Positions 1 to 64,000 of a stretch of DNA of 64,000 nt are shown in pieces (the first letter of the stretch is position 1; the number at the start of each line of letters is the position of its first letter). Both the position numbers and the translations under genes were made by a program. The notes beneath the pieces are model-generated. The model saw only the letters and a list, made by a program, of their open reading frames with translations, was not told the DNA's origin and did no database searches. The stretch is from an uncultured Candidatus Pelagibacter sp. (GTDB lineage: Bacteria > Pseudomonadota > Alphaproteobacteria > Pelagibacterales > Pelagibacteraceae): contig CAJQSZ010000008.1 in the NCBI GenBank assembly GCA_905618805.1, positions 1 to 64,000 on the forward strand, in the 5' to 3' direction.

Positions 1-23
1 AATTTCAAAGTTATATTGAAGGA

Positions 24-779
24 TTAAGCTATATTAGAGACAATTTCATCAAGTTCTAGAGTTATCTTTTTTAGACCTTGCTTGCTTGAAAGGCTATGAT
101 CACCATTTTTAATAATTACCAATTTCTTTTTTGCTCTACTAAATATTTTTAGAATTTTTCTTGAGTAACTCTGAGGTACTACTTCATCTTTGCTGCCATG
201 AATCACGGTAACATTTATTTGTGAAGCAATTTTTTTATCTAAAATTTTATTTTTTTTCCCATCCTTTAATAACTGATAAGTTATGGGATATTCGTGACTG
301 CCATGTTTTAAATTAATTATTCCTTTTTTTTTAACTTCATATTTCATTTTTTTTGTAAATTTTTTCCACATCAAATTCTCTAGAAATTCTGGAGCAGAGC
401 CAATTCCTAAAAATCCTTTAATCTGAGTCTTAAAGTATTTAAATTGGTTAAGAGAGAGCCAAGCCCCCATACTTGAACCAATTAAAATAAATTTATTTTT
501 TTTAACTATTTTCTTAATTGTAGTTTCAACCTCTTTAGACCATGTGCTAATATTTCCTTTAGTAAATATACCACTGGATTTACCGTGTCCAGAATACTCA
601 AGAGCAAGAAAGCCAAGCTCATTTTTCTTTGCATAATTAAAAATAGTCTTAGGTTTCTCGCCTTCAATATTAGACATGAAGCCATGTAGAAAAACAATAT
701 GAAGATTACTAGAAGAATTTTTACTTATATATCTAATTTTCTTGTTTTTTGATATTTTGAGATATTTAAAATTATTCAT
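24..779 (-). CDS. alpha/beta hydrolase family protein
   Basis: ORF with HGFMSN oxyanion region, nucleophile elbow GSSMG, late D/H residues (SKDEVV, GDHSL). Confidence 0.8.
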   Translation of the reverse strand: MNNFKYLKISKNKKIRYISKNSSSNLHIVFLHGFMSNIEGEKPKTIFNYAKKNELGFLALEYSGHGKSSGIFTKGNISTWSKEVETTIKKIVKKNKFILIGSSMGAWLSLNQFKYFKTQIKGFLGIGSAPEFLENLMWKKFTKKMKYEVKKKGIINLKHGSHEYPITYQLLKDGKKNKILDKKIASQINVTVIHGSKDEVVPQSYSRKILKIFSRAKKKLVIIKNGDHSLSSKQGLKKITLELDEIVSNIA

Positions 780-821
780 ATCGGTTTATTCAACTTAATT
801 CTTAATATATAGTTGTATCAA

Positions 822-1973
822 ATGCCTTCTAAATTAAAAGTTTTACAAGTAATTCCCAAGCTAGGATATGGTGGTGCAGAAACTGGCTGTTTTGATCTTG
901 CTCATTATCTTCCAGAAAATGATTGTTCTTCTTACATTGTTACTAGCGGTGGTGAATTACTAAAATTTATTGATAAAAAAAAGGTAAAATTAATCAAACT
1001 TCCAGTTCAAAGTAAGAATCCAATTTTGATATTATTTAATGCTATAGCTTTAGTTTTTATAATCTTGTTTCACAACATATCTATCGTTCATGCAAGAAGT
1101 CGCTCACCAGCGTGGTCTTGTTTATTAGCAACTAAAATTACTAGAAGAAAATTTGTTACAACATTTCATGGAACTTATAGTTTTAATAATTTAATAAAAA
1201 AATTATATAATTCAATAATGGTTAGGTCTAACTTAGTAATTGCAGGATCGAATTTTATTTTTTCACATATCAATAAAAATTATTCTAAATATTTAGGCTT
1301 AAAAAAATTTTTAGTAATTTTTAGAGGTATAAATGTTGATTATTTTGACCCCTCAACAACATTAGAGAAAAATGAAAACCAACTTTTGGAAGACTGGGAG
1401 GTTAATAGAGATAAAAAAATAATTTTAATGCCGGGACGGCTAACAAAATGGAAGGGTCAAGAAGTTTTCATTGAAGCCTTAAATTTAGTTAATAAAGAAC
1501 TTGGTCACCAATCTTTTTATGCTGTTGTTTTGGGCAGTGATCAAGGTAGAGATGTTTATAGCAAAAAGATAAAAAGACTCGCAGAGCAATATAGATTAAC
1601 AAAGCAGTTAAAATTTATAAAACATTGTAAAAATATGCCTTTAGCCTATAAAATTTCAGATATAGTTGTTTCAGCATCAATAGAACCGGAGGCTTTTGGT
1701 AGAGTGGCAGTTGAAGCACAAGCAATGGAAAAACCAATAATAGCAAGTGATATTGGAGGTTCTAAGGAAACTATTATTAATAATAAAACTGGATTTTTAT
1801 TTGAGTCGGGAAATGCACAGTCTTTAAGTCAGAAAATAATAGAAGTTTTAAATTCAGATAAATCTAAGTTGAAATCTATAGGCATTGAAGGTAGAAAAAA
1901 TATAATTAATAAATTTAATGTTGAAAAAATGTGTTTTTCTACATATTCAGAATATAAAAAATTATTAAATTAA
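822..1973 (+). CDS. glycosyltransferase family 4-like (GT-B)
   Basis: VIPKLGYGGAE N-terminus and PGRLTKWKGQE / EAFGRVAVEAQAMEKPIIASDIGG motifs; ATG at 822 more plausible than the TTG at 813. Confidence 0.85.
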   Translation: MPSKLKVLQVIPKLGYGGAETGCFDLAHYLPENDCSSYIVTSGGELLKFIDKKKVKLIKLPVQSKNPILILFNAIALVFIILFHNISIVHARSRSPAWSCLLATKITRRKFVTTFHGTYSFNNLIKKLYNSIMVRSNLVIAGSNFIFSHINKNYSKYLGLKKFLVIFRGINVDYFDPSTTLEKNENQLLEDWEVNRDKKIILMPGRLTKWKGQEVFIEALNLVNKELGHQSFYAVVLGSDQGRDVYSKKIKRLAEQYRLTKQLKFIKHCKNMPLAYKISDIVVSASIEPEAFGRVAVEAQAMEKPIIASDIGGSKETIINNKTGFLFESGNAQSLSQKIIEVLNSDKSKLKSIGIEGRKNIINKFNVEKMCFSTYSEYKKLLN

Positions 1974-3890
1974 ATGCCATTAATTACATTGCCAGATGGA
2001 AACATCATTGAATTTCAAAATAAAGTAACAGGATTAGAGGTTGCAGAAAAAATAAGCAAATCTTTATCAAAACAAGCAACGGTAATTAGTGTTGATGATG
2101 AACTTAAGGATTTAAGTTTCGTTATAGAAAAAGATTGTTATGTTAAAATTTTTACCCCTAAAGATAAAGAAAGTTTGGAGACAGTCCGTCATGATACAGC
2201 ACATATAACTGCAATGGCAGTACAGGAGCTTTTTCCAGGTACACAAGTAACCATTGGTCCAATCATTGAAAATGGGTTTTATTATGATTTTTCAAGAAAA
2301 GAGCCTTTTACAGAAGAAGATCTAAGTAAGATTGAAAATAAAATGAAAGAAATTGTTGATAGAAATGTTCCAACTACAAGAGAAGTTTGGAGTAGGGAAA
2401 AAGCAATATCTCATTTTAAGAATAAGGGAGAACTTTATAAAGCTGAAATCATTGAAAGTATTCCTCATGGTGAAGATGTATCTATTTATTTTCATGGTGA
2501 TTGGCATGATCTATGCAAAGGACCTCATTTATCATCAACAGGAAAAATTGGTAAATATTTTAAATTAACAAAGGTATCAGGAGCATATTGGCGAGGAGAC
2601 CCTAATAATGAAATGTTACAGAGAATTTATGGAACAAGTTGGACATCACAAAAAGACTTGGAAAAATATTTAAAGAGAATTGAAGAAGCTGAAAAAAGAG
2701 ATCATAGAAAACTTGGAAAAGAAATGAATTTATTTCATTTTAGAGAAGAAAGTCCAGGATCAGTTTTTTGGCATGAAAAAGGTTGGAAGTTATTTCAAAA
2801 ATTAGTTGCATATATGAGAGCCAGACAAGAAAAAGCTGGATATAAAGAGGTAAATACACCTGAAATACTAGATAGAGCTCTTTGGGAGAAATCAGGCCAC
2901 TGGGAAAAATATGGAGAACATATGTATACCTCCCAAACTCCAGATGAAAAAATATTTGCAATTAAACCAATGAATTGCCCAGGTCACATTCAGGTATTTA
3001 ATCAAGGATTAAAAAGTTATAGAGATTTGCCATTAAGAATTTCAGAATTTGGAAAAGTACATAGATATGAGCCTTCAGGAGCCTTACACGGATTGTTAAG
3101 AGTAAGAGCCTTTACTCAAGATGATGCTCATATTTTTTGCACTGAAGACCAAATCACGGAAGAGTGTTTAATTGTTACAAATTTAATTCTAGATATTTAT
3201 AAAGATTTAGGGTTTGAAAATGTAATATTAAAGTATTCAGATAGACCAGATTTAAGAGTTGGTGATGACAATGTTTGGGACAAATCAGAAAAAGCTTTAT
3301 TAGATGCCGTTAAGGCATCTAACCTTGAATACACAGTTAATAAAGGTGAGGGAGCATTCTATGGTCCAAAAATTGAATTTGTTTTAAGAGATGCTATAGG
3401 TAGAGATTGGCAATGTGGAACTTTACAGGTTGATCTAAATTTACCTGAAAGACTGGATGCATCTTTCGTTGACAAAGATGGAACTAAAAAAGTTCCAGTA
3501 ATGCTTCACAGAGCACTGTTTGGGTCGCTAGAGAGATTTATAGGAATACTTATAGAAAACTATGCAGGAAAATTTCCATTTTGGATAGCTCCCTTACAAG
3601 CGGTTGTAATCCCAATTTCAGAAGAGTTTGACACATATGCAAAAGAAGTTAATGAAAAAATTAATAGTACCGGAATGTGTTCTGAAGTAGATTTAAAAAA
3701 TCATAATTTGAATTATAAAATCAGAGAACATTCTTTATCAAAAATACCACTATTATTGATCTGTGGTAAAAAAGAAGTTGACAGTAACTCAGTAACGATT
3801 AGAAGATTAGACACTAATAAACAAGAAAATATGGAATTGAACCTATTCTTAAAAACTTTCTCAGCTTTAAACAAAGCATCCTCAAAGTAA
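1974..3890 (+). CDS. thrS: threonyl-tRNA synthetase
   Basis: full-length TGS + class II aaRS (MNCPGH, YGPKIEF motifs); followed by infC. Confidence 0.98.
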   Translation: MPLITLPDGNIIEFQNKVTGLEVAEKISKSLSKQATVISVDDELKDLSFVIEKDCYVKIFTPKDKESLETVRHDTAHITAMAVQELFPGTQVTIGPIIENGFYYDFSRKEPFTEEDLSKIENKMKEIVDRNVPTTREVWSREKAISHFKNKGELYKAEIIESIPHGEDVSIYFHGDWHDLCKGPHLSSTGKIGKYFKLTKVSGAYWRGDPNNEMLQRIYGTSWTSQKDLEKYLKRIEEAEKRDHRKLGKEMNLFHFREESPGSVFWHEKGWKLFQKLVAYMRARQEKAGYKEVNTPEILDRALWEKSGHWEKYGEHMYTSQTPDEKIFAIKPMNCPGHIQVFNQGLKSYRDLPLRISEFGKVHRYEPSGALHGLLRVRAFTQDDAHIFCTEDQITEECLIVTNLILDIYKDLGFENVILKYSDRPDLRVGDDNVWDKSEKALLDAVKASNLEYTVNKGEGAFYGPKIEFVLRDAIGRDWQCGTLQVDLNLPERLDASFVDKDGTKKVPVMLHRALFGSLERFIGILIENYAGKFPFWIAPLQAVVIPISEEFDTYAKEVNEKINSTGMCSEVDLKNHNLNYKIREHSLSKIPLLLICGKKEVDSNSVTIRRLDTNKQENMELNLFLKTFSALNKASSK

Positions 3891-4436
3891 GTGGCAGATT
3901 TTAAACAAAATTATTTTCAAAGAAGAACCAAAGATAAAGGTCCAAAGTCTAATAATAGAATTACTGCACCAGAAGTTCAGGTTATTGGAAGTGATGGTGA
4001 CAATATAGGAATATTGAATACCAATGAAGCTATATCAATGGCTAAAGAACAAGGTTTAGATTTAATTGAAATAGCACCAAATGCAAAACCACCTGTATGT
4101 AAGATTATTGATATAGGTAAATTTAAATATGATGCTCAAAAGAAAGCAAATGTTGCTAAGAAGAAGCAAAAAATAGTTTTATTGAAAGAAATCAAGATGA
4201 GACCAGTTACGGAAACACATGATTATGATTTTAAAGTTAAAAATGCTAAAAAATTTATAGGAAAAGGTGACAAAGTAAAATTCACAATAAGGTTTAAAGG
4301 TCGTGAATTGCAACACTCTCATTTAGGTAGAGAGCTAATGGATAAAATAAAAGTTGATATGCAAGATATAGGTAAAGTTGAGCTGCACCCAAAGTTTGAT
4401 GGGAAGCAAATGATCATGGTTATTCAGCCTTTATAA
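3891..4436 (+). CDS. infC: translation initiation factor IF-3 (GTG start)
   Basis: IF3 N and C domains (RITAPEVQVIG..., KVELHPKFDGKQMIMVI); GTG directly abuts thrS stop. Confidence 0.96.
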   Translation: MADFKQNYFQRRTKDKGPKSNNRITAPEVQVIGSDGDNIGILNTNEAISMAKEQGLDLIEIAPNAKPPVCKIIDIGKFKYDAQKKANVAKKKQKIVLLKEIKMRPVTETHDYDFKVKNAKKFIGKGDKVKFTIRFKGRELQHSHLGRELMDKIKVDMQDIGKVELHPKFDGKQMIMVIQPL

Positions 4437-4489
4437 GGCTTAATAGTGGTTGTAAATCTATTGCAATATTTGTATAAGTCCGCAGAATT

Positions 4490-4696
4490 ATGCCTAAATT
4501 AAAAACAAAAAGTTCAGCAAAAAAAAGATTTAAAATCTCAGCTACAGGAAAAGTTATGATGGCTCAAGCTGGAAAGAGACATGGCATGATAAAGAGAACG
4601 AATTCACAAATTAGAAAATTAAGAGGCACGACTGCTATGTCAAAGCAAGATGGCAAAATAGTTAAATCATACATGCCTTACAGTTTAAGAGGATAA
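4490..4696 (+). CDS. rpmI: 50S ribosomal protein L35
   Basis: [15 protein letters not shown]; order infC-rpmI-rplT. Confidence 0.97.
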
Positions 4697-4697
4697 A

Positions 4698-5054
4698 ATG
4701 GCAAGAGTAAAAAGAGGTGTAACCAGTCACGCTAAACATAAAAAAGTCTTAAAAGCGGTCAAAGGTCAGTGGGGCAGAAGAAAAAATACGATAAGAGTTG
4801 CAAAGCAAGCTATGGAAAAAGCTATGCAATATGCGTATAGAGACCGTAGAACTAAAAAAAGAGAATTCAAATCTTTATGGATACAAAGGATTAATGCAGG
4901 TGTTAGATCTGAAGGATTAACTTATTCTAAATTTATTAATGGCTTAACCAAATGTGGAATTAAGCTAGATAGAAAAATACTAGCTGAAATAGCATACGAT
5001 AGCCCAGAAGCCTTTAAAACGATCGTTCAAAAAGCTCAATCGGCACTAAATTAA
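4698..5054 (+). CDS. rplT: 50S ribosomal protein L20
   Basis: [19 protein letters not shown]...[11 protein letters not shown]. Confidence 0.98.
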
Positions 5055-5083
5055 TCTTCACTATTGTTTTTCTTCGGTGAAGA
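5055..5083 (+). promoter_or_regulatory. inverted repeat between rplT and pheS (TCTTCAC / GTGAAGA, 15-nt loop)
   Basis: perfect 7-bp arms at 5055-5061 and 5077-5083; no U-tract follows. Confidence 0.35.
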
Positions 5084-5097
5084 AATAATCTCTCAAT

Positions 5098-6165
5098 ATG
5101 TCTGATATTAAAAAAATAAAAGATGACTTTCTTTTAAAGTTAAAAGAAAATTTAGATTTAAATCAAGTTAATCATATTAAAACAGAACTATTTGGTAAAA
5201 CTGGGTTAATCAGCTCTCAATTTAAACAGCTTGGAAAATTAACAGAAGATGAAAAAAAAAATTTTGCATCAGATTTAAACTTAGTCAAAAATGAGCTTGA
5301 AAATTTAATTGCTACAAAAATCAATAATATTAAAATAAAAGAAATTAATAAAAAATTAGAAAAAGAAAAAATAGATATAACTTTACCAGAGAGACCTTTT
5401 GTTCAGGGAAAAATTCACCCCGTATCTCAAGTCATAGATGAAATTTCTTCAATTTTTTCAGAAATTGGTTTTAGTGTAGAAGAGGGACCAGATGTTGAAA
5501 ATGAATATAATAATTTTACAGCATTAAATACGCCTGATAACCATCCGGCAAGAGATATGCATGATACTTTTTATCTAGATGACGCAAAAGAATTATTATT
5601 AAGAACGCATACTTCTCCAGTTCAAATTAGAACAATGCTTAATAATAAACCACCTTTTAAAATAATAGCACCTGGTAGAACGTATAGATCTGATAGCGAT
5701 CAAACCCATACACCAATGTTTCATCAAGTTGAGGGACTGCATATTGATAAAAATATTAATATGGGGCATTTAAAAGGATGTTTAAATTATTTTATTAAAG
5801 AGTTTTTTGAAGTTGATAAAATCAAAATGAGATTTAGACCTAGTCATTTTCCATTTACAGAGCCATCTGCAGAAGTTGATATTGGTTATGAAATAAAAGA
5901 TGGAAAAATAGTAATTGGTGAAGGTGATAAATGGCTAGAAGTTTTAGGCTGTGGAATGGTTCATCCAAATGTTTTAAAAAATGTTAAAGTAAATCCTGAT
6001 GAATTCCAAGGTTATGCATTTGGAATAGGAATAGATAGGCTCGCAATGTTAAAATATGGCATTAATGATTTAAGAGCCTTTTTTGATTGTGACTATAGAT
6101 GGTTAAATCATTTTGGATTTGATCCAATAGATGTCCCAACAAATTATAGAGGCCTAAGCCGATGA
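5098..6165 (+). CDS. pheS: phenylalanyl-tRNA synthetase alpha subunit
   Basis: class II motifs ([26 protein letters not shown]); followed by pheT. Confidence 0.98.
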
Positions 6166-8570
6166 AGATTACAACAGCATGGCTTAAAGATCATTTAGAT
6201 ACTAAGCTTAATGAAAATCAGATTATTGATAAACTTACAGATATTGGTTTAGAGGTAGAGGGTGTTGACAGTCAATTAGGAGAGCTTGATGAATTTATAA
6301 TTGCCAAAATTTTGAAGGTTGAAAAGCATCCTGATGCAGATAGACTTAGAGTATGTGATGTTGATATAGGATCAGGCGAGCCAGTAAAGGTTGTTTGTGG
6401 AGCCCCAAATGCTAAAGAGGGTTTATTAACAATTTATGCTCCTCCTGGTGCTGTAGTACCAAAAACTCAAATGAAATTGGTGGTAAGCAAAATAAGAGGT
6501 GTAACCTCATATGGAATGCTTTGTTCAGAATCTGAACTTAATCTATCAAATGAAAGTGATGGCATAACAGAGCTTTTGCCAGAAAAATATAATAAAAAAA
6601 TAGGAGAAAATTACTTTCCAAAAAAAAATTTAAATGTAATTGATATTTCTATTACACCAAATAGAGCAGACTGTTTGGGTGTAAGAGGGATAGCAAGAGA
6701 TTTAGCTGCTGCAGGTGCAGGAATATTGATAAATCAAAAAGAAAAAAAGCTCGATAAAAAAAATAAACAAACAATTAGTGTAAAAATTGAAAATGAAAAA
6801 AATCAAGCATGCATATCCTTTGGCAGTTGTTTAATCAAAGGGGTAAAAAATACTGAAAGTCCAGAGTGGTTAAAAGACAAAATAATTTCTCTAGGCCAAA
6901 AGCCCATTTCGGCAATAGTTGATATTACAAATTATGTAATGTTTGACTTGAATAGACCACTTCATGCGTACGATGTTGATAAAATAGATAAAGGAATAGT
7001 TGTAAGAAATTCTAAAAAAGGTGAAACATTTGAAGCATTAGATAATAAGGAGTATAAATTAGAGGATGAGATGTGTGTCATATCAGATGCGTCAGGTGTA
7101 TTAGGTCTTGGTGGTATAATAGGAGGCACAAAAACTGGAACTGAGTTGGATACAAAAAATGTATTAATTGAGTCTGCTTACTTTAGCCCACGATCAATCA
7201 GAAAATCATCTAAAATCTTGAATATAGACACAGATGCAAAATTTAGATTTGAAAGAGGTATTGACCCATTATCAATTGATCAGGGACTTGAAAGAGCAGC
7301 CAACTTAATACAAGAAATATGTGGTGGTAAAGTTAGTGAATTTGATATTCAAAAAATTGAGGATGTTAAAAAAAAATCATTAAAATTTGATCCTTCTTTG
7401 TTTGAAAAAATTACTGGATTTAATATTTCTATAAAAGAAATGATCACAATCTTAAATAATCTAGGATTTGAAATAAAAGAAAATAAAGAGTTGCTTGATA
7501 TTATTATACCATCTTGGAGACCTGATATTTCACAAGAAGTTGATGTGGTAGAAGAACTTGTGAGAATTAAAGGTTATGATCAAATTAAAATTATTGAACC
7601 TGAAAAAGTTAGAAAAAAACAAACACTAAATTTAAAACAAAAGTTATTTCATTTTTTACAAAGATCTATTGCTTCCAAAGGTTATCTTGAGGCGATTACT
7701 TGGTCTTTTACTGATAGTAAAATTAATCAGTTATTCATTGAAAGTAACAAGGAAATTAAAATAATTAATCCTATAAGTTCTGATTTAAATGTATTGAGAA
7801 GTTCAATTTTTTCTAATTTAATTATTCATTTGAATAAGAATTTAGGAAGAGGATTTAAAGATTTATCATTATTCGAAATAGGTCCAATTTTTTTAGGATC
7901 CGAGCCAGGTGAACAACAGACTGTAGTTTGCGGGTTAAGATCAGGAAAATTGGCTAGGCAGAGTTGGTTGGAAAAAGAAAGATTAGTAGATGTATTCGAT
8001 GTTAAGAGTGATGTCATTAAAAGTTTAGCTGAGGCAGGTTATAATAAAGACAAACTCTACATTGATGATGAAACACCAAATTATTATCACCCTGGAAAAT
8101 CAGGAAGAATATTTCTAAACAAAGCTAAAGAAAAAGTAGTGGCTTTTTTTGGTGATATTCATCCAGGTATATTAAAAAAATTAGATATTAAGACCGAAGC
8201 ATTAGTGGGGTTTGAAATATTTTTAGATAATTTAAAACAACCAAAAAAATCATTAAAAGATCAAAAAACCCAGTACAAATATTCAGATTTTCAAAAATCA
8301 GAAAGAGATTTTGCTTTTGTTTTAGATAAAAATTTTAAAGCTCAAGAGTTAATAGAGACTATCTCTAACGTAGATAAAGAATTAATAAAATCTGTCAAAG
8401 TATTCGATGTTTATGAAGGAGCAAATATTCCTGAAGGTAAAAAATCAATTGCATTAAATGTAACTATTCAATCTTTAGAGAAAACACTAACTGAAGATGA
8501 TTTAAACAAAATTAATCAACTTATTATTTCTACTGTTGAATCAAAAACTGGTGCGAAGATTAGATCATAA
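6162..8570 (+). CDS. pheT: phenylalanyl-tRNA synthetase beta subunit
   Basis: N-terminal EMAP/tRNA-binding domain, B3/B4, B5 and C-terminal anticodon-binding domain. Confidence 0.98.
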
Positions 8571-8572
8571 TC

Positions 8573-10381
8573 ATGACAAAAATCGATCACATCAGAAACT
8601 TTGCAATTATTGCTCATATAGATCATGGTAAATCAACTATAGCAGATAGAATAATTCACACATGTGGTGGCCTTACAGAAAGAGAGATGAAGGCACAAGT
8701 TCTAGACTCGATGGATATTGAAAGAGAAAGAGGAATAACTATTAAAGCCCAAACTGTTAAACTTAATTATAAAGCAAAAGATGGCAAAGAGTATATTCTA
8801 AACATTATTGACACTCCAGGACACGTAGATTTTAGCTATGAAGTTAGTAGATCTCTATATGCATGTGAAGGATCTATTTTAATTGTTGATAGCACTCAAG
8901 GAGTGGAGGCACAAACATTGGCAAATGTTTATCAAGCTTTAGATACCAAGCATGAGATAGTCCCTGTTTTAAATAAAGTTGACTTACCAGCATCAGATTT
9001 AGAAAAAACAAAACAAGAAATAGAGGATGTTATAGGTATTGATACTGAAAATGCCATACCTTGCTCAGGAAAAACAGGTGAAGGTATAGAGGATATTCTA
9101 GAACAAATCATTGTATCACTACCAGCTCCAGAAGGAGAAAAAGATGCAAATTTAAAATGTTTATTAGTTGATAGTTGGTATGACACTTATCTAGGTGTAG
9201 TTATTTTAGTTAGAGTTATTGATGGAAAAATTGTTAAGAATATGAAGATAAAAATGATGTCCACAAAGCAGGAATATATTATTGAAAAAGTTGGAGTATT
9301 TACACCTAAAGCAACTGATGTTAATGAATTAAATGCTGGAGAAATTGGCTTTATAACAACAGGAATAAAAATTTTATCAGAAACAAAAGTTGGAGACACC
9401 ATTTGTGATGCAAGTAAACCACTTCAGGAGGCACTCCCAGGATTTAAACCAAGTAAACCAGTTGTATTCTGTGGATTGTTTCCCGTAGATAGCTCTGAAT
9501 ATCAAAAATTAAAAGATGGTTTAGGTAAACTGCAATTAAATGATGCTAGTTTTTCATACGAAGCAGAATCATCTTCTGCTTTAGGATTGGGATTTAGATG
9601 TGGATTTCTAGGTTTACTACATTTAGAAATTATAACAGAAAGATTAGAGAGAGAATTTGATATAAATTTACTAACAACAACACCTGGTGTTGTTTATAAA
9701 GTTCACATGAACAAAGGTGAGGTTATAGAGTTACAAAATCCTTCAAGTTTACCAGAGCCTACTTTTATTAAATATATTGAAGAACCATGGATCAAAGCAA
9801 CAATTATTACTCCAGATCAATACTTAGGAGCGATCATAAAAGTTTGTCAGGATAAAAGGGGCGTACAAACTGACTTAAGTTACTCTGGAAATAGAGCAGT
9901 TTTAAACTATGAAATTCCTTTAAATGAAGTTGTTTTTGATTTTAATGACAGATTAAAGTCAATGACTAGTGGGTATGCAAGTTTTGATTATGAAATCATA
10001 GGCCATAGAGAAGGTGACTTGGTTAAACTTGGAATCTTAGTAAATGCTGAACCCGTTGATGCATTGTCAATGATGGTACATAAAGATTTTGCGCAAACAG
10101 TTGGAAGGGAAGTTTGTGAAAAATTAAGAGATTTGATACCACGACATAATTTTATGATACCAGTCCAAGCTGCAATAGGGGGAAAAATTATAGCAAGGGA
10201 GACAATTAAAGGGTTTAAAAAAGATGTTTTAACAAAAATCCATGGAGGAGGTGCGAGAGATAGAAAAAGAAAATTGTTAGATAAGCAGAAAAAAGGTAAA
10301 GCTAGAGGTAAACAATTTGGAAAAGTAGAAATACCACAAGAAGCATTTATAGGTGTATTAAAAATTAATAAAGAAAAATAA
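8573..10381 (+). CDS. lepA: elongation factor 4 (LepA GTPase)
   Basis: [22 protein letters not shown] and LepA C-terminal domain. Confidence 0.98.
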
Positions 10382-10385
10382 TTTC

Positions 10386-11090
10386 ATGAAATATATAAGA
10401 GAATTAATTAGAACAATTAAATATAAATCAAAATTTATAAGTAGAAATCAAAATACAAAGTTAAATTATGTAGTTAATTCTTCATCTAATTCAAAATTAA
10501 CTGAACTAATGAATTTTTATGGTAGTGACAAGGGGGGGAAAAATAATCATCATAATTATAGTGAATATTACTCAGAAATTTTATTTCACAAAAGAAAAAA
10601 AATAAAAAATTTTTTAGAAATTGGCTTAGGAACAAATAATATTAACCTAGCAAGTAATATGGGTAAAAATGGAGTGCCGTTAGCTTCATTAAGAGCTTGG
10701 AGAGATTATTTTGTAAATTCTAATATTTATGGTGCAGACATTGACAGAGATATTTTAAAAAATGAGGAAAGAATTAAAACGTTTTATGTAGACCAAACAA
10801 ACCCAGAAACAATTAGTGTATTATTTAAAGAAATGGGAGTTAGTAAATTTGATGTGATACTTGAAGATGGTTTACATGAATATAATGCAAATATTTGTTT
10901 TTTTGAAAACTCAATTGAACACCTTAATAATGATGGAGTTTATATAATTGAAGACATTTATTACAAAGATAAAAATAAGTTTATCAATTATTTTAAAAAA
11001 TATAATTATTATTATTCAATAGTGGATATATTTCATGAAAAAAATATTGCTAATAATTGTGTAATAGTAGTTCGAAAAAATAATGACTAA
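10386..11090 (+). CDS. class I SAM-dependent methyltransferase-like protein
   Basis: NFLEIGLGT motif, GADIDRDIL, DVILEDGLHEY. Confidence 0.65.
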   Translation: MKYIRELIRTIKYKSKFISRNQNTKLNYVVNSSSNSKLTELMNFYGSDKGGKNNHHNYSEYYSEILFHKRKKIKNFLEIGLGTNNINLASNMGKNGVPLASLRAWRDYFVNSNIYGADIDRDILKNEERIKTFYVDQTNPETISVLFKEMGVSKFDVILEDGLHEYNANICFFENSIEHLNNDGVYIIEDIYYKDKNKFINYFKKYNYYYSIVDIFHEKNIANNCVIVVRKNND

Positions 11091-11892
11091 GAATAAGATA
11101 TATGACTGCATTACGTTTTTTGATGAAAATATACTAGTTAACTTGAGATTTGAAATTCTAAAAGATGTTGTTGACTATTTTATAGTGTGCGAATCTAATT
11201 TTGATCATAAAGGTGAAAAAAAAAAAATTAATTTTAAGCTACTCAATCAAAAATTTAAAGATAAAGTTAGACATATAATAATTGAAGAAAATTTTCCTAA
11301 AATTCTAAATGGATGGGAAGTAGAATCCTATCAAAGAGAAAAAATTTACAAAGGACTTTATGACTCAAAAGAGAATGATTTTGTTATGTATTCAGATTCT
11401 GATGAAATACCAAATCCTGATACTATTCAAAATCTAGTCCTAAAAAAAAAATATGGGATTTTTTTACAAAAATTTTATGTTTACAAAATTAATATTTTCA
11501 ACAAATATGAATCACCATGGGAAGGAACTAGAATTTGTAAAAAAAAATTTTTAAAAAATTTTACAGATTTAAGAAAAAATATACGCTGTAAAAACTTAAA
11601 GAAACCTTTTTGGAATATTAAATATGAAAAAAATATTGATGTTATTAACAATGGAGGTTGGCATTTTAATAATATACAAGATGCAGAAGCAATTTCTAAA
11701 AAACTTAAAACATTTCAACATACGGAATTTAGTAATGATTCGTATTCATCAGTTGAAATAATAAAAGAAAAAATATCAAATTTAGAGGATTTGTTTGGAC
11801 GGAAACAAAAATATCAAAAGGTTGATATCAATGAAGAGTTCCCAGAATATATAAGGATGAATAAAGCCTACTTTAAAGATTTTATTGCATAA
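11083..11892 (+). CDS. glycosyltransferase family 17-like
   Basis: YDCITFFDENILVNLRFEIL, DYFIVCESNFDHKG, YSDSDEIPNP, GGWHF: GT17-type motifs. Confidence 0.75.
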   Translation: MTKNKIYDCITFFDENILVNLRFEILKDVVDYFIVCESNFDHKGEKKKINFKLLNQKFKDKVRHIIIEENFPKILNGWEVESYQREKIYKGLYDSKENDFVMYSDSDEIPNPDTIQNLVLKKKYGIFLQKFYVYKINIFNKYESPWEGTRICKKKFLKNFTDLRKNIRCKNLKKPFWNIKYEKNIDVINNGGWHFNNIQDAEAISKKLKTFQHTEFSNDSYSSVEIIKEKISNLEDLFGRKQKYQKVDINEEFPEYIRMNKAYFKDFIA

Positions 11893-12010
11893 CAGCTATT
11901 TTGAATAATAAACTTTTACCTATAAATAAACCTTCAGCTCATACATATTTCTCTTATTTATTTACTAAAATATTAAGTTTGTATTGTTATGAATTAAAAT
12001 AATAATTCAA

Positions 12011-12811
12011 TTATTTAATTTTGTTCGTATCAAAATATATGTAAGGCCAATCTAAAGTTTTTGAATTTTCTTTAAACCAAAATGGTAAATATCTTTCAGC
12101 TAGAAAACCATAAATTCTTTTTTTTCCATAAGTATCTAAATTAAATTTCTTAAAAACTTCTTCACATTTAAAAAGCCAACCAAAAATTTTTGAATAAAAT
12201 TCATTTAATAGTAGAGAATTTTTACAAATAAATAAATTATGAGGGTTAAAGGCATAGCCATTTAAATAATCATGAAATTTATCTTGCTCATCTAAGTCCA
12301 ATAATTTAATTGCTTTATCAAGAAAAAATTTACCATGGTTTAAATAAAAATGATCTTTTATAGTACATTGATTAATTAGGAGAGATGGTTTTCTAAAAAT
12401 ATATATAAAATTATGTTTAAGAAGTTTCATAAGTTTTTGTTTACCTAAGATCATGGGTTCAGCTAAAATACAATCGTAGTCATTCCATTCTGCAGGTGGC
12501 TCTTTTAGAATAGAAAGACTTAGCTCATCCATATTTGTTGGAGGAGGAGAATCTTTATTAATCCAGAATCTTCTATAAGTGCAAAAACTTATCCATTTAT
12601 AGTCTTTGTTTTTTAATAGAGAATCCTTCCATAGTCTGTAATGAAATGTATACTCACCAAAATTTTCATTTTTATGAGATATATCATTTTGAAATTTATC
12701 ATTTATCCAATTTTCATCAAAATCATTATTACCTAATGCAATAGGTGTTAAATTATTTTTTTTGAAAAATAAGTAATTTTCATTGTAAATTGAAATGCAA
12801 AAAGTTTTCAT
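12011..12811 (-). CDS. DUF4422-like putative glycosyltransferase
   Basis: FHYRLWKDSL...YKWISFCTYRRFW pattern; start set at the downstream Met (MKTFCISIYNENY). Confidence 0.5.
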   Translation of the reverse strand: MKTFCISIYNENYLFFKKNNLTPIALGNNDFDENWINDKFQNDISHKNENFGEYTFHYRLWKDSLLKNKDYKWISFCTYRRFWINKDSPPPTNMDELSLSILKEPPAEWNDYDCILAEPMILGKQKLMKLLKHNFIYIFRKPSLLINQCTIKDHFYLNHGKFFLDKAIKLLDLDEQDKFHDYLNGYAFNPHNLFICKNSLLLNEFYSKIFGWLFKCEEVFKKFNLDTYGKKRIYGFLAERYLPFWFKENSKTLDWPYIYFDTNKIK

Positions 12812-12895
12812 ATTTGTATATTTTCTTATTAGCAATAATTAGAGATAAATATATTAAATGTAATTTCAACAAAATTAAACTAATATAATAATTTA

Positions 12896-12985
12896 GGAGA
12901 GATGGCTGAGCGGCTTAAAGCGCACGCTTGGAAAGTGTGTGTACTGTTAAAGGTACCGTGGGTTCGAATCCCACTCTCTCCGCCA
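12896..12985 (+). tRNA. tRNA-Ser (GGA), CCA encoded
   Basis: acceptor GGAGAGA/TCTCTCC, loop TTGGAAA with anticodon GGA, long variable arm, GGTTCGAATCC T-arm. Confidence 0.96.
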
Positions 12986-12989
12986 AAAT

Positions 12990-13787
12990 TTAGATCATAA
13001 AATTTAAGGGCACATCTTGATGTCTAAAATCAGCTGGTTGATCTAAAGGATGTGGAATTTTAGGATCAGAAGATAAAATATTTTTTGTATTTGTAAATGT
13101 CATTTCAACCTGGGTAGGGTCGTTGTTTATATCCAAATAATCTTTACCAGAGGGATTTTGTCCATGAATATGGCACAATGATAAATTGAATTGATTTATA
13201 AAATTAGAAATCGTATCTTTATGTAGGTCCACATCGTGAAATTCGATAACCAACCCAGCTATTTTTTCTTGAAATCTTATTATATCATCCAAAATTCTAT
13301 ATTCTGAACCCTCAATATCAATTTTTAAAAATACAGGATATAAGTTTATTTTATTTATAACATCAGAAAAATTAGATTTATTTCTTCCAATGCCGATCGA
13401 CGACTTAAAGTGAATAACATTTTTAGAAAAAAATCTTTTATAGTCATTATATAAGAAAATATTTCTTAAATTACTTTTAAAAATTTTCTTATTAAACAAG
13501 TTTTTTATTTTAAATAGATTAATAATGCTTTTACGTGAAAATTTTTTAACACTAGAATATTTTATTGTTGGATCATAACAGTGTATAGAACAATTTTTAA
13601 TCTTAAAAAATTGTTTTTCAAAAGTCCAATCGTACGATAAACCAAAGCTAATCAAACTTTTTGCTTCATCAAGTGAGTCTTTTTCTACAAGATAGCCACC
13701 ATCATTATTTTGTCCAAGTCTAATCAAATCATATTCATTCTCTGGTTTAAATATTTTTGGAAGCATAGATATTATAGAAAGTACCAT
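12990..13787 (-). CDS. FkbM family methyltransferase
   Basis: PVFLKIDIEGSEYRILDDI and C-terminal VEMTFTN. Confidence 0.75.
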   Translation of the reverse strand: MVLSIISMLPKIFKPENEYDLIRLGQNNDGGYLVEKDSLDEAKSLISFGLSYDWTFEKQFFKIKNCSIHCYDPTIKYSSVKKFSRKSIINLFKIKNLFNKKIFKSNLRNIFLYNDYKRFFSKNVIHFKSSIGIGRNKSNFSDVINKINLYPVFLKIDIEGSEYRILDDIIRFQEKIAGLVIEFHDVDLHKDTISNFINQFNLSLCHIHGQNPSGKDYLDINNDPTQVEMTFTNTKNILSSDPKIPHPLDQPADFRHQDVPLNFMI

Positions 13788-13992
13788 TATTTAATATTTT
13801 ATAAAGTTAGAAATGAGTCAAAATTAAACATATTAAAATTGAAAAACTTATTAAAACTAGAAAAAAGGTGATCGATGACTTAATTTTACATATTTACCCC
13901 TTAACATCAAATATTCTTTTAAACACAGGACTTATTATGCCGCTTATTCTTAAAAAATAAATTAATTTTAATTTTTTTTCTTAAAAAAATGT

Positions 13993-16079
<2,087 letters not shown>

Positions 16080-16081
16080 TA

Positions 16082-17362
16082 ATGAAGTTCTTTGAGACTT
16101 CAAAATATTTTTCATTAAAAAAATCTACGTATATAAAATTGAGATGGATTGCTGTTTTTGGACAGTTAATAACTATTAATGCTGTATATTTCATATTTAA
16201 GTTTAAATTTGATGTTATCTTAGAAAATTCTATAATTTTAATAGGATTATTAAGTAATTTATATCTAATCTATCTCCATCAAAGAACCCAGTTGTTAGAT
16301 AAAGAAGCATTTTTTTTTTTATTAATTGATGTCTTGCAGTTAAGTTGTTTAATTTATTTAACAGGCGGAATTGCTAATCCATTTTCAATTTTTTTAATAA
16401 TTCCTGCTATTTTTTCTTCATCAAACTTAGGATTTAGAAGTAATTCATTGTTGGTTGGAATTACTGTATTAATTATTGTATTTCTTACCTTTTTCAACTA
16501 CCCACTACCCCACCCAGTTAATGAGCATTTTCACGTTGATAGCTATTATTATTATTCAATTCCTACTTCATTAATTGTTGCTTTAATTTTCTTAAATTAT
16601 TTTGCCTTAACATTTGGAGCCGAATCTAGATTGAGAAAAGAAGCCTTAAATAAGATGGAGGAAATTATGTCGAAAGAACACGAACTCTTGTCATTAGGTG
16701 GCCAGGCTGCTGCAGCTGCACACTCCTTGGGAACTCCATTTTCAACTATAAAAATTATATCAACTGATTTATTGAAACAATTTAAAAATGACAAAGAAGT
16801 AAAAAAAGATATTGAATTATTAGTTAGTCAAATTGATAGGTGTGGTGAAATATTAAAAAAATTAACATTAAACCCTGTTGTTGAAGATGATTTTATTGAT
16901 AAAGATTTATCTATAAGTGACTATATAAATGAAATTGTAAAGTCTTTTAAGGAAACAAGTAAAAAAAAATTTATCGTAAATTTTGATCAAAATTCTAACT
17001 CACTAAATATTACTAAGTCTATAGAAATTGTCTATGGCTTGAGGAACTTTATTGGTAATGCAAATAAATTTTCAAAAAACCAAGTATTTATAAATTTAAA
17101 AAGTGATAGTGATCTTACAGAAATTATAATTGAAGACGATGGTGAAGGATATCCTAATGATGTCTTAAGTAAAATTGGTGAACCCTATATTAAGTCATAT
17201 AAAACCTCTATAAAATCTAAATCAGGATTAGGTCTTGGTATTTTTATTGGTAAAAGTTTGCTTGAAAAAAATTATGCAAATGTATTGTGTGGAAACTCAA
17301 AAATTAGAAGTGGTGCAGAGGTAAACATTAAGTGGAAAAACAAAGATCTTTTAAAAATTTAG
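16082..17362 (+). CDS. regB: RegB/PrrB/ActS-type redox sensor histidine kinase
   Basis: multi-TM N-terminus with GGIANPF, H-box [11 protein letters not shown], cysteine in DRCGEIL, ATPase motifs. Confidence 0.88.
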
Positions 17363-19167
17363 TGTAATTTATTCTTATCTTCAAACAACCCACTTAATTG
17401 TGAGATCATTACATCACCAAGTTCATGAACATCTGTAATTTTAATAGCTTTATCATAATATCTTGACACATCATGACCAATTCCAATAGCTAAAATTTCC
17501 ACATTACTTTTTGTTTCTATAAATTTAACTATTTTTTTTAAATGTTTTTCTAAAAAATCACCTGAGTTTACGGATAAAGTAGAGTCATCTACAGGAGCAC
17601 CATCCGAAATTACCATTAAAATTTTTCTTTCTTCTTTTCTTTTTTTTATTCTATTAAATGCCCAAGATATTGCTTCACCATCTATATTTTCTTTAAGTAA
17701 TCCTTCTTTAAGCATTAATCCTATATTATTTTTGGCTTGTCTCCATTGTACATCCGCACCTTTATAAATTATATGTCTTAGATCATTTAACCTTCCAGGA
17801 CTTTTAGGCTTATCTCTTTTAGTCCACGCTTCTCGACTTTTCCCTCCCTTCCAATTCTTTGTTGTAAAACCTAGTACTTCAACTTTTACAGCACATCTCT
17901 CGAGTGTTCTTGATAATATATCCGCACAGAGTGCAGCGATTGTTATTGGCCTACCACGCATGGACCCAGAGTTATCAATCAATAAAGTCACAATTGTATC
18001 CTTGAAATCAAGATCTTTTTCTTTCATAAAAGATAATGAGTTGTAAGGATCCATAATAATTCTAGTTAGTTTAGAGCTATCAAGAAGGCCTTCCTCCAAG
18101 TCAAATTCCCAAGCCCTATTTTGTTTGGCAAGAAGTTGTCTTTGAAGTTTATTGGCAAGTTTAGTTATTAAGTCCTGGAAACCAACTAGCTGCTGATCTA
18201 AGTTTTTTCTTAGCTTTTGTATTTCTTTTATATCTTCTAAAGTTTCTGCTTTTGCAATTTCGTCAAATTCAGTCGTATAAATATTATAATTTTGATCAAC
18301 ATTGTCCAAAATTTTTTTTTGTAATACATTTTCTGTACTTTCCTTTAGAGCGTCCGAATCCTCGAACTGTTCATCCATTTGTTGATCGTTAAGATCAAAA
18401 CCAGAGTCTAGGCTACTTAGTGTATCATCTTGTTTATTCTCTTTTTCTTGCCCATCAAGTTTATCATCATTGTTGTTTTCAGACTTATTATCTTTTTCAT
18501 CATTTTTCTGATTATTTTCTTCTTCATTTTTTTCGTTATTTGAACTTAACACATCCATACTTTCAAGAATTTTTGAAAATTTTGAGCTATAATTATTTTG
18601 GTTTTCCATATTTTTAGTCAAAAAATTGATGTGTTTTTCTATAGAGGCATCGAAATCTTTCTCCCAGAAACTAAGTATTTTTGAAGACTCAGCATTAAGC
18701 TTTAAGTTAAAAAATTTATTTAGCATGTATAGCTCAAACGCCTTTGTCACCGGAACATCCTCTTTATTTTTTAATTGATTTTTATGAGTTACATTAATTT
18801 TTTGCTTATAATTTTCGCTTAAATTTTTTCCAATTCCTTTAAGCATTTTACCACCTAACACCTCATACCTGATTTTTTCAGCAATATTATATAAAGATCT
18901 ACAGGAAGAATTTTTTGGTAAGTTTTTATTAAATATTTCCTCATTCGAGAATTTTTTTTTTAAAGCACCAGAATCTGCCTCAGCTCTTAATCTAATAAAA
19001 TCCTCTCTATTTGATAAGTTTGTTACTTCAAAAAAGTCAATTTTTTTTGAATTAGAATCTTTATCTATTTTTTTAATATCGATTTTATAATCTTCAGAAA
19101 TTACTTTTGCAGTTGAAATTAGAGCTCGTTTGAATTGTTCTTTTAAATCACTTTCTTTGTTGCTCAT
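17359..19167 (-). CDS. cobT: CobT-like vWA-domain protein (annotated cobaltochelatase subunit)
   Basis: acidic linker, v[15 protein letters not shown], adjacent cobS. Confidence 0.88.
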
Positions 19168-20142
19168 TTAAATTTGAATATTTACCATCGATTCTGGTAA
19201 CTCGTCACCAAAACACCTTTGATAATATTCAGCTATAGTATTTTTTTCAATGTCATCACATTTGTTCAAAAACGTAACTCTAAAAGCATAACTAGTGTCT
19301 TTAAAGATCTCTGCATTTTCAGCCCAATGTAAAACTGTTCTGGGACTCATAACTGTAGATATGTCGCCCGCTATAAAGCCTTTTCTAGTAAGTGATGCTA
19401 CTTTAATCATATTGGAGACTTTTTCTTTACCTTTGGGATTATTTAAGTTCCTGTTTTTTGCTAAAATAATTTCCATTTCCTTATCTAGGCTCAGATAGTT
19501 TAAAGATGTAACAATATTCCACCTATCCATTTGCCCTTGGTTAATTTGTTGTGTGCCATGATATAATCCAGTTGTATCACCCAAACCAACAGTATTAGAT
19601 GTTGCAAATAATCTAAAAAATTTATTTTGTTTTATAACTTTATTTTTATCCAAAAGTGTAAAATTTCCTTCCGCTTCTAATACTCTTTGAATTACAAACA
19701 TGACATCAGGTCTTCCAGCATCATATTCATCAAAAACAAGAGCAACAGGATTCTGAATAGACCAAGGTAATATACCCTCTCTGAATTCTGTTACTTGTTT
19801 TCCATCTTTTACTACAATTGCATCCTTTCCAATAAGATCAATTCTACTTACATGGCTATCCAAGTTAACCCTAATGCAAGGCCAATTTAATCGTGCAGCT
19901 ATTTGTTCGATGTGTGTTGACTTACCAGTTCCATGATAACCCTGAACCAAAACACGTTTATTAAATGTAAAGCCAGAAATAATTGCAAGTGTTGTGTCTT
20001 TATCAAATTTATAATTTTTATCTATTTCAGGAACATACTCACTTGATTTGGAGAATGCTGGAACTTCCATGTCAGAATCAATCCCAAAGCTTTGCTTTAA
20101 AGAAAGTTTGATGTCTGGTTGAATATTTAAATTAGTTGTCAA
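19168..20142 (-). CDS. cobS: CobS-like AAA+ ATPase
   Basis: Walker A GYHGTGKST, Walker B VALVFDEYD, adjacent cobT. Confidence 0.9.
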   Translation of the reverse strand: MTTNLNIQPDIKLSLKQSFGIDSDMEVPAFSKSSEYVPEIDKNYKFDKDTTLAIISGFTFNKRVLVQGYHGTGKSTHIEQIAARLNWPCIRVNLDSHVSRIDLIGKDAIVVKDGKQVTEFREGILPWSIQNPVALVFDEYDAGRPDVMFVIQRVLEAEGNFTLLDKNKVIKQNKFFRLFATSNTVGLGDTTGLYHGTQQINQGQMDRWNIVTSLNYLSLDKEMEIILAKNRNLNNPKGKEKVSNMIKVASLTRKGFIAGDISTVMSPRTVLHWAENAEIFKDTSYAFRVTFLNKCDDIEKNTIAEYYQRCFGDELPESMVNIQI

Positions 20143-20659
20143 TTTTATCCTTGTATGTGTTTTTTAGCTGAGTGTAAGCTAAAGTAATTAATTTTAATTT
20201 TTCTTCAAATTCTTTATTACCTAAATTAATATCAGGGTGAAATTTTTTGACAAGAGTTTTGAATTTATCTTGTATTTGCTCCCATTTTAAACCAACCGAT
20301 ACACCCAAAATACTAAAAGCTTTAATATCATTACTATCAAATTTGAATTGATTCATGTGATTATATTCTCCCCTGAGTTTTGTCTTATCAAACTCATCTT
20401 TTAAAGTGTTATTCCAAAGAACCTTAAAAAAATTATCTGAAGAACTAAAGCTCTGAGTGGGTTTATGCCAAGTCATATCAGATTTTAGAAAGTCAAACAC
20501 CTGCTCGTCATCCATTCCTTTAAAATAATTCCAATTTTTATTAAATTCTTTAACATGAACCAAACACAGCAACCTGAAGGTTTTACTGTTATCTTTTTCA
20601 ATTGGTGCCTTATATTCACCAATTTCAAAACAATTATTCCAGTCACAAATATTTTTCAT
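20132..20659 (-). CDS. J-domain (DnaJ-like) protein
   Basis: C-terminal J-domain FSILGVSVGLKWEQIQDKFKTLVKKFHPDINLG with HPD. Confidence 0.85.
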   Translation of the reverse strand: MKNICDWNNCFEIGEYKAPIEKDNSKTFRLLCLVHVKEFNKNWNYFKGMDDEQVFDFLKSDMTWHKPTQSFSSSDNFFKVLWNNTLKDEFDKTKLRGEYNHMNQFKFDSNDIKAFSILGVSVGLKWEQIQDKFKTLVKKFHPDINLGNKEFEEKLKLITLAYTQLKNTYKDKIDN

Positions 20660-20684
20660 GTTATATATTAATAAAATAGTACTT

Positions 20685-20945
20685 ATGAATATAAATCAAT
20701 TAATTGCAATTGTTAAAAGTAAACTTGAAACAAAGATTATTATTGAAGATCTAAAAATTGAAGATAAAAGTATTTTACACAAAAATCACAAGGGACACCA
20801 AGAAGGAAAGTTTCATTTAAAACTAACAATAAGGTCTAATGAACTAGCCAAACTTAACAAGATAATTTCAACTAGAAGAGTTTATAGTATTTTAAGTATT
20901 GAATTAAAAGAACACATTCACTCAATTCAAATATTACTTAATTAA
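20685..20945 (+). CDS. BolA family protein
   Basis: short alpha-beta protein with GHQEGKFHLKLTI and RVYSILSIELKEHIHSIQI; ATG at 20685. Confidence 0.85.
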   Translation: MNINQLIAIVKSKLETKIIIEDLKIEDKSILHKNHKGHQEGKFHLKLTIRSNELAKLNKIISTRRVYSILSIELKEHIHSIQILLN

Positions 20946-22040
20946 TTCATTTTTTAAAAAAAGATAAATTTTATTATCATTAAATTGTAAATCATATATT
21001 GGAGAGCCTATTTTTTTCAGCAATATTAAGTTTATTTTTTTTGTATTATTTTTTTTATCTTTTTTCATAAAAGATAGAATTTGGTTTAGATTTTTTTTTT
21101 TAAAATATTTATTAATATCATTAGGAAGTTTAAATCTTTTTAAATGATTCTCAATTAACTTAGAATCTTTGATGCGTAAAATTTTGTTTACAAAGCTAAA
21201 TTTAGTGGCTGTTTTTATCCCCAATATAACTGCCTCTCCATGATTTAATTTTTTTGAATACCCAAGTGTTGCTTCAAAAGCATGTGCGAATGTGTGTCCA
21301 AAGTTCAAAATTTTTCTTAAACTTTTTTCTTTTTCATCTGCCTCAACAACTTTTTTTTTGATAGAACAACTTTTATAAATAGCTTTTTCGATTGAGGGGC
21401 TTTTAAGATTTAAAATATCAACCCCATTTTTATTTAAAAATGTAAAAAATTTCTTATCAGTAATCAAAGCATGTTTTAAAATTTCACCATATCCACACAC
21501 TAATTCTCTCTTTGGTAGCGATTTTAAAAAAATAACGTCAGAGATAACTAGGCTGGGCTGATAGAATGTACCTATTAAATTTTTTCCATATTTGGTATTT
21601 ATTCCTGTCTTTCCACCAATTGAAGAATCGACTTGAGATAGTAGGGTAGTAGGTATGTTGATAAATTTTAACCCTCTTTTAAAAATACTAGCAGCAAAAC
21701 CTGAGACATCACCCGTAATCCCACCACCTATTGAAATTAAACAATCATTTCTATTAAAATTTTTTTTTAAAAGTATAGATACAATTTTATCAATACTTTT
21801 TTGATTTTTATTTTTTTCAGTAGCAGCAAAGTAATGGAGGACAATTTTTTTTTTAGGTAAAAAACCAAGAATCTTATTTATTAATTTTTTAGGGACATTT
21901 TTATCAATAATTACTAAGCACTGATTAAAATTAATTAAATTTTCTTTTAACAATTTTTGAAAATTATTTAAGACATCATTCCCGATGTGAATCGGATATT
22001 TTTGATTTCCAGTTTTTATTTGTAGTTTAATTGAGCTCAT
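20934..22040 (-). CDS. aroB: 3-dehydroquinate synthase
   Basis: GGGITGDVSGF, IPTTLLSQVDSSIGGKTG, NFGHTFAHAFE. Confidence 0.97.
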   Translation of the reverse strand: MSSIKLQIKTGNQKYPIHIGNDVLNNFQKLLKENLINFNQCLVIIDKNVPKKLINKILGFLPKKKIVLHYFAATEKNKNQKSIDKIVSILLKKNFNRNDCLISIGGGITGDVSGFAASIFKRGLKFINIPTTLLSQVDSSIGGKTGINTKYGKNLIGTFYQPSLVISDVIFLKSLPKRELVCGYGEILKHALITDKKFFTFLNKNGVDILNLKSPSIEKAIYKSCSIKKKVVEADEKEKSLRKILNFGHTFAHAFEATLGYSKKLNHGEAVILGIKTATKFSFVNKILRIKDSKLIENHLKRFKLPNDINKYFKKKNLNQILSFMKKDKKNNTKKINLILLKKIGSPIYDLQFNDNKIYLFLKNELIK

Positions 22041-22539
22041 AAATTTGTATAATTTTTTTAACTATTTCAGTTTTTGTAAGTTTATTACAGTTTATCTTAA
22101 ATTGAGCTTTTGAGTATATTTTAGTCCTTTTTTTAATTAGTTGTTTTATTTCTTGATCAGTTGATTGAAAGGCCAAAGGTCTTTTTTTACTACCCTTGAT
22201 TCTCTTCAATAAAATTGATTCATCCCAATTAAGCCAGAAAGAAAAATGATTAATTAAAACCTCCCCTCTAATCTTGTCATTAATGAAACCACCACCACCT
22301 AGTGATATAATCTTATTAACTCCCTTTAGAGCCTTAAGAGTAATTTTTTCTTCTAAATTCCTAAAATAACTTTCTCCTTTTCTTTTAAATATTTCAGAGA
22401 TAATTATCCCACTTTCTTCTTCGATTAAATTGTCTACATCAGCAAATATGAAGTTTAATTTTTTTGAAACTAAATAACCAATAGAGGATTTACCTGACCC
22501 CATCATACCCAAAAAAACAAGGTTTTTTTTTAAAATCAT
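22027..22539 (-). CDS. aroK: shikimate kinase
   Basis: GMMGSGKSSIG, FADVDNLIEEESG, LGGGGF; overlaps aroB. Confidence 0.95.
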   Translation of the reverse strand: MILKKNLVFLGMMGSGKSSIGYLVSKKLNFIFADVDNLIEEESGIIISEIFKRKGESYFRNLEEKITLKALKGVNKIISLGGGGFINDKIRGEVLINHFSFWLNWDESILLKRIKGSKKRPLAFQSTDQEIKQLIKKRTKIYSKAQFKINCNKLTKTEIVKKIIQIYELN

Positions 22540-22597
22540 AAACTTTCTTTATTGAAAAAACACAAATATGTCTTAATTTGAAATTAATAGAGAATAT

Positions 22598-22774
22598 ATG
22601 GAATTTTCAAAAAATACAAGCACCAGCAAATCCAAAGGTCTGCTAATTAAAGCAATATTAATTCTAGTTATTGTTATTGGAGCAATAAGCATGTTAGGTA
22701 AAATTGACTTTCCGTCACCTAATAAGAAAATTGAAAAATTTATTCCTAATGAAAACCTTAAAATTGTTAAATAA
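22598..22774 (+). CDS. 58-aa predicted single-TM protein
   Basis: manual translation MEFSKNTSTSKSKGLLIKAILILVIVIGAISMLGKIDFPSPNKKIEKFIPNENLKIVK; below the ORF-track length cut-off. Confidence 0.6.
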   Translation: MEFSKNTSTSKSKGLLIKAILILVIVIGAISMLGKIDFPSPNKKIEKFIPNENLKIVK

Positions 22775-24509
22775 AAAAAAATTATCAATTATCTTATTCT
22801 TCTCTCTCTTTGGATTTGGATTAAACTCCCAAGAACCCGTAGACATTTGGAATATTGAAAAAAACCCGAAAATAGAAGAAACAATTATAAATAGAGATAC
22901 TGAAGAAAAAAAGGCACCAAAAAATACTATTTATGAAATGCAGTCACAAAATGTAAATGATTTAAACATAGAAGAAGATCAAACGCTGGCTTCAAAAGAA
23001 ATAGAAATTATAGGACTTTATGACCCTGCAGAAAATGGACTAGATATTAATATGTGGTCAAATTCCAATGGAGATCAAATTTTAAAAATTATTAAACGAA
23101 TTAACAAAATAAAACTTTCACAAGATGCAACAAATATTTTAGATACCCTGCTTTTAACCAATGCTTATTATCCAGAGTTAAACATTACAAAGGAGCAATT
23201 CCTTAAGATAAAATCAAACTGGCTTATTAAAAATTCAAACTTACAATTAATAGAGGACTACCTATTAAAGAATCAGATTATCAATGAAAATCCAGAGCTT
23301 ACTAAATATTTAGTAGATGAGTACCTCTCAAGATCAGATGTTAAAAAATCATGTGAAATATTCTCTAAAATTAAAGAATCTATAGACGATGAGTACCTCT
23401 CAAATTTCAATATTTATTGTTTAATTAATGATAAAAAAAAAGACGAGGCCCAGCTCTTAATGGATTTAAAAAAAGAATTAGGTTTTGATGATAAATTTTT
23501 TGAAAGTAAAATTAATTATTTAATAGGCTACGAAAATGAACCAGAAACAAACATATCTGAGAAAACAATTTTAGATTTTCACTTATCACACAAAACAAAC
23601 CCTGAATTTAAATTTACACCCAAGAATGACACATCTAAAGAAATTTGGAAATACTTATCAACATCAAACTTATTAGGAAATATTCAAGAAGTAGATATTG
23701 ATGATATCAAAAAAATAACAATAATTGAAAAAGCAACAAACGAAAAAAATTATACAGAAAGAGAATTGTTTAAACTTTATAAAAGGTTTCAATTTAACAT
23801 TAATCAATTATTAAATATCAAAGAATCTACAAAAGTTCTATCAACCACTGAAGCAAGAGCATTAATTTATCAAGGAATATTAATTACAAGTGAAGTTGAA
23901 AAAAAATTTGAATTAATGAATGCTTTAAAAAATTCGTTTACAAATGATGGATTAGAAAATACTTTTAATGTGGAATTAAAAATATTTTTGAATAAGGTTG
24001 AGAAAGAAGATGTTCCATCAAATTATATAAGATTTTATGAAAAATATATTGATTCAGCTGAAACTGTGCTAACAAATATTAAGATTAATAATAAAATTTT
24101 ACATCAGTCAAAACTGATTAATTATTTTAAAGAAGACGTCTCAACTAAAAAAATTACTAAAGATTTAGAAAGTTCATTAAAAAAAATAAAAAAAGACAAA
24201 AAATATTTCTTTTCAAAAAAAGATATTATTTTAGTTGAAACTTTTAAGTCTGATAACATTATTGTTTCCAAAAAATATAAAGATTTGTATAAGATAAATA
24301 AATTCGAAATACCCTCAGATATTCAAATATTTATTAATAATGGGGATATGGCTGTTGCAATGCTCAGAATTGTTGAGGTTATAGGACAGGACGATTTAGA
24401 GAATATTGATGACGATACAATGTACTTTATTATTAGTACACTTAATCAACTTAATATTGACGCTCTAAGAAACAAGATTCTTCTTAAAGTTCTTCCTTTA
24501 AAAGTTTAA
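22749..24509 (+). CDS. predicted secreted/periplasmic helical protein of unknown function
   Basis: signal-peptide-like MKTLKLLNKKKLSIILFFSLFGFGLNSQ from ATG at 22749; long ORF upstream of def. Confidence 0.75.
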   Translation: MKTLKLLNKKKLSIILFFSLFGFGLNSQEPVDIWNIEKNPKIEETIINRDTEEKKAPKNTIYEMQSQNVNDLNIEEDQTLASKEIEIIGLYDPAENGLDINMWSNSNGDQILKIIKRINKIKLSQDATNILDTLLLTNAYYPELNITKEQFLKIKSNWLIKNSNLQLIEDYLLKNQIINENPELTKYLVDEYLSRSDVKKSCEIFSKIKESIDDEYLSNFNIYCLINDKKKDEAQLLMDLKKELGFDDKFFESKINYLIGYENEPETNISEKTILDFHLSHKTNPEFKFTPKNDTSKEIWKYLSTSNLLGNIQEVDIDDIKKITIIEKATNEKNYTERELFKLYKRFQFNINQLLNIKESTKVLSTTEARALIYQGILITSEVEKKFELMNALKNSFTNDGLENTFNVELKIFLNKVEKEDVPSNYIRFYEKYIDSAETVLTNIKINNKILHQSKLINYFKEDVSTKKITKDLESSLKKIKKDKKYFFSKKDIILVETFKSDNIIVSKKYKDLYKINKFEIPSDIQIFINNGDMAVAMLRIVEVIGQDDLENIDDDTMYFIISTLNQLNIDALRNKILLKVLPLKV

Positions 24510-24535
24510 AATTTATAATAAAATATTTGGTAATT

Positions 24536-25054
24536 ATGACAATTAGAACAATCTTAACTGAACCTAATAAATTATTAAGGAAAATATCAGAGTCTGTAGA
24601 AAGAGTAGGCGCAGAAGAAAAAAAATTAATGGACGACATGCTTGATACTATGTATGAGGCTCCAGGAATTGGTCTTGCTGCAATTCAAATAGGTGTTCCA
24701 AAAAGAATAATTGTTATAGATATTAGTAGAGATGAAAACAAGAAAGAACCAAGATACTTTGTAAATCCTATTATTAAAAATAAAAATGAAGAAAAATCAA
24801 TTTATGAGGAGGGATGTCTATCTGTGCCAGAACAATTTGCAGAAATAGAAAGACCAAACTCATGTGAAGTTCAGTATTTAGATTATGATGGAAAAAAACA
24901 AGTATTAAGAGCCGAAGGTTTATTAGCAACTTGTATTCAACACGAAATGGATCATTTAGAGGGAATTTTATTTATTGATTATTTATCAAAATTAAAAAGA
25001 TCAATGATTATTAAAAAGCTTTCTAAAATTAAGATTAATAGAGAAATTCTTTAG
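24536..25054 (+). CDS. def: peptide deformylase
   Basis: GIGLAAIQIG, EGCLSVP, HEMDHLEG. Confidence 0.97.
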   Translation: MTIRTILTEPNKLLRKISESVERVGAEEKKLMDDMLDTMYEAPGIGLAAIQIGVPKRIIVIDISRDENKKEPRYFVNPIIKNKNEEKSIYEEGCLSVPEQFAEIERPNSCEVQYLDYDGKKQVLRAEGLLATCIQHEMDHLEGILFIDYLSKLKRSMIIKKLSKIKINREIL

Positions 25055-25057
25055 AAG

Positions 25058-25990
25058 GTGTTAAAAAAAATTTTATTTATGGGTACACCATTGTTTGCTG
25101 TGCCAATATTAAAAACGTTGTATCAAAATGGATACCCAATATCAGTTGTATATACGCAACCACCACAAAAATCTCAAAGAGGACAAAAAATAAACAAATC
25201 TCCTATACAAGGAATTTCAGAAACTTTAAAGATAGAATGTAGAACACCAAATTCATTAAAAAATAATAAAGAAGAATATAATTACCTAAAAGAATTAAAT
25301 GCCGATATAGCAATTGTAGTGGCTTATGGACAAATCATTCCAAAAGAATATTTAAGTTTAGTTAAAAAAGGTTTTATTAATATTCACGCCTCACTACTTC
25401 CAAAATGGAGAGGAGCAGCACCTATTCAAAGATCAATAATGAATTTAGAGAAAGAAACAGGAGTTAGCGTTATGAAGATAGGTGAAAAACTAGATACGGG
25501 TCCTGTTTGCAATTCATATAAAATCAAAATTAATGATAATGATAATGCGGAATCCATATCTGAAAAGCTTTCTGCACTAGCTGCAGAAAATATATTAAAT
25601 AATATTGATGAAATTTTAGATGATAAAATTAAATTTAAAGAACAAAATCATAATGAAGCAAGTTATGCAAATAAAATTGAAAAAAATGAAGGTCAAATAA
25701 AGTGGAATGAGAGTGCAGAAAATATTATTGGTAAAATAAATGGATTGTACCCAAGTCCTGGTACTTTTTTTACCCACAAGGGTGAAAGATATAAAATTCT
25801 AAAAGCAACCTTAGCTTCTGGTAGTGGTGAAATTGGGGAGGTACTAGATAACTATTTAGAGATTAGTTGTGGTAATAAAAAATCAATAAAAATTTTAGAA
25901 ATTCAAAGGCAAGGAAAAAGACCCCAAAATATTGGTGAATTTATGCTTGGATCGCAGATAAAAAAAGGTTCAAATTTAAATAATGCATAG
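25058..25990 (+). CDS. fmt: methionyl-tRNA formyltransferase (GTG start)
   Basis: FMGTPLFAVPIL, INIHASLLPKWRGAAPIQ. Confidence 0.97.
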   Translation: MLKKILFMGTPLFAVPILKTLYQNGYPISVVYTQPPQKSQRGQKINKSPIQGISETLKIECRTPNSLKNNKEEYNYLKELNADIAIVVAYGQIIPKEYLSLVKKGFINIHASLLPKWRGAAPIQRSIMNLEKETGVSVMKIGEKLDTGPVCNSYKIKINDNDNAESISEKLSALAAENILNNIDEILDDKIKFKEQNHNEASYANKIEKNEGQIKWNESAENIIGKINGLYPSPGTFFTHKGERYKILKATLASGSGEIGEVLDNYLEISCGNKKSIKILEIQRQGKRPQNIGEFMLGSQIKKGSNLNNA

Positions 25991-26723
25991 ATATCAAATT
26001 CTAATTGAGTATGTTGGAACTAATTTTGTTGGTTGGCAAATTCAGTCTAAAGGAAAATCAGTCCAAAAATTAATTCAAACAAAATTATCTCAACTTTTAA
26101 AAGAAAAGGTAGCCCTAGTTGGATCTGGTAGAACTGATACAGGAGTTCATGCTATAGAGCAATCAGCACATTTTGATTGTAAAAATAAGATTCAAGATTT
26201 AGGTAAATTTTTAAAATCTATAAATCATTTTGTAAACAGTGTGCATATTTCAATTATAAATATTAAAAAAAAAGATTTAAATTTTCATGCAAGGTTTTCC
26301 GCAAAACAAAGAATTTATAAGTATGTAATTTTTAATCGATTGAGTAAGCCCTCAATAGAAAAAGAAAGAGGGTGGCACATAATTAAAGAATTAGATGTTT
26401 CTTTAATGAATAAAGGCGCAAAAAAACTCATAGGTACTAAAGACTTTTCTACATTTAGATCTTCAAGTTGTAGTGCTAAAAGCCCAATTCGAACAATGAA
26501 AACAATTAAAATAAAATTAATTAAGGAAAGAATTGAAATAAAATTTCAATCACAGTCGTTTTTACAAAATCAAGTTAGATCAATGGTTGGTTGTTTAAAA
26601 TATTTAGCTGAAAAAAAATGGAGTTTAAAAAAATTTGAGCAAGTTTTCAAATCAAAAAAGAGAACACTTTGCGCTCCACCTGCACCTGCTGAAGGTTTAT
26701 TTTTAGAGAAAGTTATCTACTAG
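25983..26723 (+). CDS. truA: tRNA pseudouridine synthase A
   Basis: GSGRTDTGVHA, YKYVIFNR, FLQNQVRSMVG. Confidence 0.96.
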   Translation: MHRYQILIEYVGTNFVGWQIQSKGKSVQKLIQTKLSQLLKEKVALVGSGRTDTGVHAIEQSAHFDCKNKIQDLGKFLKSINHFVNSVHISIINIKKKDLNFHARFSAKQRIYKYVIFNRLSKPSIEKERGWHIIKELDVSLMNKGAKKLIGTKDFSTFRSSSCSAKSPIRTMKTIKIKLIKERIEIKFQSQSFLQNQVRSMVGCLKYLAEKKWSLKKFEQVFKSKKRTLCAPPAPAEGLFLEKVIY

Positions 26724-27192
26724 ATTTTTGTCGATCCATGCTGAATTTTTTATTAATTCTCCATCTTGATTCAGCTCTAACAATATAACCACAACAGTTT
26801 TTAGAACGACATTTGCATGGAAATTGTTTATAGTCTTCATCATACCCAAAACCATAATCAGCAGTTATCTCTTCACCTCTTTTAATATCTTTTATAGCAA
26901 TCACCCATAACTTTAATCCTGTTCCATTATAATCACAGTTATTAGAACAAGAGTGGTTGATTAAACGTGCAGGGTTCCATGAAACATCTCCATCCATGTC
27001 ATATTTCTTATTTAAGTTAAATAAGTAGATAGGTTTTGCATTATCAAACCTTTCTGTCTCTTCTGTTTGTTTTTTAGTAATAATTTTTCCAACGTAATCG
27101 ATAATTCTAGTACCTTCTTTAATATTTTTCGCAGCATAAAGGCCACGACCTTTTTTATCTATGTTTGATTTGGTAATTTTATAAAGTTTCAT
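26713..27192 (-). CDS. SET-domain protein (putative protein-lysine methyltransferase) with post-SET Cys motif
   Basis: GRGLYAAKNIKEGTRIIDYVG, RLINHSCSNNCDY, GEEITADYGF, CKCRSKNCCGYI; Met at 27192 preferred. Confidence 0.85.
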   Translation of the reverse strand: MKLYKITKSNIDKKGRGLYAAKNIKEGTRIIDYVGKIITKKQTEETERFDNAKPIYLFNLNKKYDMDGDVSWNPARLINHSCSNNCDYNGTGLKLWVIAIKDIKRGEEITADYGFGYDEDYKQFPCKCRSKNCCGYIVRAESRWRINKKFSMDRQKSSR

Positions 27193-27223
27193 TATGAGTT
27201 CTTTAGTGTCTATTGAGAAATTA

Positions 27224-28153
27224 TCAATCAAATTCTATTAAAGCTTTTACATGCATCTCAGTACTTTCTTGAAGTGCTAAGAGGTCGTAACCACCTTCTA
27301 GAATAGAGACTATTTTTCCATTACAATATAACTTAGATAACTCTAAAGTTCTTTTGGTGATTTCGTAAAAATCTTTACTTTCTAGTTGAAGCTGAGCTAA
27401 GGGATCATCTTTATGCGCGTCAAAACCCGCAGAGAGTAATATAAACTCAGGTTTAAATTCATTTATCTTTTTGAGCACAAATTCATAAGCATCTAAATAT
27501 TCTCTAGAAGTTGTACCAGCAGGTAGTGGAATATTTAATATATTGTTATATTTACCTTTTTCTTGCTGAGTACCTGAGCCAGGGTAATACGGATATTGAT
27601 GTGTTGAAATATATAAAACCTTCTCATCATTATAGAAAATATTTTGCGTTCCGTTTCCATGATGAACGTCAAAATCAATGATTGCAACTTTGTTAAGTTT
27701 ATATTTATCTATTAGGTAATTAGCTCCAACAGCTACATTATTATAAATACAAAACCCCATAGCCTTATTTTTTTCTGCATGGTGCCCTGGAGGTCTAACG
27801 GCACAAAAGGCATTTTTAAATTCATTATTTTGAACACCATCAATAGCTGTAATGATTGATCCTACAGCATCTGAAGTGGCCTCCTTACTTCCTGGGGAGA
27901 CAATTGTATCTCCATCCAAAAAGGACAATCCTTTTTTTGGAAAAGATGCTTCTACAAAATTTATATAATCAGAATTGTGAGTTATTTCTAAAAGTGATCT
28001 TTCAAATTTTGAAGGTTTCTTCCAAATCAAACCTTTATTATCTAATTTTTTAAAGTTATCAATAATTGCTGTAACTCTATCTATTTTTTCCGGATGTCCG
28101 TTGCCTGTATTGTGGTTTTGATAAGTATCAGAGGTTATTAAACCAGTTTTCAT
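27224..28153 (-). CDS. histone deacetylase / acetylpolyamine amidohydrolase family protein
   Basis: RPPGHHAEKNKAMGFCIYNN, IDFDVHHGNGTQ, LLSAGFDAHKDDPLA. Confidence 0.92.
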   Translation of the reverse strand: MKTGLITSDTYQNHNTGNGHPEKIDRVTAIIDNFKKLDNKGLIWKKPSKFERSLLEITHNSDYINFVEASFPKKGLSFLDGDTIVSPGSKEATSDAVGSIITAIDGVQNNEFKNAFCAVRPPGHHAEKNKAMGFCIYNNVAVGANYLIDKYKLNKVAIIDFDVHHGNGTQNIFYNDEKVLYISTHQYPYYPGSGTQQEKGKYNNILNIPLPAGTTSREYLDAYEFVLKKINEFKPEFILLSAGFDAHKDDPLAQLQLESKDFYEITKRTLELSKLYCNGKIVSILEGGYDLLALQESTEMHVKALIEFD

Positions 28154-29307
28154 TTAAAATAATTTTCTAAAATACTAGAATATATTTTTGTTAACTTTTT
28201 TAAATCAGAAATGGACACTGCCTCATCTACTTTGTGCATTGTTTTACCTACTAGGCCAAACTCTAAACATGGAGCAATTTTTCTAATAAATCTTGCATCT
28301 GAAGTCCCACCTGTTGAAGATAGATGAGGTTTAATTTTCGTAATTTTTTTTATAACTGATTGAATCATATAAGTAGTTTTATTTGGCTTAGTTAAAAAGG
28401 CTTCACCTGATACGTGGTATTCTATTTTAAAATTAGATTTATTTTTTTTGGTAATTTTTTTGAAAATTTTATTTAATCTATTTTTTAAGCTAGAAGAAGA
28501 GTGTTTATTGTTAAATCTTATATTAAATGTGGCTGTTGCAAGACCTGGTATAACGTTATCAGCAGTATTTTCGATATTAATTTTCGTTACTTCTAAATTT
28601 GTTGGTTGGAAATCTTTTGTTCCTTTATCAAATTTTATTTCATTTATTTCATCTAGTATTTTGATCATTGAAGTTGATGGATTGTTAGCACGATGGGGAT
28701 AGGCAACATGGCCTTGAGTTCCAATTATAGTTAATTGAGCATTAATACTTCCTCTTCTACCAATTTTAATCATTTCACCGAGTTTATTTGGATTAGTAGG
28801 CTCTCCTACTAAGCAAAAATCTATTTTTTCTTTTTTCATTTTTAAATAATCAACCACTTTTTTGGTCCCATTAATAGCAACACCCTCTTCATCACCTGTA
28901 ATTAATAAGCTAATAGAACCCTTGATTTTTTTATTATTTGATACAAAATTATTTACTGCAACAACCCAGCTTGCTATTGCACCTTTCATGTCATTAGCAC
29001 CTCTTCCAATTAGATGGTTTTTTTTAATAGCAGGACTAAATGGTTTAACAGTCCAATCTTTCAAATTTCCTGGAGGTACGACATCTAAGTGGCCTGCAAA
29101 CATAAAGTTTGGTTGTTCACTACCTAACCTTGCATATAAATTTTTAACTGGTTTAGAATTTTTTTCTTTAAATTCTAAAATTTTACATTTAAATCCAATA
29201 GTAGTTAGTTTCTTTGCTAAAAATCTCATTACACCTGCATCAATAGGTGTAATACTTGGAAATTTTATTAGCTCTTTTGCTAATGTAATTTCATTGTAAG
29301 TTGGCAT
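28150..29307 (-). CDS. dapE: succinyl-diaminopimelate desuccinylase
   Basis: FAGHLDVVPPG, GRGANDMKG, GDEEG, TSDARF; adjacent dapD. Confidence 0.95.
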   Translation of the reverse strand: MPTYNEITLAKELIKFPSITPIDAGVMRFLAKKLTTIGFKCKILEFKEKNSKPVKNLYARLGSEQPNFMFAGHLDVVPPGNLKDWTVKPFSPAIKKNHLIGRGANDMKGAIASWVVAVNNFVSNNKKIKGSISLLITGDEEGVAINGTKKVVDYLKMKKEKIDFCLVGEPTNPNKLGEMIKIGRRGSINAQLTIIGTQGHVAYPHRANNPSTSMIKILDEINEIKFDKGTKDFQPTNLEVTKINIENTADNVIPGLATATFNIRFNNKHSSSSLKNRLNKIFKKITKKNKSNFKIEYHVSGEAFLTKPNKTTYMIQSVIKKITKIKPHLSSTGGTSDARFIRKIAPCLEFGLVGKTMHKVDEAVSISDLKKLTKIYSSILENYFK

Positions 29308-30126
29308 TTAGTCTCTCAATAGATCGTTAATAGAAGTTTTGGATCTAGTTTTTTCATCAACTTGTTTAATTATTACTGCACAATATAAAGCAGGCCCCTT
29401 ACCATCTTTACTCGGTAAGCTACCTGGAACTATTACTGAGTAAGGAGGAATTTTTCCGTAGATTACCTCACCTGTTTCTCTGTAAACAATTTTTGTAGAT
29501 TGACCAATAAATACACCCATAGATAAAACTGATCCTTCTCCTACTATTACTCCCTCAACTATTTCAGAACGAGCACCAACAAAACAGTTATCCTCAACAA
29601 TTGTTGGGTTTGCCTGCATTGGCTCTAATACGCCACCAATTCCAGCACCACCAGATATGTGACAGTTATTTCCTATTTGAGCACAAGACCCAACTGACGC
29701 CCAAGTATCGATCATAGTTCCTTCATCCACGTAAGCTCCAATGTTTACGAATGAAGGCATCAGGACAACATTTTTTCCAATGAAAGATCCGTGTCTAACT
29801 ACTCCATTAGGGACCATTCTAAACCCAGCTTTTTTATGCTCTTCTCTTCCCCAGCCTGCAGTTTTTCCTCTAACTTTATCCCACCATGTAGCATAGGGAC
29901 CTGCAAGAGTTTGCATTTCGTTAGTTTTAAAACTTAAAAGGATTGCTTTTTTAATCCACTGATGAACTACCCACTCATTATTTTTTTTCTCAGCAACCCT
30001 TAAAACACCTTTATCAACAAGTTCAATTGTTTCTTTAATTGCATCCAATATTGATTGGTCAGATTGACCATTAATTGAATCTTTATTGTCCCAAGCTGTA
30101 TTGATAATATTTTCAAATTCTTTCAT
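29308..30126 (-). CDS. dapD: tetrahydrodipicolinate N-succinyltransferase
   Basis: left-handed beta-helix repeats; [20 protein letters not shown]. Confidence 0.97.
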
Positions 30127-30158
30127 AGTATTAATTTATAGTTTGCAGGTTAGTTTTA

Positions 30159-30827
30159 TTATGCTTTTATTATATTAATTTCTTGAAGAAAAGAAGGCAA
30201 GCTCTTAATCTTATAATCAATATATGGTTTATCAGCATCTTTTTTTGCAAATGTCTCATCATTTTCAAGCCAACAAGTTTTCATACCTAAATTTTTAGCT
30301 TGCTCTAAATTGTGAGCGATATCTTCAATCAATATTGATTTTTTTGGATCTAAATCAAATTTTTCTATTATCTTTTTATAAGGTTCAATTTTTGGTTTTG
30401 GGATAAAACTGGCATCAACAATATCAAATGCTCCATCAAATAGACCATCTATACCTAATTGTTTAGTTACATTTTTAACATGAGCATGAGAGCCATTTGT
30501 GAAAATATATTTCTTTTCCTTAATCTTAATTAATTCTTCTCGCAATACCTCATCTTTTGGAAGCCAACTTATATCTATATCATGAACAAATTCAAGAAAC
30601 TCATTTGGGTCAATTTTATCATGATTCATTAATCCTGATAATGTTGTCCCATATTCATAGAAATATTTTTTTTGAATTTCTCTTGCTCTAATCAAATCCA
30701 CATCAAATTTCTTTGAAATGAAGGAGGACATTTTTTTATCAACTTCTGAAAAAACTTTTGTTTGACCACTATAAAGAGTGTTATCAAGGTCAAATAACCA
30801 GTATTTTATATCTATTAAATTTTTCAT
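30159..30827 (-). CDS. HAD hydrolase, pyrimidine 5'-nucleotidase-like
   Basis: WLFDLDNTLYSG, FTNGSHAHV, SILIEDIAHN. Confidence 0.85.
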   Translation of the reverse strand: MKNLIDIKYWLFDLDNTLYSGQTKVFSEVDKKMSSFISKKFDVDLIRAREIQKKYFYEYGTTLSGLMNHDKIDPNEFLEFVHDIDISWLPKDEVLREELIKIKEKKYIFTNGSHAHVKNVTKQLGIDGLFDGAFDIVDASFIPKPKIEPYKKIIEKFDLDPKKSILIEDIAHNLEQAKNLGMKTCWLENDETFAKKDADKPYIDYKIKSLPSFLQEINIIKA

Positions 30828-31690
30828 TCTCTAATTAAAGTTCCTGAACCTTTATCAGATAATAACTCAAAAAGAAGTGAGTGATTTTTTCTTCCATCAA
30901 TAATTACAACCCCCTTCACTCCATTACTGGCAACGTCTAGACAATTGTTAATTTTGGGTATCATTCCACTTGATATAACTTCTTGATCGATTAATTCTTT
31001 GGCTTTTTGAGAATTAATTTCAGGTATTAGTTTTTTTTCATCATCTAATACACCTTCTACATCACTAATAATCATTAACCTTCTAGCCTTTAACTCTTTA
31101 GCTATTGCGCCAGCAACTGTATCTGCATTAATATTAAAAGTTTGATTATTTTCATTTAAACCTAAGGGGGCAATGACAGGTACTTGATTAACTTTAATAA
31201 TTTCCTTTAAAACATCAACCTTTATGTGGGTAGGGGTACCAACGAAACCTAATTCATTGTTTTCAGGTTTTACAGTTATTACATTATATTCTTTTGAAGT
31301 AATTCTTTTTGATTCACAGGATTGATTTTTTAAAGCAGCCACTATCTCTTTATTAAAATTAATTAAAACATCTTCAACTATATTAATTGTGTTTTTATCA
31401 GTAACTCTTAATCCTTTAATAAAATTACTTTTAATATTAAGTTCACTTAATTTGTTGTTGATCCTTTTTCCTCCACCATGAACAATTATAGGATTAAAGC
31501 CAAGTTTGTTTAAAACAACAACATCTTTGATAAAAATTTCAAATAATTTTGGATTAACTAAAACACTACCACCACATTTAATGACAATAAATTCATTATT
31601 ATACTTTTCTAAGTATTTTTTTACCTCTTCAACTGTTGGACCGTCTTTAGGTAAAATGTTTATTAATTCTTCTTCTTTTAACGATGACAT
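30824..31690 (-). CDS. argB: acetylglutamate kinase
   Basis: VIKCGGSVL, IVHGGGKRIN, NINADTVAGAIA, SGMIPKINNCLDV. Confidence 0.97.
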   Translation of the reverse strand: MSSLKEEELINILPKDGPTVEEVKKYLEKYNNEFIVIKCGGSVLVNPKLFEIFIKDVVVLNKLGFNPIIVHGGGKRINNKLSELNIKSNFIKGLRVTDKNTINIVEDVLINFNKEIVAALKNQSCESKRITSKEYNVITVKPENNELGFVGTPTHIKVDVLKEIIKVNQVPVIAPLGLNENNQTFNINADTVAGAIAKELKARRLMIISDVEGVLDDEKKLIPEINSQKAKELIDQEVISSGMIPKINNCLDVASNGVKGVVIIDGRKNHSLLFELLSDKGSGTLIRE

Positions 31691-33367
31691 TTAAGTTGTT
31701 TTAATAGTCATTTTTCTCTGAACAATATACTGTTGAATCATTGTGAAGATATTGTTGAAGCTCCAATAGATAACAAGACCTGCAGGAAATGGCGCAAGAA
31801 TTACAGTTAGAAACACTGGGAAAAACATAAAAATTTTAGCCTGTATTGGATCTGGTGGGGTTGGGTTGAGCTTTTGTTGTATGAACATAGTGATACCCAT
31901 AATGATAGGCCACGCACCTATTAATAAGAAAGAGGGTGGGTCCCAAGGAATTAAACCAAAAACATTAAATAAAGACGTTGGATCTCTATCACTTAAGTCG
32001 TGTATCCACCCATAAAAAGGCATGTGTCTCATTTCAATAGTTACAAATAAAACTTTATATAAAGCAAAGAAAACTGGAATCTGAACTAGGATAGGTAGAC
32101 AACCACTCATGGGGTTAACTTTTTCTTTTTTATAAAGAGCCATCATTGATTGTTGTAATTTCACTTTATCATCTTTATGAATTTCTTTTAATCTAGCCAT
32201 TTCTGGAGCTAATAACTTCATCTTTCCCATCGATTTAAAGCTAAAGTTGGCAAGAGGAAAGAAAGCTAATCTAATACAAACTGTAACGGCGATAATTGCT
32301 AAACCGTAATTACCAAGCAATTTAAAGAAGTAGTCTAAAACAAAAAATAAAGGTTTAGTTATAAAATACATAAAACCCCAATCAATCGCTAGATCAAATT
32401 TATTGATATTTAAACTTTCAGCATAACCATCAATGACATTTACTCTTTTAGCCGCAACTATAATTTGAATTTTTTCTTCAATAGAACTGTTTGCTTTAAC
32501 CTCAATACCTTTTGTGGATATATAGTTAGCTCTAAATTTATTTTTATAGTCAAAAGTTGTTTTAAACTCCTTTCCGTTAGGAGGTATAACTGATGTAACC
32601 CAAAATTTATCTGAAATAGCAACAAATCCTTCTTGTGCAGTTTGAGTAAACTTTTTTTCTTGAATATCATCATAATCTTCTTCAATTAGCTGATCATCAA
32701 GTACGGATAGAAACCCTTCATGTAAAATGTAAAAACCAGATATTTCAGGTAATTTATTTCTAATTATTTGCCCATATGAATAAAAATTATAAGATTTATT
32801 TGATGTATTAATTATCTTTTCTTTTACAGTAAATAAGAATTGATTATCTAAACTTATATATTTTTCGAATGTAATGCCTTGAGAATTACTCCATGTTAAT
32901 TTTACAGGACTATTATTAGTTAATCTTTTATTTCCAGAAACTTTCCAAACAGTGGAAGCATCAGGTAGATCTATGTTTTTGTTAGTACTTACAAAGCCAC
33001 TTTCAATTAAGTACCCATCCTCAACATTCCTTGGGTTTAATAGAGTTATTTTATCACGTCCATTAAGTTCAACATTATATTCTTTAAAAGTTAAATCATC
33101 TATTGCCGCTCCTTTTAAAGAAATAGAGCCAACAACACTACCATTTTCAAATTGAATTCTATCATTTTCTTTTAAAGCATCTGTTCTTGAAAGTTTCACA
33201 AAGTTTTCATTTTTATCTAAACTAGGAGTATCGGTATTGTTTTCTATCTTTTTTTTTTCAGATAAATTTTGCTTGATGGTTGTGGGATCTGGTTGAAAAA
33301 AAAGAGAGTATAAAATTATAACTGCTGCTGATAACGATATTGCTGCTATTACATTTCTAGTATCCAT
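31691..33367 (-). CDS. yidC: membrane protein insertase YidC
   Basis: periplasmic domain plus Oxa1 core (MSGCLPILVQIPVFFALYKVL). Confidence 0.97.
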   Translation of the reverse strand: MDTRNVIAAISLSAAVIILYSLFFQPDPTTIKQNLSEKKKIENNTDTPSLDKNENFVKLSRTDALKENDRIQFENGSVVGSISLKGAAIDDLTFKEYNVELNGRDKITLLNPRNVEDGYLIESGFVSTNKNIDLPDASTVWKVSGNKRLTNNSPVKLTWSNSQGITFEKYISLDNQFLFTVKEKIINTSNKSYNFYSYGQIIRNKLPEISGFYILHEGFLSVLDDQLIEEDYDDIQEKKFTQTAQEGFVAISDKFWVTSVIPPNGKEFKTTFDYKNKFRANYISTKGIEVKANSSIEEKIQIIVAAKRVNVIDGYAESLNINKFDLAIDWGFMYFITKPLFFVLDYFFKLLGNYGLAIIAVTVCIRLAFFPLANFSFKSMGKMKLLAPEMARLKEIHKDDKVKLQQSMMALYKKEKVNPMSGCLPILVQIPVFFALYKVLFVTIEMRHMPFYGWIHDLSDRDPTSLFNVFGLIPWDPPSFLLIGAWPIIMGITMFIQQKLNPTPPDPIQAKIFMFFPVFLTVILAPFPAGLVIYWSFNNIFTMIQQYIVQRKMTIKTT

Positions 33368-33618
33368 TATTTCTTAGCCTTAAATTCTTTATTTACTGGA
33401 TCAAATCCTTCGCTACCACCCAATATTTTAATAGGGTGACACGAGAAGATTCTTTTTGTGCTTTTTGAGATTCCCTTAATGAGTCCATATACTCTTAAGC
33501 ATTCAATGGTATATTCAGAACATGTTGGAAGATATCTACATGAAGGAGTCAAGTAAGGGCTAATAACCATTTTATAAAATTTGATCAGGCCAATTAAAAT
33601 GTTTGATATAATATTCAT
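33367..33618 (-). CDS. yidD: membrane protein insertion efficiency factor YidD
   Basis: SPYLTPSCRYLPTCSEYTIE; between rnpA and yidC. Confidence 0.95.
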   Translation of the reverse strand: MNIISNILIGLIKFYKMVISPYLTPSCRYLPTCSEYTIECLRVYGLIKGISKSTKRIFSCHPIKILGGSEGFDPVNKEFKAKK

Positions 33619-33962
33619 TACTTAATCTTTTCTATGTCTTGAAATAAAGTATCTTTTATTATCGTATATTCATTGTTTAGCATAGTTATTTTCGCAATCA
33701 CGAGGTAAGAATAGTTAAAGTTTATTGATATATTTTTTACAGCCTCGTTCATAATGTTTCTTAATCTTCTTTTAACTTTATTTCTTTTTACCGCACCACG
33801 GATTAGTTTTTTTTTAGCTACAAAGCTGATGTTTAGTTTTTTATTATCCTTGTCCACAAGAGGACCAAAAAATACAGTGATATATTTATTTGAGATTTTT
33901 TTCTTCTTAAGTAAATTTTTGAAATCTTCGTCTTTAGAAAGAGCAACAATTTTGCTTTTCAT
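33618..33962 (-). CDS. rnpA: ribonuclease P protein component
   Basis: RGAVKRNKVKRRLRNIMNEA. Confidence 0.93.
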   Translation of the reverse strand: MKSKIVALSKDEDFKNLLKKKKISNKYITVFFGPLVDKDNKKLNISFVAKKKLIRGAVKRNKVKRRLRNIMNEAVKNISINFNYSYLVIAKITMLNNEYTIIKDTLFQDIEKIK

Positions 33963-33972
33963 TTAGTCTAGT

Positions 33973-34137
33973 TTATTTGCCTTTTGGCTTTTTTTGAGTA
34001 GATGATACCGTAAGATCCTTACGTCCTTTATCACGTCTTCTTTTAAGAAGTTTTTTTCCACCTTTAGTTGCCATCTTAGATCTGAAACCATGTTTTTTAA
34101 GACGCTTTCCAACTTTGGGCTGATATGTTCTTTTCAT
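33973..34137 (-). CDS. rpmH: 50S ribosomal protein L34 (absent from ORF track)
   Basis: manual translation [54 protein letters not shown]; next to rnpA. Confidence 0.96.
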
Positions 34138-34229
34138 AGGATTTATTTAAGTTTTTTTAAATTTCGCTCTTTATAGTAATTATATGTATAAATAGCAAAT
34201 AGAAGATTTTATAATACCATCTGTTAATT

Positions 34230-34949
34230 ATGGAAAAATCAAAAAAAGTTAAGATAATTTTAGGTTTATTTTATCTTCTAGTTGTTTCATCATTTTTATA
34301 CTTTTTTTTATCAAAATTCACCCTTGAAGAATTAACCAGTTACGAATTTATTAAAAATAACAGGGATTATTTTTTTGGATTAAAGCAAACTAACTTATTT
34401 TTAATTTCTTTAATATTCTTAATATCCACAATTGTTTGGGTTGTCATGGCTGGATTTGGTGTGCCTGTTGCACTCCTAGCGGGGTTTATTTTTGGTAAGT
34501 GGTTTGGAATATTTATTTTAATAATTGGAATGACTATTGGTGCAACAATTTTATATATGCTTGGTAATTATTTTTTTAAAGAATTAATTAAAGAAAAATT
34601 TCTAAAAAGATTTAAAAATTTAGAAATAAAATTTAAAAAATCAGAATTTATTTATCTTTTAGCTTATAGGTTTATAGGAGGAATTCCTTTTGCACTGTCA
34701 AATGTATTGCCTTGTATTTTTAATGTTAGATTAAGCAATTTTTTTTGGGCAACATTAATAGGACTAATGCCACAATTATTTTTAGTTGTATCAATTGGAA
34801 GTGGACTTGAAAAAATTATAGAACAAAATTTAGAAGCTCCAAGAATTATAGATTTAATATATTCACCAGACATATATATTCCAATGCTTGGGTTCATGAC
34901 CTTAATAATAGTTACAATTATTGCTAAAAAATTTTTCTATAAAAAATAA
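34230..34949 (+). CDS. TVP38/TMEM64 (DedA-like) membrane protein
   Basis: multi-TM with GFGVPVALLAGFIFGKWFG, AYRFIGGIPFALSNVLPCIFNV. Confidence 0.8.
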   Translation: MEKSKKVKIILGLFYLLVVSSFLYFFLSKFTLEELTSYEFIKNNRDYFFGLKQTNLFLISLIFLISTIVWVVMAGFGVPVALLAGFIFGKWFGIFILIIGMTIGATILYMLGNYFFKELIKEKFLKRFKNLEIKFKKSEFIYLLAYRFIGGIPFALSNVLPCIFNVRLSNFFWATLIGLMPQLFLVVSIGSGLEKIIEQNLEAPRIIDLIYSPDIYIPMLGFMTLIIVTIIAKKFFYKK

Positions 34950-34951
34950 TC

Positions 34952-35025
34952 TGGTGCCCCCACCAAGAATCGAACTTGAAATTTATCCTTACCATGGACA
35001 TGTTATACCATTTAACTACAGGGGC
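34952..35025 (-). tRNA. tRNA-Thr (GGT), CCA encoded
   Basis: reverse complement GCCCCTG...TGTCC-ATGGTAA-GGATA...TTCGATTC...TGGGGGCACCA folds as a cloverleaf, anticodon GGT. Confidence 0.92.
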
Positions 35026-35128
35026 TATTATGGTATTTATTGTAGTATTACTGTAATAAATCATTTTTTTCAAAATATTGCCTTAATTTTTTTCAAATAA
35101 TGATTTATATCTAGCATAGGATATTTTT

Positions 35129-35326
35129 ATGGGAATTCATTATGATTATAAATCTACAAAAGGCAACAAGCTGATGGAGAAGCAAGCTAAGAGAGAAAAG
35201 AAGCTTGCTGAAAAAAGAGCAAAACGTGAAGCTAAAGAGGGTCCAAGAGCAGAAGAAGAGCCAGAGAAAACTTTAGATGCATCAAAGCCTATCACTTTAG
35301 ATTTTTTAACTAATCCAGATAAATAA
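35129..35326 (+). CDS. small charged protein of unknown function (65 aa)
   Basis: complete ORF, translationally overlaps the next small ORF. Confidence 0.6.
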   Translation: MGIHYDYKSTKGNKLMEKQAKREKKLAEKRAKREAKEGPRAEEEPEKTLDASKPITLDFLTNPDK

Positions 35327-35427
35327 TGAGTGGTAAAGAAAAAAATGAAAGATTAAGTTTAGCTCTAAAAAAGAATCTTAAAAAAAGAAAAATTTCTCAA
35401 AAAAAAAACAAGAAGAAAAGTAAATAA
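35326..35427 (+). CDS. 33-aa Lys/Arg-rich small protein
   Basis: manual translation [33 protein letters not shown]; linked by TAATG overlaps to both neighbours. Confidence 0.55.
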
Positions 35428-35984
35428 TGTCAGTACTTTCAGATAAATCTATAAGAAAACTTGCACTCGAAGAGGCTATGATTTTTCCTTTTATAGACAA
35501 ACAAATAAGAGATGGTAAAATTTCTTATGGTCTAAGTTCATTTGGCTATGATGCGAGAGTAGCTGATGAATTTAAAATATTTCACAATGTAAACTCTTCT
35601 ATTGTTGATCCCAAAAAATTTACTTCAGATAATTTTGTTACAAAGAAAAGCTCTGAATATATTATAATTCCACCAAATTCCTTTGCTCTAGGAACTACAA
35701 TAGAGGTTTTTAAAATTCCAAGAAATATTATGTGTATTGTTGTTGGTAAAAGTACATATGCGAGAACTGGAATTATAGTTAACGTAACACCAATTGAATC
35801 AGAATTTTTTGGTACCGTAACTCTAGAATTTTCAAATACCACTCCACTACCAGCAAAAATATATGCAAATGAAGGAGTTGCCCAATTTTTATTCCTAAAA
35901 GGAGATCAGGCTCCAGAAACTTCATATGCTGATCGTAAAGGTAAATATATGGGTCAAACTGGAGTAACTTTACCAAAAGTATAA
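35427..35984 (+). CDS. dcd: dCTP deaminase
   Basis: [28 protein letters not shown]. Confidence 0.95.
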
Positions 35985-35986
35985 TC

Positions 35987-37240
35987 ATGAAAAAACTGGA
36001 AGTCTTTGGAGCAGCAAAGCTCAAGGGACAAATTAGAATTTCGGGATCTAAAAATGCGTCTCTGCCAATCTTGGCTGCCACCTTATTGTCTGACAAAAAA
36101 ATATTTTTAACAAACCTACCTAAGGTAAAAGATATTGAGACAATGGTACTATTATTAAAGTCTTTAGGTTCTACTATTGAAGATAATAAAAAAACACTAA
36201 CTATTAACAACAACAAACAAACTAAAACTTTTGCAGCTTATAATCTGGTTAAAACTATGAGAGCAGGAATATTAGTTTTGGGCCCATTACTTGCAAAGTT
36301 TGGTAAAGCAAAAGTATCTTTACCAGGTGGTTGTGCGATTGGTTCAAGGCCAGTTGATATTCACTTACAAGCTTTATCAAAACTTGGAGTAAAATATAAA
36401 ATTATCCAAGGATATGTTCATGCAAACGCTCCCAGAGGGTTAGTTGGAGCAAATATTAAATTTCCAAAAATTTCAGTTGGTGCTACTGAAAATTTAATTA
36501 TTGCAGCATGTCTAGCTAATGGAAAAACAACATTATCAAATTGTGCAATAGAGCCTGAGATTAAAGACTTGGTTAATTTTTTAATTAAGATGAAATGCAA
36601 TATTAAATGGACTTCAAAAAGAACTATTAAGATTAATGGAGTAAACAATCTTAGTGAAACAAAATATGAAGTAATGCCAGATAGAATAGAAGCAGGAACC
36701 TATTTAATTGCAGCCGCCTTAACAGAGGGAAATTTAAAGATTGTAGGAATAGATCCAAAAATTATTAGTACAGAAATTGATATTTTAAAAAAAGTAGGTG
36801 CAAAAATTATTAAAAAAAAAAATGAAATATTAATTCAAGGAAGTAAGAAAATTAAAAATATAAATATTAAAACATCTCCTTATCCTGGTTTTCCAACAGA
36901 TTTACAAGCACAAATGATGGTCCTATTATGCAAAGCTAATAAAAAATCTTTTATTAGAGAAGAAATATTTGAAAATAGATTTATGCATGTAGCGGAGTTA
37001 AACAGAATGGGAGCAAAAATTTCTGTCAAAGGAAATAAAGCAACAATAGAGGGAAATATTAAATTTGAAGCAGCAGAATTAATGGCAACAGATTTAAGAG
37101 CATCTGTCTCCTTAATACTTGCAGCACTTGCTTCTAAAGGAAAGTCTATAATTAATAGAATATATCATCTTGATAGAGGGTATGAGAGCATAGAAAAGAA
37201 GCTAAAAAAGATAGGTGCTAAGATTAGAAGAATCAATTAA
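35987..37240 (+). CDS. murA: UDP-N-acetylglucosamine 1-carboxyvinyltransferase
   Basis: ISGSKNASLPILAATLL, PGGCAIGSRPVDIHL, TDLRASVSLILAALAS. Confidence 0.97.
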   Translation: MKKLEVFGAAKLKGQIRISGSKNASLPILAATLLSDKKIFLTNLPKVKDIETMVLLLKSLGSTIEDNKKTLTINNNKQTKTFAAYNLVKTMRAGILVLGPLLAKFGKAKVSLPGGCAIGSRPVDIHLQALSKLGVKYKIIQGYVHANAPRGLVGANIKFPKISVGATENLIIAACLANGKTTLSNCAIEPEIKDLVNFLIKMKCNIKWTSKRTIKINGVNNLSETKYEVMPDRIEAGTYLIAAALTEGNLKIVGIDPKIISTEIDILKKVGAKIIKKKNEILIQGSKKIKNINIKTSPYPGFPTDLQAQMMVLLCKANKKSFIREEIFENRFMHVAELNRMGAKISVKGNKATIEGNIKFEAAELMATDLRASVSLILAALASKGKSIINRIYHLDRGYESIEKKLKKIGAKIRRIN

Positions 37241-37635
37241 TGGAAAAAAAATATTTATCAAAAATTATTGCAAACGATAATGAGGGATTACAAATGATTT
37301 CAGCTTGTTGTGCGGGAGCTGAAATTAAAGTTAGTGATATCAAATACCTCCAAACAAATAAGGTTTTTTTGTTATCCCTAAAGCGTACTAAAATTGAAAC
37401 AAAAAATGAGGGTAAAAAAGTAAATAGTATCTGTAAATTTGAATTTGTGGATAGTGTTAAATCTAAAAATATAAAGCAAGGTGATTTTAATCAAAAACTT
37501 GAATTGATAACTATGGATTACCTAAAAAATAAAGATAATTATGAGATAAGCTTAATCTTTACTAATAATGCATATATAACTTTATCGACAGAAATAATTG
37601 AAGTAACCCTAGATGATCAAAACAAAATTGATTAA
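37240..37635 (+). CDS. DUF2948 family protein
   Basis: position between murA and hisD and C-terminal pattern (LTLNNAYITLSTEIIEVTLDD-like). Confidence 0.7.
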   Translation: MEKKYLSKIIANDNEGLQMISACCAGAEIKVSDIKYLQTNKVFLLSLKRTKIETKNEGKKVNSICKFEFVDSVKSKNIKQGDFNQKLELITMDYLKNKDNYEISLIFTNNAYITLSTEIIEVTLDDQNKID

Positions 37636-38921
37636 TGATTAAGATATTAGACAGTAAAATTAAAAATTTTGATGTAGCTTTAGATAAATTGCTGTCTAAA
37701 CGAAAAAATAAAGTTCAGTTTAACTCAGTTTCAGTTATTAAAATTATTAAAGATGTTAAAAAAAATGGTGATAAGGCTGTTTTAAAATATGAGAAAAGGT
37801 TTAATAAAAATAGTATCATTATTCCAAATCCTAAGAAAATAACTAAAACCATAAAATCTCTAGACTTAAAGATTAAAAAGGCAATTGATCTTGCTTATAA
37901 TCGAATTTATAAATTTCACTCTTTGCAGAAATTTAATGATATCTCTTACACAGATAAACTACAAAATAAATTAGAATATAAATATATTCCAATTTCATCG
38001 GTTGCAATTTATGTGCCAGGCTCAACAGCTTCATACCCATCAAGTGTTTTAATGAATGCAATTCCAGCCCTTGTTGCGGGTGTTAAAAGATTGGTGATGA
38101 TTAATCCAGGTCAAAAAGGTAATCAAAATCCAGCAGTATTGTATGCTGCAAGAAAATGTAAAGTTAAAGAGATCTATTCAATAGGTGGGCCTTCAGCGAT
38201 TGCAGCAGTTGCATATGGTACTAAAAAAATTAAAAAAGTAGATAAAATTGTTGGCCCTGGAAATTCTTATGTAGCAGCAGCTAAAAAAGAAGTTTTTGGT
38301 GACGTTGGAATTGAAGGGATGATTGCTGGACCCTCCGAGGTGACAATTGTCTGTGATAAGTTTTCAAATCCAGAATGGATTGCAAGTGATCTTATAGGAC
38401 AAGCAGAACACGATAATCTTGCTCAATGTATTTTAATTTCAAAAGATAAATTAATTATAAAAAAAGTTAATAAAGAAATTAAAAAACAATTGAAAGATTT
38501 ACCAAGAAAAATAATTGCAAAAAATAGTTTAATCAATAATGGAATCTTAATTTATATGCAGTCTGATCAAAAAATTATTGATACTGTAAATAAAATTGCA
38601 CCAGAGCATCTGGAACTTAATATTAAAAACTATAAAAAAATAGTTGGAAAAATTAAAAATGCAGGGTCTATTTGTCTAGGCAAATATGCCGTTATGGCTA
38701 TGACAGATTATAATGTTGGTTCTAATCACGTATTACCAACTAATTCGTCAGCAAGATATTCAAGTGGTATTAGTGTTAATGAATTTTACAAAAGAATTTC
38801 ATATATAAACCTATCAAAAAAAGGGATTGTAACGCTTGGCCCATCAGTTATAACACTTGCAAACTACGAGAGTTTAGTGGGACACGCTAGATCAGTAGAA
38901 AAAAGAATTAGGAGTAAATAA
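37635..38921 (+). CDS. hisD: histidinol dehydrogenase
   Basis: [47 protein letters not shown]. Confidence 0.97.
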
Positions 38922-38923
38922 AT

Positions 38924-39139
38924 TTGTCAAAACAAGAAATGCTGTCGTTCTCAGGAATTGTTGAGGATCTACTTCCAAACGCAATGTTCAGAGTTAAATT
39001 AGAAAATGGCCATATTGTTACAGCGCATGCTGCTGGCAAATTACGTAAGAATAGAATTAGAGTACTCCAAGGTGATAAGGTTCAAGTAGAAATGACGCCT
39101 TACGATTTGACCAAAGGTCGTATCACTTTTAGAGGTTAG
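38924..39139 (+). CDS. infA: translation initiation factor IF-1 (TTG start)
   Basis: [54 protein letters not shown]. Confidence 0.96.
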
Positions 39140-39144
39140 TATGG

Positions 39145-39220
39145 GGCCCTGTAGCTCAGTTGGTAGAGCATCGGATTGAAAATCCGTGTGTCACTGGTTC
39201 GAGTCCAGTTGGGGCCACCA
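39145..39220 (+). tRNA. tRNA-Phe (GAA), CCA encoded
   Basis: GGCCCTG...CGGAT-TGAAAAT-CCG...GGTTCGAGTCC...TGGGGCCACCA. Confidence 0.96.
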
Positions 39221-39269
39221 CCATCACCCTAAAAAATTTTTTAAATTATTATTGAATATTATTTAGAAT

Positions 39270-39362
39270 TGTTTAAAAGACTGCCAATGATTATGAATAT
39301 TACATACAGAGAGACTTCAAGAAGTACTCACAGAGTTTGCTTACATAGCCTGTAGGCTATTT
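39270..39362 (+). ncRNA. candidate structured small RNA between tRNA-Phe and tRNA-His
   Basis: locally less AT-rich non-coding segment with two hairpins (39311-39329 and 39345-39360); strand inferred from flanking genes. Confidence 0.3.
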
Positions 39363-39368
39363 ATTTAT
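39345..39368 (+). terminator. terminator-like hairpin ATAGCC-TGTA-GGCTAT followed by TTATTTAT
   Basis: perfect 6-bp arms 39345-39350 / 39355-39360 followed by a T-rich tract. Confidence 0.5.
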
Positions 39369-39412
39369 AATATAATTTTAATCCACACAAAAATAATATA
39401 AAAACAAGGAAT

Positions 39413-39487
39413 GCCTGCGTAGTATAACGGTTAGTACGATAGTTTGTGGAACTATAGGATTTGGTTCGATTCCAAGCGCGGGTACCA
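39413..39487 (+). tRNA. tRNA-His (GTG), CCA encoded
   Basis: GCCTGCG...ATAGT-TTGTGGA-ACTAT...TTTGGTTCGATTCCAAG-CGCGGGT-A-CCA; anticodon GTG; genomic -1 base is T. Confidence 0.93.
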
Positions 39488-39493
39488 AAAAAA

Positions 39494-40891
39494 ATGAATA
39501 AAGAAAATAAATTAATTCCTGGGTTACCCTCAGGGTTTGAAGATAGATGGAATAAGAAATTAATTCTCAAGAAAAAGTTAATTAATATTATTGAGAATAA
39601 TTTTGTAAAGTTTGGCTTTGAACCACTTGAAACTCCATCATTTGAAATTAGTGAAAATATAGGATCATTTCTTGCAGATGATGACAGCAATCTAATGTCA
39701 GATGTATTCTCATTTAAGGATGGTGAAAAAAGTATTACTCTTCGATATGATTTATCAAGTCCATTAGCTAGATTTGTTGCACAAAATAATCAAGAATTAC
39801 CTTTACCTTATAAACGATATGCAATTCAAAACGTATTTAGAAATGAAAAAGCAGGTAATGCTAGGTATCGTGAGTTCACTCAAGCAGATTGTGATATTGT
39901 AGGTAATGTTAACCCAGCACAAGCAAACGCAGAACTATGTAATTTAATTGCAAGCACACTCCTTTCTTGTGGATTAAAAAAAGATCAGTTTGTAATTAAC
40001 ATTAGTAATAGAAAAATTGTTCAAGGGTTAATTAAAGATCTTAAAATATCTGATGATAAAAAATTAAAAGTTATGAGAGCTATTGATAAGCTAGATAAAC
40101 CTGGTTTTGGATTAAGAGGAGTTGAAGATTTATTAAAAAAAGAAAGAGTAGATGTTAGTGGGGCAGTTACTAAAGGTGCTAACTTAACTGATGATGAAGC
40201 TTCACAAATTATTAATTTTTTAAAAGTAAAAAATTTAAAAGAATTAAAAGACAATTTAAAAAATCCACTATCTCAAGAAGGAATTAAAGAGTTAGAGAAT
40301 TTATTAGAAGTTGCAAGTTATGGTGACTATCTAGGTCAGATAAAGACTAATTTTACCATTGTTAGAGGCCTTGCTTATTATGATGGGTTTTGTGTTGAAA
40401 CAAACTTGAACTTCAAAGCAACAAACAACAAAGGAAAAGAGGTTGATATTGGAAGTATCTGTTCAGGTGGACAATATAACAAATTAATCTCAAGATTTAA
40501 GGGAGTTGATATACCAGGAACTGGAATGAGCATTGGAGTTGATCGATTATTATTTGCAATGTTACAATTAGATCAAATAAAAGTAGACGAGAAAAAACCA
40601 GTAATTATCTGCGTAATGGATGAAAAATATTTAAAAGATTATTATGAGATTTTAAAAGTTTTACGAGATAACAATATTAATTCTGAAATATTTTTAGATA
40701 GTAAAAAAAATCTTGGAAAACAATTAACCTATGCTAATAAAAAACAGTGTCCTATTGCAGTGATTTGTGGTGAGAATGAATTTAAAGATAATACGATTAC
40801 TCTAAAAAATCTTTTAGGGGTTAAGGGTGAAAACAACCAAGTTACATTTCCAAAAGAGAACTTAATTGATGAAATCAAAAAATTTATCTGA
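39494..40891 (+). CDS. hisS: histidyl-tRNA synthetase
   Basis: class II HisRS motifs (LRYDLSSPLARF, YKRYAIQNVFRNEKAGNARYREFTQADCDIVG, RGLAYYDGF); ATG 39494 preferred to the upstream ORF start inside the tRNA. Confidence 0.95.
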   Translation: MNKENKLIPGLPSGFEDRWNKKLILKKKLINIIENNFVKFGFEPLETPSFEISENIGSFLADDDSNLMSDVFSFKDGEKSITLRYDLSSPLARFVAQNNQELPLPYKRYAIQNVFRNEKAGNARYREFTQADCDIVGNVNPAQANAELCNLIASTLLSCGLKKDQFVINISNRKIVQGLIKDLKISDDKKLKVMRAIDKLDKPGFGLRGVEDLLKKERVDVSGAVTKGANLTDDEASQIINFLKVKNLKELKDNLKNPLSQEGIKELENLLEVASYGDYLGQIKTNFTIVRGLAYYDGFCVETNLNFKATNNKGKEVDIGSICSGGQYNKLISRFKGVDIPGTGMSIGVDRLLFAMLQLDQIKVDEKKPVIICVMDEKYLKDYYEILKVLRDNNINSEIFLDSKKNLGKQLTYANKKQCPIAVICGENEFKDNTITLKNLLGVKGENNQVTFPKENLIDEIKKFI

Positions 40892-41921
40892 AAAAATTCT
40901 TAGATCAGTAAAATCTAAAGGGTTTAAGTACATTGATTTACCTTCGGTAATTGAGGCTAATCATATTATGCAAAGGTCAGGAGAAAGTTTCAAGAAGTAT
41001 ATCTTCTCATTTATTGATCAAAATGGCAGTGAACTATGTCTTAGACCCGATCTAACTATTGCATCGTGCTTAAGGTACTTAGAGAACAAACTAAAGGGTA
41101 AAGAGAAGATATTTTATAGTGGTCAGGCATACAGAAAATCAAATAACAAAAAAGATTCTATTGTTAGAAATCAAGTTGGTTTTGAAATAATTGGCTCTAA
41201 AGATGAAAAAATTGATGACAAAGAAATTATTAATACTGCTTTAAAATCTTTATCAAATTTAAACTATTCAAAAGGAACTTTGAAGATTGGGAATGTGGAA
41301 ATTTTCAATTTACTAATTTCAAAGTTGGATATTCCAAAACGATGGAAACTTAGACTTTCAAGACACTTTTGGAGAGAAGATTATTTTAATGATTTATTAA
41401 AAAGATTAGAGACTAATTCTGATGTTGATCCAACAATCGTTGAAGTGGATAAAAAAAGATATTTAAAAATGTTAAAAGATAATCAGCAAACAATAGTTGC
41501 AGGCCGATCGATTGAAGAGATTTTAAAGAGATTTAATAATAAAATTAAAGATCCAAGAAGAGCAAGTAGAGGTAAAAATGATTCAAAAATTATTAAAGAG
41601 TTTTTGAAAATTAATTGTCCAATAAATCAAGCAGCCGATAAATTAAATACCTTTTTTAAAAGAAATAAGATTAACCTAGCTGTGGATCAAAAATATTTTC
41701 CAACTACATTAAACAAAATTCAAAAATTAAATGTAGAGTTTTCAGCCTCTTTTGGACGTCAGCTAGAATATTATACGGGCATGGTGTTTAAAATTGATAT
41801 CAAGTCTAAATCCAAAAATATTAATATAATTAATGGTGGACGATATGACAAATTAATTTCAGATCTTGGATCAAAAAAACAAGTTCCAGCAGTAGGAGCC
41901 GCTTTAAATTTAAATTCATAA
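40869..41921 (+). CDS. hisZ: ATP phosphoribosyltransferase regulatory subunit (HisRS paralogue)
   Basis: HisRS-like catalytic fold (LCLRPDLTIASCLRYL) between hisS and hisG. Confidence 0.85.
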   Translation: MKSKNLSEKILRSVKSKGFKYIDLPSVIEANHIMQRSGESFKKYIFSFIDQNGSELCLRPDLTIASCLRYLENKLKGKEKIFYSGQAYRKSNNKKDSIVRNQVGFEIIGSKDEKIDDKEIINTALKSLSNLNYSKGTLKIGNVEIFNLLISKLDIPKRWKLRLSRHFWREDYFNDLLKRLETNSDVDPTIVEVDKKRYLKMLKDNQQTIVAGRSIEEILKRFNNKIKDPRRASRGKNDSKIIKEFLKINCPINQAADKLNTFFKRNKINLAVDQKYFPTTLNKIQKLNVEFSASFGRQLEYYTGMVFKIDIKSKSKNINIINGGRYDKLISDLGSKKQVPAVGAALNLNS

Positions 41922-42631
41922 TGATAAAAAATATAATTAATATTGGAATTCCAAGCAAAGGTAGACTTAGAAAGGACATATTAAAAATCTTTAAAAAAAA
42001 TAAATTAAATTTAGTATCTGAAAGAGGAGAAAGAGATTTATTAGGATCCATTAAAAACTTATCTAATGTTAAAATACTTTATTTACATGCAAGAGAGATA
42101 GTTGAGAGACTTGGAGATGGATCTCTAGATCTTGGTTTTTCTGGTTATGATTTATTAAAAGAGAGTGAAATTAATATTCAAAATAAAATTAATGTAGTTA
42201 AGAAGTATGGATTGGGCAAAGCAACTTTAGTTGTGGCCATTCCAGATCCTTGGATTGATGTTCAAACAGTTGCAGACCTTGAGGAAATTGCTTTTGAATT
42301 TAAGGATAAAAAGAAGAAAAGATTAAGAGTTGCAACAAAATATCCAAATTTAACAAGAGAGTTTTTATTTTCTAAGGGTGTAACTCAATTTAAATTAGTT
42401 AGTAGCCTTGGTGCAACGGAGGCATATCCCTATACTGGTTCATCTGAGATTATAACAGATATTACCTCATCTGGTGAAACTTTAAGAGCTAATAATCTTC
42501 GAATACTTAAAGATGGTGAAATATTAAAATCAGAAGCCTGTATGATGGCTTCAAAATCTTCTCTAAAAGATAGTCTGGTTAAAAAATTAGTTAAATTACT
42601 TTCTAAGAATCAAGTCTTTAAAATAAACTAA
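41921..42631 (+). CDS. hisG: ATP phosphoribosyltransferase (short form)
   Basis: GIPSKGRL, DLGFSGYDLL, RVATKYPNLTREF; ~236 aa, consistent with HisZ-dependent short form. Confidence 0.94.
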   Translation: MIKNIINIGIPSKGRLRKDILKIFKKNKLNLVSERGERDLLGSIKNLSNVKILYLHAREIVERLGDGSLDLGFSGYDLLKESEINIQNKINVVKKYGLGKATLVVAIPDPWIDVQTVADLEEIAFEFKDKKKKRLRVATKYPNLTREFLFSKGVTQFKLVSSLGATEAYPYTGSSEIITDITSSGETLRANNLRILKDGEILKSEACMMASKSSLKDSLVKKLVKLLSKNQVFKIN

Positions 42632-42727
42632 GATAATCTTAATAATATCAAGGTTTCTAAGTATTGCGTACGCTGTAACGATAGCCCCAACAATAAGGAG
42701 TATTTTTAATATTAATAAAATTTCCAT
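42596..42727 (-). CDS. candidate 43-aa single-TM small protein
   Basis: manual translation MEILLILKILLIVGAIVTAYAILRNLDIIKIILVYFKDLILRK; overlaps the hisG 3' end antisense. Confidence 0.4.
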   Translation of the reverse strand: MEILLILKILLIVGAIVTAYAILRNLDIIKIILVYFKDLILRK

Positions 42728-42768
42728 ATAATTACTTTTACTAAAATAAATGTAGTTATCAACAAAAG

Positions 42769-42781
42769 AGGATATTATCCT
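42769..42781. promoter_or_regulatory. palindrome AGGATA-T-TATCCT upstream of rmuC
   Basis: perfect 6-1-6 inverted repeat in the short spacer before rmuC. Confidence 0.35.
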
Positions 42782-42805
42782 ATATTATGATATACTCGGA
42801 GAATC

Positions 42806-43912
42806 ATGGACACAGTTTTATTAATCACATTAATCATATTGCTAGCAGCCACTTTAATTATTCTTTATCTAAATTTAAAATCTAAGCCAAAAGATGAAAA
42901 TGAAAATAAAAGTGCTGAAGAGATGGCTAATTTAAAAATAGAAATTACTTCATTAAAAGATACTTTAAGTACTACTATTAATACTTCACTAGGTTCTATG
43001 TCGACTTCATTTAATAACCTATCAACTGGGGTTACTAAAGACATGACAGAAGCTTTAACTAAAGTTGATGAAAAAGTAGGAAACTTCAATAGTCAGGTCG
43101 AATTATTAAATAAAAGCCAAGAGGGCATAACTAAAATTTTAGCGGGTGTTAAAAAATATGGAACTCTTGCTGAGTTTAGTTTGGATGCTCTAATTAGAGA
43201 CTTATTACCTGTCTCACAATTTATGACAAATGTTAAAATGAAAGAGGACACAAGTGAAAATGTAGAATTTGCAATCAAACTTCAAGATGATGTAATGGTT
43301 CCAGTAGACTCCCATTTTCCAGTAGAAAAATTTAAAGCAATTACAGACGCATATGATGCTGATGATAAAAAAGCAGTTGCAGATGCTAGAACAAAATTGG
43401 CTACAGCATTTAAAGCTAAAGCTAAAAGTGTTAACGAAAAATACATAGTGCCACCAAAAACTACAGATTTCGCAATAGTTTATGCACCAACTGAAAGCTT
43501 ATATAAAGAATTAACCGAATACCAAGATGCAACTACTAAAGAATTATTAACTCAAGAATTAATGAAAAAATATAAAATTGTAATTTGTGGTCCAAATACT
43601 CTTTCAGCTTACTTACAATCTTTACATATGGGTTTTCAATCATTAAAAGTTCAAAAGGGTGCTACAGAAATTTATAATCAATTAAAAACAATAAGCACAA
43701 GGTTTACAAGACATTTTGATAATATAATTGTTCTTAGAAAAAAATTAGAAGAAGCAATGAAAGTTGTTGATAGTTTTGGTACAGATGCAAGAACAATAAA
43801 TAGAACTTTAGAAAACATTAAAAATGTTGATGATGACTCACCTTTGGATGATCCAGATCCTTCGAGTCCAATGAGCGCAGTTGGTACTGTAGATAGAAGA
43901 AAAGTTTCTTGA
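42806..43912 (+). CDS. rmuC: RmuC family DNA recombination protein
   Basis: N-terminal TM + coiled coil + RmuC domain (VDSHFPVEKF, FAIVYAPTESLY, VICGPNTLSAYLQSL). Confidence 0.9.
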   Translation: MDTVLLITLIILLAATLIILYLNLKSKPKDENENKSAEEMANLKIEITSLKDTLSTTINTSLGSMSTSFNNLSTGVTKDMTEALTKVDEKVGNFNSQVELLNKSQEGITKILAGVKKYGTLAEFSLDALIRDLLPVSQFMTNVKMKEDTSENVEFAIKLQDDVMVPVDSHFPVEKFKAITDAYDADDKKAVADARTKLATAFKAKAKSVNEKYIVPPKTTDFAIVYAPTESLYKELTEYQDATTKELLTQELMKKYKIVICGPNTLSAYLQSLHMGFQSLKVQKGATEIYNQLKTISTRFTRHFDNIIVLRKKLEEAMKVVDSFGTDARTINRTLENIKNVDDDSPLDDPDPSSPMSAVGTVDRRKVS

Positions 43913-43925
43913 TAAGTAACAAAAT

Positions 43926-44612
43926 ATGAAATGGAATAATAAATTTTCATATCCAAAATCTATGAGATCTATGGTCAGCGGCTCAAGAATGTATGCTGTT
44001 AACCAACAAAAGCTTCCATCAGTTACATCAATTTTACAAGCAACACAAAGTGAAGAAAAAAAAGCATCCCTTGCAAACTGGAAAGCGCGAGTGGGAGCAG
44101 CTGAGGCAAATAGAATTAAAAATGATGCCTCAAGCAGAGGAACATCAATGCATAGTTTTCTAGAAAAATATTTATTAGGCCAGTTAAATCTAGAATTATT
44201 AGAAATAGAAAATAAATCTAAAAAAATGGCTGATGAAATTATTGAGCAAGGAATTAAAAATAAACTGTCAGAAATTTGGGGAACTGAAGCAACTTTATAT
44301 TATCCTGGAAAATATGCTGGAACATGCGATGCAGTAGGCGTATATGAAGGGCAAGAAACTATTATAGATTTTAAACAATCAAACAAACCCAAAAAAGAGG
44401 AGTGGATAGAGGATTATTACCTTCAATTAGGGGCATATTCATTAGCTCACAACGTTGTACACAATTCAAAAATAACCCAAGGAATTGTTTTACTTTGTAC
44501 TGTAGATAATTTATTCCAAGACTTCAGAATTCAAGGCGAAAAATTAGAAGAATATCAAAACAAGTTTTTAAAAAAAGTTGAACAATTTTATCACCAAAGG
44601 AATATGAATTAA
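43926..44612 (+). CDS. phage-exonuclease-like PD-(D/E)XK nuclease
   Basis: SRGTSMHSFLEKYL, GTEATLYYPGKYAGTCDAVG, TIIDFKQSNK, YYLQLGAYSLAHN: PD-(D/E)XK pattern. Confidence 0.75.
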   Translation: MKWNNKFSYPKSMRSMVSGSRMYAVNQQKLPSVTSILQATQSEEKKASLANWKARVGAAEANRIKNDASSRGTSMHSFLEKYLLGQLNLELLEIENKSKKMADEIIEQGIKNKLSEIWGTEATLYYPGKYAGTCDAVGVYEGQETIIDFKQSNKPKKEEWIEDYYLQLGAYSLAHNVVHNSKITQGIVLLCTVDNLFQDFRIQGEKLEEYQNKFLKKVEQFYHQRNMN

Positions 44613-44613
44613 T

Positions 44614-46041
44614 ATGAATTTAGCAATATGGGATATAGAATCTAGCAGTGCAAACACTTCATGGGGGAGTATTATTGAAGTAGGTGGTGTTTTAGTTGAT
44701 GCAAACTTTAAAGAATTAGACAGATTTAATTTTAGATGCAGGTTACCAGAAGGAGAAGTGCCTCAAGCAATGGCATTAATAGTGAATAAAACTAGTGTTG
44801 ATTTATTAACCAAAGGAAATCTAAGTCACTATCAAATGTTATCTCAATTAGAAGCAGTATTTAAAAAGTGGAGCCCAGCAATATTTATGGGTTGGTCAAA
44901 TATTGGTTTTGATGACGAGATGATAAGAAACGAATTTTTTAGAGGAATTAGATATCCATATATTACAAATGCTACACCAAACAAAAGACATGATGGATTA
45001 AACATAGCAAGAGGAGCACATGCTGTTGATGAGAGTGTAGTAAAAACAGAAATAAATGCAAAAGGTAATGCAGTAATGAAACTAGAATCATTAGCTAGAA
45101 TGAATGGCTTCGAATCTAGCGGTGCGCACTCAGCTTTATTTGATGCGGAACTAACTGTTAAGGTTTTAGGTTTAATTAAAAAAAATCAACCTCAAACATG
45201 GGATACTTTTTTAAGAACAGCAAACAAGAGTGACACAGAAACAATATTTAAAACTGAGAAGATGTTTACTCTAGCAGAATACCACTTTGGTAAGAATTAT
45301 AGATTTGTAGTTGCGCCGCTTCACCCGAAACATTGCATTCATCCAGTTTATCAATGGGGTCAAGCATTTGATCTTAAAATTGATCCAATTCCATTATTTG
45401 ATATGTCAATTTCAGAACTTAAAACTGCTATTAAAAAATTAAAGTTTTTAAGAACTATAAGATCAAACAAAGCTCCTATAATTTTAGATGCAAGTTATGG
45501 ATTACAAACTGAACCATATTGTAATCTTGATCTTGATTTAATTAAAAAGCGTGCAAAATTAGTAAACGATAATGAAAGATTCTCTCAAAATGTTTTAACT
45601 GCATTAAGAGAAACTGCTGAAGATAAAGCACAATTTGATTCACAGGTTGATCTACTTGCTGAAGAGACGATTTATAAAAAATTTACACCTCAAAAAGATA
45701 CAGCGTTATTTCCAAAATGGCATGCAGCGTCTTGGAAGGACAAATTAATTTTACTAGATAAATTTGAAGATGAGAGAATGGTAAGTTTTGGGAAAAAGAT
45801 AATTTATCAAGAATCACCAGAAACATTACCTGCAGATATGTTCAAAACTATAAAAAGAGGGATAGCTGAGAGAATATTAAGTGATGAGAAAGAGAAATGG
45901 TGGACATGTAAGGAGTTTTATTTTGAGTGTGATAATTTAAGAGATAGATACACCAACGATAAAGATGAGAAAAAGCTCAAGTTTTTGGATGAAATCAATG
46001 AATTTGTTGAAGGTATTCAAAAAAAATACGAGCAAGCTTAG
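44614..46041 (+). CDS. sbcB: exonuclease I-like DEDDh 3'-5' exonuclease
   Basis: DIESSS (DxE), GWSNIGFDDEMIRNEFFRG, GAHSALFDAELT (HxxxxD), long exonuclease I C-terminal region. Confidence 0.82.
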   Translation: MNLAIWDIESSSANTSWGSIIEVGGVLVDANFKELDRFNFRCRLPEGEVPQAMALIVNKTSVDLLTKGNLSHYQMLSQLEAVFKKWSPAIFMGWSNIGFDDEMIRNEFFRGIRYPYITNATPNKRHDGLNIARGAHAVDESVVKTEINAKGNAVMKLESLARMNGFESSGAHSALFDAELTVKVLGLIKKNQPQTWDTFLRTANKSDTETIFKTEKMFTLAEYHFGKNYRFVVAPLHPKHCIHPVYQWGQAFDLKIDPIPLFDMSISELKTAIKKLKFLRTIRSNKAPIILDASYGLQTEPYCNLDLDLIKKRAKLVNDNERFSQNVLTALRETAEDKAQFDSQVDLLAEETIYKKFTPQKDTALFPKWHAASWKDKLILLDKFEDERMVSFGKKIIYQESPETLPADMFKTIKRGIAERILSDEKEKWWTCKEFYFECDNLRDRYTNDKDEKKLKFLDEINEFVEGIQKKYEQA

Positions 46042-46116
46042 CTCTTGGTGAATTAATTAAAAAAAGATTTTTTTACACATTGAATAATAAGTTGAATCAA
46101 ATATATAAGATCTATT

Positions 46117-46437
46117 ATGGCAACAATAAGTGTAACTGATGACAATTTCGATACAGAAGTATTAAAATCTTCAAAACCAATTGTAGTTGATTTTTGGGCC
46201 GAGTGGTGCGGACCATGTAAGCAAATAGGACCAACATTAGAAGAAATTTCTGATGAAATGGCAGATCAAGTTATAATAGCAAAACACAACATTGATAATG
46301 AACCAAACACCCCAACAAAATATGGCGTTAGAGGAATTCCTACGATGTTATTATTTAAAGATGGAGAGCTAAAATCAACAAAAGTTGGTTCAACGCCCAA
46401 GTCAGATATTGTTTCTTGGATTAAAGAAAACATCTAA
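46117..46437 (+). CDS. trxA: thioredoxin
   Basis: VDFWAEWCGPCKQIGP, GIPTMLLFKDGE. Confidence 0.97.
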   Translation: MATISVTDDNFDTEVLKSSKPIVVDFWAEWCGPCKQIGPTLEEISDEMADQVIIAKHNIDNEPNTPTKYGVRGIPTMLLFKDGELKSTKVGSTPKSDIVSWIKENI

Positions 46438-47702
46438 TTTAAGTTTAAGATTTCTCCAGCTAGATATAAAGATCCTGTGATTAGAACAATATCATTTTCT
46501 TGAATTTTGATTGAAGAGATGGCCTCTTCTACCGATTTTTTATAATTAATATCAGAAAAGTTTTTAATTTTTTTTTTAAGCTCGATTCCTTTAATTGCAT
46601 TTGATTGATTTGGGATATCGATTGTCGTTAAAGTTTCAATATCCTTAAAATAATCAATATAAGCGTTATGATCTTTATTAGCCATCATTCCTAAAATAAT
46701 ATGTTTTTTACAATTTAGACTTTGTAAATATTGGTTTAATACTTTTGCTCCAAGAGGGTTGTGCGAACCATCTATAAATAATTGATTATCCTTAACTAAA
46801 TTTTTTAGTTTACCAAATTTAATTTCTTGCAGGCGAGCAATACTTTTAATTTTAGTAATACCGCTTTTTATATGTTCATTGGTTATTTTATAATCACTTA
46901 ATTGTCTAGCTGTTGCAATAGCAGTTGAAATATTTTCTAATTGAAATTCCCCAGGTAGATTGGGCCTTGGAAGTTTAATACTACCAAACTCATCTTCAAA
47001 AATAAAAAAATCATTTTCCTTAAGAGCAAAACTATAGTTATTATTAAAGGTTATTTTTTTAGATTGGTTGTTTTTAATAATTTTTTCAATGTAGTTACTA
47101 ATCTCATTAGAATTCTGTTTTGCAACAATAATTTTTGAATCTAATAAAGTTGAAGTTTTTTCAAATATAATTTTCTCAACGGTTTGCTCTTCACTTGGTA
47201 GCCAATCTAAATGATCAAGTCCAATAGCTGTCACAACACTTGCTAAATTTTTTTTCAATATATTTGTTGCATCGAATCTATGAAACAAACCAGACTCAAT
47301 TAAGTTAATATTTTTGGGATATTTTTTAGCATAATGGAAGAATGCAACTGTTAATATTTCAAAGAAAGTAATTTGTGTTCCACCATTTATCTCTTCTATT
47401 TCAGATAATAAATTAGCTAATTCATCATCAGTTAAAGGTTTGTTGTTATAAATAAATCTTTCATTAATTTTTTGTATGTGAGGACTAGTGTAGATATTAC
47501 ATTTATAGTCAGCCTCTTTTAGAATGGCACAGAGTGCTTGAATAGTTGAATATTTTCCATTGGTACCCACCACAGAAATACAATTAATTTGATCTTGAGG
47601 ATTTCCTAATTTTTGACAAAGATTTTTAGTTCGATCTAGGCTTAGATCAATCTCTTTAGGATGCAGCTTTTGTAATCGCTCTACTATTTTCTGAAGTTTC
47701 AT
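46434..47702 (-). CDS. folC: bifunctional folylpolyglutamate/dihydrofolate synthase
   Basis: VVGTNGKYST, YTSPHIQKINERF, FIDGSHNPLGA. Confidence 0.92.
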   Translation of the reverse strand: MKLQKIVERLQKLHPKEIDLSLDRTKNLCQKLGNPQDQINCISVVGTNGKYSTIQALCAILKEADYKCNIYTSPHIQKINERFIYNNKPLTDDELANLLSEIEEINGGTQITFFEILTVAFFHYAKKYPKNINLIESGLFHRFDATNILKKNLASVVTAIGLDHLDWLPSEEQTVEKIIFEKTSTLLDSKIIVAKQNSNEISNYIEKIIKNNQSKKITFNNNYSFALKENDFFIFEDEFGSIKLPRPNLPGEFQLENISTAIATARQLSDYKITNEHIKSGITKIKSIARLQEIKFGKLKNLVKDNQLFIDGSHNPLGAKVLNQYLQSLNCKKHIILGMMANKDHNAYIDYFKDIETLTTIDIPNQSNAIKGIELKKKIKNFSDINYKKSVEEAISSIKIQENDIVLITGSLYLAGEILNLN

Positions 47703-48585
47703 TTTCTAATAAATTTATAGCAGAATTTTTATTTAGCAATATTGATAATAATGTATCAATTTTTTCTCTTAGGTCTTTTCTCTCAACAATTAAATCCACA
47801 AAGCCAGTTTTTTCAACATATTCACTTCTTTGAAATCCTTCAGGTAATTCTTCCCTAACAGTTCCTTGAATAACTCTTGCTCCAGCAAAGGCTATAAGCG
47901 CCCCAGGTTCTGCTAAATGAAGATCACCTAACATTGCATATGATGCTGTGATACCACCAGCTGTTGGGTCTGTTAACACAACAAGATAAGGAAGATTATT
48001 TTTTTTAAGTTCATTGATTGCTAAAGTTGTTCTGGTCATCTGTGAAAGTGAGATTAATGACTCCATCATTCTCATTCCCCCACCTGAGGTGAAGACCACA
48101 AAAGGTTGTGTGTTTTCAATAGCGTGTTGAATTCCGTATAAGAAGGCCTCACCTTCAGCAGCACCAATTGAGCCACCTATAAAATCAAAGTCTGACGCAA
48201 TAGCAGTGAGCTTTAAACTTTTAATATTTGTGTCAACTACCATCATTCCACAATTCATACTTGTTTTTTTACGTGCAGCCTTTAATCTATCTTTATAGGT
48301 TTTTGAATCGTTCCAATTTAAAGGATCATCCTGAGGTATTGGTGTTTTTAAAACTTCATAATTATTTTTTCCAAAAACAATATCAAACCTTTGACGTGGG
48401 CTTGTTCTGTGATGCTTGTTACAAGATGGGCAAACCCATAAATTTTCTTCTAAATCTTTTTTAAGAATGGGGCCTTTGCAGCAAGATGTCCAGTCACTAC
48501 TTGCAATGTCAGCCTTGGTTGCTCTTGTCCTAATAATCTTTTTTATTTTTTCACTAAAACGTAAAGTTTTTTTAATCCAGTTCAT
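47656..48585 (-). CDS. accD: acetyl-CoA carboxylase carboxyltransferase beta subunit
   Basis: FTSGGGMRMMESLISLSQM, LTDPTAGGITASYAMLGD, CPSCNKHHR. Confidence 0.96.
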   Translation of the reverse strand: MNWIKKTLRFSEKIKKIIRTRATKADIASSDWTSCCKGPILKKDLEENLWVCPSCNKHHRTSPRQRFDIVFGKNNYEVLKTPIPQDDPLNWNDSKTYKDRLKAARKKTSMNCGMMVVDTNIKSLKLTAIASDFDFIGGSIGAAEGEAFLYGIQHAIENTQPFVVFTSGGGMRMMESLISLSQMTRTTLAINELKKNNLPYLVVLTDPTAGGITASYAMLGDLHLAEPGALIAFAGARVIQGTVREELPEGFQRSEYVEKTGFVDLIVERKDLREKIDTLLSILLNKNSAINLLENETSENSRAITKAAS

Positions 48586-49379
48586 ATAATTTTTTTTCTT
48601 AGTCTTTTTACAATATTAGTTACATTTGTGACAGGATTTTGTCTTTTTTGAATAGATTTAGAGATTTCTTTACATAAAGCACTGCCTACTACCAATCCAT
48701 CAGATTTTTTTAACGAAGCTATAGTCTTTTCTGTAATACCAAACCCAATAACTATATTTTTATTTTTGTTTAGATTTTTAATTTTATTATATCTTTTTAG
48801 AATTTTTTTAGGTGAAACTTTTAGCTTACCTCCTGTTGTCGATAACATTGATATATAATAAATCATATCATGCGAATCTTTAATAATATTTTTCATTCTT
48901 TTCTGGGATGTAGTGGGGGACACTAATTGAATAAAATTAATATTCATTTTTTTACATTTTTGAGCAAATATTTTGTTTTCTGGATAAGGTAAATCAACCA
49001 CAATCAAACCATCAACACCCACTTTTCTGCAAATGCTAATAAAGTTATCGTCACCATACTGAAAGACTACATTATAATAACCCATCAAAATTACTGGTTT
49101 TGCTTGTTTTGATTTTTTAAAATCTTTTACAATTGAAAAGACATCTTTAATTTTGATACCATTCTTTAAAGCTCTGTATGCACTTGATTGAATTTGGCCC
49201 CCATCAGCAATGGGAGTATTGTGAGGAAAACCTATTTCACAAATATCAGCATAGTCAGCTATAGACTTTAATATTTCTAAAGATTCTTTTTTGGTATTAT
49301 CACCTGCAACAATGTAGGTTAATAGAGCAGGTCTTTTTTCATTCTTAGTTTTTTTAAAAGCTAAGTTAATTAAAGACAT
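48582..49379 (-). CDS. trpA: tryptophan synthase alpha subunit
   Basis: DICEIGFPHNTPIADGGQIQ, DGLIVVDLPYPE, GFGI. Confidence 0.96.
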   Translation of the reverse strand: MSLINLAFKKTKNEKRPALLTYIVAGDNTKKESLEILKSIADYADICEIGFPHNTPIADGGQIQSSAYRALKNGIKIKDVFSIVKDFKKSKQAKPVILMGYYNVVFQYGDDNFISICRKVGVDGLIVVDLPYPENKIFAQKCKKMNINFIQLVSPTTSQKRMKNIIKDSHDMIYYISMLSTTGGKLKVSPKKILKRYNKIKNLNKNKNIVIGFGITEKTIASLKKSDGLVVGSALCKEISKSIQKRQNPVTNVTNIVKRLRKKII

Positions 49380-49380
49380 A

Positions 49381-50613
49381 TTAATTAATTTTCCCCAATC
49401 TTACTTTTAAAATATCTCTATCCTTTTTTGCATCACCACAAGAATTTACAATAATAATTGTATTCTTACTTAATTTGGGTGCAATTTTAATAGCTTCTGC
49501 AAACGCATGACATGGCTCTAAACTTGGGTTTATTTTTTCAAGTCTCGTGACAAGTTTATAAGCGCTTAATGCAGCCTCATCTGTAGCTGATGTATATCTT
49601 GCTCTTTTAGTATCTTTTAAAAAACAATGAATTGGAGATACACCTGGGTAATCTAACCCTGCTGAAATTGACTCAGTATCATTAATTTGTCCCTCACTGT
49701 TTTGACATACGTAAGCAGCCGCTCCATGCAAAATTCCAAGTTTAGCATTATTTGTTAAAGGTGCTGCATGTAGTTTAGAGTTTTTAGCTCCTCCAGCCTC
49801 AACACCAATTAATTCAATTTGTTTTTTATCATAATCAATAAAGTCACTCCAAAACCCATAAGCAGAACTTCCACCACCAATACAATTAATAAGCTTAATT
49901 TTTTTTGGCAATTTTTTAAATTCATATTTAAGTTGTAGTTTTAATTCTTTTGAAATTTGAGAGGTACTCCAACCACAAATTTTAACAAAAATATTAGGAC
50001 CAACTGTTGAGCCGACACACATATGAGTGTTATTACAGTTTGAAACCCAATATCTCATACACTCACTAACAGCATCAACCAGTGTCTGACTTCCAGAATA
50101 AACAGGAACAATTTCAGCCCCATTTTTTTTCATTGCTTCTACATTAGGTTTTTGTCTCTTTATGTCTTTTGCACCCATGAATATTCTACACTTAAGACCA
50201 AATTTTTTAGCAGCCATACTTAGCATTTTTCCCGCATAGCCAGCCCCCGTATCTCCCACAACATAATTTTTACCTGCTTTTTTAGCAATAAGACAATGAA
50301 CTGTAGCATTATAAATTTTGTGAGCACCTCCGTTCGCCTCAGAGACCATTTTAGCATATATTTGTGCTCCACCAAGGTGGCTAGTTAGTTTTTGAAGTTT
50401 TATAAATGAAGTAGGAGAACCTATGTAGTTTTTAAAGTAAAAATCTTTTTGTTTTAAAAATTTTTTATTATGTCTTAGTTTTTCAAAAAGAACTGTTAAA
50501 TCCTCAATAGGTTTTTTTAAAGTTTCAGGAATAAAACTTCCACCAAATTTACCACCCCAAAAGCCATACTTGTCATGCTGATCAATTAAAGGAACTTTTT
50601 TTTTAAGTTTCAT
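49381..50613 (-). CDS. trpB: tryptophan synthase beta subunit
   Basis: EANGGAHKIYNA, GDTGAGYAG, CIGGGSSAYGF, GLDYPGVSP. Confidence 0.96.
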   Translation of the reverse strand: MKLKKKVPLIDQHDKYGFWGGKFGGSFIPETLKKPIEDLTVLFEKLRHNKKFLKQKDFYFKNYIGSPTSFIKLQKLTSHLGGAQIYAKMVSEANGGAHKIYNATVHCLIAKKAGKNYVVGDTGAGYAGKMLSMAAKKFGLKCRIFMGAKDIKRQKPNVEAMKKNGAEIVPVYSGSQTLVDAVSECMRYWVSNCNNTHMCVGSTVGPNIFVKICGWSTSQISKELKLQLKYEFKKLPKKIKLINCIGGGSSAYGFWSDFIDYDKKQIELIGVEAGGAKNSKLHAAPLTNNAKLGILHGAAAYVCQNSEGQINDTESISAGLDYPGVSPIHCFLKDTKRARYTSATDEAALSAYKLVTRLEKINPSLEPCHAFAEAIKIAPKLSKNTIIIVNSCGDAKKDRDILKVRLGKIN

Positions 50614-51226
50614 TATTAATTTGTTTAATTTTGTTTAAAAAAATATTAATTTTTGATGTATCTTTTAATCCAGATGTTTCTAGACCTCCAGAAATATCTA
50701 TAATATCTGCTATTTCTTTATAATTTTGAAGGTTATCTTCTATACGAATATTTCCTGCCAACATTAACTCTTTATCCATTTTAAGGTTTTTGATTAACTG
50801 ATGATCAAAAGACAAGCTTTTCTCATAACCCTTACTGTCAAATAGTATCACGTCAGCAAGCTCATTGTATTCCATAAATTTTACAATATCATTTTGATCT
50901 TTGACAGTGATAGCTACAATAATTTTTTTGTGATATTTTTCTTTAATAAATTTTATCTCACCTGAAGAACAGTCATAAATTTGGTAATAATCAAAAGCTA
51001 AGTCTTTTATTTTTTCCAAAATATCTTCATTAGGACTAACAAGCACAGCAACATACTTAGAATTTTTTTTATCAATTTTTAAAAGTTCTTTAAGTTTATC
51101 AAATTCAACAAATCTCTTTGATTTCGAATAATTAACAATAAAACCAATATATTCTGGAGGGTGAGAATGTGCTGTTAAAAATTGTAAAGTTTTGGAATCA
51201 GATATTCCACAAATTTTTACTTTCAT
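50603..51226 (-). CDS. trpF: phosphoribosylanthranilate isomerase
   Basis: KVKICGISD N-terminus, ILFDSKG, LAGNIRIEDN, IDISGGLETSG; next to trpB. Confidence 0.93.
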   Translation of the reverse strand: MKVKICGISDSKTLQFLTAHSHPPEYIGFIVNYSKSKRFVEFDKLKELLKIDKKNSKYVAVLVSPNEDILEKIKDLAFDYYQIYDCSSGEIKFIKEKYHKKIIVAITVKDQNDIVKFMEYNELADVILFDSKGYEKSLSFDHQLIKNLKMDKELMLAGNIRIEDNLQNYKEIADIIDISGGLETSGLKDTSKINIFLNKIKQINNET

Positions 51227-51904
51227 CTATTTTATAGACAAAAGTATATTTTTAATATTTTCTTTTGGATCACCTTTAGTAATGGGTCGACCAATTATCA
51301 AACAATCACTGCCTTCCTTAATAGCTTCATTAGCACTCATAGTTCTTTTTTGATCATCTTTAGTATCTTTCATTCTAATGCCGGGGGTAAAACATTTAAG
51401 TCTAGGAGCAATCTCTTTGATCATTTTTATCTCTAATGGACTGCAAATAACACCATGCAAGTTTGCATCCATTGCAATTTTAATTAACTTCTTTACTTGT
51501 GCTTCAACTTTATTATTAAAACCTAAATTTTCTAAATCTTCATTCTCAAAGCTTGTTAAAATTGAAACTCCTAATAATCTAAGATTAATTTTTTCTGCAG
51601 CTTCGTTAGCTGCTTTAAGAGCATCAAAGCCATTAAGCAGATGAACTGTTGCATAATTTACATTTAAATCTTTAAGAGATTTTATTGATTCTACTAATGT
51701 ATTTTTAATATCAAAAAATTTTCCATCATAAAAAATAGGTTTCTTAAATTTTGAAAGTTCTCTTATTTCTTCAGGGCTTCTTTGGGTTATATATTGTAAA
51801 CCAATTTTAATTCCTGAAATATCTTCATGAATTAATTCTAGTAAATCTAATATTTCTTTTTGACTTGAGACATCACAGGCTACGAAGATATTTTTATTCG
51901 TCAT
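51227..51904 (-). CDS. pyrF: orotidine 5'-phosphate decarboxylase
   Basis: FVACDVSS, YDGKFFDIKNTL (DxKxxD), FTPGIRM, LIIGRPITKGDP. Confidence 0.93.
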   Translation of the reverse strand: MTNKNIFVACDVSSQKEILDLLELIHEDISGIKIGLQYITQRSPEEIRELSKFKKPIFYDGKFFDIKNTLVESIKSLKDLNVNYATVHLLNGFDALKAANEAAEKINLRLLGVSILTSFENEDLENLGFNNKVEAQVKKLIKIAMDANLHGVICSPLEIKMIKEIAPRLKCFTPGIRMKDTKDDQKRTMSANEAIKEGSDCLIIGRPITKGDPKENIKNILLSIK

Positions 51905-52184
51905 TGTTCAATTTTTTAAACATTTCCTTCGCCATTTTAAAGTGAATTGTTTTCTTTTCAGGTGTATTCACTTTTTCTCCAGTTTTGGGATTTCGAGAAA
52001 TTCTAGCTTTTTGCGTATTAGTTGAAAAAATGCCAAAACCTCTCAGTTCAACACGATCTCCACGTTTGAGAGCTTGTTTGATCTCAACCAAAATGATATT
52101 TGTAAATTTCTCTAAATCTTTTTTTAAAAAATTTGGATAGTTGTCGGTTAATTGTTTTAAAAGTTTTGATTTAACAATTGCCAA
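51894..52184 (-). CDS. ihfB: integration host factor beta-like DNA-binding protein
   Basis: HU/IHF fold: ALKRGDRVELRGFGIFSTNTQKARISRNPKTGEKVNTPEKKTIHFK; after rpsA. Confidence 0.93.
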   Translation of the reverse strand: MAIVKSKLLKQLTDNYPNFLKKDLEKFTNIILVEIKQALKRGDRVELRGFGIFSTNTQKARISRNPKTGEKVNTPEKKTIHFKMAKEMFKKLNNDE

Positions 52185-52187
52185 TTT

Positions 52188-53918
52188 TTATTCGTCTTCT
52201 TTTTTTTTCTTTTCTAAGTCTTCTGATAAAGAAGAGAAAGGTAAATTTTTTCCAGAACCTTCAGAGCCATACTTATCTAAAGCTTCTTTTTTATCCATTT
52301 CTTCCAATAACTTAATACTCAATGTAGCTTTTCTTTTAGTTAGATCTAATTCAGATATTGCACAGTCAATTCTTTCTCCACCTGTAAACCTTGCGGGTCT
52401 AGCATCAGCAGCATTAATAGCGATTGCAGATTTTTTGATGATGAAGTCCATTTCACAACCTTCAGGTCTAACAACTAAACCTTTGATATCAGTTGATATA
52501 ATTTTAACAGTAATTGTTTCTTTCACTTTTTTATTATTAAACCAATCAAAAGGGTCTGGTTGAGTTTGACGTAAACCAACTCGCACTTTTTGCTCTTCTG
52601 CTTTAACTTCTAAAACTTTAACTTTAAATTTATCCCCAATTTTATGTTTAGCTAGCTCCTCTTCTCCATTGGTAAGATAAGTAAGATCATTACAATGCAA
52701 GAATGCATCAATATCTATATCTTCAATTTTTAAGAAAAGAGAGTATTCATTCTTACTAACCACTTCACCTTCAACTTCAGATCCAACAGGGTACTTTTTT
52801 TCAAAAGTTTCAAATGGATTTTCTTTTGTTAGACGGTGAGAAATCGCAACTCTTCTTTTTTCTTTATCAATTTCTGTAATTATACAATCAATCTCATCAC
52901 CTACAGCGAACATTTTTTTTGCTGAAATATTTTTCTTAGTCCAACTTAATTCGCTTGAATGTAGTAAAGTTGATAACCCTTTTTCAAGTTCACAGAAAGC
53001 ACCAAAATCCATTAATTTAACTACCTTAACTTTATAAACTTTATTCAATTCATAGTTTGTAATATTTTCAAAGGGATCAGGAGAAAGTTGTTTAACAGAA
53101 CAGCCAACTTGTAGTTTTTCTTTGTCCACTGTAATTACTAAAAGATCATGCTTTTCTCCAATTGTAAAAACCTCATCAGGGTGATTAACTCTTGAATAAG
53201 ATATTTCTTGCAAGTGCACTAAAACATCAAGTTCACCATTGACACTAAAGAAACAGCCAAACGAACTATAACCTTTAACTTCAGCTCCTTTAATTACATC
53301 ACCAACTTTAAATTTTTCTACAATTTTAATTTTATCCTCTTTTTTGAAGGATGAAATAATTTCTCTTCTGGAAACACAAGCATTTCCTCTTATTTTATCT
53401 AATTTAATAAGAGCAAATTTTTGAGGCTCGTTCATTAGATGACTTATGTCTTTTAAAGGCTTATCTGAAATTTGGGATCCTGGTAAAAACATTAATGAAC
53501 CAGTTTCGATATGCTCTACTATACAACCACCTTTAACACGACCAGTAATTTTACCCATAATAGGTTCGTTTTTTTCATAAGCTTCAACTAGCTTATCCCA
53601 TCCTTGAATTTTTTGAGCCTTAGAAGCAGATACTAATACTTCACCTTTTTTATCTTCTAGTCTTTCAAGAAGAACAGAAATTTTTTCACCTACTTTTGCT
53701 TTTTCAAGCATACCCATACTTTTTAATTCATTGATATCTAGGATAGGCTCTGACTTTAATCCAGGAACTTCAAGGAACACAAAGTTATCTGTTACTTTAT
53801 TCACAACACCAGTGATTACTTTTCCTTCTTCAAGGTTAGCTGTCTTTGTAAATTGTGAATTTAGTAATTGTTCGAACTCTTTAGAGGCTGGGTTTGAAAG
53901 ATCTTTATAAATTTCCAT
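52188..53918 (-). CDS. rpsA: 30S ribosomal protein S1
   Basis: multiple S1 repeats; order cmk-rpsA-ihfB. Confidence 0.97.
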   Translation of the reverse strand: MEIYKDLSNPASKEFEQLLNSQFTKTANLEEGKVITGVVNKVTDNFVFLEVPGLKSEPILDINELKSMGMLEKAKVGEKISVLLERLEDKKGEVLVSASKAQKIQGWDKLVEAYEKNEPIMGKITGRVKGGCIVEHIETGSLMFLPGSQISDKPLKDISHLMNEPQKFALIKLDKIRGNACVSRREIISSFKKEDKIKIVEKFKVGDVIKGAEVKGYSSFGCFFSVNGELDVLVHLQEISYSRVNHPDEVFTIGEKHDLLVITVDKEKLQVGCSVKQLSPDPFENITNYELNKVYKVKVVKLMDFGAFCELEKGLSTLLHSSELSWTKKNISAKKMFAVGDEIDCIITEIDKEKRRVAISHRLTKENPFETFEKKYPVGSEVEGEVVSKNEYSLFLKIEDIDIDAFLHCNDLTYLTNGEEELAKHKIGDKFKVKVLEVKAEEQKVRVGLRQTQPDPFDWFNNKKVKETITVKIISTDIKGLVVRPEGCEMDFIIKKSAIAINAADARPARFTGGERIDCAISELDLTKRKATLSIKLLEEMDKKEALDKYGSEGSGKNLPFSSLSEDLEKKKKEDE

Positions 53919-54571
53919 TAAGCTTTTAGTTTCCTATTCATAATTTGTTTAATTTTTAAAAAGCATGATCTTTTAGTTAAATTTGTTGTATTAATCAAGA
54001 TAGAATCTTTAGTTTTCATTAGAGGTGAAACTTTTCTATTATAATCAGTTTTATCTCGTTTTTTAATGCTTTTTTGTACATCACTTAAGGATATTTTGTT
54101 ATTTAATCCCTTTAATTCCTTATATCTCCTCAAAGCTCTAGTTTTAACATTAGCCGTTATAAAAAATTTAAAATCAGCATCAGGAATTATTTTGTAAGTT
54201 ATGTCTCGTCCATCCAAACAAGAGCCATTGTATTTTTTAGGTGGATAATAAGCACTTTTAATTTGAAATGCATGAACGAGTTTTCTAATTTTTTTATCTT
54301 TTGCTATTGCAGAAGCCATTGTACCAACTTCATCTGATAACAATTTTTTATTTTGTAAATCCTTTAAACTTAACTTTTTTATTTTATCTTTTATTAAAGT
54401 GTATCCATATTTTTTTGGTTGAGTAAGCTTGAGATTTGCAATTAATCTATAAATTTTACCAGTATCTAAATAAAATAAATTAAAGTATTTAGAGATTAAT
54501 TTAGCCTGAGTTCCAGCACCAGCAGCAGCAGGTGAGTCTATTGCTACTTTAATCTTATTAGCTAATTTCAT
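53918..54571 (-). CDS. cmk: cytidylate kinase
   Basis: AIDSPAAAGAGTQAKLISK, LDTGKIYR, CLDGRDITYKIIPDADFKFFITA. Confidence 0.92.
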   Translation of the reverse strand: MKLANKIKVAIDSPAAAGAGTQAKLISKYFNLFYLDTGKIYRLIANLKLTQPKKYGYTLIKDKIKKLSLKDLQNKKLLSDEVGTMASAIAKDKKIRKLVHAFQIKSAYYPPKKYNGSCLDGRDITYKIIPDADFKFFITANVKTRALRRYKELKGLNNKISLSDVQKSIKKRDKTDYNRKVSPLMKTKDSILINTTNLTKRSCFLKIKQIMNRKLKA

Positions 54572-54573
54572 AA

Positions 54574-55896
54574 TTATTTTTTATTTATCTTTTTGATTAT
54601 TGTGAGAAAAGTTGGAAAAGATGTATTAATAGAATCCATATCATAAATTTTCCATTTTCCACCACATGTTAAAGCTGCAATTGTACTCATCATAAAAATT
54701 CTATGATCTTTTAAATAATTTTTAATTGTTATCATTTTTTTTATTTCTAAATTTGGTTGTCCATATATCTTAATTGAGTCTTTAGTTAATTCTGTTCTAA
54801 CACCCATCATGTTTAAAATCTTAGATCCCCAATCTAATCTTGGACTCTCTTTTTGATTAAGTTCAGCAATATCCTTGAAGTAAGAAACTCCTTTTGCTTT
54901 TGCGGCTATTAAAAAAATAATTAAAAACTCATCTATAGCACTGCTATTTAATTCTGAAGAGCAGTTTATAGCCTTAAGATTTTTTGAACTTTTTATAAAA
55001 ATATCTGATATTCTTTCACCACGATAATTTTTTTGGTTTTTTAGTAATATTTTGGCACCCATTTTTTTTAAAATCTTAATAATACCTGTTCTTGAAGAAT
55101 TAATATTAACATTTTTAATTAATAATTTTGATTCATCAGTCAAAGTTGTTAATGCAATAAAGAAAGCACTTGAACTTATATCACCAGGGATTTGATAGTT
55201 GAATGATGGAATTTTTTTAGGCTGCTTAATATCAATAAAATCATATTTTTTAGTTTTTTTTACCTTTATGTCTATCTTTAGATATTTAAAAAGTAATTCA
55301 GTGTGGTTTCTTGATTTTCTTGCTTTTATAGATGTTGTTCCTGTGGAGTTTAAAGCAGCAAGCATAACACTGCTCTTACATTGAGCAGAACCTCTACTTT
55401 CTAAATAATTAATGCCCTTTGTAGAGTTTGAACCTAAAATTGACAAAGGTAGTTTATTTTTTTTTTTATAATAAAATTTAGCACCAAATTTTTGTAAAGG
55501 CTTAGTCACTCTTGAAAAATCTCTTTCAGATAGGCTTTTATCACCAACCAATTTTATTTTTATAGGTGATCTAATTAATAGACCTAAAATTAGCCTACCG
55601 AGCGTTCCAGAGTTTTTAGCATCTATTGTTAAGTTTTTTTTAAAATTAAATCCATTAATTCCATTCCCAAAAATTTCACAATAATTTTTATATATTTTAA
55701 CTTTTATTCCTAATTTTTTTATAGAATCTATTGCAGCAAGCACATCTTCAGACATTAAAAGATTGTGAGCTCTAGATTTCCCTGTTGCCTGAGACGCTAA
55801 TAGCACCCACCTAATACTTAAACTCTTATCCCCAGTAACTTTTATTTCTTTATTAAATTTTTTTATTTTATTTTTAATGAGTAAGGTACCTGACAT
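54574..55896 (-). CDS. aroA: 3-phosphoshikimate 1-carboxyvinyltransferase
   Basis: GDKSLSIRWVLLASQATG, DAKNSGTLGRLILG, GSAQCKSSVMLAAL. Confidence 0.95.
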   Translation of the reverse strand: MSGTLLIKNKIKKFNKEIKVTGDKSLSIRWVLLASQATGKSRAHNLLMSEDVLAAIDSIKKLGIKVKIYKNYCEIFGNGINGFNFKKNLTIDAKNSGTLGRLILGLLIRSPIKIKLVGDKSLSERDFSRVTKPLQKFGAKFYYKKKNKLPLSILGSNSTKGINYLESRGSAQCKSSVMLAALNSTGTTSIKARKSRNHTELLFKYLKIDIKVKKTKKYDFIDIKQPKKIPSFNYQIPGDISSSAFFIALTTLTDESKLLIKNVNINSSRTGIIKILKKMGAKILLKNQKNYRGERISDIFIKSSKNLKAINCSSELNSSAIDEFLIIFLIAAKAKGVSYFKDIAELNQKESPRLDWGSKILNMMGVRTELTKDSIKIYGQPNLEIKKMITIKNYLKDHRIFMMSTIAALTCGGKWKIYDMDSINTSFPTFLTIIKKINKK

Positions 55897-55899
55897 CTG

Positions 55900-56676
55900 T
55901 TAATTAAATTTAAAAGAGTCACCAAAGTAAGCTTTTTTTGCTTTTACATCATTAATTAATTCAGATGGAGTTCCTTTTGCAACAATTTTGCAGTTTGATA
56001 GAATTATTGCAACGTCAACACATGAGAGAAGATCTCTTGCTTGGTGGTCACAAATACAAATACTTATATTTTTTTCAGTTTGTAGATTAACAATTAACTC
56101 TTGCAACATCTTAATTGTTAATACATCGAGTGCTGCAAAACATTCATCTAGTAGTAAAACCTTGGGATTTCCCATTAGCGCCAATGCAATAACTAATTTT
56201 TTTTTTTGCCCTCCAGATAAAAATTTTGCTTGTACATTCAATATAGGATCCAGTTCAAATTTAGAAACAAGCTCTTCAATCTTGAAATTTCTATCATTTT
56301 TATTTTTAATTAGAATTTCACTTACAGCTTTTAGGTTCTCCATTAAAGTTAGGTCATGAAAATATCCACCATACTGAGGTACATAACCTATCTTAAATTT
56401 TGTTGTCCTTTCAGAAATTGGGTAGTTTAGAACATTTTCGCCATCAATAATTATTGACCCATAGTTTGGTTTTATTAGGCCTGTAATCAAATTAAAGATT
56501 GTTGACTTACCAACCCCATTTGGACCAAGCATACCCAAAATCTCTCCTTTATTGATATCAAAATTGATATTTTCTAAAATCTGTCTTTTACCAAATGATA
56601 AAGATATTTTTTCTAATTTAATTAAAGGTTTATTTTTTTTGAAAGATTTAATTCTAAATTTTTTTATTATTGCCAT
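55900..56676 (-). CDS. lptB: LPS export ABC transporter ATP-binding protein LptB-like
   Basis: GPNGVGKSTIFN, FLSGGQKKKLVIALAL, LLLDECFAALD; adjacent lptC and kdsD. Confidence 0.85.
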   Translation of the reverse strand: MAIIKKFRIKSFKKNKPLIKLEKISLSFGKRQILENINFDINKGEILGMLGPNGVGKSTIFNLITGLIKPNYGSIIIDGENVLNYPISERTTKFKIGYVPQYGGYFHDLTLMENLKAVSEILIKNKNDRNFKIEELVSKFELDPILNVQAKFLSGGQKKKLVIALALMGNPKVLLLDECFAALDVLTIKMLQELIVNLQTEKNISICICDHQARDLLSCVDVAIILSNCKIVAKGTPSELINDVKAKKAYFGDSFKFN

Positions 56677-56678
56677 AT

Positions 56679-57254
56679 TTATTTTCCAATAACTTTAAGT
56701 TTTTTATCACCATACATAAGTATTTTAGAATCCTTTGTTAGTAAATCAATCTCTAGTCTATCAGCAAAAAGTTGATTATTAGAACTTTTATAGACAACAT
56801 TATTATAGACCCAAGCAAAATTTTCCTCAAAAGATAAATCTATATTTTCTGAAGTAATTTTATGCCCCGTGTACACTAAAATTACGTTTTTAGTAAAATT
56901 TGTATCAAGGCTTAAAGTGTTATATTTAGCGAAATCTGAGGTTAGATAAATTGTGTCTTTTTCAAACAGATCAATTTGAGCAATAACATTTGTCATTAAA
57001 ATAACACCATCTACATCGCTACTAATCTCACCATATTCAGCAGTGATTAAATATTTATTACCAATTTCGTCTGTTGATAAATATTCAAGATTTTTTATTA
57101 AATTATTTTGATAATTAATAACTTCATTTGTCAGGTTTTGGTCAGTTAAATTTATAGTTTCTTTTTTTAAAAAAAAATATTTATTTAAAAAAAAATAAAT
57201 TACAATTAATAAGGTTAAAAAAAGAGCAATTTGAATTATTGTTTTTTTTTGCAT
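56679..57254 (-). CDS. lptC: LptC-like LPS export protein
   Basis: N-terminal TM anchor, beta-rich periplasmic domain, between lptB and kdsD. Confidence 0.7.
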   Translation of the reverse strand: MQKKTIIQIALFLTLLIVIYFFLNKYFFLKKETINLTDQNLTNEVINYQNNLIKNLEYLSTDEIGNKYLITAEYGEISSDVDGVILMTNVIAQIDLFEKDTIYLTSDFAKYNTLSLDTNFTKNVILVYTGHKITSENIDLSFEENFAWVYNNVVYKSSNNQLFADRLEIDLLTKDSKILMYGDKKLKVIGK

Positions 57255-58226
57255 TTACTTAATATTTGACTGCAATATTGTATGTATGTGCAAGATACCA
57301 ATGGTCTTTTTTTTATTCTTTTGGTTATGAACACATAATGAGGTAATTTTTTTTGAGTTCATAATACTCAAAGCTTTTTCGGCAAGAGTATCTTGATTAA
57401 CACTAATTGGATTTACTGTCATCACTTCTTTAACAGTCAAATTCTGCAGGTTAGTATTTATCCCATTAAACCTTCTTATTTGACCATCAGTAATTACGCC
57501 TTTTGTATTTTTTTTATTATCCTGAATAACTAAAATTCCAAGTTTTTTATTTGAAATAATCTGTAAAGCTTTTTTCATTTTTACACTTTCATTAACAAAT
57601 GGAATTTTATTACCTATAATCATTAAATCATCAACAGTCCTTAGTTTTGCACCAAGATTCCCTGATGGATGAAAGTTTTTAAAATCTTTTTGGCTGATAT
57701 TTTTACTGTTTAATGTGGCTACAGCTAAGGCATCTCCAATACTTAACTGACTAATGGTGCTTGAAGTTGGTACAATTCCAAGGCCAGCTTCAGTTACTTC
57801 GGGGATTAATAGTTTGATATCAGAAGCTTTATATAAAATGGAATTTTTTTTTGACATTATACCAATTAGTAAAACCTTGTTTCTATTGGCGTACTTAATA
57901 ATATTTTTTAACTCATCTGTTGAACCAGAATAACTTATTAATATTAAAATATCTTTTTTTGAAATGCTACCAAGGTCTCCATGCGAACAATCACTAGCTG
58001 AAAGAGAAAATGATGCCGTTCCAACAGAGGATAGGGTTGCAGAAATTTTAGCAGCTATAAGACCACTTTTCCCAACTCCACATAAGATTACTTTTGATTG
58101 GCATTTGGTAATTACTTCAACAGCCTCATTAAAAGAATTGCCTATAGAATTTTTTAATCGTGTTAAGGCTTTTATTTCTAATTCAATTACGTCTTTTGCA
58201 ATTTTTTTATAATTTTTTTTTTTCAT
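57255..58226 (-). CDS. kdsD: arabinose-5-phosphate isomerase (KpsF/GutQ family)
   Basis: SIS domain (CGVGKSGLIAAKISATLSSVGTASFSL) + two CBS domains. Confidence 0.93.
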   Translation of the reverse strand: MKKKNYKKIAKDVIELEIKALTRLKNSIGNSFNEAVEVITKCQSKVILCGVGKSGLIAAKISATLSSVGTASFSLSASDCSHGDLGSISKKDILILISYSGSTDELKNIIKYANRNKVLLIGIMSKKNSILYKASDIKLLIPEVTEAGLGIVPTSSTISQLSIGDALAVATLNSKNISQKDFKNFHPSGNLGAKLRTVDDLMIIGNKIPFVNESVKMKKALQIISNKKLGILVIQDNKKNTKGVITDGQIRRFNGINTNLQNLTVKEVMTVNPISVNQDTLAEKALSIMNSKKITSLCVHNQKNKKKTIGILHIHTILQSNIK

Positions 58227-58838
58227 TTAATGAGCCCATATATCATCTTTAAATAAAGCTAAATCAAGATCAACTCTGGTTTTTAGAAATTTTAAGCAAT
58301 CAGTATATAAATCAATTCTCCCCTCTCTTATAAGAATGCTATTTAATTCTTTATGTATTTTGTGTAAATAAACAACATCATTAGCACAATACTTAAGTTG
58401 TGCAGGTGATAGTTCTCCACCAAAATCTGAACTCTGGAATTGTTTACTTACATCTATATTTATGAATTCTTTTATTAAAGTTTTTAGTGAATGACTATCA
58501 GAGTAAGATCTTGCTAACTTAGAAGCAACTTTGGTGTCTAAGATATTTTTTGTTTCTACTTTTAGATAGTACTGAATATGCGCCATATCAGCTCTGCCAT
58601 AATGAAATATTTTTGTTATTTTCTCATCTGAGAAAAGTTTAATTAAATTTGGAGCAGCATAAGTAGATCTATCTAGTTGAATAATATGTGCATCTGATTT
58701 CCCACTAGATATTTGAATAAGACACAAGGGATCACGCATGACGTTAAGACCCATGAACTCTCCATCAACTGCTATAATATTGCCTAAGTCTAAATCTTCT
58801 GGTAGATCATCTTTGTGAAGTTTAATATCAATATTCAT
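58227..58838 (-). CDS. ribonuclease D-like 3'-5' exonuclease
   Basis: DEDDy exonuclease: AVDGEFMGLN, FHYGRADMAHI, YCANDVVYLHKI; RNase D catalytic domain only. Confidence 0.87.
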   Translation of the reverse strand: MNIDIKLHKDDLPEDLDLGNIIAVDGEFMGLNVMRDPLCLIQISSGKSDAHIIQLDRSTYAAPNLIKLFSDEKITKIFHYGRADMAHIQYYLKVETKNILDTKVASKLARSYSDSHSLKTLIKEFINIDVSKQFQSSDFGGELSPAQLKYCANDVVYLHKIHKELNSILIREGRIDLYTDCLKFLKTRVDLDLALFKDDIWAH

Positions 58839-58854
58839 TTTTAATTATATATAT

Positions 58855-59823
58855 ATGAAAGCAAAAAATTGTCTAATTTTTGGAGGTAGCGGTCAAATTG
58901 GTCGTCATTTACTCAGAAAGCTTACTAAAAATAATTATAAAGTTACTGTAGTGACTAGAAACCTTCATCAAAAGAGCTACATGATAAAAACGCAAGCTAA
59001 TGCAGGCTACATAGATATTGTGGAATGTAATATTTTTGACGAGATGAAGATTAGAAAACTTTTTACCAAAACTGATATCTGTATTAATTTAATTGGTATT
59101 TTGTACGAAACTGGGAAAGGCAGCACTTTTAAAAATATTCATTCTATTTTTCCATCTATTTTAGCTAAACTTTGTAATGAGTATAAAGTCAAACAGCTTA
59201 TTCATTTGTCTGCACTGGGTATTAATGATGCAATAGATTCAGAATATGCAAAAAGTAAATTAGAAGGTGAAACCAAAATCCAAAAAAATTTTCCTTCGGC
59301 TACAATATTAAGACCATCAATAGTTTACTCTGTGGATGATAATTTCACTACAAATTTTATGACCTTATTAAGCAGACTACCAGCCTTCCCACTATATTAT
59401 GGTGGAGGTACAAAATTTGCTCCAATTCACTGCTCTGATTTAACAGATATTATTTATCATGTTATTTCAAAAAACATACACTCCAAAATAATTGAATGTG
59501 TTGGACCTGAAATTATTTCCTTAAAAGAAATTTTAAAGATACTACTCAAGCTTATTAGTAAGAGTAGAGTTTTAATCCCTCTTCCTTTTTTTGTGGCAAA
59601 GATTTCAGCAAATTTTTTTCAACTATTCCCGAAACCGCTGTTAACATTAGATCAACTCAAGCTTTTAAAGTATGATAATGTTCCATCAAAAAAATACCAA
59701 ACAAATTCTGATATAGGCGTTCCCAGTAAAAGAATATTTGAACAAGAAGTTGAAAAGTATTGTTATATGTGGCGAGAAGGTGGGCAGTTTTCAACAAAAA
59801 AATACAATCCATCTAATTCTTAA
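58855..59823 (+). CDS. NDUFA9-like NAD(P)-binding complex I-associated protein
   Basis: Rossmann IFGGSGQIGRHLLRKL, INLIGILYETGKGSTF, ATILRPSIVYSVDDNF. Confidence 0.87.
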   Translation: MKAKNCLIFGGSGQIGRHLLRKLTKNNYKVTVVTRNLHQKSYMIKTQANAGYIDIVECNIFDEMKIRKLFTKTDICINLIGILYETGKGSTFKNIHSIFPSILAKLCNEYKVKQLIHLSALGINDAIDSEYAKSKLEGETKIQKNFPSATILRPSIVYSVDDNFTTNFMTLLSRLPAFPLYYGGGTKFAPIHCSDLTDIIYHVISKNIHSKIIECVGPEIISLKEILKILLKLISKSRVLIPLPFFVAKISANFFQLFPKPLLTLDQLKLLKYDNVPSKKYQTNSDIGVPSKRIFEQEVEKYCYMWREGGQFSTKKYNPSNS

Positions 59824-59858
59824 TAGAAATTTAGAACTAAAGTTATATAATCTATCTT

Positions 59859-59969
59859 ATGTTAGTTAATATTATTTATATTTTAATATTTTTTATTTTT
59901 TCATTTTTAATATATCTGGTAATTAAGTCTATCTTCAGAGGTATTGAGGGAAAAAGAAATAAAAAATAA
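59859..59969 (+). CDS. candidate 36-aa single-TM small protein
   Basis: manual translation MLVNIIYILIFFIFSFLIYLVIKSIFRGIEGKRNKK. Confidence 0.45.
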   Translation: MLVNIIYILIFFIFSFLIYLVIKSIFRGIEGKRNKK

Positions 59970-59998
59970 CAAAGATTATTTTTAGATTAGATATTTTT

Positions 59999-60493
59999 TT
60001 AACTAACGTTAATTTTTTTTTCTATATAATCAGGAGCCTCTACATCTTTTTCAGTGGGCTCTTCCCTTTTTCCTTTTGGTTGGTATGCGTAAAGCAAATG
60101 AAGCTTGCAATACGAAAAATCTTTTAAAGAAGATCTTCCACAAAAATAAAATGCTTCTTCTTCTGGGTGTCCAATTGGCCACTTGCACGAACTTTCGTCG
60201 AGCTCTTCCAATTTCTTTGGATTTTCAGGTTCAAAATCTTTTTCAATGATTAAAGATTTAAATTTACTTTTCCTTCCTTTTTTTGTTGAATCATTTTCTT
60301 CAACACTACCTTTATAGTTTTGACCTGAAGATGAATTTTTTACTTTAATTTTTGAAGATAAATTTAGCCTGTGAGCCTTACCAATAATAGCATTTCTGCT
60401 CAGTCCACCAATAATTTCTGCAATTTGACTTGCTGTATTTCCTTTACCCCAAAGCTCTTTTAATTTTGCAACTTTCTCTTCATTCCAACTCAT
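59999..60493 (-). CDS. gcrA: GcrA family cell-cycle regulator
   Basis: MSWNEEKVAKLKELWGKGNTASQIAEIIGGLSRNAIIGKAHRLNL, C-terminal CKWPIGHP...FCG. Confidence 0.93.
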   Translation of the reverse strand: MSWNEEKVAKLKELWGKGNTASQIAEIIGGLSRNAIIGKAHRLNLSSKIKVKNSSSGQNYKGSVEENDSTKKGRKSKFKSLIIEKDFEPENPKKLEELDESSCKWPIGHPEEEAFYFCGRSSLKDFSYCKLHLLYAYQPKGKREEPTEKDVEAPDYIEKKINVS

Positions 60494-60615
60494 AATCTAT
60501 ATTTAGTATGTTAATTAATTTTTATAACTATATACAGATCACATAGGTTTAAAAAAAAAACAATAGATAATTTTGTTTTGTACACAAATAATTAAAAATT
60601 TATAAATGATTACTT

Positions 60616-61428
60616 ATGGTTGAATTAGATAAAAAATATCAAATGAGAGTAAGAAAATTTGGTTTTGTAAACTGGATTGGTTTCAAAAGCTTATGGCTTA
60701 AAGAGTGTAATAGATTTATGGCAGTTTGGCAGCAAACATTACTATCTCCACTTGTATCAAGTTTATTATTTTTGTCAGTTTTATCTCTAGCCTTAGGAAA
60801 CAATAGGGGAGACGTATTTGGTTACTCTTTTATTAGTTTTTTAGCACCAGGACTAATTGCAATGAGTATACTAACTCAATCTTTTAGTCACTCTGTGTCC
60901 TCATTGATGATAGGAAAAATCCAAGGAAATATTGTTGATATGCTTTACGCACCTTTATCAGCACTTGAAGTTTCAATGGCGATTATATTAGCGGCACTTA
61001 CAAGAAGTTTCTTAATTGCACTTATCTCGATTGCTGTTTTTTCTTTAATAGTAGAAATACCTATAAACAATATTTTTTATATTTTTATTTTTGGTTTTTT
61101 AAGTGCTTTTATTTTAGGCAGCCTAGGATTTATTACTGGTCTTTGGGCAGAAAAATTTGATCATACTGCTACAGTTACTAATTTTATTATTACACCGTTA
61201 AGTTTTTTATCTGGTGTATTTTACTCTATAGATAAATTACCAATGTTTTTTCAAACTATAAGCCATCTAAATCCATTTTTTTATATGATTGATGGTTTTA
61301 GATATGGATTTTTAGGAGAGTCTGATGGCTCAATAAGAGTGGGTTTAATATATTTAACATTATTAAGTTTTGTAATGTGGTATTTTGCTTTTTATCTCTA
61401 TAAAAAAGGTTACAAAATCAAATCATAA
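60616..61428 (+). CDS. ABC-2 type transporter permease
   Basis: six-TM permease, FLAPGLIAMSILTQSFSHSVSSLMIGKIQGNIVDMLYAPLS. Confidence 0.88.
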   Translation: MVELDKKYQMRVRKFGFVNWIGFKSLWLKECNRFMAVWQQTLLSPLVSSLLFLSVLSLALGNNRGDVFGYSFISFLAPGLIAMSILTQSFSHSVSSLMIGKIQGNIVDMLYAPLSALEVSMAIILAALTRSFLIALISIAVFSLIVEIPINNIFYIFIFGFLSAFILGSLGFITGLWAEKFDHTATVTNFIITPLSFLSGVFYSIDKLPMFFQTISHLNPFFYMIDGFRYGFLGESDGSIRVGLIYLTLLSFVMWYFAFYLYKKGYKIKS

Positions 61429-61431
61429 TTT

Positions 61432-62598
61432 ATGAGTGCTTTAGCAAATAATTATAATAGGAGAAAAATTTCATTTAAAAGTGGTAAAGGAAGCTTTCTA
61501 TACTCAACCAATGGAAAAAAATATTTGGATTTTGTTCAAGGTATTGCGGTAAACTCACTTGGTCATGCTAACCCACATTTAGTAAAAGCAATTAATAAAC
61601 AGTCAAAAAAACTTTGGCACGTGTCAAATGCATTTATAATTCCTGAGGGTGAGAAATTAGCTAAAAGATTAACAAAAAAAACTTTTGCAGATTCTGTTAT
61701 TTTTCAAAATAGTGGAGCAGAAGCAACAGAAGCTGCAATTAAGATTGCCAGAAGATATTTTTACTCAATAGGACAGTCAAAAAAGAATAGAATTCTTTGT
61801 GTTAAAAATTCATTTCATGGAAGAACACTAGCCACGATTTATGCTAGTGGATCAAAAAAAATGACAGAAGGCTTTGGACCAAAAGTTGATGGATTTGATC
61901 ATTTTGAATTTGGAAATCATAAAGCGTTAAAAAAATCAATAACTAGTAGAACGGCAGCCATAATGGTTGAAACTGTGATGGGAGAAGGTGGAATCAAAGT
62001 TGTTCCAGATTGGTGCCTAAAAGGATTAAGAAAAATTTGCAATAAGAAGAAAATATTATTAATTTTAGACGAGGTTCAATGTGGAATAGGAAGATCGGGA
62101 AACTTTTTTGCTTTTGAGACAGCAAAAATTAAACCAGATATTGTACCAATAGCAAAAGGCATAGGTGGAGGCTTTCCGATAGGGGCAGTCTTGATGAGTA
62201 AAAAAGTTGCTAAGGGTATGGTTGCAGGAACTCATGGCTCAACATTTGGTGGTAATCCCTTAGCCATGTCAGTTGGAAATGCAGTTTTAGATCAAATACT
62301 AAAAAAAGGCTTTCTTTCAAATGTAAAAAAAATGTCAGATTATTTTCATACAGAGTTAGGTATATTAAAGAATGAATTTCCCAATATTATTAAAGAAGTG
62401 AGGGGAGTTGGTCTGTTAATAGGATTACAATTACATAATGATCAAGCAAAGTTTATTCAAAAATTAATGAAAAACAATCTACTAACTATTAGAGCCGCAG
62501 AAAATGTTATAAGAATATTACCCCCACTTAATGTTAAAAAACAAGAGATCAATTTAGCTATAAAAATTATCAAGAAAGTTTGTTTAAATTATAAATAA
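61432..62598 (+). CDS. argD: acetylornithine/succinyldiaminopimelate aminotransferase
   Basis: NSGAEATEAAIKIARRY, FHGRTLAT, LDEVQCGIGRSG, GTHGSTFGGNPLA; next to argF. Confidence 0.95.
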   Translation: MSALANNYNRRKISFKSGKGSFLYSTNGKKYLDFVQGIAVNSLGHANPHLVKAINKQSKKLWHVSNAFIIPEGEKLAKRLTKKTFADSVIFQNSGAEATEAAIKIARRYFYSIGQSKKNRILCVKNSFHGRTLATIYASGSKKMTEGFGPKVDGFDHFEFGNHKALKKSITSRTAAIMVETVMGEGGIKVVPDWCLKGLRKICNKKKILLILDEVQCGIGRSGNFFAFETAKIKPDIVPIAKGIGGGFPIGAVLMSKKVAKGMVAGTHGSTFGGNPLAMSVGNAVLDQILKKGFLSNVKKMSDYFHTELGILKNEFPNIIKEVRGVGLLIGLQLHNDQAKFIQKLMKNNLLTIRAAENVIRILPPLNVKKQEINLAIKIIKKVCLNYK

Positions 62599-62600
62599 AA

Positions 62601-63530
62601 ATGAAACATTTTATTAATCTTAAAGATATTCCAGCATCAGATCTAAAAAAAATAATACAAGATGCAAAAAAAAGAAAAAAAAAAAGAAAAAATTTTAATA
62701 CTCTTGATGTGGATAAAGATATCCCTCTTAAAGGAAAGTTACTTATTCAAATGTTTGAGAAATCAAGTCTTAGAACAAGATTAAGCTTTTATCTTGCAAT
62801 TAAGCAATTGGGTGGTGGAACTATCACTCTTAGAACCAATGAGTTACATCTTGGAATAGATGGAGAGAGCGCGGCAGATACTGCAAAAATTATATCAACT
62901 TATGGTGATGGATTTATGTTGAGAACTGATAGTGATCAAAAAATTAAAGAATTTAAAAAGCATTTAACAATACCAGTTATAAATGGATTGAGTCCATCTT
63001 CTCACCCAACACAAGTTTTATCAGATGTATTCACTGTTGAAGAAATTAAGAAAAAACCTATTTCTAAACTAAACATTTGCTGGATTGGTGATTCAAATAA
63101 TGTTCTTAATAGTCTAATTGCAGCATCAGTTAAATTTTCATTTAAATTAAATATTGGTTGCCCCAAAAATTATGCCCCTCAAAAATTTGTATTAAGTTGG
63201 GCCAAAAAAAATAAGGGACAAATTACGATTTTTAATGATGCCAAGAAAGCAGTTATAAATAGTGATGTAATTTTTTCAGATAAGGTTATTTCTTTAAATG
63301 ATAAAGTTAATAAAGCTAAAAAAATTAGAGATTTCAAAAATTTTCAAATTAATTCTAAATTAATCAGTTTTGCAAAAAAAGATGTAACTTTTCTTCATTG
63401 TCTACCAAGGGGAACAGAAGTCTCAAATGAAGTTTTTTTAGGAAAAAATTCTAAAGTATGGCAACAAGCGCTAAATAGAGTTCATGTTCAAAAAAGTATT
63501 TTATTATATTCTTTTGGAAAATTAAGGTAG
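62601..63530 (+). CDS. argF: ornithine carbamoyltransferase
   Basis: FEKSSLRTRLSF, HPTQVLSD, FLHCLPRGTE. Confidence 0.95.
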   Translation: MKHFINLKDIPASDLKKIIQDAKKRKKKRKNFNTLDVDKDIPLKGKLLIQMFEKSSLRTRLSFYLAIKQLGGGTITLRTNELHLGIDGESAADTAKIISTYGDGFMLRTDSDQKIKEFKKHLTIPVINGLSPSSHPTQVLSDVFTVEEIKKKPISKLNICWIGDSNNVLNSLIAASVKFSFKLNIGCPKNYAPQKFVLSWAKKNKGQITIFNDAKKAVINSDVIFSDKVISLNDKVNKAKKIRDFKNFQINSKLISFAKKDVTFLHCLPRGTEVSNEVFLGKNSKVWQQALNRVHVQKSILLYSFGKLR

Positions 63531-64000
63531 CATAATTGGGTTGTCGCTATTTTGATTTAAATATTTAATTACAGAAGCCCTATCTATTTCTTTTCTTAAA
63601 CCAGCATAAGACATTTTTGTTCCCTTTAAATAAGTGGCTGGTTTTATTAAAAATCCATTTAACTCCTCAAAAGTCCATTCTTTACCATATGAAGCTAAAG
63701 TTTTTGAATATTTATAATCTGCCACATTACCAACTTTTCTTCCAACCACATTGTAAAGAGCAGGGCCAATTTTATTTACGCCATCTTTATTGATTGAGTG
63801 GCAGGCCGCACATTTTTTAAAGATTTTTTCACCACTAGCCACATCCCCCTGAGCCATTACAGCTGCTATATCAATTCTTTCTACAGCCTCTGAAATTTTT
63901 GATTTACTAGATGCCAATTGAACTTGACCCTCAACTTTATACCCAGGATTTTTTGGTTTTTTTACATGAAAAGCAACATCTGCAATTTTCCCTAAGCCAA
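63522..64000 (-). CDS. class I cytochrome c, N-terminus beyond window edge
   Basis: CAACH heme motif, GPALYNVVGRKVG, TKMSYAGL; frame remains open upstream of 63917 (...GLGKIADVAFHVKKPKNPGYKVEGQVQLASSK) to the window end. Confidence 0.9.
   Translation of the reverse strand, partial: GLGKIADVAFHVKKPKNPGYKVEGQVQLASSKSKISEAVERIDIAAVMAQGDVASGEKIFKKCAACHSINKDGVNKIGPALYNVVGRKVGNVADYKYSKTLASYGKEWTFEELNGFLIKPATYLKGTKMSYAGLRKEIDRASVIKYLNQNSDNPIMLP

Follow-up and report, generated by a model that had tools for sequence, protein, structure and literature searches.

A family-wide tRNA-His/hisS adjacency in Pelagibacteraceae as a probable tRNA-mRNA dicistron

The window analyzed here is a 64,000-nt stretch of DNA, and the loci that match it best belong to Candidatus Pelagibacter and Pelagibacteraceae (SAR11). 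It contains a tRNA-His gene followed almost immediately by the gene of the cognate synthetase. The features of the locus are as follows:

39145–39220, + strand: tRNA-Phe (GAA), the upstream neighbour of tRNA-His (ARAGORN; Rfam RF00005, 67.8 bits)
39345–39360, + strand: terminator-like hairpin ATAGCC-TGTA-GGCTAT, followed by a T-rich stretch
39397–39402, + strand: putative -10-like box TATAAA, beginning 16 nt 5' of tRNA-His
39413–39487, + strand: tRNA-His (GUG), with encoded CCA, A73, G1-U72 and U at position -1 (ARAGORN)
39488–39493, + strand: AAAAAA spacer between tRNA-His and hisS
39494–40891, + strand: hisS, histidyl-tRNA synthetase (HisRS), 465 aa, of the alphaproteobacterial (RRCH) type (TIGR00442)
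40869–41921, + strand: hisZ, ATP phosphoribosyltransferase regulatory subunit (NF008953, 433 bits)
41921–42631, + strand: hisG, ATP phosphoribosyltransferase (TIGR00070, 182 bits)

The tRNA-His gene is confirmed by Rfam (RF00005, 59.1 bits at 39413–39484). The sequence and ARAGORN place its encoded CCA at 39485–39487 and the hisS ATG at 39494–39496, with AAAAAA between them, exactly as a preliminary description of this DNA had it. The identities of hisS, hisZ and hisG were all confirmed with NCBIfam profiles, hisS scoring 347 bits against TIGR00442 (cut-off 287), and the hisZ ATG at 40869 lies within a 23-nt overlap with the end of hisS. The longest hisS reading frame extends upstream as far as a TTG within tRNA-His (39461). 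This TTG is not the hisS start, because the spacer varies between 4 and 7 nt among relatives and the frame across tRNA-His is not kept. The preliminary description had also considered a true start further downstream, which would undermine the close spacing; no in-frame ATG, GTG or TTG occurs downstream of 39494 before the conserved LPSGFEDRW motif is reached. Upstream of tRNA-His, the region 39221–39412 holds no cold-shock-type gene. In many relatives (L012, L016, L029), such a gene, identified by eye, lies between tRNA-Phe and tRNA-His.

To place the locus among its relatives, 110 hisS loci were gathered, some of them present in both collections, encoding ∼100 distinct HisRS proteins; 105 loci come from the window's family. 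The spacing suggested earlier as worth checking in relatives proves to be highly conserved: in 104 of these 105 Pelagibacteraceae loci, tRNA-His ends 4–7 nt 5' of the hisS ATG (4 nt in 74, 5 nt in 17, 6 nt in 10 and 7 nt in 3 loci). The spacer is pure A in 90 of the 104 and mostly reads AAAA. The sole exception, L026, has a 31-nt spacer. A hairpin-like AAGGC...GCCTT is seen there between tRNA-His and hisS. Loci of other genera of the family, read singly, also have hisS directly 3' of tRNA-His, at 4–5 nt. A pattern scan of the genomes of the order gave a match in 234 of 248, an upper indication only, as the pattern is loose and admits chance hits. In the sister family, tRNA-His is located ∼1.4 kb upstream of hisS. 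Outside the family, no tRNA-His with an ATG within 20 nt adjoins a HisRS gene among 289 class-wide genomes scanned for canonical T loops and ATG starts. Among the papers searched, none deals with a tRNA-His/hisS transcript.

The tRNA-His gene itself is hypervariable, as seen at 39413–39487 of the window and in loci L009–L118. A comparison of two complete genomes shows no difference in 18 of 28 isoacceptors, whereas tRNA-His shares 64.6% identity. Pairs of loci with 92–97% identical hisS have tRNA-His bodies that are only 48–60% identical, with similar promoter and spacer. The distribution of tRNA-His types conflicts with the HisRS tree, where supported branches of a quick tree force at least 7 changes. 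It looks as if tRNA-His had been swapped as a short cassette. We rejected the idea that tRNA-His serves as an attachment site for phages, or that the swapped types are phage-derived, since exact 3' halves of four types were absent from 2.9 million viral contigs; for one swapped type, no similar phage record was found. All 104 tRNAs share the anticodon, G1-U72 and A73, in line with expectation for a HisRS of the RRCH type (PMC3937112).

Two alternative combinations occur at positions 18 and 55: U55 is always accompanied by G18 (67 of 104 loci) and G55 by A18 (37 of 104), in several lineages. Examples of A18:G55 are found in L014, L077, L047, L018, L062, L173 and G267 (G267:C1:205065-205135), and the same coupling is present in genus g5. 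The T loop AGCGTAA, in addition, changes 54:58 from U:A to A:U. Because of the altered T loop, ARAGORN does not detect tRNA-His genes of this type, although no other tRNA-His gene was found in the near-complete genome G267; annotation can thus overlook the sole tRNA-His of a large Pelagibacter clade. Similar features were read from the sequences of other tRNAs. The tRNA-Phe at this locus (39145–39220 in the window, and in relatives) is very variable and often A18/G55, and tRNA-Val(GAC) in G267 and G012 has the same AGCGTAA T loop with A18/G55. In L027, the tRNA-His upstream of hisS has an unusual T loop, ATCGTGG, and its discriminator base is followed by TGCCA in place of CCA.

The 6-nt gap, taken alone, is ordinary in this genome. 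The window is 94% coding with 29% GC, and the median gap between same-strand neighbours is 1 nt (12 nt or less in 34 of 49). On the comparison of loci above, it is the family-wide conservation of this tRNA-gene pair and its spacing, rather than the size of the gap, that takes the adjacency beyond chance. The same layout recurs elsewhere. Three complete genomes of the family were surveyed for ORFs of 75 codons or more that begin no further than 12 nt 3' of a tRNA gene; 7–10 of ∼30 tRNA genes per genome have one, a count that leaves out the altered tRNA-His of G267, missed by ARAGORN; in the sister family the figure is 3 of 27. Repeated pairs, with their gaps in the three genomes, are tRNA-Gln and the CCA-adding enzyme gene cca (3, 3 and 6 nt), tRNA-Leu(CAA) and an AMP-binding, acyl-CoA-ligase-like enzyme (4, 6 and 1 nt), tRNA-Leu(UAG) and the trigger factor gene tig (10, 9 and 12 nt), tRNA-Pro and an NDUFS4-like gene (6, 5 and 12 nt), and tRNA-His and hisS (4, 4 and 5 nt), whose spacer is among the least variable. 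In two of the genomes tRNA-Glu is succeeded by a GIY-YIG gene; in the third, an ORF resembling it lies 3' of tRNA-Arg. Further tRNAs that end 1–12 nt 5' of an ATG are tRNA-Leu with nadK and tRNA-Gly with a pterin dehydratase gene (all these pairs other than tRNA-His/hisS come from loci L200, L203, L204, L187, L207, L202, L214 and G158). Because a tRNA, 1–12 nt and an ATG also follow one another in non-cognate pairs, the layout is not specific to histidine. It probably represents a compaction-driven tRNA-mRNA dicistron, a family-wide variant of tRNA-mRNA co-transcription with a general mechanism.

Signals for transcription are found upstream of tRNA-His. Two terminator-like sites were detected, compared with 0.2 expected in shuffled sequences, and an alignment reveals a hairpin of changing sequence at the equivalent place in relatives. 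A [TG]ATAA[ATC]A box lies 16–24 nt 5' of tRNA-His in 52 of 56 distinct upstream sequences (shuffles: mean 14.7, maximum 25), with the caveat that TATAAA-like motifs are common in AT-rich sequence. The TATAAA at 39397–39402 would set the start of transcription within a few bases of tRNA-His; a sigma-70 scan did not call this box as a promoter. The elements expected of a tRNA-mRNA dicistron, a promoter-like box upstream and a spacer (6 nt) free of terminator and promoter, are thus recognizable in the sequence alone. Hexamers resembling a -10 box inside the tRNA are present in only 11 of 104 loci, in the window's own clade, and a hisS promoter within tRNA-His was rejected on this ground. Because a hairpin and a -10-like box are located upstream and no conserved promoter is located inside the tRNA, tRNA-His, hisS, hisZ and hisG are very likely transcribed as one unit. 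The earlier proposal that tRNA-His would act as the 5' leader of hisS is therefore very likely to hold, in view of the upstream signals, the lack of room in the spacer and the conservation throughout the family.

The preliminary description had further argued for a nearly leaderless message from the lack of a Shine-Dalgarno sequence outside the tRNA. The observation is correct and the argument is weak: a 4-mer Shine-Dalgarno core is present at only 9 of the 58 genes in the window, so that initiation without it is normal in the window and its absence at hisS is neutral. An AAGG or AGGG in the acceptor stem was discarded as a conserved element, as it occurs in some clades only. With the tRNA attached, opening the region from -15 to +15 around the hisS AUG is predicted to cost 8.2 kcal/mol (median of window genes, 5.7), compared with 0.06 kcal/mol after a cut behind the CCA. 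The uncut value is not extreme, being equalled or exceeded in 11 of 58 window genes, and therefore translation without processing is possible. Opening -6 to +15 in the uncut RNA costs 0.12 kcal/mol; the spacer and first codons are unstructured. As for the enzymes that might process the transcript, RNase E/G scores above cut-off in 9 of 9 genomes. The best matches to the RNase Z profile TIGR02651 reach 33–66 bits (cut-off 293) in 7 of the 9 and there are none in 2, which may reflect a divergent enzyme. An Rfam scan of 38900–39800 (E up to 0.1) for a T-box or other known leader RNA returned only tRNAs and weak unrelated matches.

From the layout, its conservation, the promoter-like motif and the missing Shine-Dalgarno sequence, we infer co-transcription, cleavage and leaderless translation of hisS. 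The explanation that we favour, with a probability of about 0.55, is that extreme compaction produced a tRNA-mRNA dicistron, kept throughout Pelagibacteraceae, from which excision of the tRNA leaves a near-leaderless hisS mRNA. Transcription would start a few bases 5' of tRNA-His and read through hisS, hisZ and hisG, with tRNA-His folding at the front of this RNA. RNase P would trim the tRNA on its 5' side, and a cut in or beside the A-rich spacer, most likely by RNase E together with exonucleases, would free the tRNA. The remaining hisS-hisZ-hisG mRNA would begin with an A-rich leader of 0–7 nt before the AUG and be translated without a Shine-Dalgarno sequence. A cut by RNase E behind the AUG could inactivate the message. 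The same process would apply generally to SAR11 genes 3' of tRNAs, instead of being a histidine-specific device.

Alternatively, the transcript might be translated unprocessed, tRNA-His being a structured 5' UTR and each transcript giving either a tRNA or a message; ribosomes would bind the A-rich spacer and start region or melt the acceptor stem. We regard this as unlikely. The open spacer and first codons of the uncut RNA and a -15 to +15 cost within the range of window genes are compatible with it, and in several clades AAGG or AGGG stands in the 3' strand of the acceptor at a plausible Shine-Dalgarno distance. However, these bases are missing in other clades (CCCCGTGT, CCAGCTGT), the ∼20 nt that a ribosome covers upstream of the start would collide with the acceptor and T arms, and excision of tRNA-His is needed anyway, because no second tRNA-His gene turned up in two complete genomes. 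Even less probable is that hisS is transcribed from a start of its own, within the tRNA gene or immediately 3' of it; the primary transcript would then have a short leader or none and would not depend on processing of the tRNA. Short-leader primary transcripts are common in some bacteria (PMC3848588, PMC4681348), and in the window's clade the D arm contains a TATAAC, but the rarity of internal hexamers noted above and the repeated replacement of the tRNA body without loss of the layout argue against it.

The preliminary description had suggested that the arrangement links tRNA-His maturation to HisRS synthesis. One form of such a link is a feedback in which free HisRS binds the uncut tRNA-His part and slows processing or hides the hisS start, so that HisRS tracks the supply of tRNA-His. 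The cognate pairing is maintained across the family despite repeated change of the tRNA body, the anticodon, A73 and G1-U72 are retained, and hisZ and hisG lie downstream on the same strand. Each of these would suit a feedback, but the conserved tRNA features are required for charging anyway, and sequence beyond a normal tRNA gives no sign of an operator. The layout is also shared by non-cognate pairs (Gln-cca, Leu-tig, Pro-NDUFS4 and Leu-nadK, as well as the acyl-CoA-ligase-like and GIY-YIG genes), which leaves the suggested link unsupported. Nothing in the sequence demands a HisRS-specific loop; it is possible but unsupported, and we give it little weight.

The favoured dicistron can be compared with several known systems. 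In alphaproteobacteria, the RRCH-type tRNA-His/HisRS pair is characterized by A73, no conserved templated G-1 and a glycine in the motif 2 loop (PMC3937112). A73 is present in 104 of 104 tRNA-His, and base -1 varies (T in 52, G in 29, A in 19 and C in 4; T in the window). In the motif 2 loop of HisRS, a glycine of the query (FRNEKAGNARYREF) aligns with a glutamine of 6nhi (WRADRPQKGRFREF), the residue of the bacterial-type enzyme. The locus thus encodes a pair of this type, and differs from the other sampled alphaproteobacteria in the adjacency of tRNA-His and hisS. In actinobacteria, the 5' ends of leaderless and short-leader mRNAs are transcription starts (PMC3848588, PMC4681348). The proposed hisS message would resemble these in an AUG less than 10 nt from the 5' end and in Shine-Dalgarno-independent initiation, whereas its end would arise from tRNA processing; the AUG start and the lack of upstream space are read from sequence only.

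The E. coli thrU-tyrU-glyT-thrT-tufB operon likewise places a gene for a translation-machinery protein directly 3' of a tRNA on the same strand. However, thrT and tufB are 114 nt apart in MG1655, leaving room for a leader, compared with 4–7 nt in SAR11, where tRNA and enzyme are also cognate. In the translational autoregulation of E. coli thrS, ThrRS acts on a tRNA-like operator, a tRNA mimic accompanied by its own Shine-Dalgarno sequence. There, too, the leader of a synthetase mRNA resembles the cognate tRNA; in SAR11, by contrast, the leader would be the real and only tRNA-His gene, and regulation is hypothetical.

A further likeness is to tRNA punctuation in mitochondria, which is experimentally established and genome-wide, with the 3' cut made by RNase Z (ELAC2). 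In both cases tRNAs abut coding sequences, and excision would yield nearly leaderless mRNAs. The SAR11 layout differs in that it involves about a quarter of the tRNA genes, has no clear RNase Z and relies on processing that we infer. A literature search on tRNA punctuation and leaderless messages in bacteria returned mainly mitochondrial papers. We tentatively suggest, at somewhat less than even odds, that SAR11, as free-living bacteria, use tRNA punctuation at about a quarter of their tRNA genes, 3' processing creating near-leaderless mRNA 5' ends. Maturation of the tRNAs would then determine how much HisRS, CCA-adding enzyme, trigger factor and other products are made. SAR11 are among the most abundant cell types of the ocean, and their genes mostly lack Shine-Dalgarno sequences. 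If the 5' ends of mRNAs are indeed set by the 3' ends of tRNAs, these bacteria would offer a natural test bed for Shine-Dalgarno-less initiation on processed messages, and the conserved ends would constitute a bacterial parallel to mitochondrial tRNA punctuation.
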